From the NCBI RefSeq assembly GCF_023195885.1, contig NZ_JALPKO010000008.1, positions 1-64,000 of the forward strand: a stretch of 64,000 nt of DNA. Direction: 5' to 3'. The translations under genes and the position numbers were made by a program. The notes below the pieces were generated by a model that ran no database searches, was not told the DNA's origin, and worked only from the letters and a program-made list of their open reading frames with translations. This stretch comes from Methylonatrum kenyense (GTDB lineage: Bacteria > Pseudomonadota > Gammaproteobacteria > Nitrococcales > Aquisalimonadaceae). Shown here piece by piece: positions 1 through 64,000 of this stretch; within the stretch, counting starts at the first letter, position 1; each line of letters starts with the position of its first letter.

Positions 1-2
1 TG

Positions 3-94
3 TTTAACGTTTGATGTTTTACGTTAGGAACACAATCGCCGTGCGTCGAGGCGCATGGCGAGCCGACCTAAAACGTTACACGTAAAACGTAAAA
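3..94. repeat. Heptad-arm element A
   Basis: A left arm of three 7-bp units (TTTAACG, TTTGATG, TTTTACG, positions 3-23) and a right arm of four inverted units (CCTAAAA, CGTTACA, CGTAAAA, CGTAAAA, positions 67-94) flank a core of about 40 bp. It ends 18 bp before the stop codon of the SRPBCC gene. The left side may be cut by the window edge. The same architecture recurs three more times before 9.5 kb. Function is unknown; a non-coding mobile repeat is the inference. Confidence 0.75.
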
Positions 95-112
95 CGACCG
101 CGGTGGCGCAGC

Positions 113-562
113 CTAAGGCTGCTGCACCGCGGTCTTGAGTCCTGCATTACTGTCCTGCAACGCCGTACCGAGTTGCTTCCGCAACCTCGGCCAGATGAAG
201 GGTACAAGGATTCCGCTGACCCGCAGGCGCTGGATCAGGCGGCAGGCGGGCGCGTCCGGGGTGTCGTCCGGGCGCTGCAGCAGGAATCGATGCTCGCAGT
301 CCAGCAGGCCGGGCACCTTTAGCCGCAGCAACCAGCTGAGTTCCTGCTGTGGCAGAACGCGCATGACTTCGGCCTCAAGCTGTCGTGGCCGGGCATCCGG
401 TAACTCAAGTCGCAATTGCAGGCGCCGGGCAGTTTCCAGGGTACCCTCAATTTCCGGGATGACCGGATTCCAGTCCGCCCAGGCGGGCAGATCGTGCAGG
501 CACCGCCAGACCGTCTCCGGCGCGGCATCAAGCGATACGGCACTGGCCAGGTCACGCCGCAC
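113..562 (-). CDS. SRPBCC-fold protein
   Basis: A 149-residue protein resembling the polyketide cyclase/SRPBCC (START-like) family, whose members bind hydrophobic ligands in a helix-grip cavity. The N-terminus has the typical layout: a strand, then APETVWRCLHDLPAWADWNP, where a helix is followed by a W-x-x-W-N-P loop. No signal peptide or membrane segment is apparent, so it is probably cytoplasmic. The start is GTG at 562; an in-frame stop lies 24 bp upstream, so no longer form is possible. It is divergent from gap. The ligand cannot be deduced and the family call rests on overall pattern. Confidence 0.72.
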   Translation of the reverse strand: MRRDLASAVSLDAAPETVWRCLHDLPAWADWNPVIPEIEGTLETARRLQLRLELPDARPRQLEAEVMRVLPQQELSWLLRLKVPGLLDCEHRFLLQRPDDTPDAPACRLIQRLRVSGILVPFIWPRLRKQLGTALQDSNAGLKTAVQQP

Positions 563-615
563 AGGCTCGCTCCCGGCGCCCTGTCACGATTTCGTGACAG
601 GCATCGCAGCGCAGC

Positions 616-644
616 GTGACTCGCTGAGCGGTTCTGCGTAGAAT
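616..644 (+). promoter_or_regulatory. Candidate sigma70 promoter of gap
   Basis: A GTGACT -35-like box (616-621) is separated by 17 bp from TAGAAT (639-644), about 150 bp before the gap start. The -10 sequence is identical to that of the strong str operon promoter in this window. It lies in the divergent gap between the SRPBCC gene and gap. Prediction by eye only. Confidence 0.45.
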
Positions 645-792
645 CCGCAAAAATTTTTCGAAAGCTCCCATATTTCAACCATTAGGACGTTGGAGTGCGG
701 CTGGTTGGCCCGCCAGGCCATCCGGGACAGTACCTTTTGTTCGTTGCCATCCAGGGGTGGCCGGGCACGTCCGCTACATTGTCGGAGGAAGC

Positions 793-2235
793 ATGAGTCA
801 GGAACAACAGGCTGCCTATCTGGAGGACTGGACCGAACGTCAGGAACTGGCGGAACGCATGTTGCCGTTGATCGGCAAACTGTACCGCGACAAGGGTGTC
901 GCCACCCGCATCTACAGCCGGCCGGTGGTGAACTGCGGCACCCTGGACATCATCAAGGCGCACCGCTTCGTGCGTGAGTATGAATCCGAGGGCCTGTCGA
1001 TTAAGGACAGCTTCCCGGTGCTGGAGGCACTGAGCGAACTCGACCTGGCACCGGCCCGCGTTGACCTGGGCAAGTTGACCATCGGTTATCTGCGTGACGG
1101 CAAGAACCAGCCGATCGCCGATTACCTCAAGCAACAGCTGCATGACATCGTCGATGGCCGGGGTGAGCGCCGCGAGGACTTCCAGGATGTGGTGCTTTAC
1201 GGCTTCGGTCGCATTGGCCGTCTGCTGGCGCGGTTGCTCATCGAACGCACCGGCGTCGGCAACAAGATGCGGCTGCGGGCCATTGTCGTGCGCAAGGCCA
1301 AGGGCAACGACCTGGCCAAGCGCGCCAGCCTGCTGCGGCGTGACTCGGTGCATGGCCCGTTCAATGGTTCGGTGCACGTGGACGAAGATGCCCAGGCGAT
1401 CGTCGCCAACGGCAACACCATCCGCGTGATCTATGCCGAGGGGCCCGACAAGGTGGATTACACCCAGTACGGCATCAAGGACGCGCTGGTGGTGGACAAC
1501 ACCGGCCGCTGGAGCGACGAGGAGGGCCTTGGTCTGCATCTGAAATCCAAGGGAGTGGCCCGCGTACTGCTGACCGCACCGGCCAAGGGCAACATCAAGA
1601 ACATCGTGCATGGCGTCAACGAACACATGATCAGTGCGGATGACCGCATCCTGTCAGCGGCCAGTTGCACCACCAATGCGATCACCCCTGTCCTGAAAGC
1701 CATCCACGACGAATATGGCGTGGAACACGGCCACGTCGAGACGGTTCACTCGTTCACCAACGACCAGAACCTGATCGACAATTACCATGCCGGTGACCGC
1801 CGCGGTCGCAGCGCGGTGTTGAACATGGTGATCACCTCGACTGGCGCCGCCAAGGCCGTCGCCAAGGCCCTGCCGGAACTGGAAGGCAAGCTCACCGGCA
1901 ACGCGATCCGCGTACCGACGCCGAACGTGTCGCTGGCGGTGCTCAACCTGAGCCTGAAGAAGGCCACCGACCGGGACAGCCTGAACGAATATCTGCGAGG
2001 CATTGCCCTGCGGTCCGACCTGCAGGACCAGGTGGACTACACGGCCTCCACCGAGATCGTCTCCACAGACATCATCGGCTCGCGACACGCCGGCATCGTC
2101 GACTCCCAGTCCACCATCGCCGAGGACAACCGGGTGGTGCTCTACGTCTGGTACGACAACGAGTTCGGCTACAGCTGCCAGGTCATGCGCGTGATGCGCG
2201 AGATGGCGGGGATCAGTTTTCCGCTGGTACCGTAG
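793..2235 (+). CDS. gap: Glyceraldehyde-3-phosphate dehydrogenase, long form
   Basis: Catalyses NAD(P)-dependent oxidation and phosphorylation of glyceraldehyde 3-phosphate in central carbon metabolism. The Rossmann motif GFGRIGR starts near residue 137 and the catalytic SCTTN has Cys292, with His319 exactly 27 residues on, as in classical GAPDH. The C-terminal WYDNEFGYS is present. At 480 residues it is about 130 longer than classical GAPDH; the extra part is an N-terminal domain, as in the long GAPDH class of some proteobacteria. The start ATG 793 is chosen over the in-frame start at 757 because GGAGG lies just upstream. Direction of flux (glycolytic or gluconeogenic) cannot be told. Confidence 0.95.
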   Translation: MSQEQQAAYLEDWTERQELAERMLPLIGKLYRDKGVATRIYSRPVVNCGTLDIIKAHRFVREYESEGLSIKDSFPVLEALSELDLAPARVDLGKLTIGYLRDGKNQPIADYLKQQLHDIVDGRGERREDFQDVVLYGFGRIGRLLARLLIERTGVGNKMRLRAIVVRKAKGNDLAKRASLLRRDSVHGPFNGSVHVDEDAQAIVANGNTIRVIYAEGPDKVDYTQYGIKDALVVDNTGRWSDEEGLGLHLKSKGVARVLLTAPAKGNIKNIVHGVNEHMISADDRILSAASCTTNAITPVLKAIHDEYGVEHGHVETVHSFTNDQNLIDNYHAGDRRGRSAVLNMVITSTGAAKAVAKALPELEGKLTGNAIRVPTPNVSLAVLNLSLKKATDRDSLNEYLRGIALRSDLQDQVDYTASTEIVSTDIIGSRHAGIVDSQSTIAEDNRVVLYVWYDNEFGYSCQVMRVMREMAGISFPLVP

Positions 2236-2291
2236 AAAAAGCCCGACGTTGGCGTGAACAGAAAAGCCCGGCCTTGGTGGTCGGGCTTTTT
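2236..2291 (+). terminator. Rho-independent terminator of gap, with two alternative left arms
   Basis: The right arm GTCGGGCTTTTT (2280-2291) can pair perfectly with AAAAAGCCCGAC (2236-2247), directly after the stop codon, or with the nearer AAAAGCCCGGCC (2262-2273), which gives a tighter hairpin. The T-run follows at once and continues into heptad-arm element B. Confidence 0.88.
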
Positions 2292-2293
2292 GG

Positions 2294-2468
2294 TTTTCAG
2301 GCTTCAGTTTTCAGTGTTCAGACAGGGCGGGCCGGGGTGTTCTTGAGTCTGACGGCAGTCAAATGTTTTTATTTCGACCACCATCCGGAAGACGCCAAGC
2401 GTAGAGCGAATCCCAGCTCATTCCGCAGCTACATGTTTGTCTGAAAACTGAACACTGAAACCTGAACA
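2294..2468. repeat. Heptad-arm element B
   Basis: The left arm has four consecutive 7-mers, TTTTCAG, GCTTCAG, TTTTCAG and TGTTCAG (2294-2321). The right arm has four inverted units, CTGAAAA, CTGAACA, CTGAAAC and CTGAACA (2441-2468). The 119-bp core between them is the longest of the four elements and holds no convincing gene. It fills the gap between the convergent gap and M48 protease genes and stops 8 bp before the protease stop codon. Confidence 0.82.
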
Positions 2469-2476
2469 CTCTCCCT

Positions 2477-3292
2477 TCACGGCCTTTGACAGCTCGGCTG
2501 CCTCCCCGCCTGTCTTGCCCGCTCATACTCCCGTTTCGCATCCGGCATCGCATTTTGCAGTTCGCGGATGCGGGTATCGCCGGACGGGTGCGTGGAGAGG
2601 AATTCGGGTGGGCCGCCGTTGCCGCTGGCGGCGGACATGTTGCGCCAGAGTTGCACGCTTTCCTCGGGCTGGAACCCGGCCTTGGCCATCAGGTCCAGCC
2701 CGATCAGGTCGGCCTCGCGCTCGTGGGCACGGCTGAAGGGCAATAGCACGCCCACCTGGGCGCCCAGGCCGAGCGCGGCCAGGGCGGCCGAGCGCTGGGG
2801 CGAGCCGTCGGCACCGATAATCGCGGCGATCTGCAGGCCGGCGCCGGTGGCGAACTGCGTCGACATCCGCTCGTTGCCGTGTTCGGCGAGCACATGGCCG
2901 ATTTCGTGCCCGATAACCGCCGCAAGCTGGTGCTGGTTCTCGGCCACGTCGAGCAGTCCGGTGTAGACACCCATCTTGCCGCCAGGCAGGGCGAAGGCAT
3001 TCACCGCGTCGTCCTCGAACACCACCATTTCCCAGTCAAGATTGCGATCCCGTCCCTCCACCTGCTCCAGCAAGGCGTCGGTGATGCAGTTCACATAGTT
3101 GTTGGTCGCGGAATCCCGGGAAACGGGCGTCTCATCACGCATTTCGTCGAAGGCCGCCACCCCCATGCGATTCAGTTCCGCCGACGGAAACAGTGTGAGT
3201 TGCTGGCGACCCGTCGGTGACGTCGAACAGGCAACCAGCGTGTATACCAGAATCATTAGGACGGCCATGCAGGCCAGCGTCTTGGTTCGCAT
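2477..3292 (-). CDS. M48-family metalloprotease, predicted lipoprotein
   Basis: A zinc endopeptidase of the periplasmic Oma1-like/LoiP type, probably acting in envelope protein quality control. The N-terminus is a lipoprotein signal ending LVAC with Cys22 as the lipidation site. The zinc site HEIGH is at residues 129-133, with a third ligand near Glu193 in the HEREAD segment. At 271 residues it fits the family. The start ATG 3292 is chosen because GGAG lies 7 nt upstream; TTG 3310 and ATG 3307 are in-frame alternatives. It is co-directional with the downstream-facing copper genes but separated by 69 bp. Substrate unknown. Confidence 0.92.
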   Translation of the reverse strand: MRTKTLACMAVLMILVYTLVACSTSPTGRQQLTLFPSAELNRMGVAAFDEMRDETPVSRDSATNNYVNCITDALLEQVEGRDRNLDWEMVVFEDDAVNAFALPGGKMGVYTGLLDVAENQHQLAAVIGHEIGHVLAEHGNERMSTQFATGAGLQIAAIIGADGSPQRSAALAALGLGAQVGVLLPFSRAHEREADLIGLDLMAKAGFQPEESVQLWRNMSAASGNGGPPEFLSTHPSGDTRIRELQNAMPDAKREYERARQAGRQPSCQRP

Positions 3293-3361
3293 CACACGTC
3301 TCCGCATCAAATCCGTTCAGCCGTTGCCGTACCAGGCTGCGCAACTACCGCGGGCCAGGGA

Positions 3362-3916
3362 TCAATCTCCAGTGCCTTCCAGTTGATGATAGGTCGAGAA
3401 GATCTCGGTATCGCCGGAACGGCTGAAACTGAGCACATGATAAGGATCGAAACGATCTCCCATCTCCATACCCGGGGATCCGACCGGCATGCCCGGCACG
3501 GCCAGGCCGGCAACATCGGGGCGCTCATCCAGCAGCCGAAGTACATCCTCGTGCGGCACATGTCCTTCGATCACGTAGCCGTCGATGAATCCGGTATGGC
3601 AGGAGGCCAGCTCGCGGCTGAGCCCGACTTCCATCTTGATCTGGTTGAGCTGCTGGTGGGTGACGTCCACCGCCTCTACCGACATGCCCTGTTCACGCAG
3701 ATACACCACCCAGTCGGTGCAGCAGCCGCACTGCGGCGTCTTGAACACCTTCATGTCCTGTTCCGTCTGCTGCCATTCCGGTATCGAACTGCCGTCGGCG
3801 GCGCTCTTGTCGGCAACGGCCGCCTGGGCCAGCATCCAGGCGCCCGCGGCGGCCAGCAAAAACGTGCCTGCCAGCAGGGCAAGTCGCGTAGGGCGTTTCA
3901 TGGCAAGCGTTTTCAT
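3362..3916 (-). CDS. DUF411 metal-binding protein
   Basis: A 184-residue exported protein of the DUF411 family, often found with copper-resistance genes and thought to bind or traffic copper. An N-terminal hydrophobic segment (residues about 10-33) looks like a signal peptide or anchor. The mature part starts with a thioredoxin-like strand and the cluster PQCGCC (Cys63, Cys65, Cys66), followed by Cys106-His107 and His119/His122, all plausible metal ligands. ATG 3916 has AGGAG 5 nt upstream; two further in-frame starts lie directly before it. It sits 44 bp downstream of the HMA chaperone gene on the same strand, so co-transcription and a shared copper role are inferred. Confidence 0.88.
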   Translation of the reverse strand: MKTLAMKRPTRLALLAGTFLLAAAGAWMLAQAAVADKSAADGSSIPEWQQTEQDMKVFKTPQCGCCTDWVVYLREQGMSVEAVDVTHQQLNQIKMEVGLSRELASCHTGFIDGYVIEGHVPHEDVLRLLDERPDVAGLAVPGMPVGSPGMEMGDRFDPYHVLSFSRSGDTEIFSTYHQLEGTGD

Positions 3917-3960
3917 CATCACTCCTGTCTACCGCGGTGCGTAACGCTGAATGTCGACTG

Positions 3961-4170
3961 TCAGACCACCGCTATCTGCGAGGCAGCATACCCGGCACCC
4001 CGGATCGTCTCCACGACGGTTTCCGGCCTGACATCCCCGGTCACGGTCACCCGGGCCCCAGCGAGCTCAACCTGAACCGACTGCACGCCATCAATGCCGG
4101 ACACCGCCTTCTCTACAGCCTGTTTGCAGTGACCGCAATCCATACCGGTCACCGAGAATTGATAACGCAT
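3961..4170 (-). CDS. Heavy-metal-associated (HMA) domain copper chaperone
   Basis: A single HMA domain of 69 residues of the CopZ/Atx1/MerP type, which carries Cu(I) in the cytoplasm. The metal site is GMDCGHC (Cys12, Cys15) in the usual first loop. There is no signal peptide, which argues against a periplasmic MerP. AGGAGGAG lies 8-10 nt before the ATG. It is first in a small unit with the DUF411 gene. No copper ATPase or CueR-type regulator is in the window, so a copper role is inferred from family. Confidence 0.9.
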   Translation of the reverse strand: MRYQFSVTGMDCGHCKQAVEKAVSGIDGVQSVQVELAGARVTVTGDVRPETVVETIRGAGYAASQIAVV

Positions 4171-4380
4171 GACCGAGTCTCCTCCTGCAAAGCCTAACCC
4201 AGGCTGAACGTCTCACCGCGAGTAGCCGCGGCATTCAGGCGACGCAAGCCGCATCCCGACAGCTTTGACCGAGGCGGTGAGCAAGCGTTCCGGGACCCGA
4301 CCGGTGTAGACTATCGGGTTCGCCGAGGCCTCGGGGACTCGGCGCCCGACCCGACAGCGAAAATCGAGGTTCCGATTCGC

Positions 4381-7239
<2,859 letters not shown>

Positions 7240-7249
7240 TTCTGGCGAG

Positions 7250-7327
7250 TTTTAAGTGTTAGGTTTTACGTTTTACGAGTAACCGGAACCCCAAGCTTTC
7301 CTAAAACCTAAAACGTTAAACATAAAA
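7250..7327. repeat. Heptad-arm element C
   Basis: Four heptads, TTTTAAG, TGTTAGG, TTTTACG and TTTTACG (7250-7277), a 22-bp core, then four inverted heptads, CCTAAAA, CCTAAAA, CGTTAAA and CATAAAA (7300-7327). It lies between the convergent uvrA and mdh genes and directly abuts the mdh terminator, so its T-rich complement supplies the U-tract for that terminator. Confidence 0.82.
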
Positions 7328-7330
7328 CGA

Positions 7331-7354
7331 GAAGGGCGCCTCCCGGCGCCCTTC
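7331..7354 (-). terminator. Terminator of mdh
   Basis: A perfect 10-bp stem (GAAGGGCGCC with GGCGCCCTTC) around a 4-nt loop, 6 bp after the mdh stop codon. Read on the minus strand it runs into TCGTTTTATG, provided by heptad-arm element C. Confidence 0.88.
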
Positions 7355-7360
7355 GATCCA

Positions 7361-8341
7361 TTACGGAAATAAATGCTTCACCGCATCCCGTTCCTCGACC
7401 AGTTCCTGCTCCGTCGCCTGCATCCGGTCGCGACTGAAATCATCCAGTTCCAGGCCCTGCACGATCTCGTACTTGCCGTTCTTGCAGGTCACCGGGAAGG
7501 AATAGATCAGGCCTTCGCTAATGCCATAGCTGCCATCCGACGGGATTGCCATGCTGGTCCAGTCGCCGTCGTCGGTGCCAAGCGCCCAGGTGCGGATATG
7601 GTCGATCGCCGAACCGGCTGCGGAGGCCGCGCTGGATGCGCCGCGCGCCTTGATGATGGCCGCGCCGCGCTGCTGCACGGTCGGTATGAAATCGGTCTCG
7701 TACCAGCTGCGGTCCACCTGGTCCGCCGCCGGCTTGCCGCTGATCAGCGTCTGGCTGATGTCCGGATACTGGGTCGCCGAGTGGTTTCCCCAGATCGTCA
7801 TTCGCTTGATCTCGGTGCTGTGGCATCCGGTCTTGCCCGCCAGTTGCGCCAGCGCGCGGTTGTGATCCAGCCGGGTCATCGCGGTGAACCGGCCCGGATC
7901 CAGATCTGGCGCGTTCTTTTGCGCGATCAGGGCGTTGGTGTTCGCCGGGTTACCGACCACCAGAACCTTGACGTCGCGACTGGCGACATCGTTCAGTGCC
8001 TTGCCCTGAACCGAGAAGATGGCGGCGTTGGCTTCCAGCAGGTCCTTGCGCTCCATGCCGGGTCCCCGCGGCCGTGCCCCGACCAGCAAGGCCACATCGG
8101 CATCCTTGAACGCCTCTTCCGCCTTGTCACTGATGGTGATGCCCTGGACCAGCGGGAACGCGCAGTCCTCGAGCTCCATCACCACGCCACCCAGCGCTTC
8201 CAGCGCCGGTGTGATCTCCAGCAACTGCAGTATCACCGGCTGGTCCTTGCCGAGCATGTCACCGGCGGCAATTCGAAACAGCAGGCTGTAGCCGATCTGG
8301 CCAGCAGCGCCCGTGGCCGCAACGCGTACAGGTGCTTTCAT
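7361..8341 (-). CDS. mdh: Malate dehydrogenase
   Basis: NAD-dependent oxidation of malate to oxaloacetate in the TCA cycle. The 326-residue length and the sequence [15 protein letters not shown] at the nucleotide-binding loop match the cytosolic-type family rather than the 312-residue E. coli type. The substrate loop [13 protein letters not shown] and the catalytic His segment [11 protein letters not shown] are intact. AAGGAG lies 7 nt before ATG 8341. It is monocistronic with its own terminator. Confidence 0.97.
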
Positions 8342-8553
8342 AATCTAACTCCTTGTCAGGATGTGAGCAGCCGGGCGTTTCCGTACACCGGGAGCGTCGC
8401 TCGAGGTGCCGACCGGCGCACGGTTCCAGGCCACTTGGCCGGACGCGCAACGCAAATGCTGCGCTGCAGCGGGACGGTAGTTTAGCAGACTGTCGCCAGG
8501 GGGTGCAGCCGCGCGGCGACAAGGCGCAGGCACGAGGATAACTCAGTGTTTCC

Positions 8554-9282
8554 CTAGGGCCTGACCAGGCGGATGCGACTGCCCGGCACCAGCCCCAGTA
8601 CCTGATCGGCACGACCGCAGTTGACCGCGATCTCCACCAGACCGCTGGAATTCCGGTACCAGAATCCCTGACCGCGCGGCACGTCACTGAAGGTCTTCGC
8701 CCGCTCCAGATGCTGCTCGTCGATGGCAATGACTGCCTGGTCCGACAGCATCTCGGCCCGGATCCCGGTCCAGCCGTTACCATAACCATCGATATAGATG
8801 ATGCGTGGCGTATCGTCAGCCCAGCCCCGTTCGGGAAACCGAACCGGCTCGAGGCCGCTCCGGTTCAGCCCTGTCTGGGTTATTTTCGCCGCCCAGCGGG
8901 CGAAATGGTCACGCGCATGAAACGTCGGCGCGACCTCTTCGTCAGCGGTCGGCAAAGGCGCGCAGAGGACGTCGTCACTGCGCCTGGCAACAAATTCCAG
9001 CAGCCCGTTGTCCGGACCGATAAACAGCCGGCCGTCCGCTTCCAGCGCCAATGCCGCCCTGTCACTGCCAACCCCCGGGTCCACCACGGCAATGACGGTG
9101 CAACGAACCGGCAAGCTGCGGCAGACAGGCTCAAGCAGGTAGGCGGCCAGATCCGGCGCAAACGGGGGCGCATCGTGCATCAGGTCCACCACAGGCTGCG
9201 CCGGTGCCAGGTGATGCAGGGCTGCCCGCAGTTGGCCGAGATAAGGGCCGCTGGCTGTGAAATCGGTGAATAAGGCGAACAT
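8554..9282 (-). CDS. SAM hydroxide adenosyltransferase / SAM hydrolase (DUF62)
   Basis: A 242-residue DUF62 enzyme of the fluorinase/chlorinase superfamily that typically cleaves S-adenosylmethionine to adenosine and methionine with water. Family motifs in order are LFTDF near the N-terminus, DPGVG, GPDNGLL, ARDHFA, YIDGYGNGWTG and NSSGLVEIAVNCG. The family residue after GNxxT is usually Asn; here it is Gly. The start ATG 9282 fits the conserved N-terminus, but only 8 bp separate it from the TTTTAGG array of element D and no good ribosome-binding site is visible. Its cellular role is unknown. Confidence 0.9.
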   Translation of the reverse strand: MFALFTDFTASGPYLGQLRAALHHLAPAQPVVDLMHDAPPFAPDLAAYLLEPVCRSLPVRCTVIAVVDPGVGSDRAALALEADGRLFIGPDNGLLEFVARRSDDVLCAPLPTADEEVAPTFHARDHFARWAAKITQTGLNRSGLEPVRFPERGWADDTPRIIYIDGYGNGWTGIRAEMLSDQAVIAIDEQHLERAKTFSDVPRGQGFWYRNSSGLVEIAVNCGRADQVLGLVPGSRIRLVRP

Positions 9283-9290
9283 GGGATTCG

Positions 9291-9412
9291 TTTTAGGTTT
9301 TAGGTTTTAGGTTTTAGGTTTTAGGTTTTAGGTTTTAGGTTTTAGGTTGGGAGCTACGCAGGTTCTCGACGTTCATGCCTGTAACGTAAAACGTAAAACG
9401 TTACACATAAAA
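9291..9412. repeat. Heptad-arm element D with eight perfect TTTTAGG units
   Basis: The left arm is a perfect tandem of eight TTTTAGG units (9291-9346). After a 38-bp core the right arm has CGTAAAA, CGTAAAA, CGTTACA and CATAAAA (9385-9412), and another CATAAAA lies at 9418. It lies between the SAM hydrolase start codon and the rplQ terminator. The perfect left array suggests recent slippage expansion. Confidence 0.88.
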
Positions 9413-9440
9413 CGCCCCATAAAACGGCTTACGGAAACAA

Positions 9441-9466
9441 AAAAACCGGGCGAAAGCCCGGTTTTT
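9441..9466 (-). terminator. Terminator of the alpha operon after rplQ
   Basis: A perfect 11-bp stem (AAAAACCGGGC with GCCCGGTTTTT) closed by a GAAA tetraloop, 21 bp past the rplQ stop codon. It is symmetric with a T-run on both strands, so it could act both ways. Confidence 0.92.
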
Positions 9467-9487
9467 GTCGACCATATCGAAGCAGTT

Positions 9488-9892
9488 TTACTCCGCCGTC
9501 GCCTCTTCCGGGGCCGGCTCCGTCACCGTTGCCTCCGGCCGATCGACCAGTTCGACAAACGCCATCGGCGCGTTGTCCCCGGGGCGGAAGCCGCACTTGA
9601 GGATACGCAGATAACCACCGGGGCGAGCCTTGTAGCGTGGTCCAAGCTCGGCAAACAGCTTGCCGACCGCAGCCTTGTCGCGCAGGCGCGAGAAGGCGAG
9701 ACGCCGCTTGGACACGGTGTCTTCCTTGGCCAGGGTGATCAGCGGCTCGGCAACCCGACGCAGTTCCTTGGCCTTCGGCAAGGTCGTCTTGATTGCCTCG
9801 TGCTCAATCAAGCTGGACGTCATGTTGCGGAACATGGCCGTACGATGGCTGCTGTTACGGTTCAGCTTTCGACCGGATTTACGATGACGCAT
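9488..9892 (-). CDS. rplQ: 50S ribosomal protein L17
   Basis: Large-subunit protein near the peptide exit tunnel. The basic N-terminus [17 protein letters not shown] is diagnostic. At 134 residues it is slightly longer than the E. coli protein because of an acidic, Ala/Glu-rich C-terminal tail. It is the last gene of the alpha operon, 49 bp after rpoA, and is followed by a strong terminator. Confidence 0.98.
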
Positions 9893-9941
9893 CGCTCAAT
9901 ACCTTCCTTAGACAGTCAGGGCCCGGGTCGCTTGCGCGACC

Positions 9942-10943
9942 TCAGCCGGCCACATGTTCGCGTTCACCGAGACCGGCCGGTGGCCACTCGTCCAGGCGCA
10001 TGCCCAGCGACAGACCGTGGGAGGCCAGGACCTCCTTGATCTCGGTGAGAGATTTCTTGCCGAGATTCGGCGTCTTCAGCAGTTCGACTTCGGTCCGCTG
10101 GACCAAATCGCCGACATAATGAATGCTCTCGGCTTTCAGGCAATTGGCCGAGCGCACGGTCAATTCCAGATCGTCGATCGGGCGCATCAGCACCGGGTCC
10201 ACTTCCGGACCACCAGTTTCGCCGCTACCGGCTTCGATGTCGCCACCTTCCAGGGCAACGAACACCGACAGCTGATCCTGAAGCAGGCCGGCCGCAAACC
10301 GGATCGCTTCCTCTGGCTCGATGACGCCATTGGTCTCGATATCCATCACCAGCTTGTCGAGGTCGGTACGCTGTTCCACACGCGCAGCTTCAACGCTGTA
10401 AGCCACGCGCCGCACCGGGCTGAAGCTGGCATCAAGCTGCAGGCGACCGATGGCACGATCTTCGTCCAGCTCGCGTTGGGTCACCGCCTCGTAACCACGG
10501 CCACGAACCACACGCAGCGTCATGTTGAGCTCGCCACTCTTGGTCAGGGTCGCCAACACCAGCTCGGGATTTTTGATCTCGACATCATGACCGGTTTCGA
10601 TGTCGCCGGCCGTCACGACGCCTTCACCCTTCTTCTTCAGGGTCAGCGTCGCCTCGTCCTTGGAATGCATGCGCACCGCAAGATTCTTCAGGTTGAGCAG
10701 GATATCGACAATATCTTCCTGCACACCTTCAATCGCAGTGTACTCATGCAACACACCCTCGATCTCGACTTCCACCACCGCATAACCGGTCATGGAGGAG
10801 AGCAGGATGCGGCGCAACGCATTGCCGAGGGTATGACCAAAACCCCGCTCCAGCGGCTCGATGGTCACCCGCGCCTGACGGCTGCCTGCCGCCTGCACGT
10901 CAACGATTCGCGGCTTGAGGAATTCCTTGAACTGAGCCTGCAT
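9942..10943 (-). CDS. rpoA: RNA polymerase alpha subunit
   Basis: Nucleates core RNA polymerase assembly; its C-terminal domain contacts UP elements and activators. The N-terminal dimerisation domain ([18 protein letters not shown]) and the C-terminal domain ([36 protein letters not shown] region) are complete, 333 residues. The start ATG 10943 ([12 protein letters not shown]) is chosen over an upstream in-frame codon because it matches the family and has a GAGAGAGA purine tract upstream. It lies between rpsD and rplQ as in E. coli. Confidence 0.98.
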
Positions 10944-10996
10944 TGACACGTCTCTCTCTCGAATAACTGGTGAGTGACCGTCGGTCACCGGACCCC

Positions 10997-11617
10997 TTAC
11001 TTGGAGTACAGTTCGACCACGAGGCTCTCGTTAATCTCGGCGGACAGATCGCTCCGCTCGGGACGAGCCTTGTATGTCCCCACGAAATTCTTGCTGTCGA
11101 CCTCAACCCAGTCGACCAGACCATTCTGCTGCGCCATTTCCATGGCCGCCGCGATCCGGCCCTGCTTGCGGGCTTTTTCCCGCACGGTGATCTCGTCACC
11201 TGGCTGAACCTGATAGGACGGGATGTTCACACTCTGTCCGTTCACCAGCACGGCCCGATGGCTAACCAGCTGGCGTGCCTCGGAACGGGTGGAGCCGAAG
11301 CCCATCCGCCAGACCACGTTGTCGAGCCGACTTTCCAGCAGCTGCAGCAGGCGTTCACCAGTGGATCCCTTGAGCCGCGCCGCTTCCTTGTAGTAGTTGC
11401 GGAACTGCTTCTCGAGCACGCCATAGATACGACGCAGCTTCTGCTTTTCGCGCAGCTGCAGCCCGTAGTCGGAAACGCGGGTGCGGCGCTGGCCGTGCTG
11501 ACCCGGCGGCGTGTCGAGCTTGCACTTGCTTTCCAGCGGGCGCACGCCGCTCTTCAGAAACAGGTCCGTCCCTTCACGGCGGGACAGTTTGCACTTGGGA
11601 CCGATATACCTAGCCAT
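10997..11617 (-). CDS. rpsD: 30S ribosomal protein S4
   Basis: Primary 16S rRNA-binding protein that starts 30S assembly; in E. coli it represses the alpha operon. At 206 residues it matches the E. coli protein, with the conserved segment PGQHG, the S4 RNA-binding domain in the middle ([24 protein letters not shown]) and the terminal ELYSK. Gene order rpsM-rpsK-rpsD-rpoA is standard. Confidence 0.98.
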
Positions 11618-11634
11618 TCAGGAACTCCGTTGCG

Positions 11635-12024
11635 TCAGACGCGACGCTTCTTGGGCGGACGGCAGCCGTTATGCGGAATCGGCGTCACGTCGGAGATATG
11701 GGTGATCTTGAACCCGGCATTGTTCAGCGCGCGGACCGCCGACTCACGACCCGGACCCGGGCCCTTGACCCGGACCTCCAGGTTCTTCAAACCGTAATCC
11801 TTGGCCGCCTGGCCGGCACGATCCGAGGCCACCTGCGCGGCGAACGGCGTGCTCTTGCGCGAGCCACGAAAACCGCTACCGCCGGAACTGGCCCAGCTCA
11901 GGGCATTGCCCTGACGGTCAGTAATCATGATGATGGTGTTGTTGAAGGTCGCGTTGATGTGCGCGATCCCATCCACCACATTCTTGTTCACGCGTTTGCG
12001 TGAACGCGTCGTCGCTTTCGCCAT
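11635..12024 (-). CDS. rpsK: 30S ribosomal protein S11
   Basis: Small-subunit platform protein. The 129-residue product has the family sequence [28 protein letters not shown] and ends CRPPKKRRV, as in E. coli. It lies 44 bp after rpsM and 17 bp before rpsD within the alpha operon. Confidence 0.98.
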
Positions 12025-12068
12025 AGCGCTTGTTCCCAGTTAATAACTCGACGGAGCAGGCAAACGGC

Positions 12069-12425
12069 CTACTTCCGGACCGCCCGACGCGGACCCTTAC
12101 GGGTGCGTGCATTGGTGCGGGTCTGCTGACCACGCACGGGCATGCCGCGACGGTGCCGAATGCCTCGGTAGCATCCGAGGTCCATCAGTCGCTTGATGTC
12201 CATGGCATTCTTGCGGCGCAGATCGCCCTCGACAAGGTGTTTTGCCACCTCGGCGCGCAGCGCTTCCACTTCCTGCTCAGCCAGATCACGAATCTTTCGG
12301 TCCTCTGCCACACCGGCCGCCTTGCAGATCTTGGCGGACAGCGATCGGCCGATACCGTAAATGGCGGTCAGCCCGATGACGGCGTGCTTCTGGACCGGAA
12401 TATTGACGCCAGCAATACGCGCCAT
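12069..12425 (-). CDS. rpsM: 30S ribosomal protein S13
   Basis: Small-subunit head protein that contacts the P-site tRNA and the large subunit through bridge B1. It starts [20 protein letters not shown] and ends in a basic tail with [14 protein letters not shown]; 118 residues, as in E. coli. It is the first gene of the classical alpha operon. The 78-bp gap upstream would hold any S4-binding leader, but no pseudoknot was modelled. Confidence 0.98.
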
Positions 12426-12503
12426 GTGTCGAACTCCCAGATTGTGCGGAAAACCCGCAATGTTAGCGAATCAAAGCCTGATATCGCAAGATTGGCCGGG
12501 GCT

Positions 12504-12617
12504 TCAGCCCTGACGCTGCTTGTGCCGGGCGTCGGTGCAGATAACACGCACGGCGCCACCGCGGCGAATGATCTTGCAGTTCCGGCAAATCTTCTTCACC
12601 GAAGCGCGTACCTTCAT
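12504..12617 (-). CDS. rpmJ: 50S ribosomal protein L36, zinc-ribbon form
   Basis: A 37-residue protein found by reading the gap between secY and rpsM on the minus strand. It starts [15 protein letters not shown] and ends HKQRQG. The zinc ligands Cys11, Cys14, Cys27 and His32 are all present, so this is the zinc-binding (C+) paralogue. ATG 12617 follows a GGAGAAAG ribosome-binding tract. Its position between secY and rpsM is the standard one. Confidence 0.97.
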
Positions 12618-12654
12618 GTTCTTTCTCCGAAATCGTTAAAGCCGCCACGCGAAG

Positions 12655-12683
12655 GGCGCGGATGATACCAGAAAATCCGCGCC
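12655..12683. other. Hairpin between secY and rpmJ
   Basis: A 9-bp stem (GGCGCGGAT with ATCCGCGCC) around an 11-nt loop lies in the 100-bp secY-rpmJ gap. No T-run follows on the minus strand, so it is not a typical terminator; an mRNA processing or stability hairpin is possible. Confidence 0.5.
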
Positions 12684-12717
12684 GTGTGCGGTCTTTTGTT
12701 AGCTGTCGGATCGGCGC

Positions 12718-14049
12718 CTATCGCGGCACGCCGGAACGGCCGTAGGACTTCAGGTTTGCCTTCTTCATCAGCGGCTCGTACTGATGCGACACCAGGTGCG
12801 ACTGCAACTGGGCCATGAAGTCCATGACCACAATGACGATGATCAGCAGTGACGTACCGCCAAAGTAGAACGGCACGTTCCAGTACAGGATCAGGAACTC
12901 CGGCAGCAGACAGACGGCGGTGATGTAGATCGCCCCCACGGCCGTCAACCGGGTCATCACGCCATCGATGTAACGGGCCGTATTCTGCCCCGGCCGAATA
13001 CCGGGAATGAAGGCGCCCGAGCGCTTCAGGTTGTCTGCCGTATCCTTGGAGTTGAACACCAACGCCGTGTAGAAAAAACAGAAGAACACGATCGCCAGCG
13101 CATAGAACATCACGTACAACGGCTGCCCCGGACGCAGCGTGTTGGCAAGATACGAGATCATGCCGCCGCCTTCCGGATCGCTGAACCAGGTCCCCAGAGT
13201 CGCCGGGAACAGAATAATGCTGGACGCGAAAATCGGCGGAATCACGCCCGCCATGTTCAGCTTCAGGGGCAGATGCGTGGTCTGCCCCTGCATCATCTTC
13301 CGCCCCTGCTGGCGCTTGGCGTAGTTGACGGTGATCCGCCGTTGGCCGCGCTCGACAAACACCACAAACGCGGTGATCGCCAGCATGCCGATGAACAGGA
13401 AGGCGACCAGCGCCATGCTCAGTTCGCCGGTGCGCGCGAGCTCCAGCGTACCCCCAAAGGCACTGGGCAGTCCGGCCACGATGCCGGCAAAGATGATGAT
13501 GGAGATACCGTTGCCGATACCGCGCTCGGTGATCTGCTCGCCGAGCCACATCAGGAACATGGTGCCGGTCGCCAGCGTCACGGTGCCGGTAAAGGTGAAG
13601 GCGAAATCGAACCCTGCGTCGGCGCCGCGCAAAGTGACACCCTGATTCTGCAACGCCACCGTGACACCGATACCCTGAACGATGGCCAGGCCGAGGGCGC
13701 CGTAGCGCGTGTACTGCGTGATCTTGCGGCGGCCGGCCTCGCCCTCTTTCTTCAACCGCTCAAGGCTCGGCACCACCGCCGTGAGCAACTGCATGATAAT
13801 CGCCGAGGAGATGTACGGCATGATGCCGATGGCAAAGATGCTCAAGCGCTCCAGGGCACCACCCGAGAACATGTTGAACATGTCCAGGATCGTGCCCTGC
13901 TGGCGATCGAACATTTCCTGCATCGCACTGGAGTCGATGCCCGGAATGGTCAGGTGCGAACCGATCCGGAACACGATCAGTGCCATCAACACAAACATCA
14001 AGCGCTGACGGACTTCCGTCAGCTTGGCGATACCACCAATAGAGGACAT
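12718..14049 (-). CDS. secY: Preprotein translocase subunit SecY
   Basis: The pore subunit of the SecYEG protein-conducting channel in the inner membrane. The 443-residue protein has ten hydrophobic segments, with the family starts [20 protein letters not shown]-like TM1 and the GIGNGIS motif in the middle. It is the last gene of the spc operon proper, followed by rpmJ; its partner secE lies at 39.5 kb in the same block. Confidence 0.98.
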
Positions 14050-14078
14050 ACCTTAGTCCGTCCGGCCTGGGAGGTAAT

Positions 14079-14513
14079 TCACTCCTCGACTTTCCCGCCA
14101 GCCTGCTCGATGGCAGCGCGGGCACCCTTGGTCACGGCGACGCCGCGCACGGTGACAGCCGACTTGACCTCGCCAGAGAGGATGATTTTGGCGGACCTGG
14201 CCTGCTCGGAAACGACGTTTGCCGCCTTCAGACTCATCAGGTCAACCACATCACCATCGACTTTGTGCAGTTCCGACAGCCGCACCTCATCGATGAAGCG
14301 GGCAGTGCGCGAGCGGAAGCCTACCTTCGGCACCCGACGCTGCAACGGCATCTGGCCGCCCTCGAATCCGACCTTGTGATAACCGCCGGAACGGGAGTGC
14401 TGACCCTTGTGGCCACGGCCGGCGGTTTTGCCATTGCCGGAGGCAATGCCGCGACCGACACGCTTCGGATCCTTCTTGCTGCCTTCGGCAGGCTTGAGCG
14501 AATTCAAACGCAT
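14079..14513 (-). CDS. rplO: 50S ribosomal protein L15
   Basis: Late-assembling large-subunit protein that bridges several 23S rRNA domains. It starts [22 protein letters not shown] and carries the Gly-rich [16 protein letters not shown] stretch typical of L15; 144 residues, as in E. coli. It lies 1 bp after rpmD and 29 bp before secY. Confidence 0.98.
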
Positions 14514-14514
14514 C

Positions 14515-14703
14515 TCAGGCTTCCTCCACCGTGAGCATGTAGGACACGCGATTGATCATGCCGCGGTTTTCCGGGGTGTCCTGAACAATCACGCTCTGGT
14601 GCATACGACGCAGGCCAAGACCGGCGACACAGGCCTTGTGACTGGCCAGGCGACCGTTCTTGCTACGGCTCAGCGTCACTTTCAACTGTTTGCTCTCGGC
14701 CAT
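14515..14703 (-). CDS. rpmD: 50S ribosomal protein L30
   Basis: Small large-subunit protein of 62 residues with the family core [27 protein letters not shown]. It lies 4 bp after rpsE and 1 bp before rplO, which indicates translational coupling. Standard position in the spc operon. Confidence 0.97.
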
Positions 14704-14707
14704 GGGT

Positions 14708-15205
14708 TCAGCCCTGAATCTCTTCGACAGTCTTGCCGCGCTTCGCTGCCACGTCGTCCGGCGAATTCATCGCCTGGAGACCGCGGATCGTGGCGCGGAC
14801 CACATTGATCGGGTTGCGGGATCCGATGCTCTTGGCCAGCACGTCATGCACACCAAGCACTTCGAACACCGCACGCATCGCGCCCCCGGCGATGATCCCG
14901 GTACCGTCGGAAGCCGGCTGCATGAACACCTTGCTTGAACCGTGTTCCGCGGTGATCGGATACTGCAGTGTGCCGCCATTAAGGCTCACGGTAACCATAC
15001 TGTTGCGGGCCTTTTCCATCGCCTTCTGGATGGCCGCAGGCACTTCCCGCGCCTTGCCATATCCAAAGCCCACGCGGCCGGCACCGTCACCGACGACGGT
15101 CAGGGCGGTAAAACCGAACTGCCGACCGCCCTTGACCACTTTCGCCACGCGGTTGACGGTGATCAGCTTTTCCTGCATCCCGTCATTGCTGTCATTCATC
15201 GCCAT
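14708..15205 (-). CDS. rpsE: 30S ribosomal protein S5
   Basis: Decoding-site protein important for translational fidelity. The 165-residue product has the N-terminal double-stranded-RNA-binding-like domain ([20 protein letters not shown]) and the C-terminal domain ending at the KRGKTVEEI helix. A start 6 bp downstream at the second Met is also possible. Standard position between rplR and rpmD. Confidence 0.98.
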
Positions 15206-15219
15206 GGTATTGCCCCTGG

Positions 15220-15573
15220 TCAGAACTGCAGGCCGGCTTCACGCGCGGCATCCGCCAGCGCACGCACCCGACCGTGATATTTGAAGCCGGAACGGTCGAA
15301 GGCGACCGACTCGACACCGGCAGCCTTGGCCCGCTCGGCGATCAGCTTGCCTACTTCCACTGCGGCATCGCGATTGCCGGTGGCATTCAGTCGCGTGCGC
15401 AGGTCCTTGTCCAGCGTGCTGGCAAACGCCACGGTGCGACCGCCTTCCGGGCCAATCACCTGCGCGTAGATATGGCGCGGCGTGCGATGAATGCTCAGGC
15501 GAAACGCACCGAGCTCGCGGATCTTCATCCGGGCACGGCGGGCGCGACGCATGCGAGAGGTTTTCTTGTCCAT
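15220..15573 (-). CDS. rplR: 50S ribosomal protein L18
   Basis: 5S rRNA-binding protein of the central protuberance. It starts [20 protein letters not shown] and ends AREAGLQF, 117 residues, the same length as E. coli. ATG 15573 is chosen over an in-frame TTG two codons upstream because it matches the family start. Standard position after rplF. Confidence 0.98.
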
Positions 15574-15587
15574 GATCAATTACCCGC

Positions 15588-16121
15588 CTACTTCTTCTTG
15601 GCTTCTTTCATGACCACGCGCTCGTCCGCATAACGCACGCCCTTGCCCTTGTAGGGTTCCGGCGGCCGATAAGCGCGGATCTGCGCGGCCACTTCGCCAA
15701 CCAGTTGCTTGTCGATACCCTTGACCAGCACTTCCGTCTGGCTCGGGGTTTCGACGGTGACGCCGTCCGGTACGGCATGGTTTACCGGGTGCGACAGGCC
15801 CAGGGTCAGGTTCAGCGTCTTGCCCTGCGCCTGGGCGCGGTAGCCGACGCCGCGCAGCTCGAGCTTGCGCTCGAAACCCTCGCTGACACCCGTGACCATG
15901 TTCGCGAGCACCGCCCGCGTGGTACCGGTAATGGCGACCGTGCTCTGACGCTCGCCCATCGGCGAACACAGCAACTCGTCACCTTCCTGAACGACCTTGA
16001 CCTGGGGGTGCAGGTCCATTTTCAGCTCACCCTTCGAGCCCTTCACGGTAGCCCGCTGGCCATCAATCGTGACGGTCACGCCGGAGGGGATGCTGATCGG
16101 TTTCTTTGCTACTCGGGACAT
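15588..16121 (-). CDS. rplF: 50S ribosomal protein L6
   Basis: Large-subunit protein near the GTPase-associated centre, made of two similar domains. The family sequence [15 protein letters not shown] opens it and the C-terminal [12 protein letters not shown] is intact; 177 residues, as in E. coli. An in-frame extension of 24 codons upstream overlaps rpsH and is rejected. Confidence 0.98.
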
Positions 16122-16134
16122 GATGAATCCTGCC

Positions 16135-16527
16135 TCAGAAGACTTCGCACAGGACCTCGCCACCGATACCGGCGGCGCGGGCGGCCCGATCACTCATCAC
16201 CCCGCGGGAGGTGGAGATAACGGCGACGCCAAGGCCGCCCCGGACGCGGGGCAGCGACGCAGTGTCCTTGTAAATACGCAGACCCGGACGGCTGACACGG
16301 CTGATGAAATCGATGACCGGCCTGCCCTGGAAATACTTGAGCTTCACGACAAGCTGCGGCTTCTTATCACCTTCCGTGCGGAAGTCCTCGATGTAGCCCT
16401 CGTCCTTCAACACGGTGAGGATCGCCTGCTTCTGACGCGAAGCGGGAACACTCACTTCGGCCTTGTCGGCCAATTGCGCGTTGCGGATCCGGGTCAACAG
16501 ATCTGCAATGGGATCGGTCATGCTCAT
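16135..16527 (-). CDS. rpsH: 30S ribosomal protein S8
   Basis: Primary 16S rRNA binder and, in E. coli, the translational repressor of the spc operon. It starts [18 protein letters not shown] and carries [13 protein letters not shown] near the end; 130 residues, equal to E. coli. The regulatory target in E. coli is near rplE; it was not modelled here. Confidence 0.98.
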
Positions 16528-16568
16528 GATTGTTACCTGTATACCGATTGCCGGGACGCGAGCGCGTC

Positions 16569-16874
16569 TTACCAGCTGGACTTGGTCAGGCCGGGAATCA
16601 TCCCGTCCATGGCGGCTTCACGAAGCTTGTTCCGGCCCAGGCCGAACTTGCGGTAGTAGCCGCGCGGCCGACCGGTGACACGGCAGCGGTTGCGGCCACG
16701 CACGGGGCTCGCGTCCCGCGGCATCTTCTGCAAACGCTCCTGCGCTTCCATCTTCTCCTCGGCAGACGCCTCGGGATTCTGGATCACGGCCTTCAGCGCC
16801 TTGCGCTTCGCCGCATAACGCACGACGAGCTTCGCCCGCTTGTCTTCCCGTGCCACCATGGAACGCTTCGCCAT
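16569..16874 (-). CDS. rpsN: 30S ribosomal protein S14, zinc-free form
   Basis: Small-subunit head protein of 101 residues. The length and lack of CxxC pairs show the long zinc-independent paralogue, as in E. coli; the only Cys is in [11 protein letters not shown]. It ends GLTKSSW. Standard position between rplE and rpsH. Confidence 0.98.
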
Positions 16875-16887
16875 AACCGACCTCTAC

Positions 16888-17427
16888 CTATTTCCGAAAC
16901 GGAAAATTGAATGCCTCGAGGAGGGCCTGGCCCTCCTCGTCATTGCGCGCGCTGGTGGTAATCGTCACATCCAGCCCGCGAATCGTGTCCACCTTGTCGA
17001 ATTCCAGTTCCGGGAAGATGATCTGCTCCCGGACACCGAAGTTGTAATTGCCCTGGCCATCGAAGGACTTCGGCGACAGGCCGCGGAAGTCGCGAATCCG
17101 TGGCGCCGCAACGTTGATGAAGCGATCCAGGAATTCCCACATCCGGTCACGGCGCAGCGTCACCTTGCAGCCGATCGGCCAGCCGTCGCGGATCTTGAAG
17201 CCCGCAATGGACTTCCGCGAGTAGGTCACGACCGGCTTCTGGCCGGCAATGGCCGCCATGTCGCTGGTGGCGTGCTCAAGGATCTTCTTGTCCTTGACCG
17301 CCTCGCCCAGGCCCATGTTCAGCGTCACCTTGCGGATGCGCGGAACCTGCATGACATTGGCGTAGCCGAACCGCTCGGTGAGCTGGCCGACAACCTCGTC
17401 TTTGTACTGCTGCGCAAGCCTAACCAT
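16888..17427 (-). CDS. rplE: 50S ribosomal protein L5
   Basis: 5S rRNA-binding protein of the central protuberance. The sequence YKDEVV near the start, [12 protein letters not shown] and the terminal FNFPFRK are family signatures. ATG 17427 gives 179 residues, exactly the E. coli length; ATG 17439 is 4 codons upstream and overlaps the rplX stop. A longer in-frame extension to 17490 lies inside rplX and is rejected. Confidence 0.97.
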
Positions 17428-17431
17428 GACC

Positions 17432-17752
17432 TTATCCATCAACCAGTTCGTTGTTGGACTTGTAGAACCGCGCCTTGCGCCCGTCCTCAAGCACCTTGAT
17501 GCCGACCCGGTCCGCCTTGGCCGTGGCCGGGTTGTAGTGCGCGATATTCGAGATGTGCAGCGGTGCTTCCTTTTCCTGGATACCGCCGGACTCGCCGCGC
17601 TGCGGGTTGGGCTTCACGTGCTTCTTGATCACGTTCACGTTCTCGACGACAACCTTGTCGGCGTCGCGGAAAACGCGCACGACAGTGCCGCGCCGCCCCT
17701 TGTCCTTGCCGGCGATGACAATTACGTCATCGCCCTTCTTGATCTTCTGCAT
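17432..17752 (-). CDS. rplX: 50S ribosomal protein L24
   Basis: Assembly-initiator protein that binds the 5' end of 23S rRNA. The 106-residue product starts [19 protein letters not shown], an N-terminal KOW motif. It lies between rplN and rplE; its stop lies 4 bp before the rplE start. Confidence 0.98.
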
Positions 17753-17764
17753 GACGTCTAAGCC

Positions 17765-18133
17765 TCAGAGAACTTCCGGTGCCAGCGAGATGATCCGCAT
17801 GAACCGCTCGGTACGCAGTTCGCGAGTCACCGGGCCGAACACACGGGTGCCGATGGGCTGCAGCTGGTTGTTCAGGAGCACCGCAGCATTGCCGTCGAAA
17901 CGGATCAGCGAACCGTCCTGACGACGAACGCCACGCCGGGTGCGCACGACAACCGCGTTGTAAACCTCACCCTTCTTGACGCGACCACGCGGGATCGCGT
18001 CCTTGACACTGACCTTGATGATGTCGCCGATCTTGGCGTACCGGCGCTTGGATCCACCCAGCACCTTGATACACATCACTCGACGGGCACCGCTGTTGTC
18101 GGCAGCGTCCAAAAGCGTTTGCATCTGAATCAT
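17765..18133 (-). CDS. rplN: 50S ribosomal protein L14
   Basis: Large-subunit protein at the subunit interface. It starts [22 protein letters not shown] and is 122 residues. Near-universal motif [19 protein letters not shown] is intact. It is the first gene of the classical spc operon, here only 32 bp after rpsQ. Confidence 0.98.
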
Positions 18134-18165
18134 GGCGTTCTACCCGATTTCCCTGTTCGCCGGCT

Positions 18166-18429
18166 TCAGCGCTGTGCGCGCTCGATGACTTCCACCAGCC
18201 GCCAGGTCTTGGATTTCGACACGGGGCGGCACTGCTCGATGGAAACAACGTCACCCTCGTGGCACTGGTTGTCCGCATCATGCGCATGCAGCTTGCTCGA
18301 CCGGCGAATGAACTTGCCGTAGAGCGGATGCTTGACCAGACGCTCGATCAACACGGTGATCGTCTTGTCCGCCTTGGCGCTAACGACGCGGCCGGTCTGG
18401 GTGCGCGCCACTTTCACTTGTTCACTCAT
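18166..18429 (-). CDS. rpsQ: 30S ribosomal protein S17
   Basis: Primary 16S rRNA-binding protein with an OB fold; 87 residues. The family core [28 protein letters not shown] is present. Its ATG overlaps the rpmC stop codon (ATGA), implying translational coupling. It is the last gene of the classical S10 operon. Confidence 0.98.
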
Positions 18430-18629
18430 GACTGTTCACCCGACTTCCGCTTCTCATTCAGGACGGTCTTGATGCGCGCCACGTCCCGGCGCGCCTTGCG
18501 CACCAGATCGGGCCGGCTGAGCTGACCGGTAGCAGCCTGCATCCGCAGGTTGAACTGCTCCTTGCGCTTCTCCAGCAACTCGGCCTCGAGTGCCGCCTCG
18601 TCCTTCTCACGCAGTTCTTTCGCGTCCAT
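18426..18629 (-). CDS. rpmC: 50S ribosomal protein L29
   Basis: Small helical protein at the tunnel exit that helps dock SRP and trigger factor. It starts [18 protein letters not shown] and is 67 residues. It overlaps rplP by its first base (TGATG) and rpsQ by 4 bp. A GTG one codon upstream is an alternative start. Confidence 0.97.
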
Positions 18630-19042
18630 CACATCACCGTCCGGGAAACAAAGCGGGTCTGCACCGGAAGTTTTGCAGCCGCCAGGCGAAACGCCTCGCG
18701 CGCAACCTCTTCCGACACGCCCTCGATTTCATACAGCACGCGGCCGGGCTGAATCTTCGCCGCCCAATGGTCAACGTTGCCCTTGCCCTTACCCTGGCGC
18801 ACTTCCAACGGCTTCGAGGTCACCGGGGTGTCCGGGAAGATCCGGATCCACACCTTGCCGCCACGCTTGACGTAGCGGTTGATGGCCCGACGGCCTGCCT
18901 CGATCTGACGCGCAGTCACCGGACCGCGGGTGGTCGCCTTGATGCCAAACTCACCAAAACTGACCTTGTCGCCGCGCGTCGCAAGACCGTTGTTACGGCC
19001 CTTTTGCTGCTTGCGAAATTTCGTTCGCTTCGGTTGCAACAT
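18629..19042 (-). CDS. rplP: 50S ribosomal protein L16
   Basis: Protein at the A-site tRNA elbow of the large subunit; 137 residues beginning [17 protein letters not shown]. The Arg of the GRxVKRGG... segment ([15 protein letters not shown]) and the region modified in some bacteria are present. Standard position after rpsC. Confidence 0.98.
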
Positions 19043-19061
19043 GCCTGCTGATCCTTATCCC

Positions 19062-19748
19062 TTAGGCGCCAGCGCGGTCCGCGCCCTTCGCCTTGGTGTC
19101 CGCCGACGAATAGACGTCCGGCTCCAGGATTTCGCCCTTGAACACCCAGACCTTCACGCCAATGATTCCGTACGTGGTCTTGGCCTCGGCGAAACCGTAA
19201 TCGATGTTCGCGCGCAGGGTATGCAGCGGCACCCGGCCTTCGCGATACCATTCGCTGCGCGCAATCTCGGCGCCGTTCAGGCGGCCGGAGACGTGAATCT
19301 TGATACCGCCGGCGCCGAGCCGCATCGAGTTGCCCACCGCCCGCTTCATCGCGCGACGGAACATGATCCGACGCTCCAGCTGCTGGGCGACGTTCTCGGC
19401 AACCAGCTGCGCATCCAGTTCCGGCTTGCGCACTTCCTCGATGTTCACCTGAACCGGAATACCCATAAGCGCACTGATTTCACGCTTCAGGGCCTCGATG
19501 TCTTCACCCTTCTTGCCGATCACCATGCCGGGCCGCGCCGTGTGAATGGTCACCAGGGCGTTGCGCGCGGGGCGCTCGATCTGGATCCGGCTGACCGATG
19601 CATGCGAGAGCTTCTTCTTGATGAACTCCCGCACCTTCAGATCGGTGTTCAGGTAGTCACCGAACTCGTTGCTGTTGGCGAACCACATGGAGCGCCACGC
19701 TTCGGTGATACCCAGGCGGAACCCGGTCGGGTGAATCTTGTGTCCCAT
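19062..19748 (-). CDS. rpsC: 30S ribosomal protein S3
   Basis: Protein at the mRNA entry tunnel with helicase-related activity. The 228-residue product has the KH domain motif [12 protein letters not shown] and starts [14 protein letters not shown]. It lies 8 bp after rplV and 19 bp before rplP. Confidence 0.98.
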
Positions 19749-19756
19749 ACAGCCCC

Positions 19757-20086
19757 CTACTCAGCCACTTTCACGGTGATGTGGCTGGTGCGCTTGAGAA
19801 TCCGGTTGGCGCGGCCCTTGGCCCGCGGCTGGATCCGCTTGTACATCGGCCCCTCGTCGACGAACACGGTGGAAACCACCAGTTCGTCGATGTCCGCGCC
19901 GTCGTTATGCTCGGCATTGGCGATGGCGGACAGCAGAATCTTCTTCACGACCGCAGCGCCCTTCTTGGGGCTGAACTCGAGAATCTGCAGGGCGCTTCCA
20001 ACGCGCTTGCCGCGGATCTGATCAGCGACCAGCCGCACCTTTTGCGGCGAAATCCGCGCGAATTTCAGTTTTGCTGCGACTTCCAT
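19757..20086 (-). CDS. rplV: 50S ribosomal protein L22
   Basis: Protein whose long beta-hairpin lines the nascent peptide tunnel; macrolide resistance changes map there. It has 109 residues and the family core [20 protein letters not shown]. The hairpin segment [17 protein letters not shown] looks wild-type. Standard position between rpsS and rpsC. Confidence 0.98.
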
Positions 20087-20092
20087 CAGCCC

Positions 20093-20368
20093 CTACCTCT
20101 TGGACTTCTTGTCCGCCATGTGGCCCCGGTAGGTCCGGGTGCCGGCGAATTCGCCCAGCTTGTGGCCGACCATGTTCTCGGAAACAAGCACCGGGACATG
20201 CTGGCGGCCGTTATGCACCGCGATCGTCAGCCCCACCATGTCCGGCAGGACCATGGAACGGCGCGACCAGGTCTTGATCGGGCGCTTGGAGTTCGCCTCC
20301 GCAGCCTCTTCCACCTTCTTCATCAGGTGGAGATCAACAAAAGGACCTTTCTTGATTGAACGTGGCAC
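20093..20368 (-). CDS. rpsS: 30S ribosomal protein S19
   Basis: Small-subunit head protein next to S13. It starts [19 protein letters not shown] and includes [16 protein letters not shown]; 91 residues. It lies 14 bp after rplB and 6 bp before rplV. Confidence 0.98.
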
Positions 20369-20381
20369 GAGTTACCAACCT

Positions 20382-21218
20382 CTAGCTGCGTTTGTTCTTG
20401 CGACGCGAACGCACGATGAACTTGTCGGTACGCTTGTTCGACCGGGTCTTGTAACCCTTGGTCGGCATACCCCAGGGCGAAACCGGATGTCGGCCGCCCG
20501 AGGTGCGGCCCTCGCCGCCCCCATGCGGATGATCAACCGGGTTCATGACCACACCGCGCACCGTCGGGCGCACGCCGCGCCAGCGCGTCGCACCGGCCTT
20601 GCCGAGCGACCGCAAGCTGTGCTCGGAATTGCCGACCTCACCAATGGTGGCCCGACACTCCGCGGGAACCTTGCGCATTTCGCCGGAACGCAGCCGCAAG
20701 GTCGCATAGCGCCCCTCCCGGGCAACCAGCTGGACGGCAGCACCGGCGGCACGGGCAATCTGCGCGCCCTTGCCGGGGCGCAGCTCGACGCAGTGCACTT
20801 GGGTACCGAGCGGGATATTCCGCAACGGAAGCGAATTACCCGGCTTGATCGGTGCGTCCTCACCCGACTGGATGGTGCCGCCAACCGCCAAACCGCGAGG
20901 CGCAATAATATACCGCCTCTCGCCGTCCGCATAAAGCACTAATGCAATATTCGCGCTGCGATTCGGATCGTATTCCAGACGCTCCACGGTCGCTGGCACG
21001 CCATCCTTGCCGCGTTTGAAATCCACAACCCGATAACGCTGCTTGTGACCGCCACCACGATGACGCGTGGTGATGCGGCCCGCATTGTTGCGGCCGCCGG
21101 ACCTGGACTTCTTTTCCAGCAACGGCGCGTACGGCGCGCCCTTATGGAGCTGATCGTTCCGGACGCTGACGACGAAGCGTCGGCCCGGAGAAGTTGGTTT
21201 TGCCTTGAGCAGTGCCAT
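20382..21218 (-). CDS. rplB: 50S ribosomal protein L2
   Basis: Highly conserved large-subunit protein needed for subunit association and peptidyl transfer. The C-terminal signature [12 protein letters not shown], with the conserved His, and the PTSPGRR start are intact. At 278 residues it is a few longer than E. coli (273). Standard position after rplW. Confidence 0.98.
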
Positions 21219-21247
21219 GATTCTAGTCCGTCGTCTCTAGCGGAAGC

Positions 21248-21544
21248 TTACTCGCCGCCCAGGAAATCGATGTCCTGGCCAGCCTCGAGGGCCACATAGG
21301 CCTTCTTCCAGTCCGAACGGCGTCCGCGGATGCGGCCAAAGCCCTTCGACTTGCCCTTCATCAACGCGGTTTTCACGCCGGCCACCTTGACGTCAAACAG
21401 CGTTTCCACCGCCTGACGGATTTCATTCTTGCTGGCGTCACGCGCCACCCGGAAAACCACCTGGTTGCCGGAATCCGCGGCATTGGTCGTCTTCTCGGAG
21501 ACATGCGGCGCAAGCAGCACCTGGTACAAGCGTTCCTGTTTCAT
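21248..21544 (-). CDS. rplW: 50S ribosomal protein L23
   Basis: Tunnel-exit protein that docks trigger factor and SRP. It starts [20 protein letters not shown]; 98 residues. ATG 21544 is preferred over the in-frame GTG at 21553 because it overlaps the rplD stop codon as ATGA. Standard position. Confidence 0.97.
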
Positions 21545-22143
21545 GCCAGCCACTCCTCAACACGCTTCAGCGCATCCACGGTGATCAGCACATTGGCGAA
21601 ACCGACCAGGCGCACCGGATCCAGACCGGCCACATCGGTGACATCGACCTTGTGCAGGTTTCGCGAGGCCAGGAACAGGTTCTCGCTCACGTCCTCGGTA
21701 ATGATCAGCACGTCGTCGAGCTGGTGCTCGGCCAAAAGCTTGATCAACTCCTTGGTCTTCGGCGCCTCGACATCGATCTTCTCGACGACAATCAGACGCT
21801 CCTGTCGGGCCAGCTCCGAGAAAATCGAGGCGATGCCGGCACGGTATGCCTTGCGATTGACCTTCTGGCTGTGGTCCTGTGGACGCGCCGCAAAGCTCAC
21901 GCCACCATGTCGCCAGATCGGGCTGCGCGTGGTGCCGGCGCGTGCACGGCCAGTGCCCTTCTGCCGCCATGGCTTGGCACCGCCGCCGCTGACCTGGGCG
22001 CGGGTCTTCTGCGCCCGCGTTCCGGCACGCGCACCGGCCAGGTAGGCGGTCACGATCTGATGCACCAGGGGCTCATTGAAGTCACGGCCAAACACCTTGT
22101 CGGAAACCGACGCAGTGCCACCGCCTTGAATCTGCAGTTCCAT
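21541..22143 (-). CDS. rplD: 50S ribosomal protein L4
   Basis: Tunnel protein and, in E. coli, the repressor of the S10 operon through a long leader before rpsJ. It is 200 residues, with the extended tunnel loop rich in Arg and Gly ([20 protein letters not shown] region). Start overlaps the rplC stop by one base. No S10 leader is present in this window (see finding), so L4 autoregulation is doubtful here. Confidence 0.98.
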
Positions 22144-22799
22144 TACGCCTCACCTCCGACACGCGCCTTGACCGCCGGGTGCACCAGCACATCGCTGCCG
22201 GCGGCACCGGGTACGGCACCCCGAACCAGGATCAGGTTGCGCCCCACGTCGACCCGAACCACCTCAAGGTTCTGTTCGGTGACGCGCTTGTTACCCATCT
22301 GGCCGGCCATCTTCTTGCCCTTGAGCACGCGGCCCGGCGTCTGCGCCATGCCGATCGAACCCGGGGCACGGTGCGCCAGCGAGTTACCGTGGGTGGCATC
22401 CTGGGTGCGGAAGTTGTGCCGTTTCACCGCACCGGCAAAACCCTTGCCCTTGCTGGTGCCGCGCACATCCACCATCTGCCCGGCCTCGAACACGTCGACC
22501 TTGAGCTCACCACCGACCTCGAGGTCCGAACCTTCGTCCGCACCGAGCCGGAACTCCCAGAGTCCGCGCCCTGCTTCAACACCGGCATTGGCAAACTGAC
22601 CTGCAGCCGGCTTGGTCACACGGGACGAACGGCGCGAGCCGGTAGTGACCTGAACCGCACGGTACCCGTCACGCTCAAGATCCTTGAGCTGGGTGATGCG
22701 ATTCGGGGTCGCCTCGATCACGGTCACCGGCACGGATGCACCGTCCTCGGTGAAGACCCGCGTCATGCCGCGTTTACGACCGACGATTCCGATAGCCAT
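22143..22799 (-). CDS. rplC: 50S ribosomal protein L3
   Basis: Early-assembling large-subunit protein near the peptidyl transferase centre. It starts [20 protein letters not shown] and holds the W/R-finger region; 218 residues. In E. coli a Gln in the GN(M/L)...H segment is methylated by PrmB; the segment around [15 protein letters not shown] is intact. It lies 72 bp after rpsJ. Confidence 0.98.
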
Positions 22800-22871
22800 C
22801 GTTACTTCCTCAGAGACAAAGAGCCCCGACCGCGGTTTTCACGGCCCGGGCTCATGCTATTCGCGCAAGCC

Positions 22872-23183
22872 TTAGTAGAGCTTGATCTGAACGTCGACCC
22901 CCGCCGCCAGATCGAGCTTCATCAGCGCGTCGACGGTTTTGTCGGTGGGGTCGATGATGTCCATCAGCCGCTTGTGGGTGCGGATCTCGTACTGATCACG
23001 CGCATCCTTGTTGACGTGCGGCGAAATGAGCAGTGTGAACTTTTCCTTCTTCGTCGGCAGCGGAATCGGCCCGCGCACCTGGGCGCCGGTCCGTTTCGCC
23101 GTCTCGACGATTTCACCGGCCGAGGTATCAATCAGCCGGTGGTCGAAGGCCTTTAAACGAATACGGATCTTCTGATTAGCCAT
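22872..23183 (-). CDS. rpsJ: 30S ribosomal protein S10 (NusE)
   Basis: Small-subunit head protein that also works as NusE in antitermination with NusB and NusG. It is 103 residues, containing [15 protein letters not shown] and [15 protein letters not shown]. Only 6 bp separate its start from the tuf stop codon, so it is read as part of the str transcript and not from its own leader. Confidence 0.98.
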
Positions 23184-23189
23184 TGGCCC

Positions 23190-24380
23190 TTACTCGATGA
23201 TCTTGGAGACGACGCCGGCACCCACGGTGCGGCCGCCTTCACGGATCGCAAAGCGCAGACCGTCTTCCATCGCGATCGGCGCAATCAGCGTCACCGTCAT
23301 CTTCACGTTATCCCCCGGCATCACCATCTCGGTGCCCTCCGGAAGATCACACGATCCGGTCACGTCCGTCGTCCGGAAATAGAACTGCGGACGATAGCCA
23401 TTGAAAAACGGCGTGTGACGACCACCCTCGTCCTTGCCAAGGATGTACACCTCGCACTCGAACTTCGTGTGCGGCGTGATCGAACCCGGCTTGCACAGCA
23501 CCTGCCCGCGCTCCACCTCGTCACGCTTGGTGCCACGCAGCAGCGCACCGATGTTGTCGCCCGCCTCGCCCTGATCCAGCAGCTTGCGGAACATCTCGAC
23601 ACCCGTGCACACCGTCTTCTGCGTGTCACGAATACCAACGATCTCCACTTCCTCGCCGGTCTTCACAACTCCACGCTCGACGCGGCCCGTGACCACCGTG
23701 CCCCGGCCCGAGATCGAGAACACGTCCTCGATCGGCATCAGGAACGGCTGATCCTTCGGACGCTCCGGCGTCGGAATGTACTTGTCCATCTCCTCGACCA
23801 GCTTGACGATCGACGGCACGCCGATGTCCGAGGTGTCACCCTCCAGCGCCTTCAGCGCCGAACCGGTCACGATCGGGGTGTCATCACCCGGGAAATCGTA
23901 GGTCGACAGCAAATCGCGGACTTCCATCTCGACGAGCTCCAGCAGCTCCTCGTCGTCCACCATGTCCGCCTTGTTCAGGTACACCACGATGTACGGCACA
24001 CCAACCTGGCGGGCCAGCAGGATGTGCTCGCGGGTCTGCGGCATCGGGCCGTCCGCCGCCGAACACACCAGGATCGCTCCGTCCATCTGCGCCGCACCCG
24101 TGATCATGTTCTTCACGTAGTCCGCGTGACCCGGGCAGTCCACATGCGCGTAGTGACGATCCGTCGACTCGTACTCCACGTGCGCCGTCGCAATCGTGAT
24201 GCCGCGAGCGCGCTCCTCCGGTGCGTTGTCGATCATGTCGTACGCACGGAACTCGCCACCAAACTGCTCGCCCATCACCTTCGTCAGCGCCGCCGTCAGC
24301 GTCGTCTTGCCATGGTCAACATGACCAATCGTCCCAACATTTACGTGCGGCTTGCTACGCTCAAACTTCGCCTTGGACAC
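23190..24380 (-). CDS. tuf: Elongation factor Tu, str-operon copy
   Basis: GTPase that delivers aminoacyl-tRNA to the ribosome. The G motifs [18 protein letters not shown] and [10 protein letters not shown] are intact; 396 residues. It starts with GTG at 24380 after a GAGGGGA tract. The coding sequence is nearly identical to the second tuf gene at 40.1-41.3 kb: I see two silent changes near codons 103-105 plus the start codon. Position fusA-tuf-rpsJ is that of E. coli tufA, with rpsJ fused to the unit. Confidence 0.99.
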
Positions 24381-24401
24381 GACTCAATCCCCTCAGATGC
24401 T

Positions 24402-24425
24402 CAGCCGCCGGCAATGCGGCGGCTG
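24402..24425. other. Hairpin between fusA and tuf
   Basis: A perfect 9-bp stem (CAGCCGCCG with CGGCGGCTG) around a 6-nt loop in the 85-bp fusA-tuf gap. No T-run follows, so it is more likely an mRNA stability or processing element than a terminator. Confidence 0.6.
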
Positions 24426-24465
24426 GTGATACGTTGAAATAACCCGGCCAGAAAAGAAGGCGCCC

Positions 24466-26559
24466 TCAGGACGCCTTCTTCTGCACCTGCTCGGCAACAC
24501 TGGCAGGCGCTTCGGCGTAGTGGCTGAACTCCATCACATAGCTCGCACGACCCTGGGTCGAGGAACGCAGGTCGGTGGAGTAACCGAACATTTCCTTCAG
24601 CGGAACATCGGCGCGGATGATCCGGCCAGTGGCCGACTCTTCCATGCCCTTGACCGTGCCACGACGGCGGTTGAGGTCGCCCATGACGTCACCCATGTAA
24701 TCCTCGGGGGTGACGACTTCGACCTTCATCATGGGCTCAAGCAACACCGGACTGGCCTTCATCACACCTTCCTTGAAGGCCATGGAGCCGGCAATCTTAA
24801 AGGCCATTTCCGAAGAGTCAACCTCGTGGAAAGAGCCGTCGTACAAGGTGACCCTGAAATCGACGACCGGGAAACCGGCAAGCACACCGTTCAGCGCCTG
24901 CTCCTGGATCCCCTTGTCCACGGACGGGATGTATTCCTTCGGGATCACACCACCAACGATGGCGTTTTCAAATTCGTAGCCTTCGCCCGGTTCCTGCGGC
25001 TCCAGCCGAATCCAGACATGGCCGAACTGACCGCGGCCACCCGACTGCCGCACGAACTTGCCTTCCTGCTCGATGGTCTTACGGATGGTTTCACGGTACG
25101 CCACCTGCGGCGCGCCGACGTTGGCCTCGACCTTGAACTCACGCTTCATGCGATCAACGATAATGTCCAGATGCAGCTCACCCATCCCGGAGATGATGGT
25201 CTGACCCGACTCCTCATCGGTGCGCACCTGGAATGAGGGGTCTTCCTGGGCCAGCTTGCCCAGCGCGACACCCATCTTCTCCTGGTCGCTCTTGGTCTTC
25301 GGCTCCACCGCCACGGAGATCACCGGATCCGGAAACTCCATCCGCTCCAGGGTGATCTTGGAGTTTGCGTCGCACAGCGTGTCACCGGTGGTCACGTCCT
25401 TCAGGCCGATTGCAGCGGCAATGTCACCGGCACGCACCTCGGAGATTTCCTTCCGCTCCTTGGAGTGCATCTGCACGATCCGGCCAAAACGCTCTTTTTT
25501 GCCCTTCACCGGATTGAACACGCTGTCGCCCGACTGCACGACACCGGAATAACAACGGAAGAACGTCAGCGTACCCACAAACGGATCAGTGGCGATCTTG
25601 AAGGCCAGGGCCGAAAACGGCTCCTCGTCCACCGGATGCCGCTCAGCCGGCGACCCATCATCCAGTTCGCCCTGGATGGCCGGCACATCGGCCGGGCTGG
25701 GCATGTACTCAATGACGGCATCCAGCAATGCCTGCACACCCTTGTTCTTGAATGCCGATCCACACAGGACCGGCACGACCTCATTCGCCAGCACTTGCGC
25801 ACGCAGACCGGCCTTGATGTCATCGTTGTCCAGCTCGCCGCTCTCGAGGTACTTTTCCATGAGTTCCTCGCTGCCTTCGGCGGCGGCTTCCATCATCGCT
25901 TCGCGGTGCTCTTCGGCCTTGGCCTGCAATTCAGCCGGGATGTCCTTCTGCTCATAGGTCATACCCATGTCATCCGGATTCCAGTAAATGGCCTTCATGC
26001 GAATCAAATCCACCAGACCTTCGAAATCGTCTTCGGCACCGATTGGCACCTGGATCGGCACAGCGTTGCAGCCAAGCCGTTTTTTCATCATGTCGACGCA
26101 GCGATAGAAGTCGGCGCCCATCTTGTCCATCTTATTGACGAACACCATGCGCGGCACGCCGTACTTGTTCGCTTGCCGCCACACCGTTTCGGTCTGCGGT
26201 TCGACACCGGCGTTGGCATCCAGCACACAAATGGCGCCATCGAGCACTCGCAGAGAACGCTCCACCTCGATGGTGAAATCAACGTGCCCGGGCGTATCAA
26301 TGATGTTGATTCGCGTTTCCGGATACTGCTGGTCCATGCCACTCCAGAAACAGGTCGTGGCAGCGGAGGTGATCGTGATGCCACGCTCCTGCTCCTGTTC
26401 CATCCAGTCCATGGTGGACGCACCATCGTGGGTCTCGCCGATCTTGTGCGACACCCCGGTGTAGAACAGGATCCGCTCGGTGGCGGTCGTCTTGCCGGCA
26501 TCGATGTGAGCCATAATGCCGATGTTGCGATAGCGCTCGATTGGAGTCTTGCGTGCCAC
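24466..26559 (-). CDS. fusA: Elongation factor G
   Basis: Translocation GTPase. G motifs [16 protein letters not shown] and NKMDKMG are intact, and domains II to V are complete at 697 residues. The start GTG 26559 (reading [11 protein letters not shown] after the start) is chosen because it matches the family; an in-frame TTG two codons upstream is possible. Order rpsL-rpsG-fusA-tuf is the standard str operon. Confidence 0.98.
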
Positions 26560-26578
26560 GATCAATACCTATTTGCCG

Positions 26579-27049
26579 TTACCAGCGATAATGGGAGAAG
26601 GCCTTGTTGGCCTCCGCCATGCGATGGGTGTCTTCACGCTTCTTCACAGCGGTGCCGCGGTTCTCGGCGGCATCACTGACTTCACCCGCCAGACGCAGCG
26701 CCATGGTCTTCTCGCTGCGCTTGCGGGAAGCGTCGATCAGCCAGCGCATGGCCAGCGTGTTGCGGCGCTCCGGTCGCACTTCGACCGGCACCTGATAGGT
26801 GGCGCCGCCGACCCGGCGGGATTTCACCTCGACTGCCGGACTGACGTTGCTAAGCGCCTGCTCCATGGACGCCAGCGGGTCGGCCGACCCCTTGCGCTGC
26901 ACTTCATCCAGAGCATCGTAGACAATCTTCTCGGCGACGGACTTCTTGCCATCCTTCATCAGCATGTTGACGAACTTGGTCAGCAACTCGCTGCCATGCT
27001 TCGGATCCGGCAACACTTTGCGCTTGGGAACTTCGCGTCTTCTCGGCAT
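26579..27049 (-). CDS. rpsG: 30S ribosomal protein S7
   Basis: Primary 16S rRNA binder of the head and, in E. coli, the repressor of the str operon through the rpsL-rpsG intercistronic region. It is 156 residues, starting [20 protein letters not shown] and ending AFSHYRW. The gap to rpsL is 42 bp, shorter than the roughly 100-nt E. coli target, so the same control is uncertain. Confidence 0.98.
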
Positions 27050-27091
27050 GGTTCTACCCGAACGTTGTCAGTAACGGAGGCTGAGCCTGGC

Positions 27092-27466
<375 letters not shown>

Positions 27467-27492
27467 CGAAACGCTCACTCCAAGCTGAAAAT

Positions 27493-27522
27493 AAACGACA
27501 GGCCGAGCGGTCCCGGCCTGTC
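27493..27522 (-). promoter_or_regulatory. Leader hairpin with U-rich tail in the str operon 5' UTR
   Basis: A 9-bp stem (GACAGGCCG, 27497-27505, with CGGCCTGTC, 27514-27522) is followed on the minus strand by GTTTATTTT. It begins about 5 nt after the expected transcription start. It could be an attenuator or a 5'-protecting stem. The U-tract is interrupted, so termination strength is uncertain. Confidence 0.55.
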
Positions 27523-27533
27523 GAAGGGCCGCA

Positions 27534-27562
27534 ATTCTAGACAGAGTCCCCGGTTAAGTCAA
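27534..27562 (-). promoter_or_regulatory. Sigma70 promoter of the str (rpsL) operon
   Basis: On the minus strand TTGACT (27562-27557) and TAGAAT (27539-27534) are separated by exactly 17 bp, about 70 bp before the rpsL start. The region just after the -10 box is GC-rich, as in stringently controlled promoters. Confidence 0.82.
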
Positions 27563-27670
27563 ACGAATCCCGCGCCATATCTGGCCTTGCACCGAATCGG
27601 CGCCGTCCCGTTGCGGGCATCGTTCATCCAGGCGGCCAGCCGGGCGGCCGGCGGCGATTTGCCGGGTGAA

Positions 27671-27711
27671 AAAAACCCTGCCCGGCGGGTCGGGTCCGGC
27701 CGGGCAGGGTT
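27671..27711 (-). terminator. Terminator of the rpoBC operon
   Basis: A 13-bp stem (AACCCTGCCCGGC, 27674-27686, with its complement at 27699-27711) and a 12-nt loop, followed on the minus strand by a run of seven T. It lies 40 bp after the rpoC stop codon and separates rpoBC from the str operon. Confidence 0.92.
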
Positions 27712-27750
27712 CGATCCATCGGGGCCGCGCAGGCAGCCCCGGCGTCGGGC

Positions 27751-32019
<4,269 letters not shown>

Positions 32020-32070
32020 AGCCGTTTATCCGCCTGCTATATCGAAAAATGGGTGCCGTCGTTCCCGAAT

Positions 32071-32096
32071 GGCGAGGGCCGTCGACGGCCCTCGCC
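32071..32096. other. Perfect 26-bp palindrome between rpoB and rpoC
   Basis: The sequence 32071-32096 is its own reverse complement and can fold into an 11-bp GC-rich stem with a TCGA loop. It lies 11 bp after the rpoB stop codon. No T-run follows directly on the minus strand, so a stability or RNase processing role is more likely than termination. Confidence 0.72.
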
Positions 32097-32106
32097 AGCG
32101 GTGGCC

Positions 32107-36171
<4,065 letters not shown>

Positions 36172-36287
36172 CGAGGTTCCTCACCAGGTTCTGTCCACGG
36201 AGCGGGGCGGATGCTCAGGGATCCGTACTCAGGCAGCGCGCCTAAGTACGCATCGCTGAACACGCGTGATTTCCGCACAACAACGGG

Positions 36288-36317
36288 AAAAGGCCGGCGC
36301 CCCGAGGGGCACCAGCC
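36288..36317 (-). terminator. Attenuator between rplL and rpoB
   Basis: A 10-bp stem with two G-U pairs when read on the minus strand (GGCTGGTGCC with GGCGCCGGCC) is followed by TTTT. It lies about 42 bp after the rplL stop codon and 120 bp before rpoB. E. coli has a partial terminator at the same place that lowers rpoBC expression relative to the ribosomal genes; the same role is inferred. Confidence 0.75.
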
Positions 36318-36358
36318 AGCTCCCTTTCAGCTGCTGTGCAGACGTGTACCGTCAAGTC

Positions 36359-36736
36359 TTACTTGATCTCGACGGAAGCGCCAGCCTCTTCCAGCTTGGT
36401 CTTCATTTCTTCGGCTTCTTCCTTGGAAGTGCCTTCCTTCAGCGGAGAAGGCGCACCCTCCACCACTTCCTTGGCTTCCTTCAGACCCAGGCCGGTGATG
36501 CCGCGGACGGCCTTGATGACGGCAACCTTGTTGTCACCAAAGCCGGTCAGCACCACGTCAAACTCGGTCTTCTCTTCGGCGGCAGCTTCACCACCACCGG
36601 CGGCGGCCGGGGCAGCGGCCACGGCGGCAGCCGCGGTGACGCCGAACTTCTCTTCCATCTCGGAGATCAGGTCAACGATCTCCAGAACGGTCATGTTACC
36701 GATCGTCTCGAGGATGTCCTCTTTGGAAACGGCCAT
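36359..36736 (-). CDS. rplL: 50S ribosomal protein L7/L12
   Basis: Stalk protein that recruits translation GTPases; present as multiple dimers bound to L10. The 125-residue product has the N-terminal dimerisation helix, an Ala/Gly-rich hinge near residues 35-52 and the C-terminal domain with [15 protein letters not shown]. It lies 86 bp after rplJ. Confidence 0.98.
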
Positions 36737-36822
36737 TGTTCAAACTCCTGATAAGAATGTTTCCAGGACTCCAGCGGAGTCCCCTGCGTTCTGAACATGT
36801 CGGCGAACCGGAAAGCCCCGGA

Positions 36823-37350
36823 TCAACCTGCTTCCTTCGCATCGCGAACCGCTGCGACGGTACGGACCAGCTTGCTCGGCACCTCGTTGAGAGTGGTGAC
36901 GAACTTCTGGACCGGCGCACGCATGGTCGCCATGAGTAGGCTGATGGCTTCGTCCCGGGTCGGCAGACTGGCCACGCGCTCCAGATCGGAGGCGGGATAC
37001 AGGGTGCCACCAAGGACAACCAGTTTCGGCACCAGACGGTCATTCTCTTTCGAGAAATTCTTCACCACGCGCGCTGCGGAACCCGGATCCTCGGTCGAGA
37101 ATGCGAGCAGCAACGGCCCGTTGAAGCCTTCCGTCATGCACTCGAAGCTGGTGCCAGCAACTGCCCGGCGGGCAATGGAATTCTTGACTACCCGCAGGTA
37201 GACACCTTCCTTCCGCGCCGTGGCACGCAGGCCATCCATTTCGGTTGCTTTGATACCGCGATATTCGGCGGCGACAGCGGCATTCGCTGTCTGGGCAACC
37301 GCATTGACTTCCGCGGTCATCGCCTTTTTCTGTTCCAGACTCAGTGCCAT
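36823..37350 (-). CDS. rplJ: 50S ribosomal protein L10
   Basis: Stalk base protein that anchors L7/L12 dimers; the complex autoregulates its operon in E. coli. The start ATG 37350 (MALSLEQKKAMTAEVN) has a perfect AGGAGG 7 nt upstream; 175 residues. An in-frame extension to 37569 lies in the leader and is rejected. The C-terminal helix that binds L12 is present. Confidence 0.97.
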   Translation of the reverse strand: MALSLEQKKAMTAEVNAVAQTANAAVAAEYRGIKATEMDGLRATARKEGVYLRVVKNSIARRAVAGTSFECMTEGFNGPLLLAFSTEDPGSAARVVKNFSKENDRLVPKLVVLGGTLYPASDLERVASLPTRDEAISLLMATMRAPVQKFVTTLNEVPSKLVRTVAAVRDAKEAG

Positions 37351-37678
37351 CGATGTACCTCCTGGAACGGGCTCTGACCCCCGGCCATTCCGGCCGGGAC
37401 CTGTGTCGACCCACCGCCCTCTCGAGCGGTGAACCTGTCTTCCCCTGACGGGGATGACGGTCGCCTCACGCAGGAAACTCCTGTCTCGGCCGCACCGTCT
37501 GCGCTGGCCCGCCATTCGACGGTTTAAGCGAGCAGGCTCGCACCAAGCGGTCTTTGACGGCTGCCGCAATCCGACAGCCTCAAGACACCATCAGTGAAAC
37601 CGACCATCGCCGGCTCCGCCTCCGGATTTCTTCCGCCGCACACCCTCCGGGCGACGACGGCTTCAATTCAGCGCTACA
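37351..37678 (-). promoter_or_regulatory. rplJ leader (L10-type autoregulatory leader)
   Basis: The 328 nt between rplA and rplJ hold no gene but several stable stems: a 7-bp stem at 37380-37398, a 6-bp stem at 37412-37431 and a 5-bp stem at 37441-37454. Position, length and structure fit the L10 leader family, where the L10-L12 complex binds and blocks rplJ translation. No covariance model was run. Confidence 0.65.
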
Positions 37679-38374
37679 TCAGATGCCGAGCGACGCCATG
37701 TCCACCGGAATACCCGGACCCATGGTCGATGCAACGGTCACGCGCTTGACGTACACACCCTTCGCTGCCGCCGGCTTCATCTTGTTCAGATCCGCCAGCA
37801 GTGCATCCAGGTTCTCGCGCAGCTTGGCCGGCTCGAAATCCACCTTGCCGATAGCGCAATGGATAATGCCGCCCTTGTCGGTGCGATACCGCACCTGACC
37901 CGCCTTGGCGTTCTGCACCGCCTCGGCGACATTCGGCGTCACGGTGCCGACCTTCGGGTTCGGCATCAGGCCGCGCGGACCCAGGATGGTACCCAGACGA
38001 CCGACCACGCCCATGGCATCCGGGCTGGCAATCACCACGTCGAAATTGAGCTCACCGGCCTTCACCTGCTCGGCCAGATCGTCCATGCCGACGATGTCGG
38101 CACCGGCTTCTTTAGCGGCATCGGCATTCGGGCCCTGGGTGAACACCGCGACACGCACGGTACGGCCGGTGCCGTTGGGCAGCACGGTGGAACCGCGAAC
38201 CACCTGGTCCGACTTGCGCGGGTCGACGCCCAGGTTTACCGAGACCTCGACGGACTCGGGAAACTTCGCCGTCGGAAGCTCCTTCAGCAGGCTGAAGGCT
38301 TCCTCGACCGGATACAGCTTGCCGTGCTCGACCTTCTCGGCAATCGCTTTCTGGCGCTTGGTCAGCTTTGCCAT
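37679..38374 (-). CDS. rplA: 50S ribosomal protein L1
   Basis: L1-stalk protein that moves E-site tRNA; in E. coli it represses rplK-rplA translation. The start ATG 38374 ([15 protein letters not shown]) gives 231 residues; in-frame codons upstream are inside rplK and rejected. It starts 1 bp after the rplK stop, so the two are coupled. Confidence 0.98.
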
Positions 38375-38375
38375 G

Positions 38376-38807
38376 TCACAGACCCTCCACGTCGAGACCC
38401 ATGCTGCGCGCGCTACCGGCAATGGTGCGCACCGCGGCATCCAGGTCACCGGCATTCAGGTCCGGCTCCTTGGTCTTTGCAATTTCTTCCAGCTGCTCCC
38501 GGGTCACCTTGCCCACCTTCTGGGTGTTCGGACGACCACTACCGGACTTCAGGCCGGCGGCCTTCAGCAGCAGGATCGCCGCGGGCGGCGTCTTGGTGAT
38601 AAAGGTGAAGCTGCGGTCGTTGTAGACCGTGATCACCACGGGAACGGGCAGGCCGGCTTCCATTTCCTGGGTCTGGGCGTTGAACGCCTTGCAGAACTCC
38701 ATGATGTTGACGCCGTGCTGACCCAGCGCCGGGCCCACCGGTGGCGACGGATTAGCCTGGCCCGCCTTGACCTGCAACTTGATATAGGCAGTGACTTTCT
38801 TGGCCAT
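38376..38807 (-). CDS. rplK: 50S ribosomal protein L11
   Basis: Protein of the GTPase-associated centre needed for RelA activation in the stringent response. The 143-residue product has the proline-rich switch [15 protein letters not shown], the thiostrepton-contact region. It follows a terminator-like hairpin after nusG and starts with a GGGAG ribosome-binding tract. Confidence 0.98.
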
Positions 38808-38855
38808 GTTGAACTCCCTGTCGGGTGCAAACGCCTGCTCGGCTCCCCGAAACGC

Positions 38856-38888
38856 AAAAAGGATAACCGACCGATTGGTCGGTTATCC
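38856..38888 (-). terminator. Terminator or leader attenuator between nusG and rplK
   Basis: A perfect 12-bp stem (GGATAACCGACC, 38861-38872, with its complement at 38877-38888), a 4-nt loop and five T on the minus strand. It lies 60 bp after the nusG stop. A weak promoter-like pair (TTGCGC, 38928-38923; TAAAGT, 38904-38899; 18-bp spacing) lies just upstream, so the hairpin may sit at the very 5' end of the rplK transcript. Confidence 0.88.
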
Positions 38889-38947
38889 GCGACCCGCAAC
38901 TTTACCCGCAAACGGCACGGTTGCGCAATTAAGGAAACGCTGATTCC

Positions 38948-39481
38948 TTAAACCTTTTCGACCTGGTCGAACCCCAACTCCACCGGCGTCGACCGACCGA
39001 AGATCGACACCGCCACCCGCAGGCGGCTCTTGTCGTAATTCACTTCTTCCACGGCGCCATTGAAATCGGTGAACGGACCGTCGGTGACCCGCACCATCTC
39101 GCCAACCTCGAACAGCACCTTCGGCCGCGGCTTTTCCACGCCCTCGCGAACGCGGTTCAGGATCTGGTCGGCCTCCTTGTCGGAGATCGGCGCCGGCCGG
39201 TCGCTGGAACCGCCGATGAAACCCATCACTCGCGGCACACCCTTCACCAAGTGCCAGGTCTCGTCGTCCATCTCCATGCGGACCAGGACATAGCCCGGGA
39301 AGAACTTGCGCTCACTGCGCCGCTTCTGGCCATTGCGAATTTCGACGACTTCCTCGGTGGGCACCAGGATCTCGCCGAACCTGTCTTCCATGCCGACGCG
39401 CTTGATCGTATCTTCGAGGGCCTGCTTGACCTTGTTCTCGAAGCCCGAGTAAGCGTGCACCACATACCAGCGCTTGCTCAT
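38948..39481 (-). CDS. nusG: Transcription termination/antitermination factor NusG
   Basis: Binds RNA polymerase through its N-terminal domain and Rho or S10 through its C-terminal KOW domain. The start [18 protein letters not shown] is the family start; 177 residues. The KOW segment [21 protein letters not shown] is intact. It lies 1 bp after secE. In-frame codons upstream of ATG 39481 lie in secE and are rejected. Confidence 0.98.
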
Positions 39482-39482
39482 G

Positions 39483-39863
39483 TCAGGACCCTCCCGGTCG
39501 CACGATGGCATCGACGGCCCAGAACAGGAACATGTCCATCAACCACAGGAAGATGGCAACGATCAGCACCACGATCAGCACGATCAGCGTGGTCTGCAGG
39601 GTTTCCTGCCGGGTGGGCCAGACCACCTTGCGCAGCTCGACCCGTGACTCCTTCAAAAAGCCCCAGAGACTCCGCCCCTGCGCGGTAGTCATGGCCACGG
39701 CAACCGCGGCAGCCACCACGAACAGGATGCCCAGCACGCGCATCAGCTGCGGCTGGTCCTCGTAGACATAGAAACCGACGATCCCCGCACCAAGGATGAC
39801 AGCAGCAGCTGCCAGCTTGATCGTGTCAGCCGGCGATTTTTCAGGAAGCGTTTTGGATTTCAT
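39483..39863 (-). CDS. secE: Preprotein translocase subunit SecE
   Basis: Clamps SecY in the SecYEG channel. The 126-residue protein has three hydrophobic segments (near residues 17-35, 41-60 and 93-115) like the E. coli form, and the conserved amphipathic region [19 protein letters not shown] before the last one. It lies 52 bp after tRNA-Trp and 1 bp before nusG. Confidence 0.97.
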
Positions 39864-39915
39864 CTGGGCCTGTTATGCAGCTGCCAGCACCGACCGCGCC
39901 GTTCCACGCTGTCAC

Positions 39916-39991
<76 letters not shown>

Positions 39992-40091
39992 GTATTCACG
40001 GAACCTGGAACTGGGAAGCGTGGGACACCATACGCGCCCCACGCCGTCAAGTCCAGATGACGACCGCGGTCGTCAGCGGGCGGAAGCGCCC

Positions 40092-41282
40092 TTACTCGAT
40101 GATCTTGGAGACGACGCCGGCACCCACGGTGCGGCCGCCTTCACGGATCGCAAAGCGCAGACCGTCTTCCATCGCGATCGGCGCAATCAGCGTCACCGTC
40201 ATCTTCACGTTATCCCCCGGCATCACCATCTCGGTGCCCTCCGGAAGATCACACGATCCGGTCACGTCCGTCGTCCGGAAATAGAACTGCGGACGATAGC
40301 CATTGAAAAACGGCGTGTGACGACCACCCTCGTCCTTGCCAAGGATGTACACCTCGCACTCGAACTTCGTGTGCGGCGTGATCGAACCCGGCTTGCACAG
40401 CACCTGCCCGCGCTCCACCTCGTCACGCTTGGTGCCACGCAGCAGCGCACCGATGTTGTCGCCCGCCTCGCCCTGATCCAGCAGCTTGCGGAACATCTCG
40501 ACACCCGTGCACACCGTCTTCTGCGTGTCACGAATACCAACGATCTCCACTTCCTCGCCGGTCTTCACAACTCCACGCTCGACGCGGCCCGTGACCACCG
40601 TGCCCCGGCCCGAGATCGAGAACACGTCCTCGATCGGCATCAGGAACGGCTGATCCTTCGGACGCTCCGGCGTCGGAATGTACTTGTCCATCTCCTCGAC
40701 CAGCTTGACGATCGACGGCACGCCGATGTCCGAGGTGTCACCCTCCAGCGCCTTCAGCGCCGAACCGGTCACGATCGGGGTGTCATCACCCGGGAAATCG
40801 TAGGTCGACAGCAAATCGCGGACTTCCATCTCGACGAGCTCCAGCAGCTCCTCGTCGTCCACCATGTCCGCCTTGTTCAGGTACACCACGATGTACGGCA
40901 CACCAACCTGGCGGGCCAGCAGGATGTGCTCGCGGGTCTGCGGCATCGGGCCGTCCGCCGCCGAACACACCAGGATCGCGCCATCCATCTGCGCCGCACC
41001 CGTGATCATGTTCTTCACGTAGTCCGCGTGACCCGGGCAGTCCACATGCGCGTAGTGACGATCCGTCGACTCGTACTCCACGTGCGCCGTCGCAATCGTG
41101 ATGCCGCGAGCGCGCTCCTCCGGTGCGTTGTCGATCATGTCGTACGCACGGAACTCGCCACCAAACTGCTCGCCCATCACCTTCGTCAGCGCCGCCGTCA
41201 GCGTCGTCTTGCCATGGTCAACATGACCAATCGTCCCAACATTTACGTGCGGCTTGCTACGCTCAAACTTCGCCTTGGACAT
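40092..41282 (-). CDS. tuf: Elongation factor Tu, tRNA-linked copy
   Basis: Second EF-Tu gene, 396 residues, protein identical to the str-operon copy as far as I can see. It starts with ATG, unlike the GTG of the other copy. It lies 76 bp after tRNA-Thr in the order tRNA-Tyr, tRNA-Gly, tRNA-Thr, tuf, which is the E. coli tufB arrangement. Sequence identity stops within a few bases of each end of the coding region, pointing to gene conversion. Confidence 0.99.
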
Positions 41283-41358
41283 GGTGTTCTACCCCCGGCC
41301 TCTTCCTGATTCCGGACCGCCGGTACACTGCCCGGCCATGCGTCCGCCATAGAGAAAT

Positions 41359-41433
<75 letters not shown>

Positions 41434-41497
41434 CGTAAACCGACCTTGCTACTGCCAGCCTCTGCCGAGACCGGACCCCTCAGCAGGGCCAACCAAG

Positions 41498-41571
<74 letters not shown>

Positions 41572-41631
41572 GAGATTTGTCCCGCTCCGGCTGTCGCCTA
41601 CAATCACTGCTGGCGCCATGCCGATCAATTC

Positions 41632-41650
41632 TGGTGGAAGGGGGAGGATT
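41632..41650 (-). repeat. Copy 2 of the tRNA-Tyr 19-nt 3' end
   Basis: Matches the 3'-terminal 19 nt of tRNA-Tyr (42075-42093, including CCA) at 18 of 19 positions; the one change is in the acceptor stem. The match ends exactly at the tRNA 3' end. Confidence 0.88.
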
Positions 41651-41762
41651 ATGTCGCCTCCGGCTCCACCCTTGTAAGGGCCAGCGTCGCTCTGCTCCGC
41701 TGTTCAAAATCGCATTCGCGATTTTAGTACTCCGCACCTCCGGTGCTCCGACCCTTCGGGCC

Positions 41763-41827
41763 CGCAGTCGCTGCGCTCCTGCGTTGTGATCCGCTTTGCG
41801 GATCGCTCGAACCTCTCTCGGTTCTCA
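41763..41827 (-). repeat. Spacer direct repeat, copy 2 (65 bp)
   Basis: 65 bp identical to 41947-42011, 184 bp away. Contains the stems GATCCGC/GCGGATC and GAACC/GGTTC. Confidence 0.92.
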
Positions 41828-41895
41828 CCACCCCCCCCTGGGAGGCTTCGGCAAATGCCGCGCAATCGCTGCAGCACACTGCCCGTCTCATAACT

Positions 41896-41914
41896 TGGTG
41901 GAGGGGGGAGGATT
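41896..41914 (-). repeat. Copy 1 of the tRNA-Tyr 19-nt 3' end
   Basis: Identical at all 19 positions to the 3' end of tRNA-Tyr (42075-42093). It is 179 bp downstream of the gene end. The flanks differ from the tRNA outside the 19 nt. Confidence 0.92.
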
Positions 41915-41946
41915 ACTCCGCGCCTCCGGCGCTACGCCCTTCGGGT

Positions 41947-42011
41947 CGCAGTCGCTGCGCTCCTGCGTTGTGATCCGCTTTGCGGATCGCTCGAACCTCT
42001 CTCGGTTCTCA
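41947..42011 (-). repeat. Spacer direct repeat, copy 1 (65 bp)
   Basis: 65 bp identical to 41763-41827. With flanking sequence it forms a line of about six short hairpins from 41920 to 42027, including GCGCC/GGCGC, GATCCGC/GCGGATC, GAACC/GGTTC and CCTCCC/GGGAGG. Confidence 0.92.
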
Positions 42012-42074
42012 TCCTCCCCCTGGGAGGCTCCGGCTGTCGCCTTCAGTCATTGCTGGCGCCCTGCCGATCAATTC

Positions 42075-42159
42075 TGGTGGAGGGGGGAGGATTCGAACCT
42101 CCGAAGGCTTTGCCAGCAGATTTACAGTCTGCCCCCTTTGACCGCTCGGGAACCCCTCC
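42075..42159 (-). tRNA. tRNA-Tyr (GTA)
   Basis: Minus-strand class II tRNA of 85 nt with a long variable arm, acceptor GGAGGGG/CCCCTCC, discriminator A and encoded CCA. The anticodon loop CTGTAAA carries GTA. It is first in the tRNA-tuf unit, like tyrU in E. coli; no tRNA-Thr precedes it here. Confidence 0.97.
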
Positions 42160-42204
42160 GTATTCGTTCCAGCGGCTCCGCGCACGGCTTCGCTGAAGGC
42201 GCCG

Positions 42205-42235
42205 TACTCTGCGGCAAGGCGGGGTATGCTGTCAA
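42205..42235 (-). promoter_or_regulatory. Candidate promoter of the tRNA-Tyr-tuf unit
   Basis: A consensus TTGACA (42235-42230 on the minus strand) lies about 70 bp before the tRNA-Tyr 5' end. The -10 match 17-19 bp on (CAGAGT or AGAGTA) is weak; GGCGCC follows, a GC-rich discriminator typical of stable-RNA promoters. Confidence 0.4.
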
Positions 42236-42310
42236 CTGCATTTGACCACCCAGCGCCGATCCCCGCGCGTCATATATAATGTGCTTCACACAAGGCCCGA
42301 TCCGGCCTTT

Positions 42311-42349
42311 GTAGGGTGGGTCAAGCGAAGCGGACCCACGCGGTGTGAT
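42311..42349 (+). repeat. 39-bp inverted repeat, left copy
   Basis: It begins GTAGGGTGGGTC and contains its own stem GTGGGTC/GACCCAC with a 10-nt loop. It matches 42539-42577 in inverted orientation at 38 of 39 positions. Confidence 0.9.
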
Positions 42350-42538
42350 CTGTTGGCAGGACAACGCAGGGTTTCGGACAAGGAAGGTGTTCGGACGAAC
42401 CAGTGCAGGCATGGGCATTGGTGGCGGCGGTGACCGAGAGCCTGTTGCCACGATCGTGACGGATCACACGGCGTGGATTCGCATGCGCCCAATTCACCCA
42501 ACGACAGCTGCGCGTAATTCGGTGGCGAATTCTTGCAC

Positions 42539-42577
42539 ATTACACCGCGTGGGTCCGCTTCGCTTGACCCACCCTAC
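42539..42577 (-). repeat. 39-bp inverted repeat, right copy
   Basis: Inverted copy of 42311-42349, separated from it by 189 bp. Sequences of the GTAGGGTGGGT...ACCCACC type are a widespread class of interspersed palindromic repeats in proteobacteria; that assignment is from memory. Confidence 0.9.
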
Positions 42578-42777
42578 GACGACCACCAGGACGTAGTGCT
42601 AATGCAGGAGGCGCAGCCAGTTCCTGCTTTGGTCCGAAAACCGAAAACCTTTTTGTCCAAAAACCAATCCACGTATGGCGCATTAAGCACAATGAATGCA
42701 GGCGGTGTCAGGCGCCCGAACCCGGCACCACCCACCACGTCGGGCACCAAACCCAAGCCCCCTCCGGACCGCCCCGA

Positions 42778-43554
42778 TCACGGCGACAAAAACCGCTCCA
42801 TCGCCGGAAGAAACAAATCCGGACGCTCGATACAGGCCAGATGGTAAAGCCCCGGCATCACCGTCAATTCGGCTTGCGGGATCGCCTTGCAGATGGCATC
42901 CGCGGCGGCCACCGGCGTCGCCGGATCATGTTCACCGACGAAAACGCGGGTCGGCGCCTCCACTTTTTGCGCCAACAGCTCCAGGTCCATGGCAGCGATT
43001 GCCTCGCAACACGCTGCGTAACCCTCCGCAGAGGTTCGGGCGACCATAGTCCGAACCCCGGCCGCAAATGGGGTCCTCCGAACCGCGGGCGTAAACCATC
43101 GCTCGATCGCCGCGTCGGCCATTGCCTCAAGGCCCTCGTCTCGGGCCTGCCGGGCACGTTCGTGCCACATTGCAGGCTCCGGCATCTTCATCGTGGTGTC
43201 ACACAGCGCCAGATGCGTCACCCGCCCCTGCGCATGCGCCGCCACCTGCAGCGCAATCATGCCACCGATGGACAGACCGCAGAGCGCGAAACGGTCGATG
43301 CCCAGCGCGTCCAGCAACGCCAGCAGGTCAGAGGCCAGCAGTTCCATCGAGTAGGGCCCCGGCGTGGCGGGCGTCAGGCCGTGCCCACGCAGGTCGTAGC
43401 GCAGCACGCGCCATGACGGTGTAAGCCGCTCGACCAGGTCGTCCCAGATCCGGAGATCAGTGCCAAGCGAATTCAGCATTACCATCACCGGCACGTCCTC
43501 GGCGCCATCCAGCCGGTAATGCACAACCCCCTGTGCTGTCTCGAGCAACTGCAT
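42778..43554 (-). CDS. Alpha/beta hydrolase, 3-oxoadipate enol-lactonase-like
   Basis: A 258-residue alpha/beta hydrolase resembling PcaD, which opens the enol-lactone in the beta-ketoadipate pathway. The nucleophile elbow GLSIGG has Ser95, the acid is Asp210 in GEHDPATP and the base His238 in LYHLACIERP; RYDLRGHG and NSLGTDLRIWD are typical of the family. No other pca gene is in the window, so it may hydrolyse another ester or lactone. It is divergent from galE by 118 bp. Confidence 0.82.
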   Translation of the reverse strand: MQLLETAQGVVHYRLDGAEDVPVMVMLNSLGTDLRIWDDLVERLTPSWRVLRYDLRGHGLTPATPGPYSMELLASDLLALLDALGIDRFALCGLSIGGMIALQVAAHAQGRVTHLALCDTTMKMPEPAMWHERARQARDEGLEAMADAAIERWFTPAVRRTPFAAGVRTMVARTSAEGYAACCEAIAAMDLELLAQKVEAPTRVFVGEHDPATPVAAADAICKAIPQAELTVMPGLYHLACIERPDLFLPAMERFLSP

Positions 43555-43672
43555 TCACTTCCTCCTGCGGATGGGATCCCCCCCGCCACTAAACCAGGCA
43601 TCGGGTCGCGATCTTGCCTTTTACCCGCATTCGCATACGTTCAAGGTTGGAACCGGGCTACCAGGGAGACCA

Positions 43673-44677
43673 ATGCACATGCCGCGCACCAACGTACTTG
43701 TCACCGGAGGTGCCGGCTATATCGGCAGCCACGTTGTGCAACAACTCGCCGCCCGCGGCGAGCAGGTGGTGGTGCTGGACGACCTCAGCACCGGCTTTGC
43801 GGACGCTGTACCCGACGCCGAGCTGATCGTCGGCAACACCGCAGACCAAGCGCTGGTGCGGGCCATCCTGCAGCAGCACCGCATCGATACCGTGATGCAT
43901 TTTGCGGCCCACACGATAGTCCCCGAATCAGTCGCCGACCCGCTGAAATATTATGGCAACAATACCTGCGCGACCCGCAACCTGCTGGTCTGCTGCCAGC
44001 AGGAGCAGATCCCGTATTTCATTTTCTCGTCCACCGCGGCGGTCTACGGCACACCAGCAGGCGGCATTGCGCGGGAGGACGCCACCCCGGCGCCGATCAA
44101 TCCGTACGGGTACTCGAAACTGATGTCTGAATGGATGCTCCGCGACCTGGCTGCGGCCAGCCCGCTGCGCTTCGTCACGCTTCGCTATTTCAACGTGGCC
44201 GGCAGTGATCCGGGCGGCCGGATCGGGCAGCGCACACCCCGCGCCACCCTGCTGGTCAAGGTTGCCTGCGAGGCGGCTGTGGGCAAACGTCCGCATGTTG
44301 CCATCTACGGCACCGACTACCCGACACCCGACGGCACCGGGGTTCGCGATTACATCCACGTCGAGGACCTCGCGGCGGCGCATCTTCGTGCCCTGGACTA
44401 TCTGCGCCGTGGCGGCGATTCCACCACCCTCAACTGCGGCTACGGACACGGTTACAGCGTGCGGGAAGTGCTGGACATGGTGGGCAGGGTGTCCGATAGG
44501 CAACTCACGGTTCGCGAGGAAACCCGTCGCGCCGGCGATCCGGCAACGCTGATCGCGGAGGCGAGTCGCATTCGCAGCGTACTCGGCTGGGAGCCACGGT
44601 ACGACGACTTGCAGACCATCGTGTCGACATCGCTCGCCTGGGAACGCAAATTACTGGAAAGTCACGCCAGCATCTGA
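43673..44677 (+). CDS. galE: UDP-glucose 4-epimerase
   Basis: Interconverts UDP-glucose and UDP-galactose for surface polysaccharide synthesis. Rossmann motif TGGAGYIG at residues 11-18 and the catalytic YxxxK in GYSKLMSEWM are intact; 334 residues. ATG 43673 is chosen because GGGAG lies just upstream; an in-frame extension to 43571 lacks homology. It is the first of a plus-strand run of sugar and envelope genes, 20 bp before the manC-like gene. Confidence 0.92.
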   Translation: MHMPRTNVLVTGGAGYIGSHVVQQLAARGEQVVVLDDLSTGFADAVPDAELIVGNTADQALVRAILQQHRIDTVMHFAAHTIVPESVADPLKYYGNNTCATRNLLVCCQQEQIPYFIFSSTAAVYGTPAGGIAREDATPAPINPYGYSKLMSEWMLRDLAAASPLRFVTLRYFNVAGSDPGGRIGQRTPRATLLVKVACEAAVGKRPHVAIYGTDYPTPDGTGVRDYIHVEDLAAAHLRALDYLRRGGDSTTLNCGYGHGYSVREVLDMVGRVSDRQLTVREETRRAGDPATLIAEASRIRSVLGWEPRYDDLQTIVSTSLAWERKLLESHASI

Positions 44678-44697
44678 TTACCAGAAAGAGACAAGCC

Positions 44698-46125
44698 ATG
44701 AATGACAGCCGGATCATCCCCGTAGTCCTCTCGGGCGGCGCCGGGACACGCCTCTGGCCCCTGTCGCGGGAACATTTTCCAAAACAGTTGCTGCGCCTCG
44801 CTTCGCCGGATATGACGCTGCTGCAACAAACCGCCGCCCGATGTCAGGGGCTGACGACCGGCTCCGACCTGATCGTCGTCTGCAACGAGGCCCACCGTTT
44901 CCTGGTTGCCGAGCAATTACGGCAACTGGACGTCTGGACACCCCACATCCTGCTCGAACCAGTTGGGCGCAATACTGCGCCAGGCATCGCGGTTGCGGCA
45001 CTGCATTGCCTGCAGGGGGAGCCCGATGCCATCTTGCTGGTCATGCCCTCTGACCACCTGATTGACGATGTCGATGCATTCCAGTCGGCCGTGCTTGACG
45101 GTCTGGAAGCTGCCACGGAGGGCGCGCTGGTGACATTCGGCATCCGCCCGACCCATCCCGAAACCGGCTATGGCTATATCCGCGCACGGCACGACAACGC
45201 CACTGGCCCGGCCTTACCGGTCGCGCAGTTCGTCGAGAAACCGGACCTGCCAGCCGCACGTGACTACCTTGCCAGCGGCGATTACTACTGGAACAGTGGC
45301 ATTTTTCTGTTCCGGGCGGAAAGCCTGCTTGAGGAACTTGAACGACAGGCGCCGGCGATCGTGGATGCCTGCCGTCGCGCCCTGACCGAAGGCCGGCATG
45401 ACCTGGATTTCCTCCGTCTTGACGAGCAGGCATTCGCGGCTGCGCCATCCGAGTCCATCGACTACGCAGTGATGGAACACACCACGCGTGCCATGGTCGT
45501 GCCGATGGACCCGGGCTGGAGCGACCTTGGCTCATGGTCGGCCCTGCAACAGGCCCGGACCGCCGACGAGCTGGGTAACACGCAGTCCGGTGACACACTG
45601 CTTGAGGACTGCCGCAACACCTTTGTGCATGCGGACAGCCGACTGGTGGCCGGCCTCGGACTCGACGACTGCATCATTGTAGAAACTGTCGACGCCGTCC
45701 TGGTCGCGAAACGTGATCGCATTCAGCAGGTCAAGACCGTGGTCGAGCGACTCCGCCGCGAGGGACGCAGCGAGACCCTGCAACATCGCCGGGTAACACG
45801 CCCCTGGGGCTGCTATGAGGGAATTGCCAGTGCCGATCGTTTCCAGGTGAAACGCATCATCGTCAATCCCGGGCAGCAACTGTCGCTGCAGATGCACCAT
45901 CACCGCGCCGAACACTGGGTGGTGGTCCGTGGCACCGGGCGGGTCACGCGCGGTGAGGAAAGCTACCTGGTCAGCGAGGATCAATCGACGTACATCTCCC
46001 TGGGAACGATGCATCGATTGGAGAACCCCGGAGTCATACCGCTGGAACTGATTGAGGTGCAGACCGGCAGCTATCTCGGTGAGGACGACATACTGCGATT
46101 CGACGACAACTACGGCCGCTGCTGA
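44698..46125 (+). CDS. manC: Mannose-1-phosphate guanylyltransferase / mannose-6-phosphate isomerase
   Basis: Bifunctional enzyme (also called algA/cpsB) that makes GDP-mannose. The nucleotidyltransferase signature LSGGAGTRLWPLSRE is near residue 10, with FVEKP in the middle; the C-terminal cupin (LQMHHHRAEHWVVVRGTG) holds the isomerase metal site. 475 residues, full length. With galE it supplies activated sugars to the polysaccharide genes downstream. Confidence 0.93.
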   Translation: MNDSRIIPVVLSGGAGTRLWPLSREHFPKQLLRLASPDMTLLQQTAARCQGLTTGSDLIVVCNEAHRFLVAEQLRQLDVWTPHILLEPVGRNTAPGIAVAALHCLQGEPDAILLVMPSDHLIDDVDAFQSAVLDGLEAATEGALVTFGIRPTHPETGYGYIRARHDNATGPALPVAQFVEKPDLPAARDYLASGDYYWNSGIFLFRAESLLEELERQAPAIVDACRRALTEGRHDLDFLRLDEQAFAAAPSESIDYAVMEHTTRAMVVPMDPGWSDLGSWSALQQARTADELGNTQSGDTLLEDCRNTFVHADSRLVAGLGLDDCIIVETVDAVLVAKRDRIQQVKTVVERLRREGRSETLQHRRVTRPWGCYEGIASADRFQVKRIIVNPGQQLSLQMHHHRAEHWVVVRGTGRVTRGEESYLVSEDQSTYISLGTMHRLENPGVIPLELIEVQTGSYLGEDDILRFDDNYGRC

Positions 46126-46133
46126 ACGCACCG

Positions 46134-47057
46134 ATGGCCATGCAGCGCATCGCGACTTATCTCTTGCCAGCGCTGCTTGTCCTGATCGTGCCCCTGTTCT
46201 TTATCGACCTCGAGGGACTGACCGGCGGCCCCGGGCCACCCCAGGAATTGTCGGCAATCGCGCATGTCGCATTCTTCGCCCTGGCCGCGGCCTGGTGCCT
46301 GTCACGCATGCGGTCACCACGCCCACCGGGACGGATTCTGGCGATTCTGGCGGGGCTGTTCCTGCTTGGCGCCAGCATCGAGGGCCTGCAGGCATTGACC
46401 GGGCGACAGCCGAGCATCGATGACCTGTTATTGAATGGCATCGGCCTGGTCGTCGGCGCCTGCACGCAACTGAAACATCGTCGACTGCTTCTGCCCCTGC
46501 TCGCCCTGCCGCTGGCTAGCGCCAGCCTGTACCTGCCGATTACCGGCCTCTGGGACCGGGTCGGTGCGCGGCTGAGTTTCCCGGTGCTGGCCGACTTCAA
46601 CCACGCCTTCGAGCATCGACGCTGGACCCAGGGCGACATTCGCACGGGACCGGACGGGAAACCCATGCTGCATGTCGACCTCACCCCGGGTCGCTACGCC
46701 GGAACGACGCTGAAACGGTCCCTGGGTAATTGGAACGACACTCATTGCCTGCATCTGGTACTGCGTAATCCGGCCGACACCGCATTGCCGCTGACGGTTT
46801 CCATTCGCGACCACGAGCATTGGCAACGCGGCGGCAACTACCAGGATCGCTACAATCTGCACACCACACTCGAACCGGGTCGCAACGAACTGCGCATTCC
46901 AACCGAGAACATCCGCACCGCACCCCGCGAACGGCACCTCGACCTCGCCCGAATCGACGAACTTGCGTTATTCACCACCAACCTCGGGGAGCAACGTCAA
47001 TTAATCGTCGACACCGTGTTTCTGTCGTCCAGAGATCACAGATACCACTGTTTTTGA
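46134..47057 (+). CDS. VanZ-like membrane protein with extra C-terminal domain
   Basis: 307 residues. The first half has four hydrophobic segments with the VanZ pattern, including the conserved EGLQALTGRQPSIDDLLLNGIG stretch. The second half (from about residue 145) is soluble and beta-rich, ending VDTVFLSSRDH; it resembles a carbohydrate-binding-like sandwich but I cannot name it. VanZ-like proteins are common in polysaccharide loci, function mostly unknown. It starts 8 bp after manC. Confidence 0.72.
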   Translation: MAMQRIATYLLPALLVLIVPLFFIDLEGLTGGPGPPQELSAIAHVAFFALAAAWCLSRMRSPRPPGRILAILAGLFLLGASIEGLQALTGRQPSIDDLLLNGIGLVVGACTQLKHRRLLLPLLALPLASASLYLPITGLWDRVGARLSFPVLADFNHAFEHRRWTQGDIRTGPDGKPMLHVDLTPGRYAGTTLKRSLGNWNDTHCLHLVLRNPADTALPLTVSIRDHEHWQRGGNYQDRYNLHTTLEPGRNELRIPTENIRTAPRERHLDLARIDELALFTTNLGEQRQLIVDTVFLSSRDHRYHCF

Positions 47058-47179
47058 ACATCTTTTAATCTCTCCGTGCGGCACTCCAGTGGGATAGCAA
47101 TCCCGGGCATGCTGGATTGACCGACCGTACCCATGTTTCGCGGCCCAACTGGCCGCAGCCTTTCTAAGGAGCATCGTGA

Positions 47180-47737
47180 ATGCCTGAGTCAAGCTATCGG
47201 GTCTCATCCCGGTCCGTTCGTTCGTGGTCGATTCCCGCCTTGTTTCTCTGCAGCCTCCTGATCACCGGCTGTATTGGCGGTGGAGGCGGAGGAAGCAGTT
47301 CCGGGAGCAGTGACAGTGGCACATCCAGCAGTAGCGACGGCGGCACTACCGCCAGTAGTGATGACAGTGGCACCAGCAGCAGTGATGACAGCGGCGGCAC
47401 CAGCAGCAGTGATGACAGCGGCACCAGCAGCAGTGATGGAACATCGTCCGGCAGCGGCACTGCCGTCTCCGGAAACTCCATCGAGTTTTCCTGGGAACCT
47501 CCGCACGAGCGCCAGAATGATCAACGCCTCTACACCCACGAAATCGAGGGTCACGAACTGGTGTACCGTCGCCACGACGAATCCGACTATTCCGGCAGTG
47601 TGTTCGAAGAAGAGAATTTTTACGGAACGACCGTTGAGGGCCTGAGCTCCGGCACTTACCATTTCGCCGTCAGGACCAAGGACAGCGACGGTCGCTGGAG
47701 CCCCTACTCAGAGGAACTCGCTGTCGACGTCAACTGA
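47180..47737 (+). CDS. Low-complexity lipoprotein with fibronectin type III-like domain
   Basis: A 185-residue secreted lipoprotein. The signal ends LLITGC, lipidation Cys at residue 31. Then come a poly-Gly run and a Ser/Asp/Gly/Thr linker (to about residue 97), followed by one fibronectin type III-like domain (SIEFSWEPP near its start, TYHFAVRTKDSDGRWSPYSEE near its end). AAGGAG lies 11 nt before the ATG. No PEP-CTERM-like C-terminus is seen, so it is not an obvious exosortase substrate. Confidence 0.8.
   Translation: MPESSYRVSSRSVRSWSIPALFLCSLLITGCIGGGGGGSSSGSSDSGTSSSSDGGTTASSDDSGTSSSDDSGGTSSSDDSGTSSSDGTSSGSGTAVSGNSIEFSWEPPHERQNDQRLYTHEIEGHELVYRRHDESDYSGSVFEEENFYGTTVEGLSSGTYHFAVRTKDSDGRWSPYSEELAVDVN
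47342..47437 (+). repeat. Tandem 24/27-bp repeats in the lipoprotein linker
   Basis: About four units, each containing AGCAGTGATGACAGC or a close variant and differing by whole codons (24 or 27 bp). The frame is kept, so the Ser/Asp linker can grow or shrink without breaking the gene. Confidence 0.8.
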
Positions 47738-48118
47738 CTGCTCGTAATCACTCCGTGTAGCGGATGACCTCTAACCCACTACCCATTCCTGAACCAACCA
47801 AGATCCCATAGCCGCGACGGAACGCGGCCTATGGCAACCGTGCCCCACCCTCCCGAAAAATCAACGAAAAAATTTCTCCGCGCACGCTGGCGGTTGTGTT
47901 AAGCACGGCCTATCTTGTCAGTGACGACAAGCCGCCGACGTACTGACGCAATTGCAAGCTGTCGTAAATTGACGACATGCGAATTACGGGCAATGCTTAA
48001 CCGGTAGACAGGAAGGATCCGGCGACGCTGCCCGATGGCTGACAGGCGCCCACGGAGGCGATTGCGGAGTCCGGATTGGCTGTATTCAAAAAAATGGCGT
48101 ACCAGGGGGGGCCTACCG
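47738..48118. promoter_or_regulatory. Regulatory gap before the exopolysaccharide export gene, with two dyads
   Basis: No gene in these 381 bp. Two dyads with 6-bp arms and 6-bp spacers are seen: CTTGTC/GACAAG at 47914-47931 and TGTCGT/ACGACA at 47960-47977. They may be operators for the following operon. No convincing sigma70 or sigma54 promoter was found by eye. Confidence 0.4.
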
Positions 48119-48739
48119 ATGACGCGTTCACGTTTACTTGCCCGAATGCTGCTCGTTTTCCTGACTTTCAGTCTGGTGGCATGTGCCGGTGGCCAGACCC
48201 GTGGCACAGTGCCGACACCTGCCGACATCGGTGATGCCGATTACGTCATCGGTCCCGGCGATCAGTTGCGCGTTTATGTCCGCAACAACCCCGACATGTC
48301 AGTGGATATCCCGGTGCGACCGGACGGCAAGATCTCGGTGCCCATGGTGCAAAGCGTTCGCGCCGCCGGCAAAACGCCGTCCGTCCTGGCCGAGGACCTC
48401 GAATCAGAACTGTCCGCCTTTATCCGTGACCCCAACGTCACCGTTATGGTCACGGGTTTCGTGGGCACCTACGAGGACCAGATTCGCGTTATCGGACAGG
48501 CGGTCCAGCCGCAGGCGATTGCCTACCGGGACGGCATGACGGTCCTGGATGCGGTAATTGAAGTTGGTGGATTGACCCAGTTCGCTGCCGGCAACCGGGC
48601 CCGTTTGGTCCGCGGCACTGGAGACGACAGCCGAACTTACAACGTGAGGCTGAATGACCTGATTTCAAATGGCGACATGCGTCAAAACCACCCACTGCGG
48701 CCAGGCGACGTACTGGTTATTCCGGAGTCGATTTTCTAG
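48119..48739 (+). CDS. Polysaccharide export outer-membrane lipoprotein, Wza-like (XrtA-associated)
   Basis: Forms the outer-membrane exit for exopolysaccharide. It has a lipoprotein signal ending LVAC, then the Poly_export domain (YVIGPGDQLRVYVRNNPDMS, then VRPDGKISVPMV) and a SLBB-type domain (QAVQPQAIAYRDGMTVLDAV). 206 residues, the short form usual in exosortase loci. ATG 48119 is chosen because the signal peptide starts there; upstream in-frame codons are unsupported. It heads the operon through the exosortase. Confidence 0.88.
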   Translation: MTRSRLLARMLLVFLTFSLVACAGGQTRGTVPTPADIGDADYVIGPGDQLRVYVRNNPDMSVDIPVRPDGKISVPMVQSVRAAGKTPSVLAEDLESELSAFIRDPNVTVMVTGFVGTYEDQIRVIGQAVQPQAIAYRDGMTVLDAVIEVGGLTQFAAGNRARLVRGTGDDSRTYNVRLNDLISNGDMRQNHPLRPGDVLVIPESIF

Positions 48740-48817
48740 AACCGCTTGGCTGTGGCTGGGCCGATCGTCGAACCGGCCCGCTTACAGGGGCCTTTCGCAC
48801 GCGGGTGGAGTTGGGCC

Positions 48818-50380
48818 ATGCATGAACTGTATACCTATATTCTCGGAGAACTGCGCGGCACCTGGCGGTTTCGCTGGTTCGCCTTGGTGATCGTCTTTCT
48901 TGTGTCTTCGGCCGGGGCTTACGTTGTCCTCACGATGCCCGACGAATACCGGGTCCAGGCGCGGGTGCAGGTCGATACGCAATCGATGCTGGAGCCGTTG
49001 CTTGCGAATCTCGCGGTTTCGCCAAACCTGAATGCGCGCGTTCAGGCACTGACAACAACCCTGCTCAACCGCGAAAATCTGGAGCGCATTGCGAACGACG
49101 CGGACCTGATGCTCGCCGCGCGAAGCGAAGTGGAGCAGGAGCGTTTGCTCCGGGGACTCGCTCAGGGAATAAACATCAGCGGAAGCCGAAACAATCTCTA
49201 TCAGATCGCCTATACCAACTCGAACCCGGAGAAGGCGCAACAGGTCGTCCAGGCGGTAGTGGACATCATGACCGAGAAGACCCTCGGCATGACGCTAACC
49301 GATTCCGCCACAGCCACCGGCTTTCTGGAACGCCAGGTGGCTGAATACGAGAACCGCCTGCGTACCGCAGAGCAACGCCTGGCCGACTTCAAACGCGAAA
49401 ACATGGGCTTGCTCCCGGAGCAGGGTGGTCGAGATTACTATGGCCGCCTGCGTGGAGCGGAAGAGACACTCGAAGAGCTGGAGTCGAACCTGCGGACAGC
49501 GGCCAATCGGCGGGACCGCCTGCAACAGGAAATCGCTGCGCTGGAAAGTGGTCGGCAGAGCGAAACCGTTCCCAACCCCCGTCTGACAGTGCTGGATGAG
49601 CAGATTCGGCGAGGCAATGAACAACTTGACGAATTGCTGCTGCGGTATACCGAAGCACATCCGGACGTCATTGCATTACAGGGCCAGATCGAGAGACAAC
49701 AGGCCGAACGGGATCGCGTTGCCGCCGAACCGCAGCCAACCACGCGCGCAAACCTCAGTGCCAACCCGGTCTATCAGGAACTCCGCATCCGCCTGAACGA
49801 CTGGAACGGAGAAATTGCCGCCATTGAGGCCCGGATATCCGATCAACGCAACAGGATTCGCAACCTGCAGGCCCAGGTCGACGAAATCACTGACGTCGAG
49901 GCTCGCCTGGCCGATCTGAACCGGAACTACGAGGTGACGCGGGATCGCTATCAGACCCTCCTCAGCCGGCTGAGTACCGCAGAAATGTCGACCGAGGCCG
50001 ACACCTCCGGCGGCCAGTTCCAGTTTCGCCTGATTGACCCACCCGTCCGCCCGGTGGAGGCGGCAGGTCCACCGCGTGATTTCTACATCCTTGCACTTCT
50101 GCCAATCAGTTTCGGTATTGGCGGCGCATTTGCCTTCTTTCTGCACCAGATTCGGCCGGTTTTCCATACCCGACAATTGCTGTCGGACCTCACTGGTCGC
50201 CCGGTACTTGGCTCCGTCAGCCTGGCCATGACGCAAACCCAACGTCACATGAAGTTGATTGGTTTTTCCGTTTTCAGCCTGGTCGCGTTGACCCTGATCG
50301 GCATGATCGGTGCAACCGCACTTTATGCGGACGTCGCGGCAGCCCAACTGCAGACACTAATGCGGAACCTGCCGATATGA
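48818..50380 (+). CDS. Chain-length determinant (Wzz-type), XrtA system
   Basis: Inner-membrane co-polymerase controlling polysaccharide length. Two transmembrane segments (near residues 20-40 and 430-455) flank a long periplasmic region with coiled coils; a further hydrophobic stretch lies near the C-terminus. There is a proline-rich IDPPVRPVEAAGPPR motif before the second segment. 520 residues. ATG 48818 (MHELYTYILGELRGTWRF) has GGAG upstream. It overlaps the kinase gene by 4 bp (ATGA). Confidence 0.88.
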   Translation: MHELYTYILGELRGTWRFRWFALVIVFLVSSAGAYVVLTMPDEYRVQARVQVDTQSMLEPLLANLAVSPNLNARVQALTTTLLNRENLERIANDADLMLAARSEVEQERLLRGLAQGINISGSRNNLYQIAYTNSNPEKAQQVVQAVVDIMTEKTLGMTLTDSATATGFLERQVAEYENRLRTAEQRLADFKRENMGLLPEQGGRDYYGRLRGAEETLEELESNLRTAANRRDRLQQEIAALESGRQSETVPNPRLTVLDEQIRRGNEQLDELLLRYTEAHPDVIALQGQIERQQAERDRVAAEPQPTTRANLSANPVYQELRIRLNDWNGEIAAIEARISDQRNRIRNLQAQVDEITDVEARLADLNRNYEVTRDRYQTLLSRLSTAEMSTEADTSGGQFQFRLIDPPVRPVEAAGPPRDFYILALLPISFGIGGAFAFFLHQIRPVFHTRQLLSDLTGRPVLGSVSLAMTQTQRHMKLIGFSVFSLVALTLIGMIGATALYADVAAAQLQTLMRNLPI

Positions 50381-51273
50381 GTACCATCGAGAAAGCTCTG
50401 GGCCGTCTGCGCAGGCCCGGTCGCAACCATGCAGTGGACGGAAACGCACCACCGGAACCTGTCCTCCCCCTGGATAACAAGAGCAAGGGTGTCGAGCCGC
50501 CCCCGGTATTCGACACCCAGGCGCCGATGCTGGAGGTTGACATCAACCGGCTGCGCAAGTTGGGCGTGCAGCCGCCCTTGCGTCTCGAACGCCAGATGCG
50601 GGACGAATACCGACGGATCAAGCGTCCCTTGATTGCCAACGCGCTCGGCCGCGGTGCCCCGGCCATCGAGCGTGGCAATCTGATCATGATTACCAGCGCC
50701 GTCGCCGGCGAAGGCAAAACCTTTACGTCAATCAACCTGGCACTTAGCATCGCGCATGATCCGGATCTCTCCGTGGTTCTGGTCGACGGGGATGTCTCTC
50801 GGGCACACGCCAGCAAACTGCTGGGAGTTCAGGATCGCCCCGGGCTGGTTGACCTGCTTGCCGACGACCGCCTTGGCGCAGGCCAAGTCGTCATGCCAAC
50901 CAGCATCGAATCACTTTATGTGCTCCCTGCCGGCAAACAGCATGCGGATAGTGAGGAGTTATTATCCAGTGCCCGCATGGAACGCATAGTCGCGGCCCTG
51001 GCAGACCCGTCACCTCGTCGGATCATCCTGTTTGACTCGGCACCATTGCTGGGTACGCCGGAGGCGTGCGCCCTGTCGTCCAATGTCGGCCAGGTCGTCA
51101 TGGTAGTAAAGGCGTCATCAACGCTACGCCACCAGGTGACGTCCGCCATCGAACAACTCGATCCCAACAAAGCCATCAATCTGGTTCTGAACCAAAGTTT
51201 TGGCGGGCCCGGCGGGGATGATTACGGCGGCTATTACGGGGGCTACTATGGAACCGCAGACAGGAGTTCGTGA
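50377..51273 (+). CDS. Tyrosine autokinase, XrtA-associated (BY-kinase)
   Basis: Cytoplasmic BY-kinase that partners the chain-length protein and regulates polymerisation by autophosphorylation. Walker A is SAVAGEGKT (107-115), Walker A' is VVLVDGDVSR (133-142). The C-terminal tail has a tyrosine cluster (Tyr283, 286, 287, 290, 291) in a YGG repeat, the expected phosphorylation site. 298 residues, coupled to the chain-length gene and overlapping the next gene by 26 bp. Confidence 0.92.
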   Translation: MSTIEKALGRLRRPGRNHAVDGNAPPEPVLPLDNKSKGVEPPPVFDTQAPMLEVDINRLRKLGVQPPLRLERQMRDEYRRIKRPLIANALGRGAPAIERGNLIMITSAVAGEGKTFTSINLALSIAHDPDLSVVLVDGDVSRAHASKLLGVQDRPGLVDLLADDRLGAGQVVMPTSIESLYVLPAGKQHADSEELLSSARMERIVAALADPSPRRIILFDSAPLLGTPEACALSSNVGQVVMVVKASSTLRHQVTSAIEQLDPNKAINLVLNQSFGGPGGDDYGGYYGGYYGTADRSS

Positions 51274-52861
51274 GCGCAGCGTCCAGACTAATCTGCGCGA
51301 TTCACATCAGCGCCAACCTGTCTCGGGCGGTCTGTTGTCGGCCTCGGTGGCCATGGCGCTGCTCGTTGCAGCGCCCGGTGACCTGGCGGCCCAGGCCACA
51401 CAACGCGACCGGGCAGCCACAGGCCCGGCCGGGGCTCCGACACTCGCCGCCTGCCGACTACCCTTGCCAAGCCGCGGCGACCGGGACGGCGGCCTCTCGG
51501 CTATCCATCTGGAACGCCAGCAGGGGCGTCCTTTCCTGCTCACGCCGTCGCTGACGTTTCGTCAGACCTATACGGACAACGTCACGCTCTCCAGAGATGA
51601 CGAGGAATCAGAGTTTATCAGCGAACTGATTCCGGCAGTGAGCTTCTGCCGCATCGGTCCGCGTTTCCGGGTGCAAACGGATTACCAGGCGCAGTTGCTG
51701 CACTACTGGGATGATTCCAGCCGCAACGATGTGCTCCACACCCTCAACGCCGACAGCACCACCTCGGTGATTCAAGAACGACTGTTTCTGGATGCGGGCG
51801 CCACCTACGAGCAACAGCCAATCACCAGCCGCGGAGCATTCAGCCGCGACAATGCGCTCGCCACCAGGAACCGGGCCGATGCCCTGACACTGCGCGCAAG
51901 CCCTTACCTTCTGCAGGACTTCGGCCCGGTCGGCAGTTCGGTCACACGCTACGCCTATTCCCGCACGAACTATAACGAGGGCGTGCCCAACGTTACCCGC
52001 CATCTGGGCAGTTTCAACCTTGTCAGCCCTGACGCCGCGGATCCTTTTTCCTGGCGAGCATCGGTGCGCTCTGAACGGGTGAGGCGCGAGGATATTGACC
52101 CCCGTGCTCGCTATTTCGACGATGCCTTCCTCGAACTTGGCTACCTGATCACCGACCGGCTGCGCGTCGTTGGCCGTGGCGGCTATGAAACTGAACCACG
52201 GCCCGATGGCAGTCAGGATCGATTCGGCAGCAGCTACTGGGATGCCGGACTGCGCTGGGAAGGTGACCGTACCCAGATCGAGGGTCGCTACGGTCGGCGC
52301 TTCTTTGGTGACACCTACTTTGGTCTTATATCGCACCAAACAGCTCGCCTCGATCTCAGCCTCAGTTACCGAGAGACCCAACAGATTTCGGACCGTTTCA
52401 CCATCGGCGAGCAGACATTCCAGATCGAGATCGATCCGGTAACCGGCGATCCGGAATTGATCAGCCTGGTCGACATCGAGCGGGAAATTTTCGTGCGCAA
52501 GCGAACAACCGGGTCGGCCGCGTATGAAACCGGTCGGTCCCGGGTGGTTCTCCGGGGGTTCCATGAACGACGCGAGTTCGTCGTTGCGGGGGACTCTGAG
52601 GAGCGCTACGGCGCCGATGCCTTCTGGCGTTGGCAATGGCTGCCGCGAACCGCGGTTATCCCGAGAGCTGGCTGGGAACGACTGGAATTTCGTGAGGGCC
52701 GCGACGACGACCTCTGGCTGGCCCAGATCAGCGTTGCGCACCTGCTTAGCCCCCAGATGCAGGCCGGCGCCACGCTGCGGCGTCAGCACCGGAGCTCCGA
52801 TGACCGTGCCGCGCAATACACGGAAAACGCGGTCATTCTGGAACTGACCCGCGTATTCTGA
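51248..52861 (+). CDS. Outer-membrane beta-barrel protein, PEP-CTERM/XrtA system-associated
   Basis: 537 residues; signal peptide-like stretch (SASVAMALLVAAPGDLAAQA) near residues 30-50, then a long region of alternating strands with many aromatic ends and a terminal Phe, as in outer-membrane barrels. It matches the pattern of an uncharacterised family found in exosortase loci. ATG 51248 lies inside the kinase gene; later in-frame starts, such as the Met just before ALLVAAP, are possible. A role in export or anchoring of the polymer is inferred. Confidence 0.75.
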   Translation: MEPQTGVRERSVQTNLRDSHQRQPVSGGLLSASVAMALLVAAPGDLAAQATQRDRAATGPAGAPTLAACRLPLPSRGDRDGGLSAIHLERQQGRPFLLTPSLTFRQTYTDNVTLSRDDEESEFISELIPAVSFCRIGPRFRVQTDYQAQLLHYWDDSSRNDVLHTLNADSTTSVIQERLFLDAGATYEQQPITSRGAFSRDNALATRNRADALTLRASPYLLQDFGPVGSSVTRYAYSRTNYNEGVPNVTRHLGSFNLVSPDAADPFSWRASVRSERVRREDIDPRARYFDDAFLELGYLITDRLRVVGRGGYETEPRPDGSQDRFGSSYWDAGLRWEGDRTQIEGRYGRRFFGDTYFGLISHQTARLDLSLSYRETQQISDRFTIGEQTFQIEIDPVTGDPELISLVDIEREIFVRKRTTGSAAYETGRSRVVLRGFHERREFVVAGDSEERYGADAFWRWQWLPRTAVIPRAGWERLEFREGRDDDLWLAQISVAHLLSPQMQAGATLRRQHRSSDDRAAQYTENAVILELTRVF

Positions 52862-52865
52862 CGCG

Positions 52866-54401
52866 ATGAGCGCAACCACCATGCAGGGCCGAGCGGCACC
52901 GATCTGGCGCCGCACCGATGGCCTGGTCGCCTTCGGCACGCTGGTGCTGGTCGTTGCAAGCTTTCCTTACCCGGCGGAATTATTGCTCAATCGCTGGCTT
53001 CGATTCGATGAGGCCTATTCGCACGGCCTCCTGGTTCTGGCGATTTCCACCTTCCTGGTGACGCGCAGCCTGGTCCAGTCGGGACCTTTTCGAATTCGAC
53101 CAAACGCGGCCGGCATCTTGCTGGCCGCGGTGCTTGCCGTCGGCATCGGTCTGGCCGCAATGATCAACGTGATGGTCCTTCAGCAGATCGGGTTGGTGCT
53201 GCTGTGGTGGGCCTGCATTCTCGCATTGCTCGGAATTCGCGGCGGCGCGGCCTTTGCCGTGCCGGTCGGCATACTTCTCTATGCCGTGCCCTTTTGGGAT
53301 TACCTGGCTCTCCCGCTGCAGCTCCTTGCGACCGAAATCAACACCGTCCTGCTGGGCTTGCGCGGGATTCATTTCGAGGTCGAAGGCGTCTACATCCATC
53401 TTCTGGACATCGGCACCTTCGAAATCGCCCACGGCTGCTCCGGGCTTCGCTACCTGATCGTCGGCCTTACCCTGGCGACGCTGTTCAGCGCCCTCAACCT
53501 GTCCCGCATCCGGGATTGGATAGCCCTGCATGCCACTGCCGTGGCGCTGGCACTGGTGGTCAACTGGGCGCGTATTTTCACCATCATCCTGGTTGGCTAC
53601 GAGACGGAAATGCAAAGCAGTCTGATCAGCCAGCATGAACTGTTTGGCTGGATCCTGTTCGCCCTCGCGCTGATTCCGTTCTTCCTGTTCGCCCGGTGGC
53701 TGGCGGGAGAGCGGGAAGCCGACGCGGGAACCAGCCGAAATCTGATTCCCCGCAACGCGTCACACTGGAGTAGGGCGGCATGCGGTGTGCTCGTCCTGGC
53801 TGCGGTCGTATGGATTCCTGCCCTCTACCTGACTGGTGCAGAGAAGGCCGCCGAAGTGCGACCGCTGACCGCCCCTGCGCAGCTTGCCGATCGGGAACAG
53901 ATGCCTGGCGCGACGCCCGGCCCCTGGAGCCCGGACATGCACCGTGCCGACCAAGTGCTGCGCACCGCTTACCGTGGAGGCAGTCGCCTGAACACAACAA
54001 TCCACCTCGGCATCTGGCTGTACGCGCCGCAGCGACAGGGACACGAATTGGTGCAATACGGCAATCGACTGGTTGATCCGGACGAATGGATCATCGAGCA
54101 CCGGGAAACGGGTCCGATTGATGGCTGGTCGATTATGACACTGCGCCACCGCCACCTTGACCAATCCCATGCCCTGGCTGCGGGCTATGCCGTTGCTGGC
54201 AATTGGACCAGTGGCCCCCTTGCGATCAAGGCGCAGATGCTCCGCGGAGCGCTGTCAGGCCGCCGCGATGGTGCACTGGTGAGCCTGGACATGCGCTGCT
54301 CGGCCACAGATTGCGCCGCGGAGAAACAGCTCCTTGCAAGCACCCTGGAGGGCGAGACGCTTACCGTACTCGAAAATCTGCTCACCGGCTCGGCTCGCTG
54401 A
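52866..54401 (+). CDS. xrtA: Exosortase fused to EpsI domain (XrtA type)
   Basis: Membrane transpeptidase-like enzyme that cleaves PEP-CTERM sorting signals. About eight hydrophobic segments carry the catalytic triad: Cys191 in AHGCSGLRYL, Arg236 in NWARI and His257 in QHELFGW. A C-terminal EpsI/DUF3485 domain follows from about residue 300; total 511 residues. Fusion of the two is common in gammaproteobacteria. It starts 4 bp after the barrel gene and ends 3 bp before a convergent GT2 gene. The subtype is inferred from neighbours. Confidence 0.9.
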   Translation: MSATTMQGRAAPIWRRTDGLVAFGTLVLVVASFPYPAELLLNRWLRFDEAYSHGLLVLAISTFLVTRSLVQSGPFRIRPNAAGILLAAVLAVGIGLAAMINVMVLQQIGLVLLWWACILALLGIRGGAAFAVPVGILLYAVPFWDYLALPLQLLATEINTVLLGLRGIHFEVEGVYIHLLDIGTFEIAHGCSGLRYLIVGLTLATLFSALNLSRIRDWIALHATAVALALVVNWARIFTIILVGYETEMQSSLISQHELFGWILFALALIPFFLFARWLAGEREADAGTSRNLIPRNASHWSRAACGVLVLAAVVWIPALYLTGAEKAAEVRPLTAPAQLADREQMPGATPGPWSPDMHRADQVLRTAYRGGSRLNTTIHLGIWLYAPQRQGHELVQYGNRLVDPDEWIIEHRETGPIDGWSIMTLRHRHLDQSHALAAGYAVAGNWTSGPLAIKAQMLRGALSGRRDGALVSLDMRCSATDCAAEKQLLASTLEGETLTVLENLLTGSAR

Positions 54402-54404
54402 TGG

Positions 54405-55289
54405 CTACCCGGTGCCCGTGAGAACCAGTTTTGCCAACGCGCGCCAGGGTGCTCTCGAAAACGGGCCGTATGCGAGTGCGCGCCCGTACGCACCCGCAGC
54501 CTGCAGTGTCATTCCCCGAGATGCCAGGTAACGGCCCCTTCGGGTATGAAAATAGCACCAGCCGGCACGCGCCTCCGATGTGGTCACGCGATCCCCGTGC
54601 GCCTCTAGAAATCGGCGAATGATGCGTTCGTTACTTTCAAATCGCGCCATTTTGTCAGAGGAAATCTGATCTTCCATCATGCGATAGCAGGCCAGACGTT
54701 CCGGCACATAAAAAAATCGGTAATAAGCTGAAAAACGAAGCCATAAATCATAATCATCGGCGACCCGGTACTCGCTGAAACCGCCGTGCTCTTCGAAACA
54801 ACGCCGGCGGACCATGGTCGTATTCATGCTGACGCAGTTATCGCGCAGGAGTTGGGCGACGATTCGGCCGCTATGGCGCCGCATATTGCTGACTGCCACC
54901 TCCCGGCCCGCAGAGTTAATGAAGACGTAATCACCGTAAACGATGCCCACGTCCGGATTCGACGCGAAAGCGGCCAGGGAGCGTTCAAGCTTTCCGGGCA
55001 ACCAGTAGTCGTCGGAATCCAGAAAGCAGACAAAGTCGCTTTCACTCAACGACAGCCCCCGATTCCTGGCGGCGCTCTGACCCTGGTTGCCCTGCCGCAC
55101 GTAGTGAACCCTCGGATCGTCGAGGTAGCGCGCCACGACCGTCTCGGTGCCATCGGTCGATCCGTCATCGATAATCCAGTGTTCGAGATTCACGTAATTC
55201 TGGGCGAGGACACTTTCAATGGCCTGAGCCAGATACTGTGCCCGGTTGAAGGTGGGAGTAATCACACTGATTCGCGGTTCAGCCGTCAT
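54405..55289 (-). CDS. Glycosyltransferase family 2, paralogue 1
   Basis: Cytoplasmic GT-A fold sugar transferase of 294 residues. It opens RISVITPTFNRAQYLAQAIESV, with the nucleotide site DDGSTDGT and the DSDD metal motif (CFLDSDDYW). Paralogue of the gene at 56.3-57.2 kb: both have SGRI...NCVSMNT and RVADDY...LWLR blocks. The stretch around 54640-54800 is visibly richer in A and T than its neighbours, a hint of transfer. Donor and acceptor unknown. Confidence 0.9.
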   Translation of the reverse strand: MTAEPRISVITPTFNRAQYLAQAIESVLAQNYVNLEHWIIDDGSTDGTETVVARYLDDPRVHYVRQGNQGQSAARNRGLSLSESDFVCFLDSDDYWLPGKLERSLAAFASNPDVGIVYGDYVFINSAGREVAVSNMRRHSGRIVAQLLRDNCVSMNTTMVRRRCFEEHGGFSEYRVADDYDLWLRFSAYYRFFYVPERLACYRMMEDQISSDKMARFESNERIIRRFLEAHGDRVTTSEARAGWCYFHTRRGRYLASRGMTLQAAGAYGRALAYGPFSRAPWRALAKLVLTGTG

Positions 55290-55403
55290 GCCACCTACAC
55301 CAACCCCACGCCAGGAAACTTACAATGACAACTGGCACTAGCATGTTTCATGATTCGGGTTAAGAAAACACGGATCCGCTCGGAACTCTGCCGGAACCAA
55401 GCA

Positions 55404-56276
55404 ATGATCGAGAAACCGATTTTCATCGTCGGCACAGGGCGCTGCGGTAGCACCATGTTCCACGATATCCTGCGGCACCATCGTGACCTCGGCTGGCTGA
55501 CGCAGCTGGCCGAACAGCGGCCAGGTCGAGTTTATTTGAACCGCTGGGGCATCAAGGCACTGGACTATCCGGTCGTCGGGAAGCTCGCCAGGCGGTACCT
55601 GGTGCCAAGCGAACCCTATCGCTTCTGGGAACATCACTGCCACGGCTTCTCCAGGCCCTATCGCGACATCACGGAACACGACGTCATTCCGCGCGTCGTC
55701 CCACGCCTTCGGAGCGCACTCGCCCGATCGATCCCGGCAGACAAGCGGCTGCTGGCAAAAATAACCGGCTGGCCAAGAATCCGCTATCTGAAACGGATCT
55801 TCCCCGATGCCAAATTCGTTCATATCGTTCGGGATGGTCGTGCCGTGGTCAACTCCGTGCTTGCGGCACCATACTTCGATGGCTGGACCGGTCCAGGGCA
55901 ATGGGCGCGCGGCGAACTGAGTGATGCGCAGCGCAAGGCATGGCAGGACAGCGGCGAGTCGTTTGTGCTGCTCGCTGCAATTGGCTGGGAAAACCGGATG
56001 AAGGCATTCGAAAAGGCCAGCTCAATGATTCCGGAAGAAGACTACCTGGAAATCCGATACGAGGATTTCTGCAAGAACAAGCTGCAAGAAACGGATCGCA
56101 CACTGGATTTTCTCGACCTCTCAAGTTCACGCAATAGTGAACTCTTCCACAGGACGGTTGAATCGATTACCGTTTCCAACCAGAATCAGAAATGGCGGTC
56201 CGACCTGAGCAACGAACAACAGGCAGTGCTCAACGACTATCTGGCTCCTGTCATCCAGCGTTACGGCTACGAATGA
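55404..56276 (+). CDS. Sulfotransferase
   Basis: Transfers sulfate from PAPS to a hydroxyl or amine, probably of a surface glycan. The PAPS motifs are GTGRCGSTMF near the N-terminus (5' phosphosulfate loop) and FVHIVRDGRAVVNSVL (3' phosphate loop). 290 residues from ATG 55404, which places the family motif near the start; ATG 55350 would add 18 residues. It is on the opposite strand to its neighbours and its 3' end overlaps the next GT2 gene by 26 bp. Confidence 0.85.
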   Translation: MIEKPIFIVGTGRCGSTMFHDILRHHRDLGWLTQLAEQRPGRVYLNRWGIKALDYPVVGKLARRYLVPSEPYRFWEHHCHGFSRPYRDITEHDVIPRVVPRLRSALARSIPADKRLLAKITGWPRIRYLKRIFPDAKFVHIVRDGRAVVNSVLAAPYFDGWTGPGQWARGELSDAQRKAWQDSGESFVLLAAIGWENRMKAFEKASSMIPEEDYLEIRYEDFCKNKLQETDRTLDFLDLSSSRNSELFHRTVESITVSNQNQKWRSDLSNEQQAVLNDYLAPVIQRYGYE

Positions 56277-57159
56277 GGCCAAAGGCCGCGAGTCTGGCGA
56301 TGAACCGCCACGGGCGCCGACTGCCGGGTGTATGTCGCAACGCACGCATGTAACACTGCAGTGCTGCAACAATTCGTCCCTGAGACGCATGGTATTCACC
56401 CTTTCGGAGCATGAAACCGCTCCACCCCGCACGCAGTTCGGCAGACGTAATCAATCCTCTGTATTCACGCAGGAAATCATTGAGGATTGCTTCATTTGCG
56501 TCGAAGCGGCCGATTTTGTCGGAGGATATCTGCTCCCGCATCACCCGGTAGTACGCAAGATATTCCGCTAGGTACAGGAATCGGTGACGTGCCGAAATTC
56601 GCAGCCACATCTCGTAATCATCAGCCACCCGTCGATGTGGTACCGTCATGACGTCCGAGTCGAAAACGCACCGCCTGGCAAGCGCGGTATTCATGCTGAC
56701 ACAATTTTCCTGGAGCATTTGCGGAAGAATACGACCGCTGTAACGACGGATGTTTGACCGTGATATCTCATTGCCGTCGCCATCGATCTTGATTACGTCA
56801 CCATAGGCCACGTCATATTTCCGGGACTGCTGCAGCGCACCGAGGCATGTGGCAAGGCGGGTGGGCGCCGCAATATTGTCGGAATCGAGAAACGCGATGA
56901 ATTCGCCACGGGCCTGACCGAGTGCGAACCGCCTGGCGGCGCTCTGGCCCTGATTCTCCTGATGGAAATACCTAACCCGCTCGTCCCCCAGGTAACGCTG
57001 CATGAGGGCCCGCGTCCCGTCAGTTGAGCCGTCATCAACCACCAGCAGTTCGAGTCTGGAATGGGATTGCCCGAGAATGCTCTCAACCGCCTGTCCAAGG
57101 AAGCTGGCGCGATTGAAGGTCGGCGTGATCACGCTTATCAGCGGAGGGCTTGTCTTCAC
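56251..57159 (-). CDS. Glycosyltransferase family 2, paralogue 2
   Basis: GT-A fold transferase of 302 residues with ISVITPTFNRASFLGQAVES, VDDGSTDGT and FLDSDN. The last motif has Asn in place of the second Asp of the paralogue's DSDD, so activity or metal use may differ. It shares the SGRI...NCVSMNT block with paralogue 1. It is 3 bp from the acyltransferase gene, likely co-transcribed with it. Confidence 0.9.
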   Translation of the reverse strand: MKTSPPLISVITPTFNRASFLGQAVESILGQSHSRLELLVVDDGSTDGTRALMQRYLGDERVRYFHQENQGQSAARRFALGQARGEFIAFLDSDNIAAPTRLATCLGALQQSRKYDVAYGDVIKIDGDGNEISRSNIRRYSGRILPQMLQENCVSMNTALARRCVFDSDVMTVPHRRVADDYEMWLRISARHRFLYLAEYLAYYRVMREQISSDKIGRFDANEAILNDFLREYRGLITSAELRAGWSGFMLRKGEYHASQGRIVAALQCYMRALRHTPGSRRPWRFIARLAAFGLIRSRNAG

Positions 57160-57162
57160 TGG

Positions 57163-59337
57163 CTAAGCGCCTCTTCTTCCGAACCAGCGCCGAGCCTGAT
57201 GGCGGAGCGAGTCAGGCATCATTCCATAGACACCATAAACCAGGCGCAACGTTGGCTTGCGAACCAATTGAAAGGTAACGAATCGGACGCAATGGCCGTG
57301 GAAATGCCGCTTGTAGTCAGTGTTTTTCCCTGTCCCCGCTAGCAAATCGTATGCGCGCACCGCCGGCGCCGAGAACGCCTCCTCGATGGCATAGCCAAGA
57401 TGCAGGGTCCCCAGGGAAACCTTCGGGTCGAACCCCTCATCGAAGCCCGCCTGCAGATTGTATGTCCGGCCAGCCAGGCGCAGGTCGTACAGCACGGAAC
57501 GGACGACTCCGTCGATCTCCAGAACCGTGAAGCGAATTGCCTCCGGTCGATCGAGACGCGAAAGCAGCCTGCGGTGAAAATCCAGGCTCTCGCCGGAAAA
57601 ACATGGCTTCCCCCAGCGTTTCTGATGGAAGGCGTTCAATTGCGCCAGCGCCTTACGGAAATCCGGCTCGCAGCGAAAACACAGGGTCGACCCCGCTGCC
57701 AGATAACGTCGCCGGTTATAGACCTTCAACCGGGTGCTGGAGCCGAGGCTCTGTAACCAGTCGGCGAAACAGCCATCCGTGGCAACAGACCAGCCGTCAT
57801 CGGTTTTTCGAACCAGCCGGGAGGTACCCTTCGCTGCCGCCAGCCCGGGCAGGGGATCGCGCCCGACATGGTCACAGACAACCAGCACATCCCAGTGCAC
57901 GGCATTGGCGAGATGCTGCTCGACCGCCCTAGTGACGTCGTCACGCAGGCCATGTTCCGCGATCAGATCGATGTATTCCGTCCGTACCGTCGGGCTGATG
58001 TTCCAGGCGTTACCAATGAAATGCAGCTCAATGGTATCGGCAACGGCATGGCGTTGCCGATACCGGAAGAGCGGAGCCAGCCCCACCAGATTCGCTTCCC
58101 GATAGACTCCCAGCAGGCAAGGCTCCAGACCAAGCGCGGGTTGCCAGATTTCCCACCAGGTCGATTGCCAGGCCCAGCCCATGAACAGCGGATCCGCATC
58201 GGAGCGACGGATCAGGTCATCCCACATGGCAGAGTCCGCGAACAGGGTCTCCGGCGAAACTTCATGGACCTGCAGTGCCTTGCCCGCCTTATCTCCGGTT
58301 GGCTGCGACTCAGCACCGGATCCCAGTTCCTGCTCGCTGGCGGCCTGCAGAAATTCACCGTCGGAATCACCCGCCATCAGAAACCAGCCCTGGGCCACGG
58401 CCGGCGCCTCGCCTCCGTCCCGCACCAGGAATCGGGGCTTATCGCGGGTTCGGAGAAACCCTTTCGATTCCAGCAATCTTCCCAGGACACGATCACTGGT
58501 GACGACCTGCAGCTGATGCGCATGCGCGGTGCAGCGCAACCAGCTGCTCAGCAAGACCGCTCTCGCCGCCGTATCCTGCCGAGCAGCAACCAGGTCGACC
58601 AGCCTTGCCGTCCCGGCATGACGGCGATAGACGGCAAGCGCCCGCAGCCGTCCGGCATCCCGCAATACCAGGTACCGGTAACCGCCAGCCGGGCATTGTT
58701 CATAGCGCCATGCCAGATAGACGTGGTCACGACAGACAATGCGCGGGTATCCACCCGCCACCCGACCCCACAGGTCATCCAGCTCCTCCGCCGACGGCAG
58801 CGACGACGACTCCTTCGCGACGAGTTCACAAGCACCAGACGACGACCGCGTCGGCAGACGTCGCAGCCGATTTCCGAGTTGCAGAGACAGCCGAGCCAGA
58901 TCCTTGACGCTGCCGATTCGGCGAATGTAGCGATAACGCCAGACGTCCGTGGCCTGATGCCAGCCAAGACGACGGAGCACACTGAAAGCGATATCGCTGA
59001 CCCCGAAAGTCAACAACAGCGAATACCTGCCGTGCAGTACCTCCTTGACCAGGCGACCCACGCCACTTCCTCGATGCGCCACATGCACGTGAAAATCACA
59101 GCTCCAGCAGGCGATGCGCTCGACACCGTCAAACCGCACCCGCACCGGCATGACGCCATTGAATCCGGCAATGCGTCCCCGCGCGTCCAGCATCAGCACC
59201 GGGTCGAACGGAATACCCCTCGGATTGGACTCGAACTGCCAGCGCCAGAGCGCCGACCGTTGCGTTCCGCCACCGAGCAAAGCCAGGATGCTCGGCCGAT
59301 ACCGAGCGCTATAGGCGGCAGGCCGTACGTCGGCCAT
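57163..59337 (-). CDS. Double-GNAT fusion acyltransferase
   Basis: 724 residues with two acyltransferase regions. The N-terminal one (residues about 1-150) has a GNAT acetyl-CoA loop HRGSGVGRLVKEVL. After a middle region and a linker, the C-terminal half (from about 370) resembles BcsL/CelD-type Acetyltransf_6 (GTLHLGYAIEEA, then YDLLAGTGKNTDYKRHF). ATG 59337 overlaps the amidotransferase stop (ATGA). Acyl modification of a surface glycan or lipid is inferred. The fusion is uncommon in my experience. Confidence 0.78.
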   Translation of the reverse strand: MADVRPAAYSARYRPSILALLGGGTQRSALWRWQFESNPRGIPFDPVLMLDARGRIAGFNGVMPVRVRFDGVERIACWSCDFHVHVAHRGSGVGRLVKEVLHGRYSLLLTFGVSDIAFSVLRRLGWHQATDVWRYRYIRRIGSVKDLARLSLQLGNRLRRLPTRSSSGACELVAKESSSLPSAEELDDLWGRVAGGYPRIVCRDHVYLAWRYEQCPAGGYRYLVLRDAGRLRALAVYRRHAGTARLVDLVAARQDTAARAVLLSSWLRCTAHAHQLQVVTSDRVLGRLLESKGFLRTRDKPRFLVRDGGEAPAVAQGWFLMAGDSDGEFLQAASEQELGSGAESQPTGDKAGKALQVHEVSPETLFADSAMWDDLIRRSDADPLFMGWAWQSTWWEIWQPALGLEPCLLGVYREANLVGLAPLFRYRQRHAVADTIELHFIGNAWNISPTVRTEYIDLIAEHGLRDDVTRAVEQHLANAVHWDVLVVCDHVGRDPLPGLAAAKGTSRLVRKTDDGWSVATDGCFADWLQSLGSSTRLKVYNRRRYLAAGSTLCFRCEPDFRKALAQLNAFHQKRWGKPCFSGESLDFHRRLLSRLDRPEAIRFTVLEIDGVVRSVLYDLRLAGRTYNLQAGFDEGFDPKVSLGTLHLGYAIEEAFSAPAVRAYDLLAGTGKNTDYKRHFHGHCVRFVTFQLVRKPTLRLVYGVYGMMPDSLRHQARRWFGRRGA

Positions 59338-61295
59338 CAGCCGGCACCACCACAACGGGAATGCCGTTCATACCAGGCCTGGAACATCAGGATCCCCCAA
59401 AGCTGGAAACTGTAATCCGCGCGTCCCTCGAGATGATCCTGCCAGGTGCGGCGCACGCGCGTGGCATCCAACACGCCCTCCTGCTCAAGCCGCCGACGCT
59501 CGAGCAGCGCTTCCGCCCAGTCTCTGAGCTCAAGGCGCAACCACTGCGCGATCGGCACCGCAAATCCCTGCTTGGGCCGATCCACAAGCGATGCCGGCAC
59601 GTGTCGATGCAATAGCCGCCGCAACAGGTATTTTCCGGCCCCATCCCGGAGCTTCAGATGATCGGGCAACGACAGGGCGAATGAGACAACCCGGTGGTCA
59701 AGCAAAGGAACACGCGTTTCCAGGCTTACTGCCATGGCGGCCCGATCCACCTTGGTCAGAATGTCGTCCGGCAGATAGCTGTTGAGATCCAGCCACTGCA
59801 ATTGCCGGAGCGACGTTGCCTCCGCAATGCTTCGAGGCCATGCCTCATTCAGTACGTAGCTAGGCTCTGCACCGCGCACTAGTAGCGCGGCGGGATCCGC
59901 CCAGTAACCGACGCGTTGGCGATAAAACGCTTGCAGCGATCCGGCGCCTCGGGCAGCGCGTTCCGCGGCAAGTTTCTCCGCCATGCCGAAACCCGACAGG
60001 TGGCGACGTTTCGGCCTGATTGCCCGCGCCAGGGACCCGGCGATCGCGTTCGGCAGGGCAAGGGCGACAGACTCGACCCGCTGGCGAAACCCCGGTTTGG
60101 CATGCAGACGGTTCCAGGCCGTCAGCGTTGACGGATAGCGGCCATAGCCCGCGAACAACTCGTCACCGCCGTCTCCGGACAGCGCGACGGTTACGTGCTG
60201 CCGAGTCAGTCGACTGATCAGGTAGGTGGGTATCTGGGAGGAGTCGGCGAAGGGCTCATCCCAGATTTCCGGCAACCGTGGAATGCAATCCAGCGCATCG
60301 CCCGGTTCCAGGTACAGTTCGGTATGGTCCGTGCCGAGGTGGCGGGCGACGGCTGCCGCATGCTCCGCCTCGTTGAAGCCCTTTTCCCGAAAACCGATCG
60401 TGAATGTCCGTATCGGCCGCTTTGCCCTCTGCTGCATCAGGGCGACAATGGTTGACGAATCGACCCCACCGGACAGGAAGGCGCCGAGCGGCACGTCAGC
60501 CAGCATCTGCTCGCCGATCACCGAACCCAGCAGTTCCTCCAGGCTGTCCAGGACCGCGTCTTCCGGAAGCTCGGCTGCGTGACCGATAGCATCGTCCATG
60601 GACCAGTACCGCACGGGTCGACAGTCACTCTGGCCGGAGGTGTCCAGCGAGAGACGCAGACAATGAGCAGGCAGCAGTTTGTGGATACCGCGAAAAATGC
60701 TGTGCGGTGCGGGGATGTAGTTATGGCGGAACAACAGGGCCAGGGCGTCGCGATCGAGTTCCGGCGCGAACCCCGGGACCGCGCGCAGGGCCTTCAACTC
60801 GGACGCGAAAACCAGCGTGTCCTGGTGCCAGCCGTAATACAGTGGCTTCTCACCCATCCGGTCACGCACCAGCCATAGCTCCCGATGCACATGATCTAGC
60901 AGTGCAAAGGCGAACATCCCGGCAAAGCGCTCCAGCGCCGCCTCGACGCCCCATTGTTCGAATGCCGTGAGCATGACCTCCGTATCGGAATGGCCGGTGA
61001 AACCACGCCCCAGTGATTCGAGTTCCTTCCGCAGGTGGAGAAAGTTGTAGATCTCGCCGTTGAAAACCATGGTGAAGCGCATGCTGGGCGAGCGCATCGG
61101 CTGACCGCCGGCCGACGACAGATCCTGAATCGCAAGGCGCCGATGTGTCATACCAACGCCTAGGCCCGGCTCCCAGGTCTGGCCCTCCGCATCAGGGCCA
61201 CGGTGGCGAATCGCCTGTGCCATGGCCTTGAGTACTGCATCCGGTCCGCTTCGAAGTCTGTTCCCCGCATCCCAGAATCCGGCGATTCCACACAT
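59337..61295 (-). CDS. Asparagine synthase-like amidotransferase (exosortase-system type)
   Basis: 652 residues with an N-terminal class II glutamine amidotransferase domain (Cys2, MCGIAGFWD) and a C-terminal ATP-pyrophosphatase domain with SGGVDSS at 275-281. Long relatives of this family sit in exosortase loci and are thought to amidate a sugar acid or precursor rather than make asparagine. It is 3 bp after the GT4 gene and coupled to the GNAT fusion. Confidence 0.9.
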   Translation of the reverse strand: MCGIAGFWDAGNRLRSGPDAVLKAMAQAIRHRGPDAEGQTWEPGLGVGMTHRRLAIQDLSSAGGQPMRSPSMRFTMVFNGEIYNFLHLRKELESLGRGFTGHSDTEVMLTAFEQWGVEAALERFAGMFAFALLDHVHRELWLVRDRMGEKPLYYGWHQDTLVFASELKALRAVPGFAPELDRDALALLFRHNYIPAPHSIFRGIHKLLPAHCLRLSLDTSGQSDCRPVRYWSMDDAIGHAAELPEDAVLDSLEELLGSVIGEQMLADVPLGAFLSGGVDSSTIVALMQQRAKRPIRTFTIGFREKGFNEAEHAAAVARHLGTDHTELYLEPGDALDCIPRLPEIWDEPFADSSQIPTYLISRLTRQHVTVALSGDGGDELFAGYGRYPSTLTAWNRLHAKPGFRQRVESVALALPNAIAGSLARAIRPKRRHLSGFGMAEKLAAERAARGAGSLQAFYRQRVGYWADPAALLVRGAEPSYVLNEAWPRSIAEATSLRQLQWLDLNSYLPDDILTKVDRAAMAVSLETRVPLLDHRVVSFALSLPDHLKLRDGAGKYLLRRLLHRHVPASLVDRPKQGFAVPIAQWLRLELRDWAEALLERRRLEQEGVLDATRVRRTWQDHLEGRADYSFQLWGILMFQAWYERHSRCGGAG

Positions 61296-61298
61296 GAC

Positions 61299-62420
61299 TC
61301 ACACCCTGTTCCCGGCGCCAAACCGACGATAGATTTCGGCGAGTCCGCGCGCCGTTTGCGCCGAATCGAATCGTCGAGCAGCTTCCTCGCGAAACGCCTC
61401 CGCCGCCTGTTGTAACCCGGCCAACTCGTTCGTAAGCTGCTGGATCCGCTGCGACAGGACCGCCGCAGCGCCGCTCGGAAACACCAGCGCCGGGGTATTT
61501 CTGACCACCTCCCGCATACCGACACAGTCACTGGCCAGCAAAGGGGCACCGGCAACCAAAGCCTCCATGGGCAACAACGGGCAGGTCTCCCAGCGTGACG
61601 GCGCGGTGACCACGTCGACGCCGCGCAGCGCCGCCATCACATTGTCGGTGTGTGGCAGAAAATGAAACGCCTCGGCAAGGCCCCGTTGGCGAAGGTTATC
61701 CTGCTCCTCGCGAATAAAGCCGCCCCAACCGAAACAGGCCACCTGCACATCAAGCCCACGACCCCGACAGTCGGCCACCGCATCCACGAGCACCGTAAAC
61801 CCCTTCGGCGCCATGAATCGACCAAAAAACCCCAGCAGCAAGGTCTGCGGGGCCAGCCCGAGTTCCCGTCGCAGATCACGACGCTCCGGACCGAGGAAGG
61901 CCTGTGCATCAATGCCGTTACGGACCACGGAGCAACGTTCAGCTTCGGCGAGTTTCGGCATGAAACCCAGCAGATTCCGACGGGCGTCCTCACCAACCGC
62001 CATGACGTGATTTGCGGATTGAAGTGCGAGACGAACACCGAGGCGGCGAACACTTCCGGCTCGGCCCGTGAGATGCGAATCGAGTAGCATGTCATGGGGC
62101 GTCAGCACGCTTGGCTTGCGCAATAAGCGGGCCAGAGGGGCAGCAAAAATGCCCGAGGTGAAGCCGTGGGAGTGAACCAGGTCCGGTCTCCAGGATCGCA
62201 AAGCGGAGACGATGCCCGCTCCGAAGCGCATCACTCCGGGATCAAGCGGAAGGTATTCGACATGGCTGGAAAACTCCGGCTCACTCAGAAAATCCAGATG
62301 CTGAGCCGAAGGCGAAACCAGGGCGAAAGAATGCTCCCGCAACTCGGCATGGCGGTAGACGTAACGCAAATAGGTCCTGATGCCACCACTGGGCCACCGG
62401 ACGACAAGCAGGATTCTCAT
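61299..62420 (-). CDS. Glycosyltransferase family 4
   Basis: GT-B fold transferase of 373 residues. The N-terminal GGIRTYLR loop, HSHGFTSG, the hinge FFGRFMAPKGF and the C-terminal donor-site segment PSRWETCPLLPMEALVAG are typical of GT4. It starts inside the stop of the upstream ligase gene (ATGA overlap) and ends 3 bp before the amidotransferase. Sugar specificity unknown. Confidence 0.92.
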   Translation of the reverse strand: MRILLVVRWPSGGIRTYLRYVYRHAELREHSFALVSPSAQHLDFLSEPEFSSHVEYLPLDPGVMRFGAGIVSALRSWRPDLVHSHGFTSGIFAAPLARLLRKPSVLTPHDMLLDSHLTGRAGSVRRLGVRLALQSANHVMAVGEDARRNLLGFMPKLAEAERCSVVRNGIDAQAFLGPERRDLRRELGLAPQTLLLGFFGRFMAPKGFTVLVDAVADCRGRGLDVQVACFGWGGFIREEQDNLRQRGLAEAFHFLPHTDNVMAALRGVDVVTAPSRWETCPLLPMEALVAGAPLLASDCVGMREVVRNTPALVFPSGAAAVLSQRIQQLTNELAGLQQAAEAFREEAARRFDSAQTARGLAEIYRRFGAGNRV

Positions 62421-63781
62421 TTCTCCCCGACCGGTCGGACCGGGGTTTGCCGCTCAGGCGGGGAACCGAAAAGGCGATCCTGATTGCGGTTGATGGAGCG
62501 GGCGAAGGCAATACAGAAACCGGCGAACAGATACCAATAGGACTGGGATAGCCCCCAGTAATTGATACTGTAGACCGCATACATCAGGAACGTGGTCAGC
62601 AAGGCTTGGTTCAGGCGGTACTCGAAGCTCGTTCGCAATTCCGGACGAACGCGCAATGCCGTTTTCATGCGCCGAAGATTGTGGCGTACCAGCCTGTACA
62701 CCAGCCAGAGAAAGTACATGAAGACGGCCGCACCGATCACACCGATTTCAATGAGTAACTCGGCGTAAAGATTGTGCGATGCCTGGGCCCGCCCTGGCGT
62801 GTAGTGCACTTTGGCTTCCTTGGTGGTTCCCAATCCGTGCCCGAATACCGGACGGTTCAGTCCCAGCCTGAATTCGTCGATGATCCCCTGCTGCCGCCCA
62901 TGGGCAGTCTGGTACTGGGCTGCGGATTCGTCGTAGATCGACCGGTAGCGGTCACGTTGGGTATCCGACATCTGGCTCCAGCCGCCAATGGCAATCAGAA
63001 TGATGCAACCGGCGACCAGCGCCTTTCGGCGGCTCTCCCAGAAGATCATCCCTACCACCACGAGGCCTGCCAAAAAGGCCCCCCGCGACCCCGTCAACAG
63101 AAGTGCGTAAAGCAGCGGCGGCAGGAGCAGCAAATAAAGCAGCTTGAGAGACCAGCGCGGCGAACCACCGAGCAGGAAATGCAGAAACGGGATCGCGGTC
63201 ACGATCACAAAGCCCAACTCGTTCGGGTTGATCACGTCCGCGGGCGCCCCGGCAAGGCGATCGGCAAACTCACCATGCCCGAGATGCGTTGCCGACCCCC
63301 AGTAGCCGTACATGATGTTCAGGCGCAATGGTTCGAACACCCGATGCACCTGCAGCGCCAGCCAAAGCCCGACGAGGACCTTCAAACGACGATCAGTATC
63401 GACAATGAAGGCGGTGAAGAACAGGAACACCACGGCACGGACGAAATCATCCACGTGATGCCGAACCACACTGCCCGGCCATTCCACCAGAGGTAGCGAC
63501 ACGATCAGGTAGGCAATCAGCGCCCATATCACCATGACTCGCGGGTCACGGACCACGCTGCGATACCTGTCCGCCTGGAAAAGCAGGGCGAAGGAAATCA
63601 GCAGCACCATCACCAGAGTCGGACGAAGCTGGGCGTAGAAGGGATAGCGGGCGGCCAGGCGGAAAAAATAGTCAAACAGGAAGTAACAGTACATGGCAAA
63701 GATCACGCCGGGGATTGTTTTCTCCCGCAGCGCGGCACCGACCGCCGGCACCCGCCGCTGATAGCCGAGTACCGAACTCAT
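62417..63781 (-). CDS. O-antigen ligase/polymerase-like membrane protein
   Basis: 454 residues with about ten hydrophobic segments and a large periplasmic loop (roughly residues 275-340) containing FGHGLGT and SHNLYAELLIEIG, the Wzy_C pattern of WaaL ligases and Wzy polymerases. It could polymerise the repeat unit of the exopolysaccharide or ligate a glycan. ATG 63781 is chosen because it overlaps the upstream stop (ATGA); an in-frame extension to 63817 lies in that gene. Confidence 0.85.
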   Translation of the reverse strand: MSSVLGYQRRVPAVGAALREKTIPGVIFAMYCYFLFDYFFRLAARYPFYAQLRPTLVMVLLISFALLFQADRYRSVVRDPRVMVIWALIAYLIVSLPLVEWPGSVVRHHVDDFVRAVVFLFFTAFIVDTDRRLKVLVGLWLALQVHRVFEPLRLNIMYGYWGSATHLGHGEFADRLAGAPADVINPNELGFVIVTAIPFLHFLLGGSPRWSLKLLYLLLLPPLLYALLLTGSRGAFLAGLVVVGMIFWESRRKALVAGCIILIAIGGWSQMSDTQRDRYRSIYDESAAQYQTAHGRQQGIIDEFRLGLNRPVFGHGLGTTKEAKVHYTPGRAQASHNLYAELLIEIGVIGAAVFMYFLWLVYRLVRHNLRRMKTALRVRPELRTSFEYRLNQALLTTFLMYAVYSINYWGLSQSYWYLFAGFCIAFARSINRNQDRLFGSPPERQTPVRPVGEK

Positions 63782-64000
63782 GCCGCCACCATGCGCCGCA
63801 CCCGCTGCCCAAGCCACTCGAGTCCGCTCAAGGCCTTGCTGTACTGAAAATCGCTGTCGGCAGCGGCGTGCCGTCGCAAGGCATACAGATCATGATGCGG
63901 CTGACCGTCCGCGTAGGCGACCACGGCACCGGTGAAGCCCGCCTTCTCGACACGATCGCGTACCGCTTGACTGAAATCCGCAGGCTGCCCGTTCGGATAG
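63778..64000 (-). CDS. Polysaccharide deacetylase-like protein, C-terminal fragment
   Basis: The last 73 codons of a gene that runs in from beyond the window. The fragment opens YPNGQPADFSQAVRDRVEKA then GFTGAVV, the late motif of NodB-type (CE4) carbohydrate esterases. The catalytic Asp and His motifs lie outside the window. Its TGA overlaps the ligase ATG, so the two are coupled. Family call rests on a short stretch. Confidence 0.62.
   Translation of the reverse strand, partial: YPNGQPADFSQAVRDRVEKAGFTGAVVAYADGQPHHDLYALRRHAAADSDFQYSKALSGLEWLGQRVRRMVAA

Follow-up and report, generated by a model that had tools for sequence, protein, structure and literature searches.

Reading the heptad array upstream of a Methylonatrum SAM hydrolase gene as one arm of a vertically inherited, slippage-prone element of gene 3' ends

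We analyzed a 64,000-nucleotide stretch of Methylonatrum kenyense DNA (NZ_JALPKO010000008.1, positions 1 to 64,000; here, the window), in which a tandem heptad array lies beside the start codon of a minus-strand gene. Based on Pfam matches over cut-off to SAM_HAT_N (E 1.1e-36, 126.2 bits) and SAM_HAT_C (E 8.9e-22, 77.7 bits), we identify the product of this gene as SAM hydroxide adenosyltransferase (SAM hydrolase). The gene upstream is presumably rplQ; this name, as well as uvrA, mdh, argH, and erpA below, is a putative assignment from sequence. The relevant features of the window are the following:

2 to 95, unstranded: third inverted heptad element, with arms 40 bp apart (unit scans)
2284 to 2475, unstranded: variant class B element, with a TTTTCAG/TGTTCAG arm at 2284 to 2326 and a CTGAAAA/CTGAACA arm at 2436 to 2475 (TRF and unit scans)
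7249 to 7328, unstranded: second inverted heptad element, in the gap between uvrA and mdh, which are convergent (unit scans)
8554 to 9282, minus strand: SAM hydrolase, without a Shine-Dalgarno (SD) motif (ORF and Pfam)
9290 to 9348, plus strand: T-arm, (GTTTTAG)8.4, which is (CCTAAAA)8 on the SAM hydrolase coding strand (TRF, 100% matches; eight perfect units)
9349 to 9379, unstranded: inter-arm spacer, alignable with the orthologous spacer of contig C119 of the sister species G014 (alignment)
9380 to 9414, minus strand: A-arm, made up of degenerate NTAAAAC units (TGTAACGTAAAACGTAAAACGTTACACATAAAAC) in the orientation opposite to that of the T-arm (TRF and unit scans)
9441 to 9466, minus strand: predicted intrinsic terminator of the upstream (rplQ) operon, adjoining the A-arm
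9488 to 9892, minus strand: rplQ, the upstream gene (ORF)

The array ranks best among the perfect short-period arrays that TRF detects in the window, with a period of 7 and 8.4 copies. As described in an earlier, sequence-only reading, it contains eight exact TTTTAGG units, which follow each other without gaps from 9291 to 9346. The leader ends, on the coding strand, in (CCTAAAA)8-CGAATCCC-ATG, with the ATG at 9282, and the 7 to 8 bp between array and ATG agree with the 8 bp of that reading. Its proposal that the array replaces the ribosome-binding site is also borne out, in that this leader lacks an SD motif, while the SAM hydrolase leaders of four genomes from other genera have GGAG/GAGG-type motifs and no heptad. 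A sigma-70-like promoter was not detected in the vicinity of the array, and none of the five Rfam matches in the window is close to it. A 21-base pattern of the array had 15 overlapping matches at three places in the M. kenyense genome (G000), and the same pattern read backward had none. The array is not solitary: together with a second arm, it forms an inverted pair in the rplQ-SAM hydrolase gap, in which GTTTTAN units are followed by NTAAAAC units. This second, degenerate arm had been overlooked, as had the inverted pairs at 2 to 95 and 7249 to 7328 and the variant at 2284 to 2475. We also observed an RtT RNA (RF00391) between tRNA genes at 41896 to 42033, and a 24-base tandem repeat array at 47311 to 47438, apparently within a low-complexity coding stretch.

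Genome-wide patterns and scans support that the inverted layout is a property of the genome rather than of one locus. In G000, GTTTTANGTTTTANGTTTT had 37 overlapping matches, compared to none for the backward-read pattern. GTTTTAN{8,38}TAAAAC, which is its own complement and hence gives equal counts on both strands, had 60 matches per strand, compared to 2 for the backward control and 5 for the opposite arm order, TAAAACN{8,38}GTTTTA. Scanning the window together with 20 evenly spaced stretches of 20 kb each (464 kb in all) at a score of 14 yielded 13 arms, i.e., six fixed-order pairs, split evenly between the window and the 400-kb sample, and one unpaired, chance-like match; the reversed control yielded 1. 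A unit-free scan for period 7 added two class B pairs (window 2284/2436 and L141 7385/7431); this loose scan gave 18 arms for period 6 and 16 for period 7, and only arms read by eye were counted. Elements of the form (GTTTTAN)n-spacer-(NTAAAAC)n are spread over the genome of M. kenyense and that of the sister species, and a third species (G013) shares the layout but builds it from different units.

We then considered the genomic context of 37 arrays in G000, which comprise loci chosen by GTTTTAN patterns, two sample stretches, and the window, and which under-count other unit classes. Of these, 31 were paired and none lay inside a called gene, with gene boundaries taken from a simple codon-usage caller rather than annotation. 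Twenty-two lay between tandem genes, 11 between convergent genes, and 1 between divergent genes, while the context of 3 was unknown; among 134 sampled background gaps of 60 to 300 bp, 84 were tandem, 24 convergent, and 26 divergent. Compared to these gaps, elements are depleted between divergent genes (p 0.006) and enriched between convergent genes (p 0.03). They nearly fill short intergenic gaps, often to approximately 10 to 20 bp from a stop codon, and most are closer to stops than to starts. A promoter role was rejected on the grounds that no promoter was found and that the elements avoid divergent gaps. Long arrays, defined as at least four consecutive identical units, were found at six places in G000: four separate convergent genes, one adjoins a contig end, and one, that of the window, is in a leader. 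They are therefore not concentrated where a promoter, leader, or frame could change, and those between convergent genes cannot shift a promoter or leader there.

The array had also been expected to be prone to copy change, and five alleles from the genus bear this out. The SAM hydrolase leader has 8 perfect units in G000, 9 on contig C119 of G014 and at least 9 on its contig C56, which begins within the array, and 11 and 12 on contigs C109 and C206, respectively, of G013, in which the unit is CCTGAAA. The two G013 contigs come from one MAG and have identical flanks, and their difference may be an assembly error. We note that G014, also a MAG, carries two different SAM hydrolase alleles on two contigs (L195 1 to 42 and L054 72 to 131) and may mix two populations. 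Apart from one lost heptad, G000 and C119 align well in both the spacer and the far arm, and long leader arrays are present in every allele of the genus with the leader read; the match in the fourth congener, G015, is a C-terminal fragment with the leader outside it. Other orthologous long arrays also differ in copy number between G000 and G014 (argH, 8 versus 7; erpA, 7 versus 4; the C27 site, 5 versus 6). These data support copy-number slippage well.

They do not support the further claim of the sequence-only reading, namely that the array is a dedicated phase-variation switch in which slippage raises or lowers SAM hydrolase expression. That such a switch can exist in principle is known from the ATCTTTC heptads of hmw1A in Haemophilus influenzae, which also slip near a start and where more heptads lower expression (PMC8262952). 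The differences between alleles, including the 11 and 12 units within one MAG, and the long arrays in all SAM hydrolase alleles read fit this idea. However, the hmw1A array is a single locus between two promoters with tested adhesin phase variation (PMC8262952), whereas the array here is an arm of a genus-wide inverted element located at gene 3' ends, has no promoter-like site, and precedes a gene that looks housekeeping rather than encoding a surface factor; moreover, long arrays are more common between convergent genes (four of six) and vary in copy number there as well. The argument from helical spacing is also weakened, as three units amount to 21 bp, or two helical turns, and copy changes thus have no simple effect on phase. 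We consider a phase switch improbable, and of the sequence-only reading, replacement of the ribosome-binding site and copy change are supported while the dedicated switch is not.

Alternatively, A-rich heptads in the leader could bind S1, a cold-shock protein, or a Csr-type protein and so replace the SD, as MacGregor proposed for the TAACTGA heptads that lie just before starts in marine Beggiatoaceae (PMC4679880). In agreement with this, the SAM hydrolase leader has no SD, and its RNA is predicted (z -2.6) to fold such that the far arm pairs with CCUAAAA units close to the AUG. SD motifs were present in 4 of 12 element leaders compared to 100 of 186 background leaders, but this difference is not significant (p 0.23), and we rejected SD loss as a feature of element leaders. 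In addition, most elements are closer to stops, and 11 of the 34 of known context are convergent. The TAACTGA repeats share with the SAM hydrolase array an intergenic location directly before starts that lack a ribosome-binding site, but they are direct (169 direct sets and one inverted), have one fixed unit, and precede starts rather than following gene ends (PMC4679880); both the unit and the inverted order of the elements here differ. We consider a translational leader array unlikely, though less so than a phase switch.

The folding of the elements bears on a possible role at gene ends. Of 30 elements, 28 were predicted to fold better than base shuffles, with z -2.9 or lower. Within class A, however, own arms paired worse than arms swapped between elements (-14.4 versus -16.7 kcal/mol), and the compensatory stem that we sought was not found; class A thus does not preserve a finely tuned stem. 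The swap test covers elements picked for GTTTTA-like arms and is blind to co-change between classes. That spacers of approximately 300 to 380 bp are tolerated also argues against a tight hairpin. Just outside the arms that face gene ends, the 35-mers included 12 strong hairpins (-12 kcal/mol or lower) among 36, compared to 77 among 573 for control windows at 3' ends (p 0.003). This count was made post hoc, and the whole distribution differs weakly from the controls (p 0.08).

Comparison within the genus supports that the elements are inherited in place. Seventeen of the 37 G000 elements match G014 loci on both flanks with 77 to 94% DNA identity; the 21 G014 loci compared were nearly all chosen for heptads, and the 17 matches are thus no measure of loss. 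The uvrA-mdh element is kept in G014 with an insertion of approximately 270 bp in its spacer. This insertion (L054 2030 to 2320) is MITE-like, has CCTAGGGAAACRCTGATT ends, and is absent from the corresponding spacer in the window; a sequence similar to these ends lies at 8535 to 8560, beside the SAM hydrolase stop. Heptads follow argH in all four congeners, with differing letters, and are absent there from the three genomes of other genera that were read. The units are GTTTTAG in G000 and G014 and, by eye, GTGTTCG-like/GTGTTNG-like in G015; G013 has (GTTCCAG)6, opposite an arm of the GTTC type. Downstream of erpA, the element is present in G000 and G014 and absent from G013 and four other-genus genomes; a site beside erpA has class B in G000 where G014 has class A. 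In sum, the elements lie between genes near stops in a fixed arm order, are retained by descent at orthologous sites, and grow or shrink by entire heptads.

Among 54 genomes of the order, the strict pattern was found only in G000 and G014, and GTTTCANGTTTCANGTTTCA had 32 matches in G013 and none in the other three congeners. Four GTTTNAN units in a row occurred in 16 of 369 genomes of the class; we observed that such arrays in other gammaproteobacteria form inverted pairs in G398 (L200 to L206) and are mostly single and long in G350/G246/G110, G224, G211, and G327. In G013, both argH arms are of the GTTC kind, although its other long arrays are GTTTCAG. It is conceivable, but doubtful, that what is inherited is the place, the period of 7, and the inverted symmetry, with the unit letters turning over in both arms jointly. 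Such joint turnover would need either arm-to-arm copying, e.g., in hairpin-templated repair, or selection that acts on a periodic and self-complementary form rather than on a motif. A telomere-like interpretation of TTTTAGG was discarded, since GTTTTAC, GTTTAAN, and GTTTCAG units fill an equal role.

The elements could also be selfish and MITE-like, with the arms as terminal inverted repeats of a non-autonomous element that lacks a host function and uses post-stop gaps as safe landing sites. Class B copies share both arms and interior (81 to 84% over 145 to 158 bp), and three related copies with TTTTCAG/TGTTCAG arms lie within 3 kb (L169 3552 to 3709, 4780 to 4924, and 5981 to 6145); G013 copies share an interior of approximately 75 bp at several places (81 to 84%). 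Because of these shared interiors, whole-element copying appears to occur as well. By eye, however, class A interiors look unrelated at most loci, with a GTCAACAGC-like loop recurring in a few, element positions are stable between species, and no mover was found: the Y1/RAYT family (PF01797) had one weak match in G000 and none in G013 and G014, on which basis RAYT-driven REP/BIME elements were also rejected. We regard a selfish origin as rather unlikely, and vertical inheritance of a slippage-prone heptad element of gene 3' ends as the best reading.

In titles and abstracts of open-licence literature, we found no description of these elements. They are best read, by analogy, as an A/T-rich counterpart to the GGGAATC heptads that Xanthomonas carries in inverted form. 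The (GGGANTN)n repeats of Xanthomonas, as well as the GGGGA(T/C)T repeats of Nostoc, are degenerate and intergenic, 70 cases among 186 repeats in Xcc are inverted convergent pairs, and units lie on the coding strand just past stops and on the non-coding strand just before starts, the same gene side as here; a phase-variation-like role was rated unlikely by the authors (PMC4692102). The elements here likewise consist of degenerate 7-bp units in intergenic, convergently inverted pairs near ORF ends. By contrast, their units are A/T-rich, pairing occurs at most sites, and species have many of these sites in common, while prominent Xanthomonas repeats lie at different genes in Xcc and Xac (PMC4692102). 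GTTTTAN has no run of three Gs; we therefore rejected a quadruplex, which cannot be the common denominator with the G-rich Xanthomonas unit. Multicopy tandem heptads are also described for Geobacter metallireducens, which has 49 GGACCGG elements and a class 3 (MTYCTGA) mostly in opposite-strand pairs; these have other units, lie partly inside genes, and were read as global-regulator sites or RNA elements (PMC2700814). What sets the elements here apart from such known heptads is their A/T-rich unit, a pairing that is almost universal, and a stable position combined with unit turnover.

We suggest that the SAM hydrolase array is the start-codon-side arm, enlarged by slippage, of an element in the rplQ-SAM hydrolase gap. 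That it is an inverted heptad element shaped by slippage is very probable. If functional, the elements may act as symmetric 3'-end elements that place serial T-tracts and a hairpin-capable body behind stops and terminators; this part is tentative, and less probable than not. The A-rich arm before the SAM hydrolase gene would be a by-product turned leader, with translation proceeding without SD pairing, and its copy number would drift by slipped-strand mispairing, which may tune translation a little rather than serve as a selected on/off switch. The long arrays in all SAM hydrolase alleles read could reflect selection at this gene, which counts against the by-product view. Taken as a whole, an enlarged arm of an inverted element with a 3'-end function has about an even chance of being correct.

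Heptads between genes are found repeatedly in unrelated bacteria, and each kind has been explained singly, by quadruplexes, translation, global regulators, or phase switches. That A/T-rich elements agree with these in gene side and inverted layout, and stay in place with a changing unit, suggests that period and symmetry matter more than letters, and the four genomes at useful distances make this genus suited to testing that idea. A perfect heptad array beside a start codon need not mean a phase switch.
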